NCBI GenBank assembly: GCA_029891345.1
Contig: CM057000.1
Coordinates: forward strand, 138,492,663 to 138,556,662
DNA: 64,000 bases
Source of the DNA: Dryococelus australis
Lineage: Eukaryota; Arthropoda; Insecta; Phasmatodea; Phasmatidae
Direction: 5' to 3'
The position numbers and the translations under genes are program-made. Below the pieces are notes generated by a model. That model was not told the origin of the DNA. It ran no database searches and saw nothing but the letters and a program-made list of their open reading frames with translations. Positions 1 through 64,000 of this stretch are shown piece by piece; position 1 is the first letter of the stretch, and the number at the start of each line of letters is the position of its first letter.

Positions 1-273
1 CAACACATAAAATGGCGAGGTTATGTTAAGAATATCCCAACACATAAAATGGCGAGGGTATGTTAAGAATATCCCAACACATAAAATGGCGAGGTTATGT
101 TAAGAAATATCCCAACACATAAAATGGCAAGGGTATGTTAAGAATATCCCAACACATAAAATGGCGAGGGTATGTTAAGAATATCCCAACACATAAAATG
201 GCGAGGGTATGTTAAGAATATCCCAACACACAAAATGGCGAGGGTATGTTAAGAATATCCCAACACATAAAAT
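1..273. repeat. 37-bp minisatellite, about 7 copies
   Basis: The unit begins CAACACATAAAATGGCGAGG and repeats at 1, 38, 75, 113, 150, 187, 224 and 261. The last copy decays after about 13 bases. One interval is 38 bp because of an extra A. Copies differ by single bases (GGTT/GGGT, GGCGA/GGCAA). The array runs off the left edge, so its full length is unknown. No coding role is seen. Confidence 0.95.
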
Positions 274-371
274 CGCAATAAAGTACTTGGAAACTGTAGC
301 TATAAGCTCTTGTTTCGTAGTCGTCAGGTCATGCCGAGTAAAAATGAAATGCTTTAGTAGTAACTTAATTA

Positions 372-1035
372 TAGTCTATTTGCGGTTTCTTTATATTTTA
401 TGAATCAAATCTGAAGAAAAATCAACCCATGTATGGCGTTTTTAGTTATCTTTCAAATATGCCATCTATAGGTGTGTTCATAAAAGTAACATTTTTTTTT
501 TTTTGGTTAAATTAAAAATTTTATTTATATTCTCTCTATAAATTACAATATTTCATTTATAATTAATATGAATTTAAGACAGCGAGAAAACATGTGCGTT
601 GGTAACGCCTAATAAGAAATACGTAGTTCTCATACAAGATAGTATTACAACCGAGTGCGCAGGAATAAGGTGCGTTGTCCCTCTGGTGTAATAAGAAATA
701 CGTAGTTCTCATACAAGATAGTATTACAACCGAGTGCGCAGGAATAAGGTGCGTTGTCCCTCTGGTGTAATAAGAAATACGTAGTTCTCATACAAGATAG
801 TATTACAACCAAGTGCGCAGGAATAAGGTGCGTTGTCCCTCTGGTGTAATAAGAAATACGTAGTTCTCATACAAGATAGTATTACAACCGAGTGCGCAGG
901 AATAAGGTGCGTTGTCCCTCTGGTGTAATTCTCCAGACTTAGTTAAGCTTAGTTTGCACGAGGCGGAGGAATATCCTGCAAGTAGAACTTTAGCTGGGCT
1001 TCAGAAAAGTGTGAGGTAACTGTTAATGGATTGTA
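372..1035 (+). mobile_element. MITE family C, copy with internal tandem expansion
   Basis: The left end (TAGTCTATTTGCGGTTTCTTT) and the right end (cttcagaaaagtgtgaggtaa followed by TAATGGATTGTA) form an imperfect terminal inverted repeat. It matches the copies at 15126, 20441 and 62360 along its length, including the internal TTTATAATTAATATGAAT and GAGGCGGAGGAATATCCTG blocks. The insertion site looks like TA. The element is longer than its relatives (about 390-440 bp) because a 79-bp internal segment is present four times. It has no coding capacity and is non-autonomous. Confidence 0.85.
610..925. repeat. 79-bp tandem repeat inside a C element, 4 copies
   Basis: The unit starts TAATAAGAAATACGTAGTTC and recurs at 610, 689, 768 and 847, almost without change; one copy has CCAAG where the others have CCGAG. 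The same segment is single-copy in the other C elements. The expansion therefore arose in this copy or its immediate ancestor, and recently, given the near identity. Confidence 0.95.
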
Positions 1036-1578
1036 ACCGTTAATCTGGGCCAGTTACAATTACTGAATTCTTGCGCCTTGTTGCCGTGTATGTGACTGAT
1101 GGGCGAAACACTTTCTCTATGTGTAAAACAAAGGCATACTTAAGAATGCAAATTTATGGTTCGAAGGCACGTAAATCTTCGACCATGCATTCAGTACGTA
1201 GGATCATTTCAGTGTGTCGATAATGCGACATAAAAAAGTTTCCACTCTTTCGTTTATTATCGTGTTTCTTTCGTACTCTTATGTTTATTTTTCTTTTGAG
1301 AAGTTTGATACTGTTTTGCAATTTCAATTAATACAACAATATCTCCAGTTGAAAGGTTTTGATCTCCCTGTTTTGCATTCTTTTTTAAAGAGATGGTTGT
1401 GATATTTTATTAAGTAAAATATTAAAAAAAGGATTATACTCATAGTGATCAGTTGAAGTGCGAGAGATGTTGCAAATAATATGTAGAACTTATAAAGTAA
1501 AATGCTGAGGATGCCATGCCAAAATGCAGAAGTTACCTCTCCCAGAACGAAGAGATTAACTGTGTGTTAAATCAAGTA
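1036..1578. other. No recognisable feature
   Basis: AT-rich sequence between two MITEs. The open frames here (for example 62 codons from 1214) show no recognisable motif and I treat them as chance. Confidence 0.5.
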
Positions 1579-1985
1579 AAGGCTGTTCACGATAAAGTGA
1601 GCACTTTTGAAATGAACCTTAGGAAAAAGTCTTTTCCCCTTCCTGCAGATATTATGACGGGCACCCAGTATCGTTGGCAGCGATGGATGGAAAATAGTTC
1701 CATATCTTAATGTCGAATTAAAAGTGTTTGGTGACCATTCGTGATAAAGTAAATAACGTAATTCACTTCGTGTTTTTTTAATGTATCCAAGTGTAAAAAA
1801 AAAAGTACATTTGTGAAATATTTACTTTTCTAATAATTTAAATGTTTCACTTGACCAACGCACAAATAAGGTGTTGTGTACCATGGCAATGTTAATTTTA
1901 CATAAAGCGGAAGAATACACAACGTGTACACAAGTAGATTTTGAGCAGGGATTTCGAAAGTGTTCATTTTACCGTGAACAACCTA
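1579..1985 (+). mobile_element. MITE family A, complete copy
   Basis: A 407-bp element flanked by TA (1577-1578 and 1986-1987). The left end AAGGCTGTTCACGATAAAGT pairs with the right end, which reads TTTTACCGTGAACAACCTA. Internal landmarks shared with the other A copies are GATGGATGGAAAATAGTTCC, a run ending in GTGAAATATTTACTTT, and GCGGAAGAATACACAACGTG. A TA duplication and long TIRs fit the Tc1/mariner superfamily. There is no transposase frame. Confidence 0.88.
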
Positions 1986-1987
1986 TA

Positions 1988-2870
1988 ATTAACACGTGTC
2001 ATAGGGAAGTAAGTTTATAATTCAACCCCAAATTTCTTATTTTCTATAGCAAATTATTTGCAGTGTAGCTATTGTTTAGTACGGAAACACAAAAAAATTT
2101 CTGTGTTTATATGACAAGTGCAATTACTGTTTCCAAATTACGTGTTTGAAACAACAGACAGTCACGAAGGTATGTTTCTGCATATAAACATTCAATTTTT
2201 CTATAACGTGGCATTCATTACCAATTATGGTGTGGTTATTAATATAATTATAATATTTTTTCATTTATCTGATAATAGTGCCTTTTCTATAACTATAAAT
2301 TACTCTCCACCCTTCCGATTATTAAAATCAAGTAGTGTATCTCCCAGGGCTTCGGATTTTTCAGTCACATCTGGATAATTGTAATATTAATTATAAAACC
2401 TGGCACAGATATATTTAGCGAGCAAATAATTACCCAAAACATTTTTTGCTCTGCAGCGTAACGTAAGTAAATTACCATTATTTCTGAACTAAAGAATAAA
2501 AATTAATTTTATGGATCTTTCCGCGGTTAACACTGTACAGAGAAAAATAATGCATGTGATGGCTTTATCCACAGGGTCCTGTACTCTATACTATTTTCGA
2601 ATGTCCTTGTATTAAGAGAGGATAGCTGCGGGCATGCGCAGAAGCAAGTAGGCCTAGTTTTTTCAAATTTTTTCACGACCTTATTTAGCATGAGTACTGT
2701 TCGAGATTTTAACTTTCTAGAGTCTGGCAGTTATGTACTGGAATCGTTAAGTCGTAAAACGTAATTGTGTTTCTCGGCCGTTGCTTCTTCTTCTGCTGCT
2801 GTTCGTAGTCTTGAGATTTATCAGCGACTAAGTGAGTACACCGAAGGAGTAGAAAGAGGCAATATGTTTT
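1988..2870. other. No recognisable feature
   Basis: AT-rich sequence. An 86-codon frame at 2118 has a low-complexity hydrophobic content and no family signature. I see no RNA gene or repeat with a second copy in the window. Confidence 0.4.
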
Positions 2871-3540
2871 AAATCTCCCTGCTCCTCCTCCTTCGTCGGC
2901 CGACGCGGGTTAGATGGCGCTCGACAGTCTCACTCACCGGGCGGGGGTATCGCGAGAAGGTTTCGTCCGTGCAGTCACTGTGTGTTGCTACCCGGCCAGA
3001 CGAGCTGGCGAATTACTCCAAGCTCGCGCAGAAACTTTAGTGCTTGTTGTGTTGCACGCTAGGGGTGTGAGGTTTGCGATGAGGGGGTTGGTAAGGGGGG
3101 TGGGGGCAAATTGGACGCGATGTTCGCCGAAGGAGTTGTTCCCCTAGGCGCCCAACTACCGACAAATCACAAAGACTCCACAACCCCCCCCCCCTTTCGC
3201 CCATTACCCCGTGTAGTACCTCACCCCCACCCCATTTCTCTCACAATTCCTTCCCCGGCCATCTTAAACACCACCCCCGCCCTTCTCGCAAAAGGACAGA
3301 CGCGAAATCTCGTATAATGCCGCGGCTGTAAAATCTCTTCGGGGATGGAGGGTGGAAACGATTTCAAGCCGGATCCCCAGGGACAATTCTCGGAAACTCC
3401 CAGATCACTAGGCTAAAGCTACTTTCACGGCCAGAATAGAGAACAGGGGGTGTGGTTTAGCCGAGGGTAGATCGAATGGGGTGGTGGTGGGTTGGGGGGA
3501 TGCCCTAGGTAGTCTGTCGCCTGGAACAGCGGTATAAGCA
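2871..3540. other. GC-rich, CpG-containing island
   Basis: This block departs sharply from the AT-rich surroundings, with many CG dinucleotides (tcgtcggccgacgcggg near 2895) and C/G homopolymer stretches around 3186. A frame of 77 codons opens with ATGGCG at 2914, and a donor-like GGTAAG follows near 3089. These features would suit a promoter or first exon. Without transcript or protein homology I do not call a gene. Confidence 0.3.
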
Positions 3541-5659
3541 CGTTTATAGGGAAACTTGACGTCGCTGACATCATGTGCTCTCGAGACAGTGTGAACTTCT
3601 GGTCTTTACACCGTTGGCAAACTTTTATGTGTCGAGAAACTGTTTATTTTTTCAGACTCTTTCAGGTGTCCCGGGAAAATCACTAGCGTTGGGATCCATC
3701 ACACGAATGTGATGTCATCATACCAAACGTCACTATATTTTCGAAGATCAGCCTCATCGACATAATATGATCTTCCAGATCTCTGAAATCATCCGAATTT
3801 TAAAATTCATCTGATACACGTTTAGGGGTCTGTAGTATACAATAAAAAATAGCTGTTTATGTCCAGTCTGGTTTGAATGTTTCTCGTGTCTCCTTCAGAC
3901 ATGGTTAGCTCTGCCGACAGTTGATTAAAATCCAGTTACATAAATATTTCCCAAAAGCTCTGATCTTTGAGAAAAATATTTAACGTGACGTGAACCTACC
4001 TGTCGTCATTCTGTAAGCATTCCTCTCATAAACAACTGACACTTATTGTAAATTTTTATTACAATTGTTATTAAATTAACTCACAGTTATCTTTAAACCT
4101 TCAAAATTACCCCAGAATTCCTACCTCAGTAGTTGCATGAATATTTATTAATACTGTTTTCCATTTATGCTTTCGGAACTTCGCCGAGTTGCCAAAATAT
4201 TGCGTTTTTTAGCTTTAATTTTTACTTGGATACTCTAAATCAACGACAAATTAAATCCCGATACACGAAATTGTATTTACATAATGTTTCATTCTTCCTT
4301 TGAACAATATAACGTATTCCCAGTAAACTTCACTAATTATTACATTCTCTAAAATATTCATTTCTGAAATTTTTGTAATTTTTTGTTGATTCTGAGTTAA
4401 GATATTAAATATACGCCGATATTTGAAAGGTACATCATGTCATCAAATTTATTTTTCTACGTAGTAAGCCTACCGCAGTCATTCTTCAGTGCGTAAGTGA
4501 AAAGCCATTGCTTTGTTATCGATTATTTTAAGGAAAAAGTTCTAAAATTTACATAAAGTAGCTACTTTTCTGACACTGAAACAGTTTGTCAGACGTTTGC
4601 AAAAAAAAAATGTATATATGTTTACTCTAGTGTCGTAATCCTGGAGCAAACATGTGTTATCGTAAAATAATTGTTCTATTGCCAACACCAAAACATTATG
4701 AACATTCGTATACTTTCCTACCTAGAATACAGATTTTTAGTAGCAATGAAAATTAATTTCAGGCATTATGTTCAACTTGTTACCTGTTTCATTATTTTAC
4801 TTGCTCCAGCTCTTAGCAAAGGCCAAAATTCCCTAGTAATGATTCGGTATGGAAATTACGTCAGTTTATTGCGGTAAACTTGGGGAAAATTCGTGACTGT
4901 ATCATCTGAATCAGGCTTGTAAAATATACCTACGCGTGATGTGTAATACGCTGTCGTTTCTGAGGAATTCCCCCGTGCGCTAAAGAATGAAATAATGAGC
5001 TGCAGCAATAGATACAAATTGTATGTAGGCCTAAACCATAACTTGCTTAGATAAATGGAAGATTATCTTAGGGATGCAAAATTTTTGAGTGCAGATTGCG
5101 AGGAAAAACCCGTCACCCTATCTAGCACCGTCTTGTGTTCCATGAGGGGGATCCCTATCTTCTCTTATATTCAAATGGTATAGTGTTATCCAAATGAGAA
5201 GAAAATGCGTAGAAGCACGTTATAGAAAGGGCGAATCCATTCCTCGAAAAGCGGCGAGGGGGTGGCGGGTAGTTCACAGTCGTCGTGTGACTTCGCTCGA
5301 GTAAGGAAACTTGGATGGCTCATGCGCAGATGCGTACAGACTAGACCAAAAACATCGGACAGCAGCATGCACGGAGTTACGATCGATAACGATAGACTAT
5401 ATTTTCAGCTTTGACACTACATACAAATACAGGGGCCGTTACTCTTGCGAACTCTCCCTCTTCTTCGTTATAGCCTGAACTTCTCTTATCCGTTCTTCCA
5501 TCACCCCCTACCCCACCCCCCTCCCCACTTTTTTTTTTCCAACCAACGGCACGGGGAGACTCTTCTCATTCGAACAGCACTGTACACGATCAGACGAGAT
5601 ATAGGACGATTCATTGCGTATATGCCGGTTTTGTGTGTGTAGCGAGCTAGAAATGAGTA
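3541..5659. other. No recognisable feature
   Basis: Mixed AT-rich sequence, slightly richer in GC near 5100-5600 with a C-rich stretch at about 5505-5530. Open frames are short (68 codons or fewer) and lack recognisable motifs. Confidence 0.4.
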
Positions 5660-5898
5660 GAGACCTTACAAAAATTCGCGCGTTCATTGACCTGCCGGCT
5701 AGACTCTAAAGTCTTATGTACAAATATGTCGATATCAACTGCGCATTGGTTGTCTGCTGTCACAGTGGAAGGCGATGATTGGGCCAGCGTTATCCAGGAG
5801 GTGTCAAACACCGTGTGGGCCAATGGGTAAACTTATCTAAACACACGTGTTTTGAATTCTAGCTTGCCCCTAGATGAATCCGCGAATTTTTCATGTCT
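5660..5898 (-). mobile_element. MITE family P, copy 1
   Basis: A 239-bp element between TA dinucleotides. The ends are GAGACCTTACAAAAATTCGC and the inverted CGCGAATTTTTCATGTCTC. Read on the minus strand it is clearly homologous to the copy at 37484: both contain ctagaattcaaaaca, a gtttgacacctcctgg block, and a tcgccttccac.gtgacagcag block. The two copies are in opposite orientation. It is non-coding. Confidence 0.85.
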
Positions 5899-6242
5899 CT
5901 AGCAATGAGCGACAATTTTCGAGCAAAAATGGTTAAAATGTGTGCACATGACAAACTCGTTAGTTACTCATCACAGTTTGTGAGTTTGTCTTCTTACTAA
6001 TATTATAACCATCAAATGGGTACCGCGATTGGCAAGGCGGGAAGGATATAAAAATAGATTTATTAACAGTTACAAAAAAAAACATTAATATAGCTACTCC
6101 AACCAGATACAAAAACATTATTAGGTGCCCATTCAAGTAAATTGAAATTCTTTAATATTTCATTCAGTACAACACTTCCAACATCAACGTAAATTCTAAA
6201 AATCATCCATCTAAAACTCTTAGTCTACCAACATCCTTCTTC

Positions 6243-6349
6243 TGGGATTTACAAATATGTGTTGGGATTTACATATATGTGTTGGGATTTACATATATGT
6301 GTTGGGATTTACATATATGTGTTGGGATTTACATATATGTGTTGGGATT
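6243..6349. repeat. 20-bp minisatellite, about 5 copies
   Basis: The unit TGGGATTTACATATATGTGT repeats head to tail at an exact 20-bp spacing, with one variant base in the first copy (ACAAATATG). A short frame through it is only a product of the repeat; 20 is not a multiple of three, so it cycles through frames. Confidence 0.93.
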
Positions 6350-9300
6350 TTATTCACTCTCGTAGCAATACTCTTATTATTTCTAATCTTATCGCGTTTT
6401 TCCAGAGAGTAAGTATTTTCACGAAAAAAAAATCGTTTTAATTCTGTGGCAAGAAATATATTTTTCCAAAATTATTGCTACAGTAAAACATTACATTTTC
6501 TCTAAGTCACGTTTTTTTTTTTTTTTTTTCATTTCGACATAATTGGATTTACTGTAAGATAAAACTCTTTTAAAAAGCGCACGAAACAATGTATATAAAT
6601 AAATAATATTTTTTCTCTACTTTATAACATTGTATTTATTTCCCCGTGTGAATGTGAATCCCAGAACTTATTACTGTTTTTTACAAGTGAACACTATTGG
6701 TGCTGTAAAACGCAAAATGCTTTCTGAATTGATTCAATCAAAAATTTTCCTTTAAATTATAAAGGCTTTTAACTTATTTCTCTTTTACGTTTGTCACTTT
6801 ATTTATCGGCATAATTTTTAAGATAAATACTATATCCACATTTCGTAGTAGTATACTATTATAGCCGCATGACCCAAAACGGTATCAATTGATTTGGGAA
6901 CTTTCATGCTTAAAATGAAAATTATTGCATTATTAAGGTAATATCTATTTTTTGCAAATTTTTACACTTTATGCAGTTGATTTCTTAGAACAATTCGTAA
7001 CATATTTAATAACTATATAGATTTTTGTAAAATAATATAAAGGTCTTTAGAATTTTATCAATAATAAGTGTGAAAAATATTCTTACCTACGTATAACAAA
7101 TGTGTTAGCCAATAACTCATTCCAATTATATTTTCATTTCCAGCAACAGAGAGCTACTTGTGCATCAAATAGCGCGTCTTGAAACAGTATGGCGTATCTC
7201 TCCAAATCACAGTGCTTGGTTTTAAAATAATTTTACCGAGAAAGGTCGTTCAGTAAATTTTATAACATTAGGTTTCTAAGGGTTCGGGGTAGATTCAAAG
7301 AGATTGAAAAAATAATAGTTCCAATTCATTAACGTAATTTGAAGACTACTTCACAATACGTTAACACACCTACAAAGGAGTAAAAATATCTAGTTTTGTC
7401 TGGAAATAGTTTCCAGCACAGTTTTCCCAAATCTCAAGACCATACTTACATACTTACGTAGAAAATTAGTTCGGTCTACCTGAAATATAACGACTGAATC
7501 AGTTAAAATAAATTCCATCGCTTGTATCTTAATCGTCAAAATACTCTAGTGCCCCAATTTAAACAATTCTTAAATGTTATATTATGTTTCGGCATACAAT
7601 TTCTGAGTTTGGTTTATAAATGAAATGCATAAATAGGGGAAATGCAAAATACTCTTATTTCATGCTTTACGAAATGCAGTTAGTTTAAAGTTACCAAATG
7701 TACAAAATCGCCATAGTAATTTCAACCTTTCGAATTGTGCAAATAAAATTTCAAACAAATTTGTATAGAACGTAAACATAAGCTTTATCGTTAACGTAAA
7801 CATGTTACGTAAATATTTGCTATTTATTAAAAACACATGCTCATATCTTAAGTAAATTCTGTTTAGTCAAGAACTAGTCAATTTTTCTTCTGTATATAAT
7901 ACAGTGAAATGCTTGAATGTAAATTATTTTACAATCTGAGCCTTTATAATATATTTTTAAAAATCAAACACACTGCTAACATATCAGAATTTGACATTCT
8001 GCATGTTTTGCTGTACCTAATTTATAGGATATTTTCACTGAATGAGATTTGCACGAGCAACTAAAGACAATTTAATTATGTTATGAAGTAAATTCCAGTT
8101 TATGTCGACTGTGTAAGACGAAAAAAATGAAATACGTTCCTTAAATTACGTAAAAATTATGATACATTAACTCGGATATATTTAAATAGAAAAATAATTT
8201 CATAAGAGAAAATAAAATTAGAAAACAGGCCTGCAACAAGGTGAATAAAATAAGGCACTGCACATTAAATACATAATAAGCATGTAATTTTGAGGTCACA
8301 ATAAATATTGTTTTTAATATTAAACAAAACGTATCATAGGAGGAATGGTGTTGTCAGGTCCCATAAAAAGTAATTTTTTAAATGACAGTTAAATAGACAT
8401 TAACGAGTAAAATGTCACAGTGTCTTGAGGCTAGACAATGTTATGAAGTGCACGCGACTGCACTCATTATTTCTAGTTACACGTGTATGTGAGATAAGCT
8501 CTGACACTGGTATTATATGCAAAACAAGTATTAAATAGTCGATTGAAGAGAAAGAGAAGGGACAGTGCTATTATACGCGTGTCGAGAACTCATGCATGCT
8601 ACATGTTGGCTAAACGTGCCACTAGCTGATATGCAGGTCGATCCATATAACATTTGTGCCCACTAAAGTATATCTACGTTCGTTTGCAATTGTATTATTG
8701 GAGAGGGAAGATAAGATGGTAATGAAGGTGGCGTCTAGATCAGAGTCCATGGATCACATCATAGCCTTTGGTCTGGTTCAAAAGTCATCCTTAGTGAATA
8801 GCTTGTATATTCACAAACAAAGAGTGGCTAGGTAGAAAGGCTAGATTATAAATATATCTGGAATGAATAATCTCATTTTGAGAACTTAAAGTCTGTTGGT
8901 GGAGTGTTTTTTTTTTTTTTTTTTTTTTTTCCTCTTTGAAAACTAGTCGATTGTCTCTTACCTTTACGCTGAAGTTCAAGGCGCTAATATATTTGAAGCT
9001 AGTTCTTCGCATTGAGGCTTAATCCTTGATATTGTGTTACAGATCGTTAAGAATAGCTGTTTTGCAAAGGTATTTTCAAAACCAGGTTTCCTTGTTTGAG
9101 GTATTTTGATACAAGTCTTTTAGAGACACACACTAGCCAGTCAATCTTAGGTCATGTACTACATGATAAAGGAAAATTACTTTTAAGAATCCATGAAATA
9201 GTTACGGCTTCGTATGGAGGTGAAGTATTATTAAAAAACGAACTTTAAAAATCACTCAAAAAAACTGCAACTATCATTACTTAGAATTCTTCATAGAGCA

Positions 9301-10307
9301 TGCGGTGCCACATTTAGTAAAGCACATTTTTATAGCATTATTCATTGATACATTTAAGGACATTTTTAACACGCCTTTATTCTAATTCAGGAAATAATAC
9401 GGGATATTTACTATACTCTTGTTGCACCGAACATGTTTAAAGGTACGGAAATAGCATCTACTACACAGTTGTTTCAAAAATATTTTTTATTTTGACAAAA
9501 AGGGGTAATAGACATATTGTTGTGAGTTCAGCACACAGTTACACAATTCCCAGCACATGAAGAGAAAACAGTAGTTTTCATACATGATCTCTCACTCACT
9601 AGCATAAAAAAATAACTATGGTTTTAAATTGTGGGTTATATGGATAAAGAGGTACGGAATGTCCCCCAGATCTCTAATAACCAGAACATAAAATCAAGAA
9701 CAAAAATTAATTTTTTTTAAATTTATTTCAATGGGACTTATTTTATTTACTGTGTATTTAATTAGCATACAACAATAGCTAGTAAAATGTACAGTGTTTC
9801 TGGAGTGAAACAGTTGACTTTTTTTATAACAATAACGAATAAATATCACAAAATCAGTAAGTAAGCTAGAATGACTGCTTAAAAATTTGTAATACTTGTT
9901 TATATAGAAATTAAAAAAAAAATTAACAATTAAATTTTACCTAATTTTATTTTCTTTAAAGCCAAATTTACTATATTTTGTATAAATTATAGTTTTTAAA
10001 GATTTACAAATATCAATATTGTAGCTTTTTATAAAATATTATTTCGTCAATTTTAAAACTTTTTTAATAATATCTAATGATTTTGTAGTTTATATACCTG
10101 TTTCTTTTCGCAAAAAGTTAGCAATTTTTAATTTGAAAACTAAAGACTCTATGCACTATTATTGTATTAGATAGTTACCAGCATTCAAATATCTTCTCAA
10201 TAAATCTAACGCCATCAAAATATATCAAGCAGCTCAAATTCTGTTCTTAATTTGATATTTCAGACATTCACGTCATGCCGGTCTTTTCCACCGCTCGTAA
10301 AAATGGT
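6350..10307. other. Long AT-rich stretch without recognisable genes
   Basis: Nearly 4 kb of very AT-rich DNA with many stops in all frames. It contains poly-T runs at about 6512-6530 and 8907-8930 but no tandem array, no TIR pair that I could match, and no copy of the families found elsewhere in the window. It may be intron or intergenic DNA, or repeats too decayed to see by eye. Confidence 0.45.
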
Positions 10308-10634
10308 AAGATGGCGCATCTAGTTAAACTGCGTGGCGAATGGTTTAATAGGAAACCGTAGCATGTGGAGAGTCAAGAACCCAGTCGGTCGGATGAGACT
10401 GTAAAACACGATTAAGTAGGTCGCCGCCAGACTCACGACGCCGTGTGGTTTGATTTCCTCCCCGCGGCATCTGGACCGTAAACAGATTGTATTTCACCGC
10501 GGGATGAATGCATCTTCGCTGCCAAAGCCACGTGAAGAAGGGTGCAGACGCCAGCAGAATACTCCGAAAAGATCTGCATCTCTTCCGGCTCATTTGTACC
10601 TCGAATCCTCCACTGTCAGATAATGTGCCATCTT
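10308..10634. mobile_element. Possible short-TIR MITE
   Basis: AAGATGGCGCAT at 10308 is matched in inverse orientation by ATGTGCCATCTT at 10623, giving a 12-bp terminal inverted repeat with one mismatch around a 327-bp segment that is richer in GC than its flanks. No second copy was seen in the window, so the element call rests on the inverted repeat and base composition alone. Confidence 0.3.
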
Positions 10635-10731
10635 TGAAAATTACTTCATTTTCTTCATACTAAACAATTTTTACCCTACATTCCATGAAATATCGCATCT
10701 AATAGTATTTTTTTTAAATATAATTTAGCAT

Positions 10732-11168
10732 ATAGTCCGTTCACGGTTACTTCAAACTTTTCTGAAGCCCTGTTTCAGGTTCTACTTCCAGGATATTCTT
10801 CCTCCTAGTGTAAACAAAGCTAAACCGAGCATATACAGTTACTCTAAAATGACAATGCACTGCATTCGTGCGCACTCACTTTAATATTATTTTTCATAAG
10901 AACTATTTCTTAGTGGGCATCAACCAACACACCTAGGTTTCCCCTGTTTTAACTCATATTAATTATTAATGAAATATCAAAATTTATGTATAGAATATAA
11001 GTTAAAGTTTAATTTAACTAAAAATAAGGTACGTTAATGGCAACACATGTATAAAGTGCTTTTAACACGTGGCATATTTTGGAAACAACCAAACACATCA
11101 CTCATTGGGGGGGGGGGGGGGATTTTTCAACGGTTTTTAAAAAAGTGTGAAGAAACCGCGAATATACT
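10732..11168 (-). mobile_element. MITE family C, complete minus-strand copy
   Basis: Begins TATAGTCCGTTCACGGTTAC and ends with ...AAAGTGTGAAGAAACCGCG then AATATACTA, the two inverted ends of family C. The inner sequence follows the family in reverse: the CTGAAGCCCTG block, the paired TTCTACTTCCAGGATATTC, and ttttaactcatattaatta. A 15-base G run at 11107-11121 lies near one end. Frames drawn across it are incidental. Confidence 0.8.
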
Positions 11169-11669
11169 ACAACAAGGGATTCCTGTTGTCACTCGTTATG
11201 AAGCGAAAACCGAAAAAAATCTGGGAAATATTCCATGGTACCGAATATCAATTAGCGTACGTTAACCACGCTTGTTTTAAATTTCCCAAAATTATTACTG
11301 TTTGCTCTGGTTACAATCCCGATAAAACCCCGTATAGTGCGGATTATGAATGGTCTTGGGGCTGAGTGCAAGGCATTTATGGCAGTGAAAACAGGAATGG
11401 AAGTTTAAACACGTGGGAGGGTGGGGGGGTGCCCGAGGTCGTGAGCGATGGAGGTCTTGATAAGATAACATAATTAAATTTGATTTTTAATTTGATTACA
11501 CAGGTATTATTTGTAACGTTAAACTATCTTATCTCCATTATTGCCCGTGTTGTCAGTGTGGGCAATATTAAATGTCTGTCTCAATGTTAATTAAAGTATT
11601 TATCACTGTCACTAATTGTTTACAATACTCTTACCCGCGCTCTTTATTTACTCATATTTACTTTGTCTA
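11169..11669. other. No recognisable feature
   Basis: About 500 bp of mixed-composition spacer between a C MITE and the large H element, with a G-rich patch near 11418-11435. No gene or matched repeat was found. Confidence 0.4.
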
Positions 11670-11979
11670 CACTCTAAATTCGAATCAGTAGGAAACCACT
11701 GATTCGCAGTGAAATTCAGCTACTCGAATCAGTGAAAATGGCTCCACTAGAATTAGTGAAAAAAATACTGATTGTTTCAGTGAAAGGGTGTTTAGTCACT
11801 TGAAATTATTTCATTGATTAAATAAGTGACGGCCGACTACTGTTTCGGGAATTAAATAATGTTTTTATTGGATGTAGCCAAATAATTACGTGAAATATAC
11901 ATATTTTCCGTAGTTTAATACTTATGTTGTGCAATTCACCGTAATTTCAAACAGTAAAAAAATTTTTCGGAGGTACCCA

Positions 11980-12024
11980 GGATTGAACTCACACACCGTT
12001 CGACTCTAGGCCGTTATCTTGCCA
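11980..12024 (-). other. tRNA-like module 2 of H element
   Basis: On the minus strand a box-A-like TGGCAAGATAACGG is followed about 34 bases later by a box-B-like GAGTTCAATCC, and then by a stem-like GGGTACC. It aligns with the module at 48229 of the J element, including the AAAAATGG that precedes box A. It does not fold into a complete tRNA by eye. Confidence 0.5.
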
Positions 12025-12134
12025 TTTTTGTATTTTGTCGATGTTGTAGTTGTGTTGAAGTGACGTTGTCGAGCTCGAGTTAGACAAACTTGCTGACAAT
12101 TTCTCGGTGCCCCAAGCGAACAGGGAAATCTGCC

Positions 12135-12210
12135 GCGGAGACACCAGGGCACGGCGAATCCACGACCCCTAGACTACAAGTCGGCAACTCTACCCCTGAG
12201 CTATGGGGGC
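12135..12210 (-). other. tRNA-Thr-like module 1 of H element
   Basis: Read on the minus strand: GCCCCCATAGCTCAGGGGTA, a canonical-looking acceptor and D-arm start with box A, then CTTGTAG as a candidate anticodon loop (TGT, threonine), then GTGGATTCGCC in the place of box B. The T-arm and acceptor 3' side are degraded, so it is not a working tRNA gene. The sequence after box B (GGCAGAT, then GCACCGAGAA) is shared with the J element. Confidence 0.5.
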
Positions 12211-12804
12211 AGGGATCTCGTGCGCTACCACGCCATGTTGAAATATTGAGGGGAAATATAGTTTGCCTCGAAATCGTAAAGTTTTAATTTCTATGCTCTT
12301 ACTTTTCGTTTTTGGTTGAATTGGTACCGTTAGGATTGTTAGAAAGATTAGTATAATTGAGTGCCATCTATTCATCACTGTTTAAAACATCAAACAGAGC
12401 GCTGTGACGATTACTTGAAAACGAAATGAAATATGTAAAAACGGAATGAAATGCTCTGTGTTCATAAAATGGCGTTTTGAAAGACCAAACACATTTTATA
12501 AAGTATTTTGTATTTGTTTTTATTAGTTTAATCATTGTTATTTCACTTGGTATACTTCGTTTAACTGCCATTTTTACAGGCTGTTTAACTGATCCTTTAG
12601 TCAAACATAAACCACTGAGTAAACAGTGAAAAAAAAATTAACCGATGAATCAGTGTAAAGTTTCACTGAATCAATAGGTGAAGGAAATGTGGCATTTTTT
12701 TCTTCGCTGTTTCATCAGTTAAATTACTGAAGTGACTGTTGAATCAGTCAGATACGTTTGACTGATTGAAACAGTTAAATTCTCACTGATTCAGATTTAT
12801 AGTG

Positions 12805-13592
12805 TATTGCCATGATTACAAATTCATGTCACTCACGCATCAAGTTTGATAGTCGCGCCCGTCAGTCGCTCTCTTTATTGTACCGATGCTCGCAGTCGCA
12901 GACTTCACTCCCGCTCGTTACTCTCGCCGCCACTCGACGCTCTGTTGGCTCGTCGCCTCGCTGTATTCTCACACCTGAGTCTTAAGATCGCACAATACTC
13001 CAAACTCTTATTTTTGAAGTCCGTTGCGGCTTAAGAAGTCTCGCTGGCCCCATCTAGAATGTTCCCCGCACCCCGAGTATCGTTGAGAGAAGCTAGAGCA
13101 ATGGCCAGGACATCATTTCAGCGATAACCCCCCCAAATTTCAATCCCCTGACGGATGGGAACGCACGAGTCACGAAATTACTATCTGGTACATGACTCTG
13201 TAAATCACCGCGCGCTTCTCGTGTTATCGCTCTGCCCTTGGCGCACTGTTTCGCTCACTCGAGTGGAACAGGGCAAGAAGGGGGGCGTAGAATAGCAAAC
13301 ATGTAACATTATTAATAACTGAAGAAATACTGCACTATATTTTGACACTTGAAAACCAATTTGTGTTGCGTTATAAACTTACTTTGATGTAGGCAACACG
13401 TGATACAGGTATGCCTGTATGAAGCATGTATAAGTGTTACACCATATACGTATCGCTAAACCACCTGACGGGCTTAATTACAAACGAATCCTTGCATCCC
13501 TTATGATTACTCATTATAATTAGGTATAGCATAATTAATAATAAAATCAAAAACAAACTTCACATAGACCAATTATTACGGCAAAAGATTTA
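12805..13592. other. Moderately GC-rich spacer
   Basis: About 12845-13300 is richer in C and CG than its neighbours (ctctcgccgccactcgacgc near 12922). A 62-codon frame there shows no motif. The remaining sequence is AT-rich. No gene is called. Confidence 0.35.
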
Positions 13593-13793
13593 TTATGGAT
13601 TAAAATACAGTTCCGCATGACCAAGGATATGCTTATCACCAGTAGTACCAACTAACTTCCGATACAACCAAATTTGATCACCAAGTTCTAACTTCATCTT
13701 TTTACGCGAGAACATGGATGCATTACCAAATACACTAATAACAGCAGTATTATCTGCCTTCTCTACATGAACAGGAAAAAGTCTTTTCAACAT
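13593..13793 (-). other. Unassigned 66-codon open frame
   Basis: On the minus strand a frame opens with ATG and ends with AATCCATAA. Its middle (KMKLELGDQIWLYRKL) is less repetitive and more protein-like than most chance frames here. I do not recognise the family. There is no second exon, splice signal or repeat context that fixes its nature, so it may be chance, a decayed exon or part of an old element. Confidence 0.15.
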
Positions 13794-13897
13794 GATATGT
13801 CACGAGGATCAATATCACTAATTTCCTTAGGCGCAGGTTCCTTTTGTGTATGAGACTTCCTGAAGAAACACAATTCCAACAAACCGCTACCTTTCTA

Positions 13898-14178
13898 TAG
13901 ACTGTTGGCGGTTAAATGAGCAATTTCGAACATCCTGTTTAGTATTTGCATTTCGGTTAATTTTGTACCTTTCTCCCATGTGTAAATTATCATTGCAATG
14001 AACCCGACAATTTTATTCATTCGTCGGCCAGGTGACACTGTGTTATTATTAGGTACTTAGATGTGACTCTTATATGTTAATTCTTGCTCATGCACATTGT
14101 AATATAGAAAATAAATAACCTCGGAGTCCTGAAACTTAAATGACCACAATGTTAAACAGTTACTAAATTATTAAACTC

Positions 14179-14214
<36 letters not shown>

Positions 14215-14335
14215 CTGCTCTCTTTCGCTTGAGTACTTACATAATCGTATATGTTAAAATGTGTGTAATTATGGGCAGTGACATTTTTTTTCGGAGATCG
14301 ATTTCGAAGGTGCGCACTTCAAAATGAACACCGCG
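13898..14335 (-). mobile_element. MITE family A, diverged minus-strand copy
   Basis: Flanked by TA at 13896 and 14336. The left end TAGACTGTTGGCGGTTAAAT corresponds to the family end, and internal TTCATTCGTCGGCCAGGTGA matches the cgtcggtcaagtgaaac block of the copy at 17278. A poly-T run of over 30 bases sits inside it (about 14182-14214). The far end is degenerate (GAAGGTGCGCACTTC). It is older than most A copies by its divergence. Confidence 0.65.
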
Positions 14336-15125
14336 TAATGATGGAAATCTTCAAGGAAATTTTATATTTGAATTCCCTACTTTGTACAGAATTTTAGTTT
14401 TCACGTAGTTCAATTTTCCTGGTAAACATATCTCGTCTACCTTTAATTTTGGAGGTCATGTTAATCGGTGATTCTTTCATTAGTCCTTCTTGCGAAGTTA
14501 AGAGGGTGGGGTGGTTAAACCTACACTGATCGTATGAATAAAAACCTACAGGTTTATTGAAGCGACCGTAATAAAATTCGAAAAGACGATCCAGATAATA
14601 TTTTCCGCTAACTTTATGGACAAATATTTTGCAAGCGTGACGCATTACTGCCGAGCTTTTTCTTCACCGTAAATTTGTACGTTTTAGTATGGCGTGGTGT
14701 AACACACTAGATGAACGCAACATTCCGTAAAAATATTTGCTTATGTAGTACTCAGAAACTGTTAATTTTAGATTCCTACGGCTCGATTTTTTTCTTTCAC
14801 GTATTGTCTCCAAGAAACATGTAAACTTCAAATTACCGTTTACGCCTGCTTATGTCTGATATCCGTTGGTATTTCCAATTATAGATATCATCAGCATATC
14901 GCGGGGACGTATACAGCGAATGGGGGGTGGTCCAGGATTCAATAACCCTCCCAACCCGAAAAATGAAGGGCACATTTAAATTACAAAGAAATGTAGTTAG
15001 CTATAAGTAAAATGAGAAATAAGGCAAATTAAATGGTGTGACAAAAAATGTACGGAAAAATTTTAAATAAAGGAAAACTACTGTGTCCACACCTACGATT
15101 GTTCTGCAGCTGAGAATTTTTTATA
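14336..15125. other. No recognisable feature
   Basis: AT-rich spacer. An 83-codon minus-strand frame at 14394-14645 shows no family motif I recognise and is not called as a gene. Confidence 0.4.
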
Positions 15126-15550
15126 TAGTGCATTGGCAGTTTCATCAGACTTTTTGAAATTAACCTTTCAAAAATCACCCAATATACGAAGCGTTTTTGT
15201 TGTTTTTTTCATATGTTTTTATCACAAAAGTTTAAAACTTGTGTTAACTTTAAAATGCGTTTTTTTTTAATAGAACATTTACTTGTATTTTATCTAAAAA
15301 CTATATTATTTTATTTATAATTAATATGAATTAATATAGTGAGAAAATGATTGTTTCGGTAATGCCTGCTAAGAAATGGGTTTTAAGCAAATTATTATTA
15401 CACAGAATGCACACGAATTCAGTGCGCTGTCAATTTGGTGTGATTTTATAGACACGGTTAGGCTTTGTTTGCATGAGGCGGAGGAATATCGTGGAAGAAA
15501 AGCTTTGGCAGGGCTTCACAAAAGTTTGAAGCACCCGCGAATAGACTATA
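15126..15550 (+). mobile_element. MITE family C, diverged copy
   Basis: Starts TAGTGCATTGGCAGTTTCAT with ACTTTTTGAAAT following, and ends with cagggcttcacaaaagtttg then GCGAATAGACTATA. The internal TTTATAATTAATATGAATTA and GAGGCGGAGGAATATCGTGG blocks are conserved. There are many substitutions relative to the other C copies and no expansion of the 79-bp segment. Confidence 0.8.
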
Positions 15551-17277
15551 GCGTGCTGTTTTATCAATGAACCAGTCGTTCTCCATCCATATTAATTTCT
15601 GCCCACGGCAATAGCACATCATGAATGTAGGCAGATATCAACATTGCAGTCTCTCGTCGTTGATTAAGGCGAGAGTCTCGAAGCAGATTTCCACACGGCC
15701 GCCCTTGGGGGAGGCCAGGGAGGGTTACAAATTTAACTTGGCGGAGCCGAGCAAATATTGCGCTGACATCTTATTACGAAACTTCCATTCTTCTTCAGTT
15801 TTTAATAACCTCGGGATTAAAACCAGCGTCGAGAGCGCAGTGCAGCTGCGGAGAGGAAGGACGGAGAGTTAGCCCGACGATCAAAAAATTTGTGCGCAGA
15901 CGATCAAGTTACGCTCTCTTGTTGACAGATTTCCCCTTCACCACTAAGTTCGCTAGTAAATTTTGCTCTAATTTGAAGAATGGTAATATAAGAAAAATGT
16001 TCTAATATGAAGCTAGATATTTACTAGATCTACACAAACATTTATAACACTTAAAAAATTTATCATTAAATTCCTTGCTTTCTGTGCAAATATCAAACTC
16101 TCGTCGGCAATCTCATTTTTTCTAAACTGGTAGGTACCAAATCATTTTCAGTAAGTGCATATATAATGTTATAAGTTTAGTCAGAAGCTGTATATTTTTA
16201 TTTCAAATTTGTGATATACTGCAGTAAAATTATGACATATATTCAGTGAAGCGCCAACAATAAACAGATAAATTCATATTACGGCGACTAAAGCTATTAG
16301 TAGAAATTTTTACTTTATAATAAAATAATTTTTGGAGAAACAATTGAATTCTGTACTTTGGCATTTTTTTTTTTTTTAATCCAGTTAGGTTCATCCTTAT
16401 TTGTTATTTCAGAAAGTACGCTAATTATTTCATGATTTTATTTAAGTCATTGACAAGAAAGAAAATACTTATTTCAAAATTCCATGCATTAAAATTGCCA
16501 GCATATTTAAGTTTTATCCATAGACAATATTTCAGTTTCAGTAATACTCATTTTAAATACAGTTTTAATTTACTAAATATTAACAGTACCTTGTGTTGAA
16601 GCAATCGTTTTGGGATTCTTTTTTACCGATTACAAGAATTCTCCTCAGTTTTTACAGTTCTGTTAAGTTTTCTAAAATACTTAAATCCAATAAATTTTTT
16701 AGTAAATCTACGCTCTTTTCTATTATGTTGAAGTATATTTTTATTGGGAGTATAATTATAGTCTTAGGATGACGAAAATAAACTTTTTTTAAATAAGTTG
16801 GTTTCTAGTGAACATTATCAAACACACACTTTGTTATGTTAGTTTTTGTTAAAACTAAAGATAAACCAGCCATAGAATACCATTGTCAAAATATTTATAA
16901 TTATTTTCTTCCGACAGAGACCGTTCTGATTTTGTAATTAATAAACGCTTTTAATGACATTTTCAAATTAGCTTTCGTTTTTTAATAGTAATATTTATCA
17001 CTTTCTTTACAACTGAATCTGCCATTACAAAATGTTCACACTTGCATTCTCCTTTCAACGTGCTAGTAAAATTTTAGCCGACGTGTTTTTATCTGCTCAT
17101 ACAACGTAACTTTGTCCAGGGGAAGGGGGGGGGGTCTATTCTTTGTTTGCGCCAACTACAAGCATATATTTGAACACTTTGACACTCGCCCCTTTCTAAT
17201 ACATATTTTCTCGAGCAAGCTTCGGTATCCCCCATTGTTGAACAATGGCTGCCTCGGAAGCGTTCGTATCACAGGTA
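15551..17277. other. Spacer with a small GC-richer patch
   Basis: 15620-15900 is somewhat GC-richer (acacggccgcccttggggg near 15692) and carries an 83-codon frame with no recognised motif. From about 15960 to 17100 the sequence is strongly AT-rich with nothing recognisable. A 10-base G run occurs at 17125-17134. Confidence 0.4.
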
Positions 17278-17698
17278 AATGCTGTTCACGGTAAAATGAG
17301 CGCTTTTGGAAGCACTTCTTAAGATCTGCTTGTATGCACTTCGTGTCTTCTTCCACCTTATGTAAAGTTAACATTACCACGGGCTTCAGCGCTTTATTCA
17401 TGCGTCGGTCAAGTGAAACTTTGAAACTATTAGGAAAGTAAATGTTTTCAATACCTGCTCATTTTTAAACTTCTATGCATCGGAAAAGCAGAAAGGGAAA
17501 GAAATAATTTAAGTTATCACAAATGGTTACCTAACGCTTTTAATTTGACGTTAAGATATGGAACTACTTTCCATCATTTGTTACCAACTTTACTGGGCGC
17601 TTGTCACTCATTGCGCCCGTTGAAATATATGCAGACAGTACCAGTGATTTTGTTCTCTGGTTGATTTCAAAAGTGCTCACTTTATCGTGAACAGCCTT
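17278..17698 (-). mobile_element. MITE family A, complete minus-strand copy
   Basis: A 421-bp copy flanked by TA at 17276-17277 and 17699-17700. The ends are AATGCTGTTCACGGTAAAAT and the inverted CACTTTATCGTGAACAGCCTT. The internal order is reversed relative to the copy at 21965, with which it aligns throughout (CATGCGTCGGTCAAGTGAAA, GGAACTACTTTCCATC, GTTACCAACTTTACTGGGCG). Confidence 0.9.
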
Positions 17699-17960
17699 TA
17701 ATAAAGAAACGCAGTGCATCAATATGTTTGCGAAATTGACTTATCTGGTTTATATTCTCAGTCACCTGCCGCCATGTTCCAATTTGAGCCAACCTACAAC
17801 TATATTCAAATAAAATATAAATGCACAAGATTGGCAGTTTCAGTACTTTAAATAATGCAGTAATTGTATTAAGAATTTAAAATAAATAAACGAGTTTCAA
17901 TAAGTTTCATTTAAAACAATATTTACTTGATCTTTCCGCAAAGCGTGTAAAATAGAATTA

Positions 17961-18530
17961 AAGTTTGTTCACAATAAAATGAGCTCTTTTGATATAAACC
18001 TTATAAAAAGTCACTGCTCCTAACTGCACATATATTAACTGGACCACCGAGTGACATTTACCCAGTGAATTTGTTAACGATGGATGGAAAGTAGTTCCAT
18101 AGAAAAAGGGTTATGTAACCATTTGTGATGGTATTTTTTTTTTTTTTTTGATGCAGCGAAGTGTAAAAATGAGCAGACATGTAAAATATTTACTTTCTTA
18201 TAATTGTAAAGTTTTACTTGACTAACGCACAACTTAAGTGATGAGGCCCATGGCAATGTTAATGTTACATAACGCGGAAGAATACACAACATGCATACAA
18301 GTAGATCTTAAGCAAGGGCCGACCTCCTGCGGCGCAGTCGGTTGATGCGCCCCCGATCTGGGGTGCGGGAGGCTCCGGGGTTCGGATCCCGGGCATGGCA
18401 CAGGCGCTACCCTAAGCTAGGATAAAAGTTAGTCTGCAAGACGTCCCCCACCAAGCCTTCGAGCAAAAAACCGGGGGACGTTAAAAAGCCCAGGCCTTTC
18501 AAAAGTGCTAATTTTACCGTGAAAAGCCTA
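17961..18530 (+). mobile_element. MITE family A copy split by a SINE
   Basis: Flanked by TA at 17959-17960 and 18531-18532. The left end AAGTTTGTTCACAATAAAAT and right end TTTTACCGTGAAAAGCCTA are the family A termini. The body follows the family up to GATCTTAAGCAAGGG, then about 174 bp of tRNA-headed sequence intervenes before CCTTTCAAAAGTGC resumes. Without the insert it is about 396 bp. Confidence 0.88.
18320..18493 (+). mobile_element. SINE F, tRNA-derived, inserted in a MITE
   Basis: The head carries box A (CGGCGCAGTCGGTTG, 18330-18344) and box B (GGTTCGGATCC, 18379-18389) at tRNA-like spacing, followed by a tRNA-unrelated body ending in a short A-rich stretch (TTAAAAAGCCC). These are the internal RNA polymerase III promoter elements of tRNA-derived SINEs. 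A relative with the same head and a similar CATGG body start lies on the minus strand at 28395. It interrupts an A-family MITE, so it inserted after that MITE. Confidence 0.8.
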
Positions 18531-18760
18531 TACCTGAATTTTGACGTTTTGAAGGAGCTTGCAAACACTCGTTTTATTGAAAGACTTGCCATGTATTTCA
18601 CGCCCTGACATTTCTTAAACATCAAACATGTGGTTACACTCTTTAAATTTTCAATATTTCTTTAACCATTTAACATATTATCCCGATTATACTAGCTCAG
18701 GTCTGAAGTGTTGCAGAATACGCGAAACTATGGCCGCTGCTGTACATTTCCTGAAGCTGT

Positions 18761-19221
18761 AGGCCGTTCATGGTAAAGCGAGCACTTTTGAAAGCCATTT
18801 CATTTGGAGTAATGTTCAATAAATATATTTAATTCAAGCCTTTGGCATTAACTTCCAAGTGATGTGGAATATACGACACTGTGTATATTCCACCCCCCGC
18901 CAAAACACGACCGGGGAAACTGCTCCCTATTGTCACTATCTTACCAGAAGAGAACATGAGACACGAGGAGGTATAACTCCTGATACCTAACCTCCTCGTG
19001 TGTCATGTTTTCCTGGTAGGACAATCATAATTCCCGATGTTTATTGCTCTGCTGGGAATTCCACACACCTTATTTTCCTGACACTGGAGTCGTGTTTTCC
19101 ATATATGAGCACTTCCGAGACCCTAGTTACTTTATTTTCCTTCCAGCCATTTTCTATACTATACTTACATAGCTATGACTCAAAGGAAAAAATAACAAGG
19201 GCTTCAAAAGTGCTCACAGCC
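18761..19221 (+). mobile_element. MITE family B, enlarged and rearranged copy
   Basis: The first 133 bp (AGGCCGTTCATGGTAAAGCG onward) match the copy at 48811 read in reverse, through CAATAAATATATTT and GTGGAATATAC. The right end is gggcttcaaaagtgctcac with the outermost bases altered. Between them lies a foldback insert and a stretch (agcac.....gagaccctagttactttattttcc, about 19108) that corresponds to the other end of 48811 in the opposite sense. The copy therefore looks composite. Confidence 0.6.
18942..19018. repeat. Inverted repeat with about 30-bp arms
   Basis: ACATGAGACACGAGGAGGT in the left arm (18942-18972) is the reverse complement of ACCTCCTCGTGTGTCATGT in the right arm (18985-19018) with one mismatch. 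The pairing extends outward to TACCAG/CTGGTA with small gaps. The loop is about 12-15 bases. It sits in the middle of the rearranged B element. Confidence 0.85.
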
Positions 19222-20440
19222 AATCACAACAATACAGACGGTGCCTTTCTCTCGGCAATGCTTCTGTTCGCTGTTGACTCAGCAGCTATTTTTATAATTG
19301 GTTGCTTCTTCTGCCATGGATTTACTGGAACTCTTCCTATAGGCTCCACAGTGTCACTTGTTATAAGAAATTCGTAAGTACGTTTCTCTCAAACAATGTA
19401 TTATTCTGCAACACTAGCAAAGAAAAGTTATGTACGATGAGGGGTAAATGAACTTACGGGAGTTAGACGACAAATTGGAGGGGGGGGGGGGGGTGGCTGT
19501 GTTGTGGACACGGCCGTTTGTTTTGCGTGAATACGTCTACGTTGACGCGCTCGGACTCCTTGATGTGTTTGTTACAATCCCGGCACCGCTTCACTCTATC
19601 ATATGGGGTTTCGTGGGCATCACTAGATTGCACTTGGGATGCTCTTTCCAACCGTATACGAGTTCTGTATTTCGACTTCGCTTTATGACGAGTATAAGCC
19701 GACATTGCGTCAAGTTTTCTTACTTTTTTTACATTAATCTCATACAATTTCACCATAACCACCCACATAAATGTTTTTATACACGCAATCGATTGAACTT
19801 GACGAGAGCTGTCGATTAAAACTTTAAGGATTGTCGTCGCTTCTCCTAGTCAGAAGTTATACTACGCGGAAGTTATGAGACGCGGCGAAGCGAACTCAAA
19901 ATTGCCCTCCCCCCCCCCCCTTCTTTTTAACCATCTGCCTTCCCCCTCTCCGCGCGCGATGCTTCGCAGTCCTCACTAAAATTAACATATTCTTTGACCC
20001 TTTGGCAATCGAGTGGTGCAATTGAATTTTGAATGTAGACGATAGATTGGAAGCTGCGATGGCAAACTTGTATCCCCCGATTTTGTTATCATCGGATTTT
20101 CTGGATTGCGTCCCACTACGGTTGCAAATTTAAGGACGTATTCACGTCAAAAAAAGCATTTTGTGAAACGCTTCGGTTTTTGCAGAATACGTTTCTCGCA
20201 GGTGACGTCATTGTACCGTTCTCTGTCATGTGCCTGCCTCCGTTTCTACCGCCTTCTCCGCCAGGGGCGCCACCAATTAACAGTAGTTCATTCGCACGCT
20301 GCCTATACTCAACTACATATTGACCTCGCAAAGAGGTCCCTACAGACATAACGATCGAACTACGAACTTGCATTCACGTCGAAACATTTATCTTGCCAAA
20401 ATTTGGCACAGTTAAAATTCTGACGTAATTATGAGTACAT
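19222..20440. other. Spacer with C/G runs and unassigned frames
   Basis: Contains a 14-base G run (19480-19493) and a 12-base C run (19909-19920). A minus-strand frame of 101 codons at 19463-19768 includes a charged stretch (YDRVKRCRDCNKHIKESERV) that looks more protein-like than average, but I do not recognise it. The region 20106-20373 has frames on both strands with no motif. No gene is called. Confidence 0.3.
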
Positions 20441-20634
20441 TACAGCTTATTATCGGTTTCTTCACACTTTTTGAATCAAACATTTGAAAAATCACATCGT
20501 GTTTAATTATTTCCTGAATAAACCATGTAGGCCTATCACAATCGTTTCATACTTGTGTTTATAAAAGTAAAGTTTTTTTTTTTTTTTTTTAATTGAATTG
20601 TGGTTTATATTTTTTCTATAGATCATAATGATTA

Positions 20635-20909
20635 GAGATGATGGTTTATCGCGGGAAAAGTTGACTGTTCGCTAGGATTCAACGTACTGTACACATATAT
20701 AACAGTTTCTTTCCTTATTGGCTGTCATGCGTGTGTGAAGTTACTGCCCCGTTTAACTGGACCAATGAGGATTCTTATACCGTAAAGCAGAACGTTCGTG
20801 ATTGGTCTGCAAACAACTTTGCCCGAGTCAAAACTTTGTTCATCCAATCATGAAACGTGTTATAGAAGATATGTTGGCTCAAGGAATTTTCGCGATTTTC
20901 CATTATATC
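20635..20909. mobile_element. P-clan MITE nested in a C element
   Basis: Flanked by TA on both sides (20633-20634 and 20910-20911). The ends GAGATGATGGTTTATCGCGG and inverted CGCGATTTTCCATTATATC form an imperfect terminal inverted repeat. The interior has the paired accaatgagg and gattggtctgc motifs seen in this clan. It splits the left half of the C element, so it is younger than that copy. Confidence 0.65.
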
Positions 20910-21127
20910 TAAGCATGATATTTAATTTTGAATTAACATGATTTAAAAACAGATAGAAAATACGTGTGTGTGTGTAACGCCTAGTAAGAAAGTTTTCTCG
21001 TGCCAAATAGTATCACAATTGAGCGCGCACGAGCGTGGTCAGTTAGTTTAATTGGTTCGATTGTCCAGAATTGGTTAAGCTTGGTTTGCACGAAACGGAG
21101 GGATTTCCTGGAAGTAGAACTCAAGCA

Positions 21128-21875
21128 CATTTTTGTATAGTCAAAAAAGATTTTTTTTTTTTTAGGCAAACCAAATTACTTGTTTGTATAGGGGCAATGA
21201 AATATTTTGTTGCTGAAACCGAATTATTTTGTTGCTCTCATTTGGTTGCCCCAAACTGTAAGATTTGGTTGGTGAAACTAAAGGTTTGTTTGGCTACGCG
21301 TACATTAAACTGTTTGGGCCGATGTAGAAAAAACGTTACCAGTTCGACCGAGTTTCAAACCGAGATCACCTGCGTCCGAGCGCTGCGCCTTAGTAATCTC
21401 AGCCCATGTGACAACTGATGACGCCGGAAAGCTTCTAAATAGATATACTGCAAATATTGGGCAGCGCGTGCAAATAAATATTCCAAGTTTTGCAGCTTTA
21501 CTTGTCAGTTTCTTGTTGCATTGTTTTATTAGTGTCCTTATACGATTGTTAACTAACAAACACGGTTACCATCCTAATTGTGACAAAAAAAATACAAACA
21601 AACTCTCGAGCTGTATTTTCGAACGAAGGCAGTCAAATGACTGGCCAAACAAATGTATACAGTTTATTCAACAAAACAGTTAGTTGACAGTCAAATATTT
21701 TTTTTGGCCCAACACAGAGATTTTGTTTATTCAAACAGATATTTTGTTAGACGAACAAAAGTGATATTGTTGCTTTTAAAATTTCGTTTGGTCAACTATA
21801 TATTTTGTCAAGGGCAACTAAGTATATATATTTCGCCCTATGTAAACAAATATTTTGTTCGATTTTCTCTCAGTG
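21128..21875 (-). mobile_element. D element nested in a C element
   Basis: The right boundary is GATTTTCTCTCAGTG, the inverse of the family end CACTGAGAGAAAATC. The left end is shortened (CATTTTTGTATAG). CA lies on both sides, consistent with a 2-bp duplication of CA in the C target agCAggg. The interior matches the copies at 36665 and 42676 in reverse, including many AACAAA/TTTGTT motifs and the minus-strand tRNA-like module at 21350-21392. About 748 bp; no transposase. Confidence 0.85.
21350..21392 (-). other. tRNA-like module of D element (copy 1)
   Basis: On the minus strand TAAGGCGCAGCGCTCGG resembles box A and GGTTTGAAACTC resembles box B, about 30 bases apart. This spacing is shorter than in a real tRNA. 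The module is conserved in the D copies at 36665 and 42676. Confidence 0.5.
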
Positions 21876-21964
21876 CAGGGCTTTAGAAAAGTATGAAGTA
21901 ACCGCGAATGGGTTATATAGTTCCCAGTGTCTTGTCTATACTGCTTTGAAAGTTCAATAGCTTA

Positions 21965-22386
21965 AAGGCTGTTCACGGAAAAGTAAACACTTTCGAAATC
22001 AACCTTAGAAAAAAGTCACTGCCCCTGCCTACATATACTATAACGGGCGCAATGAGAGACATACGCGCATCAAAGTTGGTAACGATGGATGGAAAATAGT
22101 TCCATATCTTAATGTAAAATTAAAAGTATTAGGTAACAATGCCTTACAGCTTAAATTATTTATTTCTCTTTGTAATTTTTTTTAACTAGTCTAAGTTTAA
22201 TTAAGGGCACATTTGTGAAATTTTTATTTTCTAATAATTTCACAGTTTCACTTGACCGGCGCACGAATAAAGTAATGATGCCCGTGACAGTGTTAATTTT
22301 ACATAAGGCGGAAGACTACACAACGTGCATACAAGCAGATCTCAAGCAGGGCTTTCAAAGCTGCTATTTTTACCGTGAACAGCCTT
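21965..22386 (+). mobile_element. MITE family A, complete copy
   Basis: A 422-bp copy between TA dinucleotides at 21963-21964 and 22387-22388. The ends AAGGCTGTTCACGGAAAAGT and the inverted TTTTTACCGTGAACAGCCTT are among the best preserved in the window, so this copy is a good reference for the family. A 136-codon frame crossing its right half is a by-product. Confidence 0.92.
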
Positions 22387-22760
22387 TAGTTGTTTATAGG
22401 GGCAGTTTCCGAATTTTCCTCTTCTTTATTTTTGAAGTACATAAACTAAGAATTCAAAGTGGCGGAGGAAGGTTCCCTCTGAAGCCGGCTCCTCAGCGTG
22501 GACACGTGTATAGTGTTGATATCCACGGGACGGTGGCCAAAGCCGTAAATTTCCGAGAGATCACAGCGAGCGGGATCGCTCGCCGCGATGGGGCCAGACC
22601 TGCGGGATTACGGGGTCTCGGGTAGAAACGGTTGGCCGGGGGATTCGGGCAGGAGAGAGGGAGGGAGGTTGGAAGACTCGTGTATCCCGCAGCGAGGGTC
22701 CCGCAATCGATATCCGACCGCACACACCTGCTCGCGTAGAGGCGTGGTCCCGCCACGGTA
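22387..22760. other. GC-rich, CpG-containing island
   Basis: The block from about 22455 to 22760 is rich in CG (gcgagcgggatcgctcgccgcg near 22567, which also forms a perfect 7-bp hairpin). Frames on both strands reach 87 codons without a recognised motif. It could be a promoter or untranslated exon, but nothing in the sequence proves transcription. Confidence 0.3.
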
Positions 22761-23969
22761 AAGTGACAGTTTCTTGACGAATAAAACTGAATTTGTTTGG
22801 CTCGAAGCGAATTTTTTTTTCCGCGTAACTTTTCGTCCCGAACTTGTAATATTTGGTAAGTGCAGAACAGAAGATATTAATACGGCACCAACACCCAGCT
22901 GAAGGCCATAACTCGACTTAGTTACTAGAATTTAAAATAAATTTGGAAAATTGCATAAACATAAAATTTGTCGCGTTATGTAAATTAATAGCGGGTTAAA
23001 TTTTAAAATTACAGAGGCTTAACATTATATTTGATTATAATCTTAAAGAAAAATGTTACGTTATAGTTTTAAAATGTCAAAGGTTAAAATTCCCCAGCCT
23101 CCACCCTTGAACCCTCGCCCCGCCAACCTCTCCGGAGACAGAGGGCCCACGGTTGTTGTTTACGTGAGGTGTCCGTCGTGTGTTTGATGTTTGTGCCTGT
23201 GTTGCGATGGTGCCAGTGTGATGTCGTTTGTGATGCGTGTTGTACAATGAAGGTGTTGTTCATTTAGTTTATTTGTTCTTGTGTGTATCTGTAATATTGA
23301 TGTCTTTGTGAGTCGAACGACATCAATGTACGGTATTATGTTATCCTACTATGTAAGTAGACGATCTCTGTCTGTATGTCTGTCCGTCTTTAATTCCTCT
23401 AAGTCCCTTGAAACTCAACAGAAGTTCTTCACATTTTGCAGAGCGAATCCTCGGGGTCAAATAAAGGTCAAGTTCGAATTTCAGCAAGATCAGAATACGC
23501 AATCATTACCTTTTACCCTAAAAACTAATAATTTAAAATTACTTTTTTCCTATTAAAGTTTTGTATTAATGCATATAGAATATTGCATAGAGATATGAAG
23601 GAAATAGAATATCATTTTTGTTTACTTTAAATGTCTCGCTTCAATGTTGAGTTAATTAATTAGTAGCTCAGTGGATAGAGAGATTCCAAATGTGACCGCA
23701 TTAGCTTCAATGTTGAGTTAATTTTACATCATTTCATTATTACCTACACATATATATGCAATATTTTTTTTCAATCTTTGTATGATAACCAAATTTTTTT
23801 TAAATATGGTAACTGTTCTAGTCCCGTGGCGATACAAGAAATAAAAGGTCACGGGCTAACCCTTAGTTGTGTATAATATGTGATGTATTTATTAGTGAGG
23901 GCTCAAGAGGAACATTTATTAATTTAATTTCGGAAATTATACTAATAACAATTATTTGGTTAGTGCAAA
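22761..23969. other. Spacer with a GT-rich stretch
   Basis: 23090-23340 is GC-richer, then GT-rich (gtgttgcgatggtgcc, tgtgtgtatctg). Near 23365 ctgtctgtatgtctgtccgtc resembles simple-repeat-like ends common in dispersed repeats. TTCAATGTTGAGTTAATT occurs twice (about 23640 and 23706), a short local direct duplication. No gene is recognised. Confidence 0.35.
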
Positions 23970-24222
23970 TGGAGAGCGGAGAAATTTGATAGGCTATTCA
24001 CATCGAGGTCTTGAGAGCCTATGAGGGTTACTTGAGGTGAGTGTGAAGCAGCGCCGGAATGGGGTGGGCGAAGGAAGCGGGGCAGCTCGGAGTAGACCCG
24101 CCCACCAATGCCATCGTCTGGCCAGGTTCCCACGTGCGATAATCCGGGAGCGGCCCCGCCAGGAATCGAACCCGGTTCGCCTTGGCGAGTGATGTAGCCT
24201 CCACACCACCGTGGCCCCCTGC
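23970..24222 (-). mobile_element. SINE E, tRNA-derived
   Basis: The tRNA-like head is on the minus strand at the right end: ccacggtggtgtggaggct as the box A region, then GGCGAACCGGGTTCGATTCC containing box B. The body carries the family landmarks cagcgccggaatg and cgaggtcttgagagcc at the far end. The landmarks are shared with seven other copies in the window. Confidence 0.85.
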
Positions 24223-24619
24223 GACTTTGTATGGCTGTGCGTATATTACAGTTTCGATATTTGCAAAAAAAAAAAAAAAGGAGATGAATAAAACGGTCCG
24301 ACGTTCGAGCCCGGAGCACTTACGCCCAAACTTCACGGCTTGGCGACCTTCATCACTGCGGTTATTTAACTTTCAATTTATTTTCTTTCTGTCATACGTT
24401 ATCTAATGAAAAACCTTTGGGTAAACTATTCCCAGTTTTACAGCTCTGTGTTTTTACTTCCTGTAGAAATAGTTCCATTATTGAACTATTTGCGCTTTAT
24501 AAATCATCATTAATACACTATTATTATCCTAACTAGCTAGACCTGTGCACCCGAACGAACAAAGTGAAATATCCCGATTATTCGACAGCCAACTAAATCA
24601 ATACCGGTACTAGACTATG

Positions 24620-25460
24620 CTGATTTTATTTATGCCCCAGATTATGTATAGTTTGATATATCAGGTATTTTATTTATGCCCCAGATTGTGTCTAACTAGA
24701 TATATCAGGTATTTTATTTATGCCCCAGATTATGTATAGCTTGATATATCAGGTATTTTATTTATGCCCCAGATTGTGTCTAACTGGATATATCAGGTAT
24801 TTTATTTATGCCCCAGATTGTGTCTAACTAGATATATCAGGTATTTTATTTATGCCCCAGATTATGTATAGCTTGATATATCAGGTATTTTATTTATGCC
24901 CCAGATTATGTCTAACTAGATATATCAGGTATTTTATTTATGCCCCAGATTGTGTCTAACTAGCTATATCAGGTATTTTATTTATGCCCCAGATTATGTC
25001 TAACTAGATATATCAGGTATTTTATTTATGCCCCAGATTATGTATAGCTTGATATATCAGGTATTTTATTTATGCCCCAGATTGTGTCTAACTAGATATA
25101 TCAGGTATTTTATTTATGCCCCAGCTTATGTATAGCTTGATATATCAGGTATTTTATTTATGCCCCAGATTGTGTCTAACTAGATATATCAGGTATTTTA
25201 TTTATGCCCCAGATTGTGTCTAACTAGATATATCAGGTATTTTATTTATGCCCCAGATTATGTATAGCTTGATAGATCAGGTATTTTATTTATGCCCCAG
25301 ATTGTGTCTAACTAGATATATCAGGTATTTTATTTATGCCCCAGATTATGTCTAACTAGATATATCAGGTATTTTATTTATGCCCCAGATTGTGTCTAAC
25401 TAGATACATCAGGTATTTTATTTATGCCCCAGATTATGTATAACTAGATATATCAGGTTT
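24620..25460. repeat. 44-bp satellite array, 19 units, with higher-order pattern
   Basis: The unit reads tatcaggtattttatttatg followed by CCCCAGAT and a variable tail. Units start at exact 44-bp steps (gcccc at 24635, 24679, 24723 and so on). Two main tails alternate: A (tATGTATAGCTTGA) and B (tGTGTCTAACTAGA), with an intermediate B' (ATGTCTAACTAGA). The order is A B A B B A B' B B' A B A B B A B B' B and a final hybrid unit. Units 1-9 and 10-18 therefore repeat almost the same series (9 x 44 = 396 bp). Confidence 0.95.
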
Positions 25461-25826
25461 ATTTTAAAGCTAATCACGTTCTTATTTACTCCGAACGAAA
25501 TGTTCCTATGACTGTATCTTGATATTTATAATGATTACTACTAATTCTGAACCGATTTGTTGAATGTACTTGTAAAATGGCTGTTCTTACTGTATACATA
25601 TGCATGATGTTGCGGCAAAGAAATAAATGCTCGGCTCAACAAATTACTTTTAACAGTTTATTTTTGTTGAAAACAACGAGTGCCAATGTTTGGAGCAAGA
25701 GCAAATTGGTTGAGTGGATAAAAAATTGTTCAAATTAATTAAATACTCTTTAAATCAATTGGATTTACATTTTAAATAGAATAATTTTATCAGTGTACAA
25801 GTTTTAAGATATTGTTTACCGAGAGA
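25461..25826. other. No recognisable feature
   Basis: AT-rich flank between the satellite array and a decayed D element. No frame or repeat match. Confidence 0.35.
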
Positions 25827-27125
25827 AAATTTGTTTCAGAAAACAAATGTATTTATTTGAAGAGGTCGTTATTTACACTAAACAATATTTTGCTCACTCG
25901 TCTAATATACTGTTGCTCCAAACCACTGCTTTCGTTCCTTTGAACCCAATAAATCATTTAGGCTATTGGTTGACCAGGGCTTCTTTTTTGGGTTGTTCTA
26001 ACACCACTCAAATGTATTCATTACTCAAAACAATTCTACGAGTGCGTTCAACAAATCGATCGTGTTGTCGCAACCGTTGTAAATGACTTGGCTGTGTAAA
26101 ATAAATATTTCGTTTGGGGTGAATAAGAATTTTGTTAGCTGTAAAAACTTGATATGTTTTACATTACTGAATTTGTTGCGGTCACAAAAATAGCTTGGTC
26201 TAGCTTCTACATTAATTCGGCGGACTGCAGAATAACCGGGTTATTTGCTCGAATTAACAGGTCAAGGGTTTGTTCACATTTTCTGTTACGATTAGTATAC
26301 CAGTGCTGGTTTGTGTATTTTCTTATACTTAATAATGGCACTGGCAGTAGCTATTAAACAATTTCAATTGAAAAAAATTCAAGAAGAAAGGTATAACATT
26401 TGGAAAAAATTTAATGCAAATATGCGAATAAAGGCTGTTCACGATAAAATGAACACATTTGAAATGAATCATAGAAAAATTTCACTGCCCTTAACGCATA
26501 TATTTTAATGGGCGCACTGAGTGACATTTTCTCAGTAAAGTTGGTAACGATGGATGGAAAATACTTCCGTATCTTAACGTCAAATAAAAAGTGTTAGGGA
26601 ATCATTTGTGATAACTTAAATTATTTCTTTCGCTTTCTGATTTTTAATGCATCGAAGTGTGAAAATGAGCAGATTTGTATAATATTTACTTTCCGAAAGA
26701 AAAAAAAAAATTCACAGTTTTATTTGACCGACGCATAAATAAAGTGACGAGGGCCATGGCAATGCTAATTTTACAAAAGGCGGAAGAATACATAACGTCC
26801 ATACGAGCAGATGTTAAGAAGGGCTTTCAAAAGTGCTCATTTTACCGTGAGCAGTCTATAGTCAGATATGATTGTTTTGTTGACAGTTTCCGCGGTGTGT
26901 TATGTATTCGGATTTCTGAACCGCTTCCAGATTACTTTACAACTAAAACTCCAATGTATGTACAGCAATACAACTTTTCTTGTTGTACCAACAAAAATCT
27001 CATTCTTGTGGCAAACAAAGAAAAAAGAAACATTGATTTTTTTTTTGCAACGAAATATTTAATTGCCCCCATACAAACAATTGATCTGATTGCGCCAAAC
27101 AAATTGTATTTAATTCATCGAAGTC
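25827..27125 (+). mobile_element. D element, decayed, split by an A MITE
   Basis: The left end CCGAGAGAAAATTTGTTTCA resembles the D end CACTGAGAGAAAATCG, followed by AACAAA-rich sequence. Near the right end caacgaaatatttaattgcc, then CCATACAAACAA and GCGCCAAACAAA, aligns with the last 100 bp of the D copy at 42676. Between these arms lies a complete A MITE at 26431. Large parts of the centre are unalignable by eye, so boundaries are approximate. Confidence 0.5.
26431..26858 (+). mobile_element. MITE family A, complete copy
   Basis: A 428-bp copy flanked by TA at 26429-26430 and 26859-26860. The ends are AAGGCTGTTCACGATAAAAT and the inverted TTTTACCGTGAGCAGTCTA. The internal gttggtaacgatggatggaa and GGCGGAAGAATACATAACG blocks match the family. 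A 164-codon frame from 26675, the longest in the window, begins in this element and runs into the D relic; it is not a gene. Confidence 0.9.
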
Positions 27126-28394
27126 ATTTCTGTGGTGTTGTTACGTTCTTCTTCTGTACGTATTCGTAAAATGAGTACTGTGCTAGCTCCCTCTAGTCTT
27201 GAATATTATATTATTTACTATTCCAGTCCATGCAGCTTGAGTAATCGAGGTTTACTACGCTGCTGGTAGCGATCGCAATCGCTCGCCCGCACGCTTCCAC
27301 CATTTTAGGTGACCTGGTTTTTCTCCTTTCTGGTAAAGATAAAAAAAAAACAACCATATTTCTGTACGTGGTACCGGAATGCTCCTTTGACATTCTGCTT
27401 CCCTTGGCCCGTGTTTCAAAATACGATATTCCACGCGGTGTTTCCCAGACTATATATCGTGGTTTTCTATTGCACGTTTTTCACTTCTAAATACAGTCTA
27501 TTGCTTATGTAAAAATACTGTTGTTCATGACGTGCTCATATTTTTAGTGTGTTATTTTGCCCCAGGAATGAACGTACATGTAGAAAGAATTTATATTTAA
27601 GTATTCCGCCTGTCTAGGCCACCGAATGTTGCAGAGAGAATCAGGAAAATATTCTTATTCCAAAAACTGTACCACTCGCATTAAAAAAATGACAATCTAG
27701 AACAGTATTAAAAATACATTTCACATTTGACAAGTATCAGTGTTTTAGTTATATTTCTATGTATTTTTCGGATGTAAAAATGGTTGAAACTGGGGAATTT
27801 ACAGTCATTTTTGGGCTGTCGGCGGACATGGTGCAAATTTTTCTCTTTATAAATGCAACACAGAATTATGATGTCACAGCTGAGACGAACCCCTTGTGAG
27901 AACTAATGCAGGTGCGCATCACTGACGACCACTAGCCGGCTGCAGAACCGATGCCTGCCGCATTCTGTCTTGCACTGCACTGATTCGCAGTCGACATGGA
28001 CAAGTACATGATGGCATGCAGAGCTTACTCACTTTATCACGAGTAGTGACCTAAGCTGAGTATCATCTAAGGTTGTATTGGAAAGGGCTTATTAACTTCC
28101 TCCGGTGATATGCTGGAATGCTTATCGGCGGATGGCTTACACACTAACTTATTACTAGGCCTACGAAAAATTCTCGAATTCATTTCAGGACAAGATGAAT
28201 TTCAAACACATGTACACTGAAGTTACCTTTGCAATTGCGTAAGAGTTTATTAGACACACCTTGGACGACTCCGCGCCAATAGCCGTCTCTCAAGGGAACA
28301 AGAAGCGAATCCCGTATTGTCAAACGTGGGGTAACGCATGGGCAACAGCCAATGAGCCAACAACTGAGGTCCGACTATACAAAGTATTGTGGAG
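27126..28394. other. No recognisable feature
   Basis: Mixed sequence with short unrecognised frames. A duplicated CCAAT-like pattern occurs near 28300-28350 (ccaatagccgtc, agccaatgagcc) without a clear element boundary. Confidence 0.35.
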
Positions 28395-28541
28395 TCTAGC
28401 ATACAGGTCACTGAACTCGTGAAACTTTCCTATCCCTACTTATTACCTACGTTAAACTAACACCCATGACTTACCTAGTATTCGAACCCCGAACCCCCCG
28501 CACCACAGACCGGCGTTGACACCAACCGACTACGCCACTTT
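28395..28541 (-). mobile_element. SINE F, minus-strand copy
   Basis: Read on the minus strand the head gives GTGGCGTAGTCGGTTGG (box A, 28523-28539) and GGGGTTCGAATACT (box B, about 28478-28491). The following body starts with a CATGG block as in the copy at 18320. Its outer 3' limit is not sharp. Confidence 0.6.
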
Positions 28542-29936
28542 TGTGTGTGTAAATTTACGCTTATTTTTTACAGTGTGACAAGAGTGGCTGAGGTTGAACA
28601 ATGATGTTGTCGTAGCTGATGAATGTTTGGTTGTGCCGTGCATATTACCAGCACCTCTTGATGTCTGTGTGCACCAGCAGATATTGTTTTAACATACAAT
28701 ACAAGAGTTGTTGGGAAATAAGCTAGTTGGTGGAGCGCGCCTAAACGTGGCTGCCGAATGACGTGACAACACATGTCCATGCACATCGAACGAAAGCTAA
28801 TACTGACGGAGCCATATTGAAGTTGAGAAAATGTTGGCCATTTGAGATGGCTTACCTTCACTGCGACGGGGGTGTGTTTGACGAGCTCCACGCCTCACGT
28901 CCGCTGGGTGGGCCTGCTGGTCTGCAAGTATGGGCGCCGCGGAGCCGCTTCCGCCCGTGAAAACTTGGACTGCCTTCCCCTCCCTCGTATGTCACCTTGA
29001 CCACGTGACGCTAGCCAGCCAGTCACGTACCACCAGGGGTCCCTTCCAGGAATGCTGGATATCGACGGAGTGAAGATCATTTTTATTGTTCTCGGTGGTT
29101 TTAAATAAAATATAAATACAGGTGTCTCGCCCAGGTCCAGGGAGACAGCACCGGGGATTCACTTGGGGAAGGAACTGCTGTTCCGTCAAAATTTAAAAAA
29201 AAGGGGGGTGCCCTTCCTGCCATTTTAAGTTAAGTAAATAATTGTAAACAATATTTTATACATCATGTAAATTTTGGCAAAGTTATATTTTATATATTAC
29301 ATGAATCTTTGTGGAAACAACTATTTCTATACTAAATGTAATTGATGGGAAAATTATATTTTTATATCAATTTTATTTACTGTGATATTGGGGGAAAACC
29401 TATGTAAACGATTTGAAACTTATAATATAAAAGCAAGGCAACGAATATTTCAAACCTTTTCACTGGAACCAACCCAAATCCCTTTTTTGACATTAATTGG
29501 GTGGGGGGGGGCTCTCGGCTGTTTTCCAACTTAAAAACCTACATTCAGGAAGCAGTTGAGACAAAGGCCTCGTCCTGTGTGTGTTGGCAAACGCCGTCAC
29601 ATAGTGATGCGCATGAGTGATTTGATCAACAATTTCCATTAGGCGATTGGGAGTAGGAGGGTATTTCACCAGGCTTACACGCATCTTTTTTATTGTTGAC
29701 AGTTCCACTTCTTCCGTTAGGTCGCATCCATACGGGACACACTTCCGTGCAAAGCGATTATTTTGGCGACTAATGCTGCCCTAGTGGTTCCTGTACACCT
29801 CGTGAGTTATGCGGCAATGTTTTAAACTCCGACAGGTCAACAATTTAAATAGAATCTCGTCCCGCAATTTGGGATTCCAGTTGTGACGCTTATAGAATAA
29901 TTTGTTGAGAGAAACGGCGCGGGGTAGATGCACATA
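28542..29936. other. Spacer with unassigned frames
   Basis: A minus-strand frame of 107 codons at 28568-28891 has no motif I recognise. 28890-29060 is GC-richer. 29220-29460 is very AT-rich. No gene is called. Confidence 0.3.
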
Positions 29937-30200
29937 CACTGTAAAAAATTTCCGGGTACACTTCCTAAACTATAACGGAAGTTTTTAACCAATACACTCT
30001 ATGGTAATAATACCGCCATCAAGCTGCAGATATAGGAATGTCTTGGAGCGCTACTCTACAAAGTTGGGAACTACCCTATGCATTTCACTGTTTCCTGAGC
30101 AAATGTAGGAACGCTACAATGAATGTATAGAGGAAGACATTCTAGCCGCAGAGACACGCTGCTCGATATCGTAATGCGGTATGCGCAATTTGAAGAAGGA
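29937..30200 (+). mobile_element. Left part of a CACTG-terminated element
   Basis: Begins TA then CACTGTAAAAAATTTCCGGG. The next 200 bp (aacggaagtttttaaccaat onward, through tgtttcctgagcaaa and gaatgtatagagg) are homologous to 48590-48785. TAGCCGCAGAGACACGCTGC near 30144 resembles a tRNA-like box A region, as in the H and J elements. No matching right end was found, so this is probably truncated. Confidence 0.45.
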
Positions 30201-30250
30201 CAGTACTAAGCTGGGTTGAAATAGATTGTGCCTGTGACCGTAGTCTCAAG

Positions 30251-30521
30251 CAGTGGCATGTGGTGAAGTGTTGCAAGGCTAGATGGTGTTTTCTCACTGC
30301 TGTGCATTCTCAGTGCACGCAGCAGGAGCCAGTAACCAGAGTGCAGCCAAGGGGAAACTGAATGCACTACAACCGCTCACAAGCGAGCAGCGAGGGACCC
30401 GTTACACGCGTCCTGTAGCGTCGCTGCCGAGCTACGTGGTGGAAGTGTAAACTAGCAAGCAACAAGGTACAGCACACAGCTAACGCCAGCTTACCTTGCA
30501 ACAGTTCACCACATGCCACTG
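30251..30521. mobile_element. hAT-type MITE
   Basis: A 271-bp element with 28-bp terminal inverted repeats that differ at one position; the outer part is CAGTGGCATGTGGTGAA, the inner part TGTTGCAAGG. The 8-bp flanks GTCTCAAG (30243-30250) and GGCTCGAG (30522-30529) agree at six of eight positions. CAGTG-type ends and 8-bp target duplications are typical of the hAT superfamily. It is non-coding. No second copy was seen in this window. Confidence 0.85.
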
Positions 30522-30717
30522 GGCTCGAGAATGATTTAGGTAGAAAATTTGGGTCAAGGGTGAATAAAAATAGTTAAAAGGCATACATGGAATCCAATTC
30601 ACGCACCATCGTCAGGAATATTGCCTTACAAGCAAGGAAAATAAAAAGCAACAAACGACTGTGTAACGCATGAACTAACAGCATCAGGTAGACATCTGCA
30701 ATAAGTAGGGACATGCT

Positions 30718-30997
30718 AAATTCGCGTTATTATTTGGCATCAGGCTGAACTTCACAGTACTGTATTCACTTGAACCAGCGTCATTTCTCCATTGGCTGCT
30801 GCATAGATGTTAAGACACTCCCTCTCTGACTGAACTAAACGTGATTGGGACACACAATTGTGAAGTGTTCCTTTATTGGTGCAGAGTCATCAAGGGTGTG
30901 TCAAATAACGTATGGTCCAATGACAAACGTATTGCAAAGGTACATGTGTTTCACGTTTATCATATCCTCAAATAATAACGCGAATTTTGCAGGTCTC
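30718..30997. mobile_element. P-clan MITE
   Basis: A 280-bp element between TA dinucleotides (30716-30717 and 30998-30999). The left end GGGACATGCTAAATTCGCGT continues TTATTATTTG, and the right end is the inverse of GAGACCTGCAAAATTCGCGT plus TATTATTTG. The interior contains gtgtgtcaaataacg and ggtccaatgaca motifs related to the gtttgacacc and cattggccc motifs of the copies at 5660 and 37484. Confidence 0.85.
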
Positions 30998-31054
30998 TAG
31001 CAGTAAGTAGCCAACGAATTAGTTCGACAACTCGATAGAAGGCTACTCGATGGT

Positions 31055-31225
31055 ATGTTGATGTTTGATGAGAAGTGGATCCTGCACTCTGATCGCAAGT
31101 CAAATGGTCTGTGGATGGACTTTGGTAAGACCACCAAAATCCTTCCAAAACGAAGGTTCACGACTCACAAGGCTTTGCACGTGGTTTTGTGTGCAGTACT
31201 GTATGTTATTCACTGCACTTTATTT
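31055..31225 (+). pseudogene. Mariner-like transposase fragment
   Basis: The frame starting at 31055 reads MLMFDEKWILHSDRKSNGLW, then MDFGKTTKILPKRRFTTHKA. This matches the well-known mariner pattern in which a catalytic aspartate lies in (T/G)DEKWI, followed by a W..P...PK segment and a K/H...V block. Mariner transposases cut and paste DNA at TA sites using a DD(34)D triad of which only the first aspartate (in DEKW) is present here. The homology fades after about LHVVLCAVLY. The N-terminal helix-turn-helix part and the rest of the catalytic core are missing. A P-clan MITE lies just upstream and a SINE E just downstream, so later insertions bracket the relic. It is a dead fragment. Confidence 0.7.
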
Positions 31226-31241
31226 TTTTCCCTGTGCGAGA

Positions 31242-31446
31242 GTGAGTGAAGAGATTCGGGTGGCTCTTAACAGCGAGGTCTTGAGAGCTGGTGAGAGCGA
31301 TTGAGGCGAGTATTGAGCAGCGCCGGAATGAAAGGACAGGGCATCGTCCGACACGATTCCCACATGCGAAAATCTGGGGGCGACCCCGCCGAGAATTGAA
31401 CCCAGTTCGCCTCGGTGACAGGCTGTAACATAACCACCGCTTTCTC
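31242..31446 (-). mobile_element. SINE E, shortened copy
   Basis: Family landmarks are present: gtggctcttaacagcgaggt, cagcgccggaatgaaagg, cgattcccacatgcg, and GAATTGAACCCAGTTCGCC, the inverse of box B. About 40 bp of the middle body present in the copy at 50955 is missing. The box A end is degraded. Confidence 0.85.
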
Positions 31447-33082
31447 GCACTGCGAAGAAATCTACTAAATACACCAGAATATGTTAATAATCAGCTGTCA
31501 TCGGATCAGTGGGGACGAGTCCGCGATTCTTGGCAGATAATGTTTAACCCTACATCAAAAAAATTATAAAACACGATGTTCGAAAATCAGGAAAGGCCAA
31601 GAAGTTTCTTCAGGGAATATCTTGCCTCTCGGGAGTCGCGTTTCTTTAGAGAGGCGATTCAGACACTTCTAAATCGCTTACAGTTAAGTGTCACTGAAGA
31701 CGTACTATTTAAAGCGATGAAGAAATATTAATTACATACGAAAACTCAGTAGGTAAGTGAGGTACGGAAAGACGATCTTTCTTCCCGAACAGTCTTTTTA
31801 GTTTCGTTTTATCTCTAGTAGTTTCCAACACTTGACATAGAAGGCTTATATTTTAATTTTTTCCGGTGCCATGACTTCCTCACAGTAACTTCAGGTCAAA
31901 AGTCGTGCATATATTTATATCCAGTTTTCGTATAAAATCGTAACCCAAATATCGTAATAATCTTGAGCCAACATTTCTTAGCAAGAGCTGTAAGGGTGGG
32001 CCCATAGATGAGTAGGTTTTTAAAATAACTCATATCAAAATGTATATAAATAAAGTTTTATTTATTCGCCTGCTTTAAAATATTTTCTTTGTGAATAGGA
32101 AGACTTACATTCGTGACTGTGAATGTATCGCAGTGTATATTTTTCATCTTTGAAGGACTTCCATATCTTCCTTACTTGTTTTACGCCCAACTGATTTCAG
32201 TCAAAGTTAAATAAATATTATTCACTTAAAAAGCACGTCGTTTAGATTTTGGTATCTGAGTGGCATCCGCCGTTTTCCACGGCCGTAAATACCAGCCTGT
32301 ATCGTCTACAAAACCTAATGAAGTGAAAACAGTGTTCGCATGGTAATAGTCATTTTTAAAAACTGTTCAAAAATGAACACAAACTTAACGAAGGGATATA
32401 AATAATTTCCCGAGCTTTATGAACTATACTATCTAAACATTTCCTTTGCATAACACATACACGCTATTAAATATGGCATGCTTCATTTAAGACTATACAA
32501 ATTAGTTATTAGAGTGTTCGTAAAATACATATCTTTTTTAATTGCATGAACCGTGGAACAATCTAGATCATTATGAAGCTTTTGATACTTTAAAATAGCC
32601 GTTTTCTACCAAATATAAATGTATACGAGCATTTCGCTATATTTGAAAAACAAAAGAGAATTACATCAAAACATTAATAAAATAACGGTTCCCCGCCTAC
32701 GTTTGACATAAAATATACTACAGCAAATCTCTTAATAACCAGGATCCAAAATTAGGAAGTTTAAGTTCGAATTTCAGCCCTCTAATACAGGAGATATCAA
32801 TACATCTGTAATAACTTCATGTATCAGAAGCAAGAAGTAAAGAATTTGCAGGAGAATTTATATTTTTTACACATTGATCATTCTTCTTTTCTATTTAATT
32901 TAAGACGCTGGAACCACAAATTTATAGAAAGTCGGACATCGTAAATTTCCTAAGGCAACAAGAATTTCGATTATGGTCAATGAGTTAGTTAACCACATAC
33001 TTTGTGTGGGATGTTGAAACAGCAATACTGTCAGCCGGCGCAATACACATTAACGTCGTGTTAAATGACTCGATAAACACTC
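31447..33082. other. No recognisable feature
   Basis: About 1.6 kb of AT-rich sequence with no matched repeat, tRNA-like head or credible frame. Confidence 0.45.
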
Positions 33083-33781
33083 ATGCCCGGTTGCACCAAC
33101 ATCTTCCCCTATCTGAGATCGAATGATCCTAGTTCCGAACCAGGATCCAGTTTGATCTTGGTTCCAATGTAGAAGTGTTGCACCACGTTGGCCCCAACGA
33201 AATTTCATGATTTTGGATCACCGATTCGTCGATATTGGTTCCAAAGTGAGAGATCGAGATTAATGCCCGGTTGCACCATCGTGGTTTTAAACTCGATCCG
33301 AGATCGGATCCAAGATCAACACAGAACACTGATGCGCCATTCGAGTTCAGAACTGAACTGGAGATCGAGATGAGATTAGCAGCCATCTTCGAAAAATGTA
33401 GTTTGAAAATACGCCAACAGATAGAACTACGTTCGATTGTTTTCTTGGGAAATTAAAACAACATTATACGCACTTGAATATTGTTCAGTAAAATTCATAC
33501 AACAATAATTCACTTATAAAACATCGCACATCTAGTTCTATCTATAGTGAAATACACTTCTAATTCCATGACGTCATACATTACGAACCAATAGCAAAAT
33601 TGTCTCATACTTATTCTTGGTCTCTCAATTTGTAGCCAAGATCGAAGAATCGGACATCCAGAATCATGAAATTTCGTTGGTGCAACACTTGTACATTGGA
33701 ACCAAGATCAAACTGGATCCTGGTTCGGAACTAGGATCATTCGATCTCGGATCGGAGAAGATGTTGGTGCAGCCGGGCATT
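33083..33781. mobile_element. Long-TIR element dense in GATC
   Basis: The left arm starts ATGCCCGGTTGCACCAACAT and the right end is its inverse (ATGTTGGTGCAGCCGGGCAT). The arms match for about 190 bp, through cctagttccgaaccaggatc and CAACGAAATTTCATGATT. GATC occurs many times in both arms. A further direct copy of the terminus (taatgcccggttgcaccatc) lies inside at about 33261, so the left half looks like two nested or partial copies. The interior from 33400 to 33600 is AT-rich and non-coding. Confidence 0.8.
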
Positions 33782-36664
33782 AGAGAATACGCGGTTATAC
33801 TTTGATCTGCACGATCAGTCGATTTCATTCTGTGGGCTGCCATAAAAACAATTCTTTATGTCAAGCAAGTTAACTGACTCTCGTCTGCCAGGGATTCGCG
33901 TGACTGCATAATATGGAAGCCGACAGATTATGGTTATAGCTCTTTTAAAAGCGTCGTTAGACGACCGGAGAGAAGTCGGCTTTGGAAGCGAAAGTAAAAT
34001 ACGGTAAGTATTATTTTTTTTTTTTTCGATTAAAAACAGACATAGGTTCTGCTCACTTATTTTCGTTTTTATGTGAACAGTAAATCGAACATGTTTCCTT
34101 CCTACACTGTCTAAAAAGTTTTCACGTTCCGCGGATTCTTCGGAATTTTGTCCTTAACTAGACAGGGAAATTAACACGCCATTTGCTTTAACGTTTTATG
34201 AATGTTCCCAACAATCTCGTCGTCTATTCGGGTATACCTTAGCTCATTTTTAAATAACCATTTTTCTTTAGTTTAAATGTACGTTGCTATTCGGCTGTGT
34301 GTTCCATTACGATGATATTTGCAGAACGATATTTTGTATTGAGATAAACAATGGATATAGGCAATAATTTGAGAATATGACGTGAATCGCTCCATTACTA
34401 CTGAAATGTGTTTGTCTAGTAACAATTACTGTAAATTGCGATAGGGTCACTGGATACAAAAAATATTTATTTTGTGTAATAAATAAATGCACAAAGTTCG
34501 TCTTAGTATTTCGTGTTAGGTAATAATACAATATGATTTTGCTTGCATCAAATCTACGCTAATTAACCAAGCTTTCACCTAGTAATCAGGAAACGTATTC
34601 GTTTCCAAATAATACTTCCGCAAGTTATTCCGATATATTCATAAAATTGTGAAACTTTTTAGGAGCAAAATTATTGCTGAAATAATTTATTAGTTTGCTG
34701 TTAAATAAACTGAAAATATTGTTTAACAGCGATTATTTGTATTTGTTTCATGAAATTGAATATATCAATTTATTATGTCCATGAAGCATATGCCGATTTT
34801 TAATGTCAGATAAGGTAATTTATAATATTTAACTTCATGGTTGCTAGGTTATTTTCTAGCGAATGGAGTTCCGAATATCATGTCAACATATCCAGTAAAG
34901 TTTTGTATTAAAGTTTTATACTTTATGCAGTGCACTCTTTTCAAACCAAGAGCAAAATAAAAGAAAATCATATCAATAATATAATTAACATAATACATAG
35001 TTAATTTGTAAGTAAAACATATACCAAGAAAATATTGTTCCAAAAATTTAATAAACATTATAGTAAATAAAAAATCAATATAAATTACCCAGTACTGTTT
35101 AAATAAAGGAAACATTTCATAAAAAAAATATATATATATTTAAGGTTTTACTTTAGTAACGTCACTTCTTCAAATAATTGAAACAATTACTGTAAACTAT
35201 TTCGCCTTATAATTAAATAACTATCTCAAAAAGCATAAATCACATGTGAATTTGATTTCTGTAAGATATTTTAACATTTTTACTAAATATAAAATGTTAT
35301 TTCAGTCAACATTACTGATGGCTATATATATATATGTATGTATGTGTGCGTATATATACATATATATAACACAAATTACTAATCAGTAGGATCACCTGTT
35401 TTTCACGAAAAGATTTGTGCGCAGGATATACATAAACATTCTACGTACATACAAGCAGGTATCCTTTGGCTATTAGCCGGGTATCTGTGAGAGGATACAC
35501 TCTCTTTTCGACTGGGCCTATCAGAATTACGTTACTCCGGCGCTGAACCTCCGTGAATGGCTGGAAGACACCTCAGATGCGCGAGAGTTCAAATCATCCT
35601 ACCATCAAATTGTTTCTGAACTAACATATTTTCCGATAAACCTAGTGCGGAATCCCTTCGCGATAAACAAGCAGCCATACTGATCAGCTAACTGCTTGAT
35701 ACATTTATAATTTCTGAATAATGCGTCATGAGAGTATTCACTCACGCGATATTTCAAATTAAAATATATGTATTTAACCCGTATATACTCGCATATACGT
35801 ATATACTCTGGCAACGTTTATTTGTAAATTCCTGTTGTCTTGATGACGAATCTCACAGTTCTATAGTTTTGCTGTTTCGCTGGGACGGGAAACCAAGTAA
35901 AAAATTACAACTTGCCAACATTTTAATTCATAAGAATGAAACTGTTGATTCCCGATAATTTTTCAGATGAGCACGATAGATTGTGAAACATGTTACATCT
36001 GCCACGACACATTGGTTGGCACATAGTCAACAAGCTACCCCATGGACCGATGGACAGGAAATAATAAACGTTGCGGAATACTGTAAGCGTGTCCCCCGTA
36101 GCCAGGGCCAATAGAAAGAGGGTTGGGAGAAATACAGAGTCGAACACGACACGTATTGGTGTAATGGAGAATATAGGCGGTTCACTTCGACATCGTCTTC
36201 AGTGACAGAAAGCTTGTGCCCACTTAAAGGGTTAACGTGCCGGGATGCTTAACGCATACGAAGATACAGACTCTCTCAGGAATAATATTGAAGCAGAACA
36301 TAGGCTTTTACAGCCCGTTTCTTAAAAGAAATGCCAGAAAAATTAAAACTTAAACTCTTTCAAATAATGTTTGTTGTGAAGACGGCTGTGTCGTGTGTAA
36401 CTTTTGGCGCCGCAGAAAGAGTACGATTTCAGTAATTTATTATATAATATGTAAATACGTTCATAAAAATTAAATAAAGCACGATACACTTCCGGTAAAT
36501 GAGAGATTGGTATTCATTTGCTGTGACATCGAATCTAGTGTCGAGATGTGTTCTGCATGTGAGACTCTTGGATGTCGGGTGTTGAAAGTGAGCGCATACG
36601 TTTCCGACCAGTTGTCGTAAAACTACATTGTAATACTTCCCCTGTCTTAAGCAGCCGAAGAATG
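33782..36664. other. Long AT-rich stretch without recognisable genes
   Basis: Nearly 2.9 kb of AT-rich DNA with TA/TG microsatellite patches at about 35124-35141 and 35323-35370. Frames of up to 88 codons are low-complexity. 35460-35600 is less AT-rich and ends with a weak box-B-like gagttcaaatcatcc, not enough to call a SINE. Confidence 0.4.
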
Positions 36665-37448
36665 CACTGAGAGAAAATCGAACAAAATATTTGTTCAGAT
36701 AGGGCCAAATATATATTTAGTTATCCTAACAAAATGTATTGTTAAGCAAACAAAATTTGAAAAGCAACAAAATTTGAAAAGCAACGAAAGTACTTTTGTT
36801 CGTCTAACGAAATACCTATTTGTATGAATAAACAAAATCTCTGTGTTGGGCAAAAAAAAAAATTAGACTGCCAACTAACTAAATATTTTGTTGAATGAAC
36901 TGTTTATATTGGTTTGGCCAGTCATTTGATCGCCTTCGATAGAAAATACAGCTCGAGAGTTTGTTTGTAGTTTTTGTGACAATTAGGATAGTAACCGTGT
37001 TTGTTATTGCATCTATTGATGCTTCAACGATCGTACAAACACATTAATAAAACAATGCAACAAGAAACTGACAAGTAAAGCTGTAAAACTTGAAATATTT
37101 GTTTGCACGCGTTGCCCAATATTTGCGGTATATTTATTTAAAAGCTTTCCAGCTTCATCAGTTGTCACATTAGCTGATAATACTATGGCGTAGCGCTCGG
37201 ACGCAGGTGAGCTAGGTTTGAAACTCGATCGAACTTGTAAAATCCTTTTATATCGGCCCAAACTGTTTAATGCACGTGCCAAACAAATCCTTAGTTGTAC
37301 CAACCCAATCTTGCAGTTTGGGGCAACCAAATGAGAGCAACAACATAATTTGGTCTCAGAAACAAAATGTTTCATTGCCCCTATACAAACAAATAATTTG
37401 GTTTGCCTGAAAAAATCTTGTTTGACTATACAAAACCTTTTCTCAGTG
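36665..37448 (+). mobile_element. D element, complete copy
   Basis: 784 bp from CACTGAGAGAAAATCGAACA to the inverse end ccttttctcagtg. TG precedes and follows the element, consistent with a 2-bp target duplication. The outer 200 bp on each side is crowded with AACAAA/TTTGTT motifs. The tRNA-like module lies at 37185-37226. It aligns end to end with the copy at 42676. A 120-codon minus-strand frame is incidental. CACTG ends and 2-bp duplications resemble CACTA-type elements. Confidence 0.88.
37185..37226 (+). other. tRNA-like module of D element (copy 3)
   Basis: ATGGCGTAGCGCTCGG fits box A well and AGGTTTGAAACTC fits box B, about 30 bases apart. TGTCACATTAGC lies about 20 bases upstream, as in the other D copies; the J element has a similar TGTCACAATAACG before its second module. 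Confidence 0.55.
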
Positions 37449-37483
37449 TGTGGCAGGTTATGTGTGTGTTAATATCTTATGCC

Positions 37484-37723
37484 TAGAGACATGAAGTATT
37501 CACTGATTAATTAAGTGACACGCTAGAATTCAAAACATATGTGTTTATAAGACATTAGCTATTGGACGACACAGCGTTTGACACCTCCTGGAGAGCGATG
37601 GCTCGATCGTCGCCTTCCACCGTGACAGCAGACAACCGAAGCCCAGATGACATTGGCATATTTATGGATAAGGCTGTAAAGCCTAGCTTGAAGGTCATTG
37701 AACTTGAGAATTTTCCATGTCTC
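37484..37723 (+). mobile_element. MITE family P, copy 2
   Basis: A 240-bp element flanked by TA (37482-37483 and 37724-37725). The ends are GAGACATGAAGTATTC and the inverse of GAGACATGGAAAATTC. Homologous to 5660-5898 in the opposite orientation across its whole length. Confidence 0.88.
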
Positions 37724-37867
37724 TACCTATACCTGAGGTATTTTTTGAGTTTTATTTATGGCACGTCCCTAAAAAAAAATGTCTACAGCCAAAATAAAAA
37801 TATTGAAATACCATATCATATTTAAGAGTTTAACTTTTTTTTTTATCTAAGAATGTTATATTTCTGT

Positions 37868-37941
37868 CAAAATTGGCTTGATAAGCATTGCACGTACATA
37901 AATCCAAAATTGGCTTGATAAGCATTGCACGTACATAAATC
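37868..37941. repeat. 37-bp perfect tandem duplication
   Basis: AAAATTGGCTTGATAAGCAT plus the next 17 bases is present twice head to tail without a mismatch, implying a recent duplication. No function is evident. Confidence 0.95.
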
Positions 37942-38596
37942 CAAAATGAAATCGTCCACAGCAAAGCCACTAATATGCACACTATAAAAATAAACATAAG
38001 AACAGTCACCGACTTGATTGCTGGGTTATTTTTAATTAATTTATAAATCAAATATTACAATTACAGACACGCATATTATACGACTTTCACTGAGACATCT
38101 AACATTGCTAAACATTATTAAAATATTCCAGGCTTCCTGGGAGGGGCATCAAAATAATTACATGTATAATATTACTTCCAGCTTGGTTTCTTGAAAAATA
38201 TGCTTCAAGCGTTACCACAAGAATAAAATACATTCATATCTCTTAGGACTGCATTTAATACAAAATAATGTCGCGCAAAATCTTAGAAACTACAGGACTT
38301 TACAATTACATATTTCCTGTAACTTTCCGAAACACGCTAGTATAAACATAAAAACGTGACATGTCACGGCGTACTGATTTGGTGTCGACGAACCAAGTCA
38401 AGTAAGCACCAATATTTTTTCCCCTTTCTAAGCGTACCTCATCTCCCCTTTCGCCACTATGACATTCTGTTTTTAATTACGGCGTGGCTTGTATGTTAGA
38501 CATAATTTACACACTGTTTCGTTATAATAAAATGTGCACTTGTTATAGTAACACTTTTGTGATTACGAAACTACATTTACTACTTGAGGAAAGGTA
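37942..38596. other. No recognisable feature
   Basis: AT-rich spacer without matched repeats or frames. Confidence 0.4.
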
Positions 38597-39029
38597 AAGG
38601 CTGTTTACGGTAATGTGAGAACTTTTGAAATCAACCTTACAAAAATTTCACTGCCCCTATCTGCAAAAATTTAATCGGGGAGTTTGACTGGCATGCACCC
38701 AATAAAGTTGGTAACGATGGGGGGAAAGTATTTCCGTGTAATAACGCTGAATTAAAATGGTTAGATATACATTTGAGAATACTGAAATTATTCCCCTGGT
38801 TTTCGGGTTTTTAAAATACATAGGCCTATAAATATAAGAATCATCAAATTGGTAAAACATTTATACGTTTGCAATAATTTCACAGGTTCCCTTTAACCGA
38901 TGCACGAATGAAGTGATCAGGCTAACGGAAAAATGTTAATAGCACATACGGTGGAAGAGTACACGATGTGCTTACAAGAATATCTCAAGCAGGGCTGTCA
39001 AAAGTGCTCAATATGCCGTGAATAGCCCG
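38597..39029 (+). mobile_element. MITE family A, complete copy
   Basis: A 433-bp copy flanked by TA at 38595-38596 and 39030-39031. The ends AAGGCTGTTTACGGTAATGT and the inverted ATATGCCGTGAATAGCCCG are recognisable though substituted. The inner gttggtaacgatgggggga and gcagggctgtcaaaagtgc blocks confirm the family. Confidence 0.87.
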
Positions 39030-40236
39030 TAGTTAAATGACCACTCTTGAGAAGTTTCACGTCACTCCTTCAGTAGAGGATAAATAACGTCACTCAAATA
39101 GCGCAGCTACGACCAACCCTGGCCGAAACAGCTCTTGAAGGACAGGTCGTTGCGGCAGGGGCGTACGCCCCGACGGGAAATTTTTTTTTTTTTCCACCCG
39201 CCCGGCAGCAGCAGGCCATCCCTCGCCGGCGGGCGACGAGTTTTGAAACTTGTTGGAAGCGGTGTGCACACCCCGGTTGTATTGATTGCACGCGAAGAGT
39301 TCAGTCGAACACTGCAGGGGTCATGCGCGCAGGGCATAGAGCTTCGGGGTTATCTAGCGTCCTATTCCATCCCCTAAACCCTTTTCCCACTACAGGCACC
39401 ACCCAAGACACCCTAAATATCTCCCAACCCTCCGACACACCCGTGGGCCTTACACACTGGCGGTGGGGGGGGGAGGATAGGGGTAGCAACCCCCGGATAC
39501 GGAGCCCGCCATTAATAAACCAATGATCCATAAAGCCGAGTGCGCCTACGTGCCCTGGGCCAGGTGCGCGATCAACATTTCACACAGATATTGCAGATGT
39601 ACCGCCGCCCCCCCCCCCCCTATCCGGTCGCCTCTTCCAAACCTTCACCCAACCCTTCACCCCCACCAACTCCCACCCCCCCGTACACACACACACACAT
39701 ACACACTTTCACCTCCGGAACGCCTTGAATCCCGAGAGTTCAGCTGGTCCTTTTCGTGGCACCACCTCGCACCCCATATCGCCGACGTACCACTAAAATG
39801 TGGCTCCCGCTGGGCTCCTGAGAATTTCATTACCACCCCACGTCCATTGGATGTCGGGGTGATTCGTCAGCTTGCATCGAGATACCGTTTACGTAAACCG
39901 GCGCGGTAGGAGATGCGGCCCTCTCTAACGAAAGCAGAGTAGCCATAAACGAAGTGGGGAAAATACTGGGGGGGGGGGGGGGGAGGAATAAATCGATCAA
40001 CAGATACCATTACATTTCAGTTTGAAGTAAAATCTTCATAAAAATGCAGGGTTATCCTGAACTCAAGTTGCAGACTTTGTGAGATGACGATTTATGGAAA
40101 AATGAAAGAAAACTTAACCCACGTGCTTATTAAGTGACAGAAACGCCTTTGAATATTGGCAAATGAAACAAATTTTTAACAGATTTTTACAAACTACATG
40201 AGATTAAATTTTAAAAAACTCGTGAATTGTGTCAGG
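39030..40236. other. GC-rich region with C, G and CA runs
   Basis: 39090-39900 is strongly GC-rich, with C-rich and G-rich homopolymers (13 C at 39608-39620; 16 G at 39968-39983) and a short CA microsatellite (39686-39710). A 128-codon plus frame (39523) is proline- and histidine-rich because of the C runs, so it is weak evidence for a gene. A CpG-type promoter or exon remains possible. Confidence 0.3.
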
Positions 40237-40658
40237 AGGCTGTTCACGGTAAACTGAGCTCTTTTCAAAACCCTGCTTAAGATCTACTTCTGTGAGATTT
40301 ATGTATCCTTCCTCCTCATGTAAAATCAACATTGTCATGGGCCTGATATTTAGTAATCGGTCGGTCAAGTGAAACTGTGAAATTGTTAGAAAAGTAAATA
40401 TTTTGCCAAATGGCCAATTCTTTCACTTGACGTGCATTGTTAAAACAAAAAGCAGAGTAAATAATTTCTGTATGTTCACAAATGTTGACCTAACGCTATT
40501 AATTACACGGTAAGACGTGTAACTGATTTCCCTTCTTCGTTGCCAACTTTACAAGGCGCGTGCAGTCAGTTTGAACATAAAACTTTATGCAGGCTTGGGC
40601 AGTGACTTTTTTCAAAGGTTGATGTAAAAAGTGCTCAGTTAACCTTGTTGGTGTTCCT
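40237..40658 (-). mobile_element. MITE family A, minus-strand copy
   Basis: Starts GAGGCTGTTCACGGTAAACT, continues with ccctgcttaagatctacttc and tcggtcggtcaagtgaaact, and ends with a degraded inverse terminus (aaaagtgctcagttaacc, then GTTCCT, TA). Homologous to 17278-17698 throughout. Confidence 0.78.
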
Positions 40659-41233
40659 TACATTTACACATGATTGTTACGTAACAACAATCGATGGACG
40701 CCCACTGGTAACCCGCTAACACACTGGTATTCGTTAACAACATGGCGTCACTAATCCTCTAATGAAAGATGATGTTATCAACTGCCAAACGTTCATACAT
40801 GGCAGAAATCAAATATCTTCAACCTGAGCTCCATCTCATTAGTCTAATGTGCCTTTACGACAGTCTTACATTAAATTTTTGCAACAAATATTTACTATCC
40901 CAAACAAACGATTTAATATCTGAGATAGCTGCGGTAGACTACTTTAAATATTTTGTAAAGAACTCTTACCAAATATTTACTAACCATATTTTTATTTCTC
41001 CTTTCGTTTGATTTTCGTTAAAATGCCAGGCGAATTTTCTCTGATTTTTGTCTAGTAGCCAACGAGAATCTCTGATCTCCATTTCGTTAAGAATTTATGT
41101 CTACCTCAATTACTTACGTCTGGAAATTTTATTACGTCTCAGAAGATATCAGACCACTTCTTGACTGTCTACAGTATACTGTATATAATAGATGGCTCAG
41201 CCTATTTTCCGCCAAGGGAAAGGCCAATAGTTA
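40659..41233. other. No recognisable feature
   Basis: AT-rich spacer. An 80-codon frame at 40769 has no recognised motif. Confidence 0.35.
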
Positions 41234-41515
41234 AGAGCCACGAGTATTTCGCGAATTCATTCGGAGGCGTGGCAGACTCCAAACACTTATTTTCTTCCAC
41301 TGTTGTAATTGGACGACATTTCTTCAGACACGCCCCATTAAAGTGTGTACCAGTGATAAACAGGAAGTAGTAGTGTGAGTGGGTATTTAACAGTCCTGTA
41401 CAGAGGCTTCACTTGGTCTCGGCAACCAATAAACAAACGATAATGTCTCGAGTGTATAGAGGGCTGCCCAGCCTAGCTTTGCTGCCAACTCACATCAGCG
41501 AAATACTCGTGGCTC
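41234..41515. mobile_element. MITE with 19-bp perfect TIR
   Basis: AGAGCCACGAGTATTTCGC at the left is exactly inverted at the right (GCGAAATACTCGTGGCTCT), 282 bp in all, with TA on both sides (41232-41233 and 41516-41517). The ends and interior (gtaattggacgac, tggcagactcc) suggest a distant P-clan member. No second copy of this exact element is in the window. Confidence 0.8.
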
Positions 41516-42127
41516 TAAGTCCTCTCGGATGTTGAACTGGACCAGATATATCGTCACGCACAAAGATAAATTATGTAAAGCATAATGTTGTAGCCTCTTA
41601 TATAATGCTTATTTGGTTCCGAAAAATAATTTGTTATCAGCCTTGCCCCGGAAAGGAAACCTTAAAATTAAACATTAAAATTTTTTCCAAAATATTGATA
41701 GCAAATTATGTAAATTGTTGTTTTTAGAGTAGCGCTTTAATGCATATTTTATTTGAGAGAAACATAAAAAATTAAGTAGTGATAAACCACTAAAACAATC
41801 AGTTGGATAAAACTACATTGTAAATTTACTGTGGTGTCTATTTTCAAATGTTTGCAGAATTCATAATGATGTACGTAATACTGATTTTTATTTTAAATTA
41901 GACGTTTATCGTTCGCTGTATAACAAATTTTATGCGTGAACTTCATAGGTCTTATCTTTAAGGTAAATTGATTGAAAACCAGCCATCGTTTGGAGGTCTT
42001 TACTGTGACAATTACTGCTTATGATCAATTTATAAATTTCACTCAAGCATACTATAAAGAAAACAACCTTGCTCATGTTTTCTTTAATATCGATAAAGAT
42101 TTTATACATAAAATGTGTTTTCATGAC

Positions 42128-42162
<35 letters not shown>

Positions 42163-42675
42163 TATTTTCCTAAAACTAAAATTGATTTATTTACTGGTGA
42201 GCCTTTATTGAATATTAAAGCAGCAATTGCGATATATTTTCAGAATTGTATAATTTGCGCAGTAATAAATACAATAAAATATTTTACAACAGAATTATTT
42301 TAATCTATTTAGGTAGTCTTACATGTGCCGTAAAATGCTCATGTCCATTAATTCTAAAAAATCTAAGGTTCATTGCATAGTTCTATCAGTCAAAACTTAT
42401 GACTTTGCTAAGAATAGTAGAGAGTCTGCGTAAAGTAATATCACTAAAGAAAGGGGCTGCATAACGGAAACCATTTACAATAATACGATTCCGTTTGGTC
42501 CTTCAGATTTGCAGATGTCATGAATGTCCGCGATGTACTGAGTTCAGAAGTTTTAGTGAACCACTGAACGACAACGGCGTGTAACACGCTGTCCAATCAG
42601 GAAAAGGCCCGCTGTGTTGAGTGGTGCACACAGACGAAACCGCCGATGGAGGTGCAGCGGAAATCTATGAGGGTT
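41516..42675. other. No recognisable gene; short TA microsatellite
   Basis: AT-rich DNA with a TA run at about 42131-42153. Frames are short and AT-driven. A slightly GC-richer patch at 42570-42670 precedes the D element. Confidence 0.4.
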
Positions 42676-43435
42676 CACAGGGAGAGAAAATCGAACAGAA
42701 TTTTGGTTGTACAGGGCCAAATATATATTTAGTTGCCCTAACAAAATATATTGCTAAGAAAACAAATTTGAGAAGTAACAAAATTACTTTCGTACGTCTA
42801 ACAAAAAATATGTTTGAATAAATAAAAGCTCCGTTTCGGGCCAAAAAACTTAGACTGTCAACTAAATATTTTGTTGAATCAACTGTATAGATTTGTTTGG
42901 CCACTGATTTGACTGACTTCGTTTGAAAATAACAGCTCGAGAGTTTGTTTGTATTTTGTGTGACAATTAGGATAGTGACCGTGTTTGTTAGTGCACCTAT
43001 TGATGCTTAACTATTGTATATACACATTAATAAAACAAGGCAACAAGAATCTGGCAAGTAAAGCTGTAAAACTTGTAATATTTGTTTGCCCGAGTTACCC
43101 AATATTTGCAGTATATCTATTTGAAAGCTTTCCGGCGTCATCAGTTGTCACATTAGCTGAGATTATTAAAGCGTAGCGCTCGGATGCAGGTTATCTACGT
43201 CGGAAACTCGGTAGAACTTTTTTAATTCTTTTAATCAGCTCAAACTGTTTAATGTACGTGTAGCTAAACAGATGTTTAGTTGCACCAACCAAATCTTACA
43301 GTTTGTGGCAACCAAATGAGAACAACGAAATAACTTGGTTTCAGCGACAAAATATTTCATTGCCCCTATAAAAACAAATAATTTTGGTCCACCAAACAAA
43401 ACCTTGTTTGAGTCAACGAAACATTTTTCTCAGTG
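42676..43435 (+). mobile_element. D element, complete copy
   Basis: 760 bp from CACAGGGAGAGAAAATCGAA (one end base differs from CACTG) to the inverse end atttttctcagtg. The AACAAA-rich subterminal zones, the conserved centre and the tRNA-like module at 43168-43211 match the copy at 36665. The flanks (TT and CA) do not form a 2-bp duplication here. Confidence 0.87.
43168..43211 (+). other. tRNA-like module of D element (copy 4)
   Basis: AAAGCGTAGCGCTCGG corresponds to box A and TCGGAAACTCGG to a weakened box B, preceded by TGTCACATTAGC. Compared with the copy at 37185 the B box has decayed more than the A box. Confidence 0.45.
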
Positions 43436-43802
43436 CATGACAGACGAGACGCACCATCCAGATAAGACATAATGAAATGGTGTGATCAATTAATGGAAAC
43501 GAGCCCTGTAGAGAATAACCATAAACAAAACAGTATTGTAGCAATCCGCATAAATTTATTAAGAAGTGCCGTGTTGCTGAAAACAAAATTGAGGCAACGA
43601 GCTCAAGTTACTAGCAATTTATCACCAAATCTGTTTGCGAATGCTTGTAACTATGTGATAATAAAGTGGAGATACTTCTGGTATCTGTACTGACAAATTA
43701 AACAGTCTGGAGTTTGCAGTGATAATGCTGGACATGATAGCTGATTACAATACATTTATGAGGAAAATCCTGTTATAAAATGATCCATCGTTTCATGTAG
43801 TA

Positions 43803-44350
43803 GGGCATGTCAACCGTCAAAACGTGCGTGTATGGGTATTGAAAAAAAAAAAACCACGTACATGCCTTCATACAACATGAAACAATCCCAGAGTTAATAT
43901 GTGGTGCTGCCTTATGCACAATCGCATAATTGGTCTTTTTATTTCTGGAATAGTCAGATACTTCAACTGTGTACCTTGCTGTGTTAGATAAATTTGTCAA
44001 TTTGTGATTCTTCTTTTACAGGAAATTCAGTCACACGTCATGTTCCAGCACAACGCAGCATCCCCGTGGTGGGCAGTTCTCGTGCGTCAGCTCCTGGACC
44101 GACATTTTCTGGCCCGTTGAGTTAATCAGGTCGACACAACTCCTTGGCATTTGTGGTCACCAAACTTAATATCCCTTGACTTCTATATGCAGGTAATATG
44201 TGTAAGACATTGTACTCTTCACTCCTGTAGCACGTCTTCAAGAGCCACATCACAAAATTCGAGCCATCTATGATACTATCACACATGATATGCCACAGCT
44301 CGCATGGATGGAAATCAATTATCGATTAGACATGATCCAATTTTTAAGGT
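43803..44350 (+). pseudogene. Mariner-like transposase (DDE) relic
   Basis: Reading along the plus strand I find GHVNRQNVRVW, then VNMWCCLMHNRIIGLFISG, then EIQSHVMFQHNAASPWW, AVLVRQLLDRHF, PWHLWSPNLISLDFYMQ, and in another frame KIRAIYDTITHDMPQLAW with EINYRLDMIQF. This is the order of a Tc1/mariner-type DDE transposase of the kind common in arthropods (typical forms INVW.G...IIGP.F, MWFQHDGAP, W.ARSPDL...DFFLWG, then a C-terminal R.....Y/RL). The catalytic aspartate in QHDGA is asparagine here and that of SPDL is asparagine. In-frame stops (a TGA between the first two motifs, one in CVR*ICQF and one at HFLAR*) and a frameshift before KIRAIYD break it. TTATTTAAATACATCCTGTA near 44460 may be the 3' terminus. 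The 5' end was not found. Confidence 0.8.
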
Positions 44351-45100
44351 TACTCATCTCAAAGTTTTATAAAATAACTTCCATCTTTTGTGTATAGGCT
44401 GAAGCAGACAGAATAATAAAACACCGTTGAATCCTGAGAGCCTTTTACTTTTGTGGCATTATTTAAATACATCCTGTACTATCGATGCGAACTATATGCA
44501 GATATTAGATAAGCGTATGTAATTTATTGACAGACATCTACTACGGTTGAAATGTACTCTCTGCGCTTTCATCAATTCTGGAAAAGAAAATCATAACCAA
44601 GGGAGACTAAGTGTTAGCTATACGAAGCGTTGTGGAACCGAAAACGCCTGCCAAGTAGGCAACTGTTGGGCCACTGCTGCTACCAGAGTAGACTATCTGG
44701 CGCTGGTGTGTACACGTTCGCATACATCAAGCGCGGAATGGCCACTGCATTTGACAGCCAAAGTAGTTTATTCGAATTTCACACATACCGTACAATGGCA
44801 AACTTCCCCGATGAAAGGAAAGCTACATCTGAGAGGACATTAAAAGATAATAAAATATCCGACCGACACTAACAGGGAAGATGTTTTTAATCTGAGCAAC
44901 TCCTGGGTGCCACTTTTCAAACACACCAACACCAGCTGGAAAAAAAAAAAAAACAACAGAAGCTAGCTTGTCTCTAAGTGCCCAACCAGCTCAGCCAACC
45001 GGTTGGGGGAAACAGCCTGGGATTGGCCAAATAGCCCAGGCAACAAAGGGGAAATCAGCCAGGGATTGGGCTACAGCTCCAGCGAACCAGGAAGCGCAGA
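44351..45100. other. Spacer; upstream of a promoter-like motif cluster
   Basis: Two overlapping frames (98 codons from 44547, 80 codons from 44630) carry no motif I recognise. 44945-45070 includes an A run and a block with repeated GGGATTGG elements. Confidence 0.3.
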
Positions 45101-45140
45101 TTTATAAATACTAAAAAATCCCCACGCTGCCTCAGAAGGT
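45018..45140 (+). promoter_or_regulatory. Promoter-like cluster: two ATTGG motifs, TATA box, initiator
   Basis: GGGATTGG occurs at about 45019 and again at 45062 (inverted CCAAT-type motif). TTTATAAATA at 45101-45110 is a good TATA box, and CCTCAGAA about 25-30 bases later could be an initiator. A donor-like AGGTAACAG follows. This is spacing and motif evidence only; no coding exon was found downstream. Confidence 0.25.
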
Positions 45141-45547
45141 AACAGTTACTGCTGCTGCTACCTTACCCTGAAGATTGAGGCTGCAGTGTCTTCCCAAACA
45201 TCGGGGGGGGGGGGGGGGACAAGAAATTGGCGAGGCTACAATCCAGAAACCAAGGACACGCATCAGTTACTCAATACTAAATGATGAAATTACTGCTCAC
45301 TAACCCATGATGTTTTATGAGCAGCTCGCACTTTTGTATAAAATTCACAAGGTACAAAAATGAATTTCTAATGCTCTAGTTGCCTGTTAAAAAAATGTTA
45401 AAATATTCTCTTACTACTTCACAGTCACAAGATTTCTTGTTAATCGGTATCTTACTAATGCAGTCCCCCAAAATTCCGAGCGTGCCAAAGTGTTCACACT
45501 AATAAAGAGAATGAAGCGTGGCTGTGGCCAAACATTACTGTGAGTTA
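45141..45547. other. No recognisable gene
   Basis: Includes a 16-base G run (45203-45218). Otherwise unremarkable AT-rich sequence. Confidence 0.35.
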
Positions 45548-45647
45548 AGAAATTTGGGCGTATCTTAGCATCGAAATCTTAAAAGCCAATGAGGGGAAGC
45601 GAGGTGAGAATGTAGTAGCGCCGTGATGAAAGGGTGGTGGAAACTAC
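45548..45647 (-). mobile_element. SINE E, 3' fragment
   Basis: Only the tail half is present (tttgggcgtatcttagcatc, gcgaggtgagaatgtagtag, cgccgtgatgaaagggtgg). The tRNA head is missing, as expected from 5' truncation during retroposition or later deletion. Confidence 0.75.
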
Positions 45648-46084
45648 AACCTTAACGTAATATTCTGTCAAAACTAATTTATATCGACAAGATATAAACT
45701 AATCTTGTTCGAGAATTCTTCGGAAACAAAATATCTCTTTCGGAAAATTTTCCACGGTTCATTCACTAGAAATTAAACCAACAGAACGATAGCATTACTC
45801 AGCGTTGTAACATTACAGCAAAATGTGTGAGAGGTGAGATTGGAAAGAACTTGAGATGTGAAGAACTCTGTTCAGGTCGGAACGAAATCGCGTGTAACAC
45901 AATTACGTTCCTGTCGGCTATTAGAGCGTGGTAACCACCATGTTGTTACGCCATTGCTATGGTCAGTAGGAAATACGTGCAATTTCACATTTACTGTTAT
46001 ATCACTAGCTTGATATCATGAAGACAGCCCTTGAGTGAGCACTGGTCCAATTATGGATGTTGCGATAATCTTATGAAGAGAGAA

Positions 46085-46316
46085 TGCTGTTAAGAGATTT
46101 GAGCGGCTCTTAACATCGAGGTCTTGAGAGCTGATGATGGAGAAGCGAGCTGAGTATGGAGCAGCGCCGGAAATTCCCGAGAAAACCCGCCGGCCAGTGT
46201 CATCGTCCGGCAGGATTTCCAAAAGCTTAAATCCGTGATCTACCCAGCCAGGAATCGTACCCGGTTCGCCGTGTGGGAAGCGAGTAGTACTAACCACTAC
46301 ACCACCACGACCCTGG
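46085..46316 (-). mobile_element. SINE E, nearly full copy
   Basis: Starts at the tail side with gagatttgagcggctcttaa and catcgaggtcttgagagc, then cagcgccgg, and ends with GGAATCGTACCCGGTTCGCC (inverse box B) and actaaccactacaccacca (inverse box A). A block after cagcgccgg is shortened relative to the copy at 50955. Confidence 0.88.
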
Positions 46317-46544
46317 CAATCATCATGCTTGTGGTTGAAAATGAGCAATAATATGTTTTGAACCAACACAAAAATTATTCTATACTTAAGACTAATGTAT
46401 TTCTGAAACAAATCTATTACTCTCTAATAAGATGGGTGAGTATCTTCAGAATAAATTGTTAGTACAGAAATGTAATGTTGTTCCAAAACGAGTTTGATCC
46501 CCTTCTGAAGACTGACAGGTAACAAGAAAATATACCTTACTGTT
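46317..46544. other. No recognisable feature
   Basis: Short AT-rich spacer between the SINE and the 24-bp minisatellite. Confidence 0.35.
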
Positions 46545-46891
46545 GGCATTACTATTGTTGTTCTGCCACAACTTAGCATTGTTGTTCTGCCACAACTTAG
46601 TATTGTTGTTCTGCCACAACTTAGTATTGTTGTTCTGCCACAACTTAATATTGTTGTTCTGCCACAACTTAGTATTGTTGTTCTGCCACAACTTAATATT
46701 GTTGTTCTGCCACAACTTAGTATTGTTGTTCTGCCACAACTTAGTATTGTTGTTCTGCCACAACTTAATATTGTTGTTCTGCCACAACTTAATATTGTTG
46801 TTCTGCCACAACTTAGTATTGTTGTTCTGCCACAACTTAGTATTGTTGTTCTGCCACAACTTAGTATTGTTGTTCTGCCACAACTTAGTAT
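46545..46891. repeat. 24-bp minisatellite, 14 copies, open on both strands
   Basis: The unit TTCTGCCACAACTTAGTATT plus GTTG repeats 14 times at exact 24-bp steps (46561, 46585 ... 46873). Variants are TTAGTATT, TTAATATT and TTAGCATT. Because 24 is a multiple of three, both strands stay open: (LLFCHNLV)n on plus and (NTKLWQNN)n on minus, giving frames of 136 and 154 codons. Neither has non-repeat sequence that looks like protein, so I call a minisatellite, not a gene. Confidence 0.95.
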
Positions 46892-47630
46892 TCAGTACTA
46901 CAACGTGCAATCGAAACTACGTATCATTACTCTTCTGCCATTTCTCCAACTGAAAGCTGAAGCTATTATTGAATGAACTACGAAGAACTCAGGTAATAAG
47001 ATAACTGAATTTAATAAAGTGGTTTGTACTTGATTAAAAATACTAATACCTGAAGGGGCCGATAATAGTCTGTGAAAGGAGTCTCAAAGTAATGATATGA
47101 AGATAGGTAATTCTGAAATAACAAGTAGGATTGTTCCTCAGTATAAGCCATAAATAACTACTTTGGCATTCATAACGATATTATTTTTCCTAACGTTAAC
47201 ACTAGTATATATACTTATTAAAATAATTTTACCTTTCCTGGTAATTTTTTCTATGCTTACGACTGGGTAGCTATAGTCTTGTGCAATACATTGCCGCTCT
47301 ACTCAAGCAGGCTGGTAATTTGCATCGGTATCAGACCTGCAGATAATACACGACATCATCGTAAAAGTAGTCAACGACCAGGTAGGACTACATGCTATCA
47401 TACAACGCAGCGTTGTTTACTCCCTCACATTTGCATATATTTGAATCGGGCGTGGCTCGACTTGGATGTGAAACTTTTCGTACGGTCTCGTGCCCGAGCT
47501 GGCGTCTCTATCAGTTGACGACTTAGGTAACAAGCCTGCACGCTATCTTCATGGGATCACTCGGCCGTAGATCGTCGATAGAAGTGCCCTAGCTTGTTCC
47601 GGCAGACCTGGGCCCCTCACGGAACCAACA
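46892..47630. other. No recognisable feature
   Basis: AT-rich spacer, becoming GC-richer after 47440. A 79-codon frame at 47279 has no recognised motif. Confidence 0.35.
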
Positions 47631-48069
47631 CACTGTTAAAAATTTTCGTATATTTACTGAACGTTTTACGGAAATGTACGGTGGACATGCGGAAAGGCAA
47701 TCCACATAGACGAAAAACGGAATTAAGTCCGTAAATACGAAATACGGAGAGTCTCCGTATTCCCTTTGGCTTCGAGTTACGGGGACGAACAATGTCGGTT
47801 CTACACGAAGCTTTCTTCGCCACTGTAACAAGAAAATTATCGTTTCTGCGGTAATTAAGGTTATCCACGCGACAATTACCTATTCTTTCAAACATTAAAA
47901 AATAGCACCAGGCGTCTGTAACATTTGGCAACACTAAATTTAATAAAAAATGAATTTTGGCTCTTGTCTTTCCAATATAAATATAAATGTTATACCACAA
48001 TTCCCAAGTGAGAGTTGTAGGTGAATAGCAAAGTGACAGTTGTAGGTGAAAGATAAAGCCCTGCTCTCA

Positions 48070-48103
48070 TAGCTGTAGCCGAAGGGTAGCGGGTTCGCGT
48101 CCC
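48070..48103 (+). other. tRNA-like module 1 of J element
   Basis: TAGCTGTAGCC and GGGTTCGCGTCCC resemble boxes A and B but are only about 21 bases apart, so the anticodon arm is lost or compressed. The 3' side (CGGTGCCTCCGACGTGGCAG) aligns with the H element module at 12135-12210. Confidence 0.45.
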
Positions 48104-48228
48104 GGTGCCTCCGACGTGGCAGATGCTCAGCTCGATTGTCGCACTGGGAATTCGTCAACAAGTCGGTCTCACTAGAGCCTCGTCAACGTCAAAATGTCAC
48201 AATAACGTCAAATGAAGGTTTAAAAAAA

Positions 48229-48274
48229 TGGTTAGTGTCGTGAGCTGAAACCTTTTTGACTCGGGTTCAAACCT
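48229..48274 (+). other. tRNA-like module 2 of J element
   Basis: TGGTTAGTGTCG as a box-A-like start and GGTTCAAACCT as a box-B-like end lie about 35 bases apart, the same spacing as module 2 of the H element. The sequence before it (TGTCACAATAACG) resembles the D-element sequence before its module. Confidence 0.5.
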
Positions 48275-48555
48275 CGCTTAAGTACAAAATATTTTAATAT
48301 TTTTAATATCATTTTTATACACGGTAGACCACCCACAAAACGAAAATTAAAGATACGTTCATCACCTCTTTTTATTTTACAGGAAAAGTACAGAAAACTA
48401 ACTTGGAAATTAACGGAGAGGTTCCATGAAATTCACGGAAAGTCCGTTTCTGAAAAATCAATGCGTCCGTAATTTCATGGGGAGTTTACGGACAACTCTG
48501 GATACACTTTTACCAGCACTTTTCCGTAAAACGAAAGGAAATTTATTTAGCAGTG

Positions 48556-48800
48556 CACGGCAACAGCATTTTCTTAAGTTACCCCGCAAAAGTTGTTCTC
48601 GTCGACTTCCTCAACTCTAATGGAAGTTTCTAACCTATACACTGTATGGGAATAATGCCGCGCATACTGCTGCGAATGCGGGAATGTTTAGCGTCGCTGC
48701 CATACAAAATTGGCAACTTCTCTGCGCATTTGACTGTTTCCTGAGCAAACGTGGGAACGATACAGTGAACGTATAGAGGGATAAATTACCATTCCCGGTT
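48556..48800. repeat. Dispersed repeat shared with 29950-30140
   Basis: ctaatggaagtttctaacct, atacactgtatgggaataat, gactgtttcctgagcaaacg and gaacgtatagaggga match the left part of the CACTG fragment at 29937. It lies directly right of the J element, which may have inserted at its edge. Confidence 0.6.
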
Positions 48801-48810
48801 TCACACCATA

Positions 48811-49047
48811 CACTGTTCACGCTAAAGTCAGCACTTTTGAGACCCTAGTTACTTTTCACTTTCAGCAATTTTTTGAATTTTTCTTAACCACCATTTCAAA
48901 ATAAATATTGCCTTGAAGTAATAAACACAGTGTGTATATTCCACCGCACTCGGAAGTTAACTTCTAAGGGTAAAGCGAAATATATTTATTGACTATTATT
49001 CCAAATGAGACGGCTTTCAAAATTGCTCACTTCACCGTGAATAGCCT
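48811..49047 (-). mobile_element. MITE family B, complete copy
   Basis: A 237-bp element with TA near both ends. The left end (CACTGTTCACGCTAAAGTCA) and right end (inverse of TAGGCTATTCACGGTGAAGT) share the TTCACG..AAGT.AGCA.TTTTGA core with family A. The body differs from A and matches the first part of 18761-19221 in reverse. Confidence 0.8.
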
Positions 49048-49748
49048 ATAAGCGTATACACTGGTATGGAAAACTTCCGAATAGTTTCTTAGAATGTTTA
49101 GTAACACGACATAGCTGTTTCAATAACATATCACTCTCGGAAACTCAGTGCCCGATATCCAAAATTCTTTGCAGCAATAGTAACATAAAATCCTTATAAA
49201 CTTATACATGGAAACGCATTTCTATATATTTTAATTGTGTTCAAATTTTCGGCGTACGAGACCTAAAGAACCAGGTGGTGCTATAATGGGCTTAGGATAT
49301 GTTTCAAAGGATGAATGCGTGCGACGCTTCTTATGCAATAATTTAGTGTCGCCTGCATACGACCTATGAAACTTGTCCCACATGCATGATCGAACTAGCA
49401 TTACAAATGGTCCAAAGAAACTATGTCTAAGGTTCGGCACTGAGTTTCAGAACATTCTGTATGCATGCCATGCTCATATTAAATGAGTTCCTGGGTATGA
49501 TAACGCGAACACAAAGCAGAAACATCAATTATAACATTAAATACAAAAACGCGAAAGAATATTATCGTTGAAGGGAGTGACGGCGAAATTTCCGACCTTC
49601 TTCACCGAATCGACTATTATCGATCTTCGGCTAAATATCAAAGATACCGCTCGCCTGCTATAATTTTCTGCGTTTGAGATCTCGAAGCAGATGGGCTCGT
49701 AGGTCGACTCTTGCTCACTCGCCATTAAATAAATATAATAATAACATT
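49048..49748. other. Spacer with one unassigned frame
   Basis: A 69-codon minus-strand frame at 49231-49440 (HKKRRTHSSFETYPKPIIAP in its middle) is not a family I recognise. Otherwise AT-rich. Confidence 0.3.
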
Positions 49749-50037
49749 CGTGTGGGGAGTGCACCCAGGTCGATGCGACACCATCCCAATGACGGGATTT
49801 CGAAGCGGGACTCGTAGGTTCTCGGACATGACACGAACTGAGACCCTAAGATGGAGCGACGCTGGAATGCAAGGCCGGACGAAGCGGGAGTACACCGGGA
49901 AAGCTCCCGCCAACAAGCGGCTTCGTCCAGCACGATTCCCACATGCGCAGAATCCGGGAGCCAACCCGCCGGGGGATCGAACCCGGATCGCCGTGGTTGG
50001 AGGCGGGCACCCTATCCGCCACGCCACCGCTGCCCCA
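49749..50037 (-). mobile_element. SINE E, divergent subfamily
   Basis: The tRNA-like head is at the right (inverse box B in GGATCGAACCCGGATCGCC; inverse box A in ccacgccaccgctgcc). The body has agcacgattcccacatgcgc, gcgacgctggaatgcaagg and ccgggaaagctcccgcc. The tail after gagaccctaagatgg differs from the other copies, indicating a separate subfamily. Confidence 0.8.
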
Positions 50038-50088
50038 CTAGTCACTTATCTCGTCGACTCTACGTGAAAGTGGCTTCAAGTGGTGAGA

Positions 50089-50335
50089 GGCCATGATGGT
50101 GTAGTGGTTAGACTACTCGCCTCCCATCTAGGCGAACCGGGTTCAATCCCCGGCCGGGTCACTTCCAGATTTCCGCAAGTGGGAATCGCGAACGAACGAT
50201 GTGGCTGGTTGTAGGGTTTTCTCGGAGATCTCCCGTTACCCCCGCCCTTGCATTCCGGCGCTGCTCTATTTTCACCTTATTTCACCATCATCGGCTCTCA
50301 AGACCTTGTTGTTAAGAGCCACCCAAATCTCTCAA
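50089..50335 (+). mobile_element. SINE E, full copy with best-preserved tRNA head
   Basis: The only plus-strand copy. Box A TGGTGTAGTGGTTAG at 50097-50111 and box B GGTTCAATCCC at 50140-50150 lie about 43 bases apart, the spacing of a real tRNA. The head from 50091 to about 50162 resembles a Gly/Glu-type tRNA. The body follows in reverse of the other copies (gggaatcgcgaacg, cgaga, gcattccggcgctgctc, tcggctctcaagacct) and ends gttaagagccacccaaatct. It is a reference copy for the family. Confidence 0.92.
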
Positions 50336-50954
50336 TTCAAATCAACATTCAAACGGTGACCCTATATTTTTTTATGACGCGCCGGTAAACATAAAAGTAT
50401 AATGCGTGTATAAATTTAACACTGTGTAATGTTACTGTGATCAGTGTCGGTTTTTTTCTGGTATTATGATTACGGCAGAGAGAAAATTAAACATAATGTA
50501 ACCTGTGTATAGCATTGAAACTGAAAGTTGTAATGAAATATTGAGCGCCAGTTATGGATGATTTAATACCAGTATGAGAACAGGCAACTGGCAAAGATGA
50601 AAATTGCACCTTATAATTAACTACCTTAATATAGTATTTCAGTGACTACGAGTGTAGCAGATAAGTTGTGTACCATACCCAATCTAACATTATCAATGTA
50701 TCACTGTCGACATAAGCTTCAACATGGGGCATACCACGACGGAAAATTCAATATATAAAGCACACTGACATAAAATACAAGAAAGCAATACAATTGAATT
50801 ATTACACCGCCAATAACGAGGACACTGACATATCACTTGCAAAGTCAGATTTATTACGTAACAATTAATTAGGCAATGCTATTAGTATGAAGGGAAGGAA
50901 GAATTTGGTTTGAAAATTACTTAATTAAACATACTGAAACGGGGCAGAGAAATG
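50336..50954. other. No recognisable feature
   Basis: AT-rich spacer between two SINE E copies. Confidence 0.4.
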
Positions 50955-51206
50955 AGTGAATGAAGAGATTTGGACGGCTCTTAACATCGTGGTCTTTGGA
51001 GCCGACTGGGGTGAACGAGGTGAGTATGGAGCAGCGCCGGAATGAAAGGGCGGGGGAAACGGTAGATCCCCGAGAAAACCCGCCGACCAACAGTATCGTC
51101 CAGCAATATTCCCACATACCAAAATCCGGAGTGACCCGGCCGGGCATAATGCCGGATCACCTTGGTGGGAGGTGAGCAGGCTAACCGCTAAGCTACCGTG
51201 GCCCCT
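50955..51206 (-). mobile_element. SINE E, full minus-strand copy
   Basis: Complete order of family blocks: ggctcttaacatcgtggtct, gtgagtatggagcagcgccg, gaaagggcgggggaaacggt, ccccgagaaaacccgccgac, cggagtgacccggccgggc, and a degraded box B (inverse in ATAATGCCGGATCACC), then the inverse box A (gctaaccgctaagctaccg). Confidence 0.92.
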
Positions 51207-53101
51207 ATGCTGACTTAATGATTTAAGAGATTGAATTAAGTGAAGTTAACTGGAATACCACCTCTCTCACAAACCATGAATAATATCATGATAGAGCCCT
51301 CTCTATAATTATTAGCTCTTGAATTAATTTGTTCAATCTATATTTGCCAGAACTAGCTAGTGTAGAGCACAGATCTCCAGCTCACGCCTTTGTTACAATC
51401 TTGCATACGCGAAAGTCCAGTTCAACAAAATACTAATAATAATAATTCCAACGAAGAGTGAGGGAGGTGTAACGCCATTCCAAGATAAACCATTTCAGTT
51501 GTACAAAGGACTTATCAGGACGGTCTTGCTGGGCGACGTCACCCAGTAACTCTTCGGCGGCGGCCTGATTGTAACACCAAAATAACTCAAATAATTAGCG
51601 CCTGGGGCATCTTCTCTCTTGCCCGCGCGATTTTACAGAATTGCCACACCTCTCCCACGTGGAAACTATGTTAGGATGGGCAGTCATTCCAATTAATCTA
51701 ATTGATCAGCTGTCCCTAATATTACGATAGACTGCTAAGTCTGATGGCTGGAAGGAGAGCGTCCTTCTAAATTTAAAATAAGTTTCAGGTTCCTTAAAAT
51801 TCGCAAGTCATAAGATTATTATCACAAAAGTTAATAAAACTGAAATAAAAGTTTGTTTAGACATTCGAAGTCTCCTTGGCTTGCAGTTCTTATCCACAAT
51901 AAAATTCCATACCTGCTATTGTTACGGTGCTAAGAGAAAACGCTTCAGTATCATAGATGTAGGTATGCCTGAATTGAATACTATAATATGTTCTTTACAA
52001 AATATTCTGAGAGGTGACATAAAAGATATGATATGCAGCTATAAGAGTGGGGCTTAAAAATTTTGTAAACAAACAATATTATGCACAAAACGTAAACAAA
52101 CAGAAAATTCGCTACATTGCCAAAGCTGTAATATACTTGGTGTATCGAAAGTTTAGCAACCAAAACAGATTCTGGAAACACCTTTTTAGCCATATTCATT
52201 TCGAAAAAAATAATCCTTGCAGTTTAAATGAGAACCTAGAATTTCTCTTTCGGCACGAGATTATTCTCAATTTATTTCCGAGTTTAGACGAAACTACAAA
52301 ATATCCAACCATTTTCGAATCGCGAGTCATGTGGTGTTCTGAAGATTCTCTGAATTACATAGTTTTTTTCAATCAAATGTTATTTGTTTATAAATTTCTT
52401 TAGAAGGGACAGTGAATTTATTCTTGAAAAACTACTATAGTATATGCCTTTTTTTCACATCCGTAATAAATATTCAATTATGACTTATGTCGGTGGTCGT
52501 TTTAAGTACAATACAACCATTTTACATATTATTACGAAAGTAAAATTCCTTATTTAATAATTTTTATAAAATTGTAATTTTTTAACATGCTACAACAATT
52601 TAGTAATATTATACTCCAAAATACAGATTTCAGAAACATTGTTATTTTTACAACGAGAAAGCACGAAAACCCTAATAGAACAACTCCATATTACAAATAT
52701 TGTTAAACACATACTGCGAAAGAAATTTCACTGCGTTACTTACGTGCACTGATAATGATCTCACACAAATATGAAATTAAATGAAGTAAATCATTTTCAG
52801 ATATTTTTATAGTGCGTAATTTCTCCCGAAGTAGTGTTTGTTAACTATTAACTGAACACTGAAATTTGTGTCAAAGAAAAAAACATGTAAAATACATCAG
52901 CCCTTTGCATACCGAACTATTCAAATACATTAGCATTGCATTAGTGTAACTAGTTTGTTAAAGACGAGAAAAATATTTACAACTTGAATTAATTTATGTT
53001 TATTTGAATAACTTCTGTTAGCCGTATTGACCATAAAGGAGTGGTTTAAGAAGTTTTGTTCGTCACGGAATAATAATTTGCCCTTATGCACTATTCTGCT
53101 A
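51207..53101. other. No recognisable gene
   Basis: AT-rich from about 51750 on. A 118-codon frame at 52047 consists of AT-driven residues with no motif. 51440-51660 is GC-richer, with a gagggaggtgtaacgcc patch and a distant cacacctctcccacg that could be remnants of an inverted repeat, too weak to call. Confidence 0.4.
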
Positions 53102-53375
53102 TAGTCCATTCACGCTTTCTTCGCCCTTTAGGAATAGAACCTTTGAAAAATCACCCTAGGCGTATTATATCAACCTGTTTTTCCAATATCTTGTATTCCA
53201 GTAATATTTAACACTGTGATTAACTTTAGAGTACTGTATTCTTGAATAAATGAAATTTTACCTTAGTATCTTCTATAACTTGTAATATTTATTTCGTATG
53301 AAATATGAATTAACAACAGCGAGAGCAGCGACGTGTTTTCAATGGTCGGTAAGAAATAGTTCACAGTTAAAGTAT
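53102..53375 (+). mobile_element. MITE family C, left part
   Basis: TAGTCCATTCACGCTTTCTT at the start, then gaaaaatcaccctaggcg, atgaaatatgaattaacaac, and gtaagaaatagttcaca follow the family. Homology stops near 53375. A C-type right end appears at 54815-54906, so the element may be split by about 1.4 kb of other sequence. Confidence 0.65.
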
Positions 53376-53564
53376 TTTTTAACCTCGTTTTTATATATAC
53401 TATTTGTAAGGTAAACGTTGCCAATTGATATATTTGTATTGTTGGGTAGCACTGACGGAAATATATTTCCTTGCTGAAGTTAAAAATATCCGCGCAAATT
53501 CCCGTGTGTAAGCTGGTGTTTTTTTTTTTCGTCCAGAATAAATGTACAGTAAGCGAAGCAGAGC

Positions 53565-53612
53565 ATGTTGCTCTCTCTCTCGTTCTCTCTGTCTGTCTTC
53601 TCTCTCTCGGGA
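53565..53612. repeat. Degenerate CT microsatellite
   Basis: ctctctctctcgttctctct followed by gtctgtcttctctctctcgg. It creates short frames on both strands that are not genes. Confidence 0.9.
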
Positions 53613-54814
53613 AGATCGTACCACATGTGCAGGAAAGGTATACATTTTGTTATTTCTAATTTCAGCACGTTTCATACTTATTACAGCAATAATAATGATG
53701 TTTGAGATTGTAATTGACAACTGAAACGAGATTTTATTGTTTAAATACCTATTATATGTTATTTAGATGCAACGTCGAATTTTAGATGCGATGACGCGAC
53801 ACAGCTCATTGTGCAACACTTACAAATCCAGCAGGTTGGCAGACGTGGTGTGGAAAGGAGAATCTAGAATTTGGTCAACGTTCCCAATATGGTAGCGACG
53901 GGTGATTATACCCAGTGCATACGACTGGCAGTGGTGTGGCGACGTGTCAATGACACGGCGTGTTTCTGAACGAAGCGTCAAATTTGTGCTGGTGTTTATG
54001 AAACATCCTAGGCATGTTACAATGTTGTGATAAATATGTTTCCACGGCACGGCAGGGTTAATTAATTTACTGTAACGAGTATTGTGATCGCTGGGTGTGC
54101 AAGGGCGTAGCCGCCATTTCCGTCTATGGTGGCTGCGCTGTAATAGTTACACAGGACTGTGGATTGCAAACATGTGCAAATTTTATACGTTTTAACCATG
54201 AACTGATGTTATGACGAAGTTAATTAATTATATTCACTTCTATTAATCACAATGTTGTACCTTCGCGCTAGGTGTTTGAAACACAGTTGTGTAACGAGCT
54301 TACGTTTCTATGATTTGAATGTCTGCCACAATCCCAACGAAATATTACGCCCACCACAATAAATTTAAATAAATAATAAAATAAACCTACAAACCAGTAA
54401 GTATCAATGCATGTAAATAGTAGCGGAATAAATGTTACGGTAGACCTACGTGTTTTCATCTTCACCGCTATATTTTACGTTTGTCGATGCCACATAGTAC
54501 AATTAATAAGCGACACGAGTTGGGTGCTTGAATTTACTGTGTCGTTTCGGTGGACTGGTTGTCCCCTCGATTTAATTTTTATTCCAAACACATATTAATA
54601 ACAACTGTCGCAAAATATTGTGTATTATATGCAACGTCCTATATCGTGTGTAACAAATGGGTATAAAGTTAACCTGAATATTTTTATAGGCCTAAATAGT
54701 GAACATTCGTAGGAAATGGTTTCTGCAATATGTCATAGTTCTTTGAACAGCTGTAAACAGCAACCAACGCATTTGACAGTTATAAAAGTAGAAGTCACAT
54801 GGCAGTGTTTATAT
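53613..54814. other. Sequence between two C-element halves
   Basis: AT-rich with scattered short frames. It may be an insertion into the C element at 53102, but no clear terminal repeats mark it. Confidence 0.3.
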
Positions 54815-54906
54815 TTTCGTGTAGCGGAAGGATACGTAATCAGTAACCAAAAGTATAAATTTTGCAGGGCTTCAGAAAAGGCCGAAGTTATCGTGAATCA
54901 ACTATA
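54815..54906 (+). mobile_element. MITE family C, right end
   Basis: gtagcggaaggatacg and TTTTGCAGGGCTTCAGAAAA, then ggccgaagttatcgtgaatc and ACTATA, correspond to the C right end. Confidence 0.6.
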
Positions 54907-55694
54907 GTAGTACAATAACGTCATGGAAAATATTACAGTCAAACGATGACATCGTTTGAAAATTCAGGAAAGGATGAATGCTATTCGTTAGCAATGATGC
55001 GCTTGAGATGATAATCTAGAAAATTCTTGCCACTTCCTTAACGTAGGGTGCGAAGAAACAAGAGAGGCAATTATGGAAAGTTCATTCCGGATTCATAACT
55101 ACGCCACGCAGAAGATACAATGGACGCAATTTAGAGAACAATTCAGTTTATATCCTCCCTCCTGTAAACTCCTTCGCAGTATACTCGTCACATATTAAAC
55201 TTGGGAACGTAAGAATTCCATTGCTTGCATGGAATAAATAAGTACTCGCAAATTGAAAGTTCTACGTAAAGGACATCCAAAATTTTTTGCATTTCGAATG
55301 CTGGGGTTGTTTAAGTCATGAGTCTTAGTGTAACTTCTCGCAGTCAGAATGCTGACACCAGCATTGATTCATTGACTAAAATGCATTATATTACTTGTTA
55401 GTCAAATCACATTTTAACAGAATAGTACAACAACAATGAACGTTAACTGATAATGAGAGGTATGGCGAGGGGCAATACGATACACTGCAATTGTTTGGCA
55501 AATATTTTAAATTTCTGATGCCAACACCTGTCAAAATGCAATCATATACGAAAAAAAACCTGATAACACCGAAGGTATACCCGGGGGCATGTAAGTCGGT
55601 ACAGGCACAGGACATGCTAGTATGTATACAGAAAACATAAAAACAGTATGTCACACCAAGCATGTATAGAAGAGGACTAACACTTACAGGATGC
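54907..55694. other. No recognisable feature
   Basis: AT-rich. A 101-codon minus-strand frame at 55391-55696 has no recognised motif and lies next to the Tc1 relic, so it could include decayed element sequence. Confidence 0.35.
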
Positions 55695-56000
55695 ATTTAG
55701 TATGGCGTTACATTACTGTTGCACGGTGGCAGGCGTTGATATGGTCGATAATGGAGGCATATAGTCGTCGGATGTTCTCCTTAGGTCAGAGCTGGCGTAA
55801 CTGGGCCTCCAAATCTGCCGTAGTTGCCGAAGTTGCCGTCCAATCTGGTCCCAAGCGCTATTGATAGGTGAGAGGTATGGTGACCTTGCAGGCCAAGGAA
55901 GCATCTCGATATCATGAAGGCAGGCCAGAGATACCCGTGCTTTGCGAGGCCGGGCACTATAATGCTGGAAAATGGAGTTATCAGGCTGCTCCAGAGCATG
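55695..56000 (-). pseudogene. Tc1-like transposase C-terminal relic
   Basis: On the minus strand: ALEQPDNSIFQHYSARPRKA, RVSLACLHDIEMLPWPARSP, YLSPINSAWDQIGRQLRQLR. This fits the Tc1 pattern IFQQDNARPHTA......LPWPARSPDLSPIEHVWD.LGR. Tc1 transposases need the aspartate of QQDNA and the glutamate of SPIEHVW for catalysis; here they are tyrosine and asparagine. After QIWRPSYAS the matching continues in another frame (RRLYASIIDHINACHRA), so a frameshift is present. The N-terminal half and the terminal inverted repeats were not found. No MITE family in the window can be tied to it. Confidence 0.82.
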
Positions 56001-57694
56001 GCAGTATTTGCATTTAAATAAACACCAACTAAGCCTATAAAAGTGTTGTTAGATGAGGATCCATAACATGATTATAACATACTCGTGCATCTTTTCGCTA
56101 TTAGTATGATGGATTCGGTTTAACCACACACATACACACTCACACACACGTATATATATGCAGTAATTGAATGATAGGCATTTACAGGTTTCCGCAATAC
56201 CCTATGCATAAATTCGGTACAATATAAAAAATAAACCAATCCTATATAGTTGGAAATTGGAACTCTTTTTTTAAAATTGAAAAATAAACAGATTTACGAT
56301 TTGACATACTCTTTTCCTATAAAACCAATATGGCTACCAGAAACAAATATATGCTTGAATACTTAGTGGACATAACTGCCGAGCACCTTCGGATACGTTC
56401 GTCAATCCTGAGTCGATAGCTTCCGAGCACCCCTTGAGTCGAGCCGAAGATTGCCGAGCTCGTCCGAGTCGAGCCGAAGCCTCCAGCCACTCAGCCGCAC
56501 GGTTCTAATTTAAAATATAATGTTCCAGAATTCCCATTAGCATACTACTATTAATAAATAATGGTGACATATTCACTAAAGACGTACAGTTACACTCCAT
56601 TAAATTAATAAAATATTGCCATAAACGACTCTATCTTATAAATTTTCTTTGGCAAACACATAGAAACGCATTTTATGTTATATTACTTTCTGGATATAAG
56701 TTATTATATATTACACTATGTGATAGACTTCGATCAAACCAGTTCGTTAATTTGGTCTGTTTGGTAACTTAGTTAACACGCAATTTCCACTTTCTTACAG
56801 TACAAATGTATGATCAAAATTGAATAAATATTTTCTTACTGATTATATCCATAAATGGCTCCTCTTGGACAAGTTTAAAGATAGAAAATGCGAGTCTACA
56901 TTTATATACCTGGCAAAATTCGGAAACTGGAAAAAAAAAAATAGGCCTATGTAGCTTCACAGACTATAACTTCATGTTGAATTCCACTAAAATTTGTAAA
57001 CATCTTACTAATAGCTTGGAGAAAATACTAAAATATTGTAACTTGGCTCCGTTAGATCACACATTGGGAAATATAACTGACTACATAAATTAAGCAATCC
57101 CGAATGCAATCAATTACAAGTTAAAGTTGATGATTTCAGCCATCTAAATATTCTAAACTACTTTCCATTGGTTAAAAGTTAATAAAACTGTGATTGGTCT
57201 GAAGTATGTGAATGTTTACTACTTCACTAAAAAAAAATAGTTACATAATGACTTAACATTTGAGAGAAACTTGTTTTGGCACTCTAATTAATAATAATTT
57301 ATCACTTCTTTATTTTAGACATTTATTTTACTTTAGGTTTAGTGAATCTGTCAGTTATAATTCAAACATACATTATACAAAACAGTTCAAAATGACAACT
57401 TCTAGCCACCTGTGGAAATCACTAAGCATTCACGAACTTCGCCAGCATAAAATAAATTTTCGTCTGAACTTAATAACATGTAGCAGTCACATGTAATAAA
57501 CAAGTAGGCTGTGTACTCTGCGACCTTGAATGAGATTCTGTATTCAGCAAAACAGCCAATGCATTCCTATTGATAACCAGCAGTTTTAAGACTTATAATA
57601 AATGTTGCTGTAATTTACGTCTTTTTCCATGTTCAACAACAGCAATTCTTATTTGAAATATTTGTGATCGTTAACGCGTATAGTGATATTATTA
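56001..57694. other. No recognisable gene; CA/TA microsatellite
   Basis: Contains cacacacatacacactcacac followed by a TA run at about 56125-56160. 56385-56490 has a locally repeated ccgag/gagtcgagccgaag motif (GAGTCGAGCCGAAG twice, near 56431 and 56469). The rest is AT-rich with short frames only. Confidence 0.4.
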
Positions 57695-58739
57695 GAGAAC
57701 TGCAAAATTCTCGTTATTACTTAACATTGAAGTAACGCAACTGCCTGTGGAGCACTGCACCGGAACATTCGAACTGAAGTACTCATAAAAAATTGTACAA
57801 ACACTATAAAAATTGTCAGAAAAGTGCGATTTATGCTGTATATGAAAGAAAAATGTATATATTTTGCATGCAACATTATAAAATATTTTACAAAAACGTA
57901 TTTTTTAAATATAAAAAAATGATGTATTATAGTATTCCATATTGTTAAAAAAATTTAAGCATATTTCCATTCTGGATGCTTCATAAAGTAGAATTTGCAA
58001 GAAAAACTTCGCCATGGAATATCGTCATAATGTTTCCTATGATTGTATGTAAGAAAATTGTATTATTAATGTAGGGAATAATTTTTATTATTTATTTTAT
58101 GTGCGTCCATTTGTCGGAAAAATTTATGGCTGAAACTGACGTAAATAAAGTTAATTTATGAACATTATTACTATTACTCTATTATATATGATCACAGAAA
58201 ATATTATGACGATCATTCTTGAAGAATATTTTCTTGTAAATTCTGCTTTCCGAAGCATCCAAACCGGAAATGTGCTTAAATTTTCTTAAAAATGCGGACT
58301 CTATCGATCGATTAATTTTTTACATTCAAAAATTATATTTTAGGATAATGTTTTATAATTTTGCAAAATATACATTATTCTTTCATATACAGCATAAATC
58401 AAACTTTTCTGACAATTTTTAGGAGTTCTTCACATTGTACAGTCAGGTGCAGGGCTCCATAGACAGTTGCTTTACATCAATCTTACGAACAGCCTGAACT
58501 GCAAGTTACTGTACATTTGACCGGCTTCAGTCATTGGCCGGAAATATGTCTGGCATGCCTCGGAGAACTCTTCAGCCGATACTGCAAGTTCAGCGATGAA
58601 CTGGCCAGTCCCTTTTAAGGAGATCAAGCAGATACGTTATGTTGATTTAGAGCGCAGCGGCCAATGAATCCGGAGAATATGCTGACTTATTTTATCTATC
58701 AGTTCACCGAAAGATAACGCGAATTTTGCAGCTCCCCCC
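57695..58739. mobile_element. P-clan foldback element, about 1 kb
   Basis: Flanked by TA (57693-57694 and 58740-58741). The left end GAGAACTGCAAAATTCTCGT pairs with the inverse of GCTGCAAAATTCGCGTTAT near 58705-58735. Inside is a long inverted repeat: left arm about 57725-58050, right arm about 58185-58490. The arms share gcaactg.ctatggagc, AAAATTGTCAGAAAAGT, gatttatgctgtatatgaaa, and TTTAAGCA.ATTTCC...TGGATGCTTC. The right end carries an extra 250 bp not mirrored on the left. The large inverted arms make it a foldback element. No transposase frame. Confidence 0.8.
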
Positions 58740-59600
58740 TAGTTAGTATTCATCTAAGCCCAGCATACAATGAAGTAGTAAGACGCGTTCGTGTTGTTCG
58801 AACGTGACAACGGCAGCCGATCATAAAATTGTGGTCATCCGGCAAGGGTTTCGTAGATTTGCACTTGCTCATCTGAACGTATAGCTTTGGGTTTGTTGCC
58901 ACTCCCAGCTTTGGCATCGATTTCTGTTGTTTTCCCGCGCGCTACCCGAGCGGCAATACGCAGAATTTCACGTTCGAGGGATTTAAACATGTTCCAACGC
59001 ACAGGACAGGTTTATCCAATAGCCCGTCCCAAACGCCGGCTCCAAATTCCACGGGCATGACTACCACGAGGCAAACACAGGTTATGGTGCGACTCGAACG
59101 ATGCACGGTAATGCCTCGAAACGTAAAATGATTCGAATCGGCCCTGCGTGCACCCGCCCTGCCCTGGCGCGAATATACCCGTACGTATCGATTGGCCAAC
59201 CTGCCGAGAGTCGCATCCGTGGCTGCGAAATACACACCGCGCCGCGATACCGCGCGCAGGGGTACCTACATTTTTATTTAAATTGGTTTCCGCCGGACCG
59301 GGCTGCATGCAGGCGCGGTATTTATGGACCTTCGTGCTGGCGCTCCATCGATTGCTGCATGCGATATGGCCGCCCACCCGTTTTCCAAACACTGGAGGCT
59401 GGGAAAGGGGTAGTTAGGCCCGCGAGGTTGTCACCCGTGCGTGACCCTCCACGCGAGGCCGTGGGAAAAACTACCCTGCTAATTTCCTCGCCGGGGGGAG
59501 GGGGGTGGGGGGCGGGTTCCCTTCCCTGCATCAAGTGCGCCATACCGCATGAAGTGTTGTTCAATTTTGCCCCACTCCCACCCACAATCACATCAAGTAG
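58740..59600. other. GC-rich, CpG-containing island
   Basis: 58930-59600 is rich in CG, with frames on both strands of up to 167 codons (59101 plus; 59012 minus). The frames overlap each other, show no family motif, and are expected where GC-rich DNA has few stop codons. A promoter or first exon is possible but not shown. Confidence 0.3.
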
Positions 59601-60839
59601 GTAGGGCCTAAGGGGGCAGTATCCTTGCCATCTTGGATTTACGTATTTTCTACCATAACATAATTTTCAGAGACAATATTTAAAAAGCAAGCTATTCAAA
59701 TCATAGAGAACCTCTTAAGAGTGGGATGGACCCCCGCATGTTTTGTGAAACAGTTGTTTAAGCGAATACGCGTATCTGGGTGAATAAATCTTCTGCAAAT
59801 ACGACTTTTTTTTGTTGGAAAATATAAAAAACAACTATCTATGCCCCTATTTTTTTTTTTTTTTTTTTTTTTTACTTTCGTCATATTAAGTGAATTCTCG
59901 AAGAGGAAAAAATCTTGAAAATGGTCAAATATCGCATTTTTAAAGCTTGACGATGCAGTTTCCCTAAGCGGCAAGAGAAAAGTACTGGCACCCCCCGCCC
60001 CCCCCCCTTTTCCGTTAGGGAGTAGCAGAGCTAAAGGAAGGCAATGAGAAGGACGCGCACACCGTTAAAAAAAAATCAAGAATGCATAGACACAAAAATT
60101 CCAACATCAATACACATATATTGAAGCCCACCTATACATTATCACCAACAACTATCTTGTAATATTACTTGAAACATATAAATTGCCTTTGTAAATATAT
60201 GTTGCTTGTTACCAATCGGTGAACTAGGGGAAGGAGAGAACACACATGCACTGGAACAAACAGAAAAACAACAATATTAATATATCCTGAGAAATCGCCC
60301 AACCTGAATAAACACTCGTGAAATCCCATTAAAAACGGTAAAATGGCTGCCTCAGTAAAGCAAACACCATTACAACTTTAAAAGTAAAGCACACCTGATG
60401 AATTACTAAACAGTACATGGAATACTAATTTCAAGAATACTATTGGGAAGGAGCAAAAACCCTCATTACACTTAACGATGAGCATAAAGGCACGCCATAA
60501 AATATCCAGTAAACTCCTTGGCAGTAAAATCCTGGAGACCATTCCTACAGCACGCCAAAAAAAAGGAAGAATCCACCTTTTACAAACATTCCCATAAAAT
60601 ACCATATTGAAAATTCACACAATCAAAACAGTGAATAAATACTTCCTTACAAAATCCATATACACAAAAATCGCTCAAAGGAACACTACTAAAAAGGGAA
60701 CTCTACCCCCGGCATAAAAACAACTACGTTCATTTGCAATACTTAACTTGAGTAGTACTCATATTATGTGAAAACGCGTCTAGAACGCTGAATCCCCGAA
60801 GTACGAAGCAGTGTAGACATTATTTTTCGCCGGCCATCC
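59601..60839. other. No recognisable gene; homopolymer runs
   Basis: Poly-T at 59850-59872 and a C run near 59994-60006. The rest is AT-rich. Confidence 0.4.
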
Positions 60840-61110
60840 CGTGCAACTCAATGAGGAACACTGCACACTTGCTCGGGCTGGGGACGAACATTTATACGCG
60901 AAAACGCGGCTCGGGAAAGTTAAGGAGGCGGCGGGAATAGCGGAGAGGCGTATGGAAGGTGCTAGAGTGTACGAGGCTGAACTCGTCTCCAGTAGTAGCC
61001 ACCAGACAGCGCTCGGCCGCGCCAGGAGCGCCGCGCGCCTCTCTTCAGCATAACTCAGCGCTTGGAAGCGTTCAGACGTGCCCCACCCCCGGGGGAGGGG
61101 GGGGAGGAAA
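60840..61110. other. GC-rich, CpG-containing island
   Basis: cggctcgggaaagttaagga, ggcggcgggaatagcggaga and gctcggccgcgccaggagcg show dense CG. Two overlapping frames (70 codons plus, 140 codons minus) have no recognised domain. It resembles an unmethylated promoter-type block in composition. Confidence 0.3.
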
Positions 61111-62190
61111 AAACAGTACATTTTTCTGCAGCAAACATATTGCGTCTTCAAATAGTAATCCCTCTTCAAACAAAATAACAGTTTATTAATCTGGGATACC
61201 AAATGCAGACGTGGCGAATACCCAAACAGACTTGCTAACCTAGTTCATTAACGTCATGTAGTTCTGTAAACACACCAAGCCCATAATAGCAGCATTTAAT
61301 CGTAATCCAGAAAATTGTAGGCATCACATATTTCACCAGCTGGCGGGACGAAAAATAACTCGTTAAGGCAGGACAGTCTTTGGCAGGACAGGAGTACTCA
61401 CATAAACTTGCTTGAGTTTGCTAATTCACATGCGTGTAAGACTTGAAGAAGTGCTTCAATCCAAAAACACGGACGTAGATTAATCTGCGGTCTTTTATCG
61501 CGTGTAATAAAACTCCACTGTTACAGATCTAATTTGCAAAGTACAGCGTCACGACTGAAACACTGCACGCCCTGCTCGTAGGAGCGATGAGGCGCCAGGC
61601 GTGTGTGTTAGTGTCGCCCGTATCGCTCCCTCGCTTCTTGACCTTGGAGGCCGGGTTCCCACTTGGGTCCATCCCACACTTAACGGTTATTTCGAATTAC
61701 ATAATTACTTAATAATATAAATCCCACATGGGCAGATGCAATAACTGAAACTGTACAAATTAGAAAAAAATATACGTTAAGAAGTCCTTCATGTAACGTC
61801 TAGCTTTGATATTGTATGTCGGATCATACATTTTCATTACGAAATCATTTGTAAGAAAAATCGAATGTGAAACGGATACCGTTCCCTTAAGGGTCCCGCC
61901 TGCCTGCACCGTTTTTTCGCCCTTTTTTTTGGCCCAGAAGCGCGAGAGCTGTAAGTGTTACGCTGGCACGTGCTACAATAGCACTCTGGACTCTACGCGC
62001 AGGACTCTGAAGTGGCGTGTACCTACGGCATTTTCAGCTGTGAGCCTATAGTTTTATTCAGAAAAGTCTGTAACTTAGTTTAATATAGGCTTCGCAATTC
62101 CGCTGGTGTAGGGCTAGTATGCTTTAAGATACGACAGTCTGAAAATCGCCGTTTATGGTAGGTCTATTGCAGGGCTCCACTTTATATCAC
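61111..62190. other. No recognisable feature
   Basis: Mixed sequence with a GC-richer patch at 61560-61680. An 81-codon frame at 61806 has no motif. Confidence 0.35.
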
Positions 62191-62298
<108 letters not shown>

Positions 62299-62359
62299 TT
62301 TATTTTATTTATTTATTTATATGATGTGTGTATATACAGCATGCGTGGTGAATTTAAAG

Positions 62360-62748
62360 TATAAACTGTTGGCGGTTTCTTCACACACATTTTAAATCAA
62401 ACTTTTCCATGTATCATAGGCGTTTTATACTTCTGTTAACATGAAAGTATCTTATTTATTTTTGATTACGTTAAAGTTTTACCTATATTTTATTCATAAA
62501 TTGTAACATTTTATTTATAATATATATGAATAAAAACAGTTAGAAAACATGTGTGTTGGTAGCGGGCAGTAAGAAATAGTTCTCGGGCTAAATATTATCA
62601 CAACTGAGTGCGCACTAATTCGGTGCGTTGTTCTTTGTGTAATTTGTTAGTATTAGTTAAGTTTTGGTTGCATAAAGCGGAGGAATATACTGGAAGCAGA
62701 ACTTTAATAGGGCTTCAGAAAGCGCGAAGAAACCGTGAATGGATTATA
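62360..62748 (+). mobile_element. MITE family C, complete copy
   Basis: 389 bp. The left end TATAAACTGTTGGCGGTTTC with TTCACAC pairs with the right end gcgaagaaaccgtgaatgga then TTATA. It includes the single-copy version of the segment that is repeated four times at 610-925. A good reference copy for the family. Confidence 0.88.
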
Positions 62749-62811
62749 CCATTCATTCCTCGCCTGGCGTGTGATGTTTTTTCGTAGGTAAACATACTTG
62801 GAGCACGTTTT

Positions 62812-62838
62812 GAAAAAAAAAAAAAAAAAAAAAAAAAT
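62812..62838. repeat. Poly-A run of about 26
   Basis: An uninterrupted A tract not attached to a recognisable retroposon body on its left. Confidence 0.9.
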
Positions 62839-62909
62839 GGAAAGGAAATTTCAAACATTCTGCAGCGCAGTTCAAGGTACAGTCAGACGGAATCCCTAAG
62901 AGTTAATTG

Positions 62910-63173
62910 AGTGAGCGAAGAGATTTGGGCTGCTCTGAACAGCGAAGTCTTGAGAGCCGATGGGGGAGCTTGAGGGGGTATTGAGCAGCGTCGGAACGAA
63001 GGGGCGGGGAAAAGAAAACTGGAGATCCCAAAGAAAACCCGGCCGACCAACGGCAATGTCCGGTACGATTCCCACATGCAGAAATCTGGGAATGACCCGG
63101 CCGGGGATTGAACCCGGTTCCCCTTGGTGACGGTAGGGGGGCGAGCAGGCTAACCGCTTAGTCACCGCGGCGC
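62910..63173 (-). mobile_element. SINE E, full minus-strand copy
   Basis: Blocks in family order: gagatttgggctgctctgaa, gcgaagtcttgagagccgat, gagcagcgtcggaacg, aaaacccggccgaccaacgg, then GGGATTGAACCCGGTTCCCC (inverse box B) and gctaaccgcttagtcaccgc (inverse box A). Confidence 0.9.
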
Positions 63174-64000
63174 CTTAAGAGTTAGGTAGTCCGGGCATTT
63201 ATTCAGTTAATTCGTTATCTGCTAAGTAAAACCTCGCAGTTGTATTTACATCTGGGCGCTTTCTTCGCGTGCGATAAAGTGCCACTGTGACGTATCTAAT
63301 TTCCCTGTTATTGTGTCTGGAAATCGCAGCCGGGGGGTGGGGAGAGGGAATTTGGGCTCAGACCGTGTACGAAATGGCAGACATATTTTGTTGACAGAAT
63401 GATCAATGTGACCCTATTTTGCCTACAAAAAATGGCGACGTATTTGGTGATCTGGGATTTAGTACTTTGTATCTAGCGGTGTCAACAAAAATTCCAAATG
63501 ACAAAATCAGCGGCATGTTGGTTTTGACATTTAATAAACATACACGAATGCGCAATCAAAACGTATTTTTAAAACAATATCTGTTTATAAAATGCACTAG
63601 ACATGCTATAAAAAGTACGTAACCCACTTTATATATTTCGCAACAATTTTTTATAATTCGTTATTGCATAAATGATTATTTTCTTATTTATTAACATATC
63701 CGCAGCATTCCAGTGATGATTTTAGAAATATTTTGTCCGTTTCAAGCACTAAATTTAGATAAAATATAGTTTGACTGGCAATGTAAAAAAAAATCGTTGC
63801 TGCGAGTTCTAAACAAGCGACTATCGACAACGTCCGAATTTTAAACTTACGAAATGACAAATTACAAAATAACGAATCTGTCATTTCGGACACGGCCACA
63901 TGTACTATTACGCTTTGTCGACAGCGATGTCATTAAGACAAGGAGCAAGTTGCTCAGAAAAGCAGGAACGGGGGAAATAATCGACCATGGCGTGTATTAA
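63174..64000. other. No recognisable feature
   Basis: Mixed to AT-rich sequence to the right edge, with short frames only (67 and 71 codons) and no matched repeat. Confidence 0.4.

Follow-up and report, generated by a model that had tools for sequence, protein, structure and literature searches.

According to passages in PMC4640811, LINEs specific for a single kind of tRNA include NeSL-1_TV (tRNA-Pro), LIN15_SM (tRNA-Arg), and LIN25_SM (tRNA-Glu). The SINE described here is, like them, a retroelement specific for tRNA gene sequences. It differs from what those passages describe in that a SINE and a second element, rather than LINEs with one tRNA each, occupy many unrelated tRNA-like sites, and the insect targets are mostly pseudo-sites in other repeats, unlike those of the tRNA-gene LINEs. 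Many kinds of Pol III unit are chosen by TRE5 and TRE3 in Dictyostelium and by Ty1 and Ty3 in yeast, and TRE5-A targeting is lost when box B is mutated so as to impair TFIIIC binding (PMC5911963). The same paper places Ty and TRE insertions outside the gene, 40–54 bp upstream for TRE5, whereas the SINE here is inserted within box A or adjacent to it. R2, whose target is the 28S rRNA genes, is described in parts of PMC5035012 as making a strictly placed bottom-strand cut and a variable top-strand cut. As far as that description goes, this pattern of one fixed and one variable cut matches the SINE junctions found in the transposon J (below). R2 encodes its own enzymes, and in this and in its 28S rRNA target it differs from the present case.

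Two further systems involve mobile elements of different classes combined in one unit. The MITE MER6 with its V-SINE spread as a composite after SINE insertion, according to excerpts of PMC6887750; MER6 and J both have a SINE inside a non-autonomous DNA transposon, but the MER6 of those excerpts is a spreading composite, whereas J was struck at one site by many independent insertions. Helenus TRIMs are LTR elements with a tRNA-derived sequence and conserved boxes A and B, as portions of PMC10886601 relate. The residence of tRNA-derived sequence in another class of mobile element is common to Helenus and to the transposons H, J, and D studied here, which differ from Helenus as portrayed there by their CACT inverted ends and, for J and D, by boxes no better conserved than their neighbors. 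Searches of an open-access library listed no paper on a SINE inserting into tRNA-like sequences, and we take the SINE here as a variant of target-specific retroelements.

Here we describe a 64,000-nucleotide stretch of Dryococelus australis DNA (the window) and related copies elsewhere in the genome. The arrangement very probably has two layers, namely, CACT transposons that bear tRNA-like modules and a SINE copied into tRNA-like sites by LINE-type machinery. If this is true, an animal (insect) SINE joins the short list of retroelements aimed at Pol III units, and its many degenerate targets would allow the needs of integration (box A, box B, and their spacing) to be read from sequence alone.

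CACT-Ended Transposons H, J, and D

The features of the three transposons in the window are listed below.

47631–48555, plus strand: J transposon, ends CACTGTT..AGCAGTG, flanks CA/CA; this copy with SINE insert
48006–48057, plus strand: 5′ half of the J module, AAGTGAG..GTAGGTGAA, in part duplicated in this copy
48058–48228, plus strand: SINE in box A of the J module, its tRNA-like head internally deleted
48118–48219 and 48222–48228, plus strand: domain and A-tail, respectively, of the J-inserted SINE
48229–48279, plus strand: 3′ half of the J module, box B GGGTTCAAACC at 48263–48273
11670–12804, minus strand: H transposon, CACT-ended, with SINE (module and SINE both in minus-strand orientation)
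12216–12240, minus strand: 5′ half of the H module, TGGCGTGGTAGCGCACGAGA
12025–12215, minus strand: SINE in box A of the H module
11969–12024, minus strand: 3′ half of the H module, box B GAGTTCAATCC at 11980–11990
36665–37448, plus strand: D copy, CACT/AGTG ends, TG/TG flanks, without SINE
37161–37237, plus strand: D tRNA-like module, uninterrupted, box B-like GGTTTGAAACT at 37215–37225
42678–43435, plus strand: D copy, 5′ end eroded and reading CACAGGG from 42676, CA/CA flanks, without SINE
21128–21875, minus strand: D copy, one end eroded, CA/CA flanks, without SINE

The CACT ends and matching 2-bp flanks that the original prediction assigned to J and H were confirmed (CA/CA and TA/TA, respectively). 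Three D copies had also been said to begin with CACT; this holds for the copy at 36665 and not for those at 42676 (CACAGGG) and 21128 (CATTTTTG, after CA), both of which are eroded. On the plus strand, H extends from CACTCTAAAT to ATTTATAGTG, and two other copies (L002 and L007) aligned over the whole H element, stopping at CACTCTAAAT and ATTTAGAGTG. A search with the J core returned 29 further loci, 21 aligned across the whole element and 8 in part; the 21 whole alignments ended within ~20 bases of the element termini, most of them within 7. The majority consensus of 20 J copies is 733 bp long and lacks the SINE. Both CACTG and CAGTG were kept in 21 of 50 J loci examined, and the 2-bp flanks were identical in 18 of these 21 (mean 4.4 and maximum 11 in 1,000 permutations), with TA, CA, TG, CG, AG, and AA all represented; a 3-bp flank match was seen in none of the 21. 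CACTA/EnSpm elements are defined by CACT.. termini and a target duplication of 2–3 bp. J has both features, the duplication being of 2 bp (18/21) and not of 3 bp (0/21).

The ends of H and J are short imperfect inverted repeats, and neither has the long terminal repeats of a Helenus-like LTR element. Comparison of H and J outer parts gave no convincing similarity (best match 17 bp, E 0.008–0.02), in keeping with the earlier view that the two align across the core and have unrelated subterminal parts, and sequence comparison of H, J, and D outside the core, self-comparison included, likewise gave no convincing likeness. H, J, and D are apparently non-autonomous, CACT-ended DNA transposon families with unrelated outer parts. 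The CACTA transposase profile PF02992 had 0 matches in the genome, but it also had none in any of 14 control genomes. First-look candidates numbered 1,800 for the J outer part, 2,449 for the D outer part, and 5,437 for the H target, the best 40 being scored in each case, and these figures give only an indication of copy number.

Resident tRNA-Like Modules

The tRNA-like segments predicted inside H, J, and D are present. Going by its box A-like and box B-like motifs, each family contains one resident tRNA-like module, and the three modules are different sequences. By eye, a T-run of 6–7 lies within about 5–25 bp after each module in this AT-rich DNA, a candidate Pol III terminator by its position. 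With such modules and T-runs in three unrelated DNA transposon families of one genome, Pol III transcription becomes a question. In the J module, AAGTGAG can pair with CTCGCTT in the manner of a tRNA acceptor stem, and by eye we take the D module to resemble tRNA-Leu. ARAGORN found the J module at a relaxed threshold of 70%, as it did 6 of 300 shuffles, and called no tRNA in the two D modules tested even at 70%; for 11 reconstructed sequences it made no call at default and seven at 70% (shuffles, 1–31 of 300). Since neither ARAGORN at defaults nor Rfam (curated, default, and E ≤ 10) detected a tRNA in the window, the modules are tRNA-like and not tRNA genes; calling by a default tRNA finder, expected of a functional tRNA gene, fails for them.

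Twenty J copies were picked by their left outer part (ranks 2–21 of 40 listed), which avoids choice by the module itself. The module was whole in 14, of which three were interrupted by an insert (the SINE in L133 and L136 and a second retroelement in L121); its 5′ half was partly or fully missing in four (L120, L128, L129, and L137), and it was nearly gone in two, with most missing in L130 and other sequence in its place in L138. The SINE was present in 2 of these 20 copies. Among 20 D copies picked by outer part in the same way, the module was free of large gaps in 14, internally deleted in five (L158, L160, L162, L164, and L166), and absent from L169. Module sequence therefore extends beyond the few copies in the window, having been found in 18/20 J and 19/20 D copies. 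The proposed sign of function, boxes better conserved than their surroundings, did not appear. In J, the consensus match was 0.926 for box A, 0.894 for box B, and 0.892 for the whole module, compared with 0.919–0.935 for the neighbors, and in D (23 rows) there was no difference between inside (0.80–0.92) and outside the module (0.77–0.92), so the boxes give no sign of selection within J or D. As a separate observation, six of the 20 J copies have deletions of >15 bp relative to the consensus (L120, L126, L128, L129, L130, and L137), and five of these six deletions affect the tRNA-like module, lying at it or extending into it.

The SINE and Its Empty Sites

The core common to H and J is a repeat of ~190 bp with a tRNA-like head, a central domain, and an A-rich tail. 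Box A and box B are recognizable by eye in the head of most copies (CATAGCTCAGGGGTAGGG..GGGTTCGCGCCCC), and the head as typed gave no ARAGORN call even at 70%. The domain follows the pattern GGCAGAT..GCACTGGGAATT.GTCA.CAAGTCGGT; searched as 27 positions (25 fixed bases) in 3.4 Gb of genome on 646 contigs, it occurred 464 times, and the reversed control 0 times. Some copies of the repeat, such as L006/L039, have neither H nor J sequence on their flanks. It has the A-rich tail, variable 5′ truncation, and target duplication of tRNA-derived SINEs, the duplications being short and variable.

When the SINE was removed from the J query, all 40 matches scored (best 40 of 3,513 candidates) were single and uninterrupted at 90–95%; the corresponding H query gave 40/40 uninterrupted at 86–90% (best 40 of 5,437 candidates). 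Because ranking by best score favors uninterrupted copies, these counts prove that empty sites exist and do not measure their share. The H/J core is, as read from these alignments, a younger tRNA-headed SINE inside box A of the resident module. The two modules formerly seen in each of H and J are accounted for in this way, the SINE head having been taken for the first and the 3′ half of the module that it interrupts for the second, and the AAAAATGG formerly placed before box A is the SINE A-tail joined to the D-loop TGG of the target. TGTCACA, said to be common to D and J, belongs to the SINE in the case of J and to the transposon itself in the case of D, so the likeness is probably a coincidence. 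Captured SINE heads had been offered as one of several options, and the inserted SINE head fits that option.

Two other arrangements of the SINE were seen. At C2:35623648-35624354, the domain pattern recurs six times, every 136 bp, as a satellite formed from a piece of the SINE, and one J element holds a head-to-head pair of SINE copies (L022).

Insertion Junctions in the J Target

Thirty-seven SINE copies were compared to the J target, 36 of them in J elements and one (L016) in H. Directly after the SINE tail stood TGG in 25/37 and a variant (e.g., ATTG or ATGA) in 8/37, and the 3′ junction lay elsewhere in the remaining four (L035, L037, L071, and L078). Relative to the start of ATGG, the end of the 5′ flank ranged from 12 nt before to 19 nt after, and extra bases were frequent; L016 and L031 (the latter with another insert in front) are not counted in this range. 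The SINE started at head position 0 in 15 copies, at 1–4 in 12, and further in in 10, which were truncated, deleted, or compound (e.g., the SINE pair L022). One more SINE in J (L175) lies beyond the 37, and a pattern search for other J-module insertions gave a single match, again the SINE. The SINE thus has what marks target-specific non-LTR elements, a fixed point of insertion in a particular multicopy sequence. Independent events at one site, via target-primed reverse transcription, would explain the near-constant 3′ junction together with the variable 5′ ends, which a single ancestral insertion does not explain. In L016, a J-type SINE followed by downstream J sequence and poly-A lies inside an H module; it is best read as a transcript that would have continued out of a J element into flanking sequence before being copied into H.

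Target Choice across Unrelated Sites

Target preference was assessed in 40 SINE copies sampled from 100 listed of the 464 exact-domain places. The sample comprised 20 T-type copies (19 on C1 and 1 on C2, with three already-known C1 places left out) and the first 20 new C-type copies on C1 (two A-type C1 places left out); all 40 match the 25-base domain exactly, and 39 are on one scaffold. A box B motif of at least 8/9 was found within 100 bp after the tail in 23/40, compared with a mean of 0.6 and a maximum of 3 in 200 shuffles, and 19 of these 23 were 35–46 bp downstream. At a threshold of at least 7/9, the count was 33/40 (shuffles, mean 6.8 and maximum 13), and in a next-flank control the two thresholds yielded 0/39 and 4/39, respectively. 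Box B was in the reverse orientation in 1/40. Just upstream of the SINE, a perfect TRGCNNAG was present in 8/40, against 0/40 in the outer flank and a mean of 0.5 (maximum 3) in shuffles. An earlier, score-ranked set gave a weaker signal, with box B of at least 8/9 in 8/30 (shuffle 0.7) and at least 7/9 in 20/30 (shuffle 7.2). The script that locates the tail found none in L071, L085, L086, L101, and L106 and set it in the wrong place in L080.

By eye, the target was tRNA-like in at least 35 of the 40 copies; the 3′ flank was not tRNA-like in L070 and L090, and L076, L082, and L085 were doubtful. About 17/40 targets were H, J, or D by eye (counting L070 as H), and the rest were other SINEs and repeats. 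After the two sides of each site were rejoined, ARAGORN at 80, 75, and 70% called 18, 25, and 31 of 40, respectively, and 0, 0, and 3 of 40 in the outer-flank control. When 5′ and 3′ halves were swapped between loci, the means were 18.7, 25.6, and 29.3, as many as for the true joins, so the calls point to tRNA-like flanks and not to a match between the two halves. TGG within 9 nt of the junction occurred in 23/54 unrelated targets (shuffles, mean 11.4 and maximum 21), which is a tendency only. Four pairs of loci (L109/L110, L112/L113, L114/L115, and L116/L117) represent further repeat families with a tRNA-like module and the same SINE. No CACT/AGTG was seen at the borders visible in these pairs, three of which show only the 3′ border.

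A Second Retroelement at the Same Sites

At the point in the J module used by the SINE, L121 has a different insert, ending ..AATAAAATTATTTATTTATTTT(A)n, and L031 has the same end. In 14 further copies of this second element, taken by 3′ flank (ranks 2–15 of 40), the 3′ flank was tRNA-like or a J module by eye in all 14, five of the copies being in J and another in H. In raw counts, box B scored at least 7/9 in 12/14 and at least 8/9 in 5/14. That two unrelated 3′ ends share one kind of target suggests shared, tRNA-specific LINE machinery. The second element itself was considered as the partner LINE; inspection by eye of translations of 1.2 kb upstream of two of its copies revealed no recognizable LINE coding sequence, and it may itself be a SINE.

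Proposed Mechanism and Alternative Explanations

Nested insertion, empty sites, target preference, orientation, and a near-constant 3′ junction with variable 5′ ends were all observed. In the mechanism we propose, a SINE that combines a tRNA-like head and a central domain of its own would be copied into tRNA-like sequences by target-primed reverse transcription, the first nick falling at the box A/D-loop region or immediately before it, often at RTGG. The SINE would take the orientation of its target and leave box B mostly 35–46 bp downstream, and its targets would be the CACT transposons together with other SINEs and additional repeats that contain tRNA sequence. The enzymes would come from a putative LINE with tRNA specificity, and recognition might involve either a protein that reads box A/box B DNA or tethering to TFIIIC/TFIIIB. 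A bolder extension, to which we give somewhat less than an even chance, is that the SINE/LINE system finds tRNA-like Pol III promoters whatever their source, inserts in box A, and so knocks out the promoters of competing SINEs and of tRNA-carrying DNA transposons, its own promoter arriving with it. If that is true, other Pol III elements are the prey of this mobile element, and the DNA transposons are spreading landing pads.

The original prediction favored a single DNA transposon lineage that retains Pol III-like heads in its core as its outer parts change, which now appears improbable. It draws on the fact that H, J, and D all combine CACT ends with a central tRNA-like module and then, by eye, a T-run, and on the presence of module sequence, whole or partial, in most J and D copies picked by outer sequence (18/20 and 19/20). 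However, the H/J core is removable and is absent from the best-matching copies, no common descent of the outer parts was seen, and modules kept by a lineage do not agree with boxes conserved no better than their neighbors or with large J deletions mostly at or beside the module. As to the common H/J core, this explanation is largely refuted, since the core is a SINE that arrived repeatedly and SINE-free copies exist. Most SINE copies are followed by a tRNA-like unit, as they would be if the core were a dimeric SINE with a second such unit at its 3′ end, but that unit varies by locus and runs on into the host repeat, its 5′ half often precedes the SINE, and SINE-free versions of it were found; a dimer is scarcely credible. 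It is the empty sites that led us to reject the dimeric SINE as well as the idea of a conserved core in the transposons.

The placement of insertions bears on two other explanations. The targets recognized so far are repeats or pseudo-tRNA, which would be expected if the SINE inserted widely and its copies survived or were assembled mainly in repeats, the tRNA context reflecting survival bias or ectopic exchange. Survival alone is insufficient, though, for insertions placed to within a few bases: in one target, the 5′ ends vary and are truncated and the 3′ junction stays near constant, and in unrelated targets the orientation is the same and the distance to box B mostly 35–46 bp. We regard this explanation as highly improbable. 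Concerning what is recognized, a short sequence preference (~RTGGYTARRG) could replace recognition of a tRNA-like unit, a refinement that would account for the frequent ATGG at J, H, and second-element junctions. It is rather unlikely, as the junction motif is loose in unrelated targets (23/54) whereas a downstream box B is common, and so short a motif would be expected far more often outside tRNA-like units.

Other Repeats in the Window

A further tRNA-like repeat family in the window has the box B GGTTCGATTCC on the minus strand, with copies at 24084–24216, 31340–31419, 46173–46278, 51066–51128, and 63026–63131, one of which has a weak mascRNA-like score. Near the D copies is a repeat family with inverted ends TTTACCGTGAACAGCC (1566–1990, 18005–18357, 21952–22391, 26418–26863, and 38584–39034). 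The window also contains tandem arrays at 24491–25626 (44-bp units), 46477–46980 (24 bp), and 531–1004 (79 bp).
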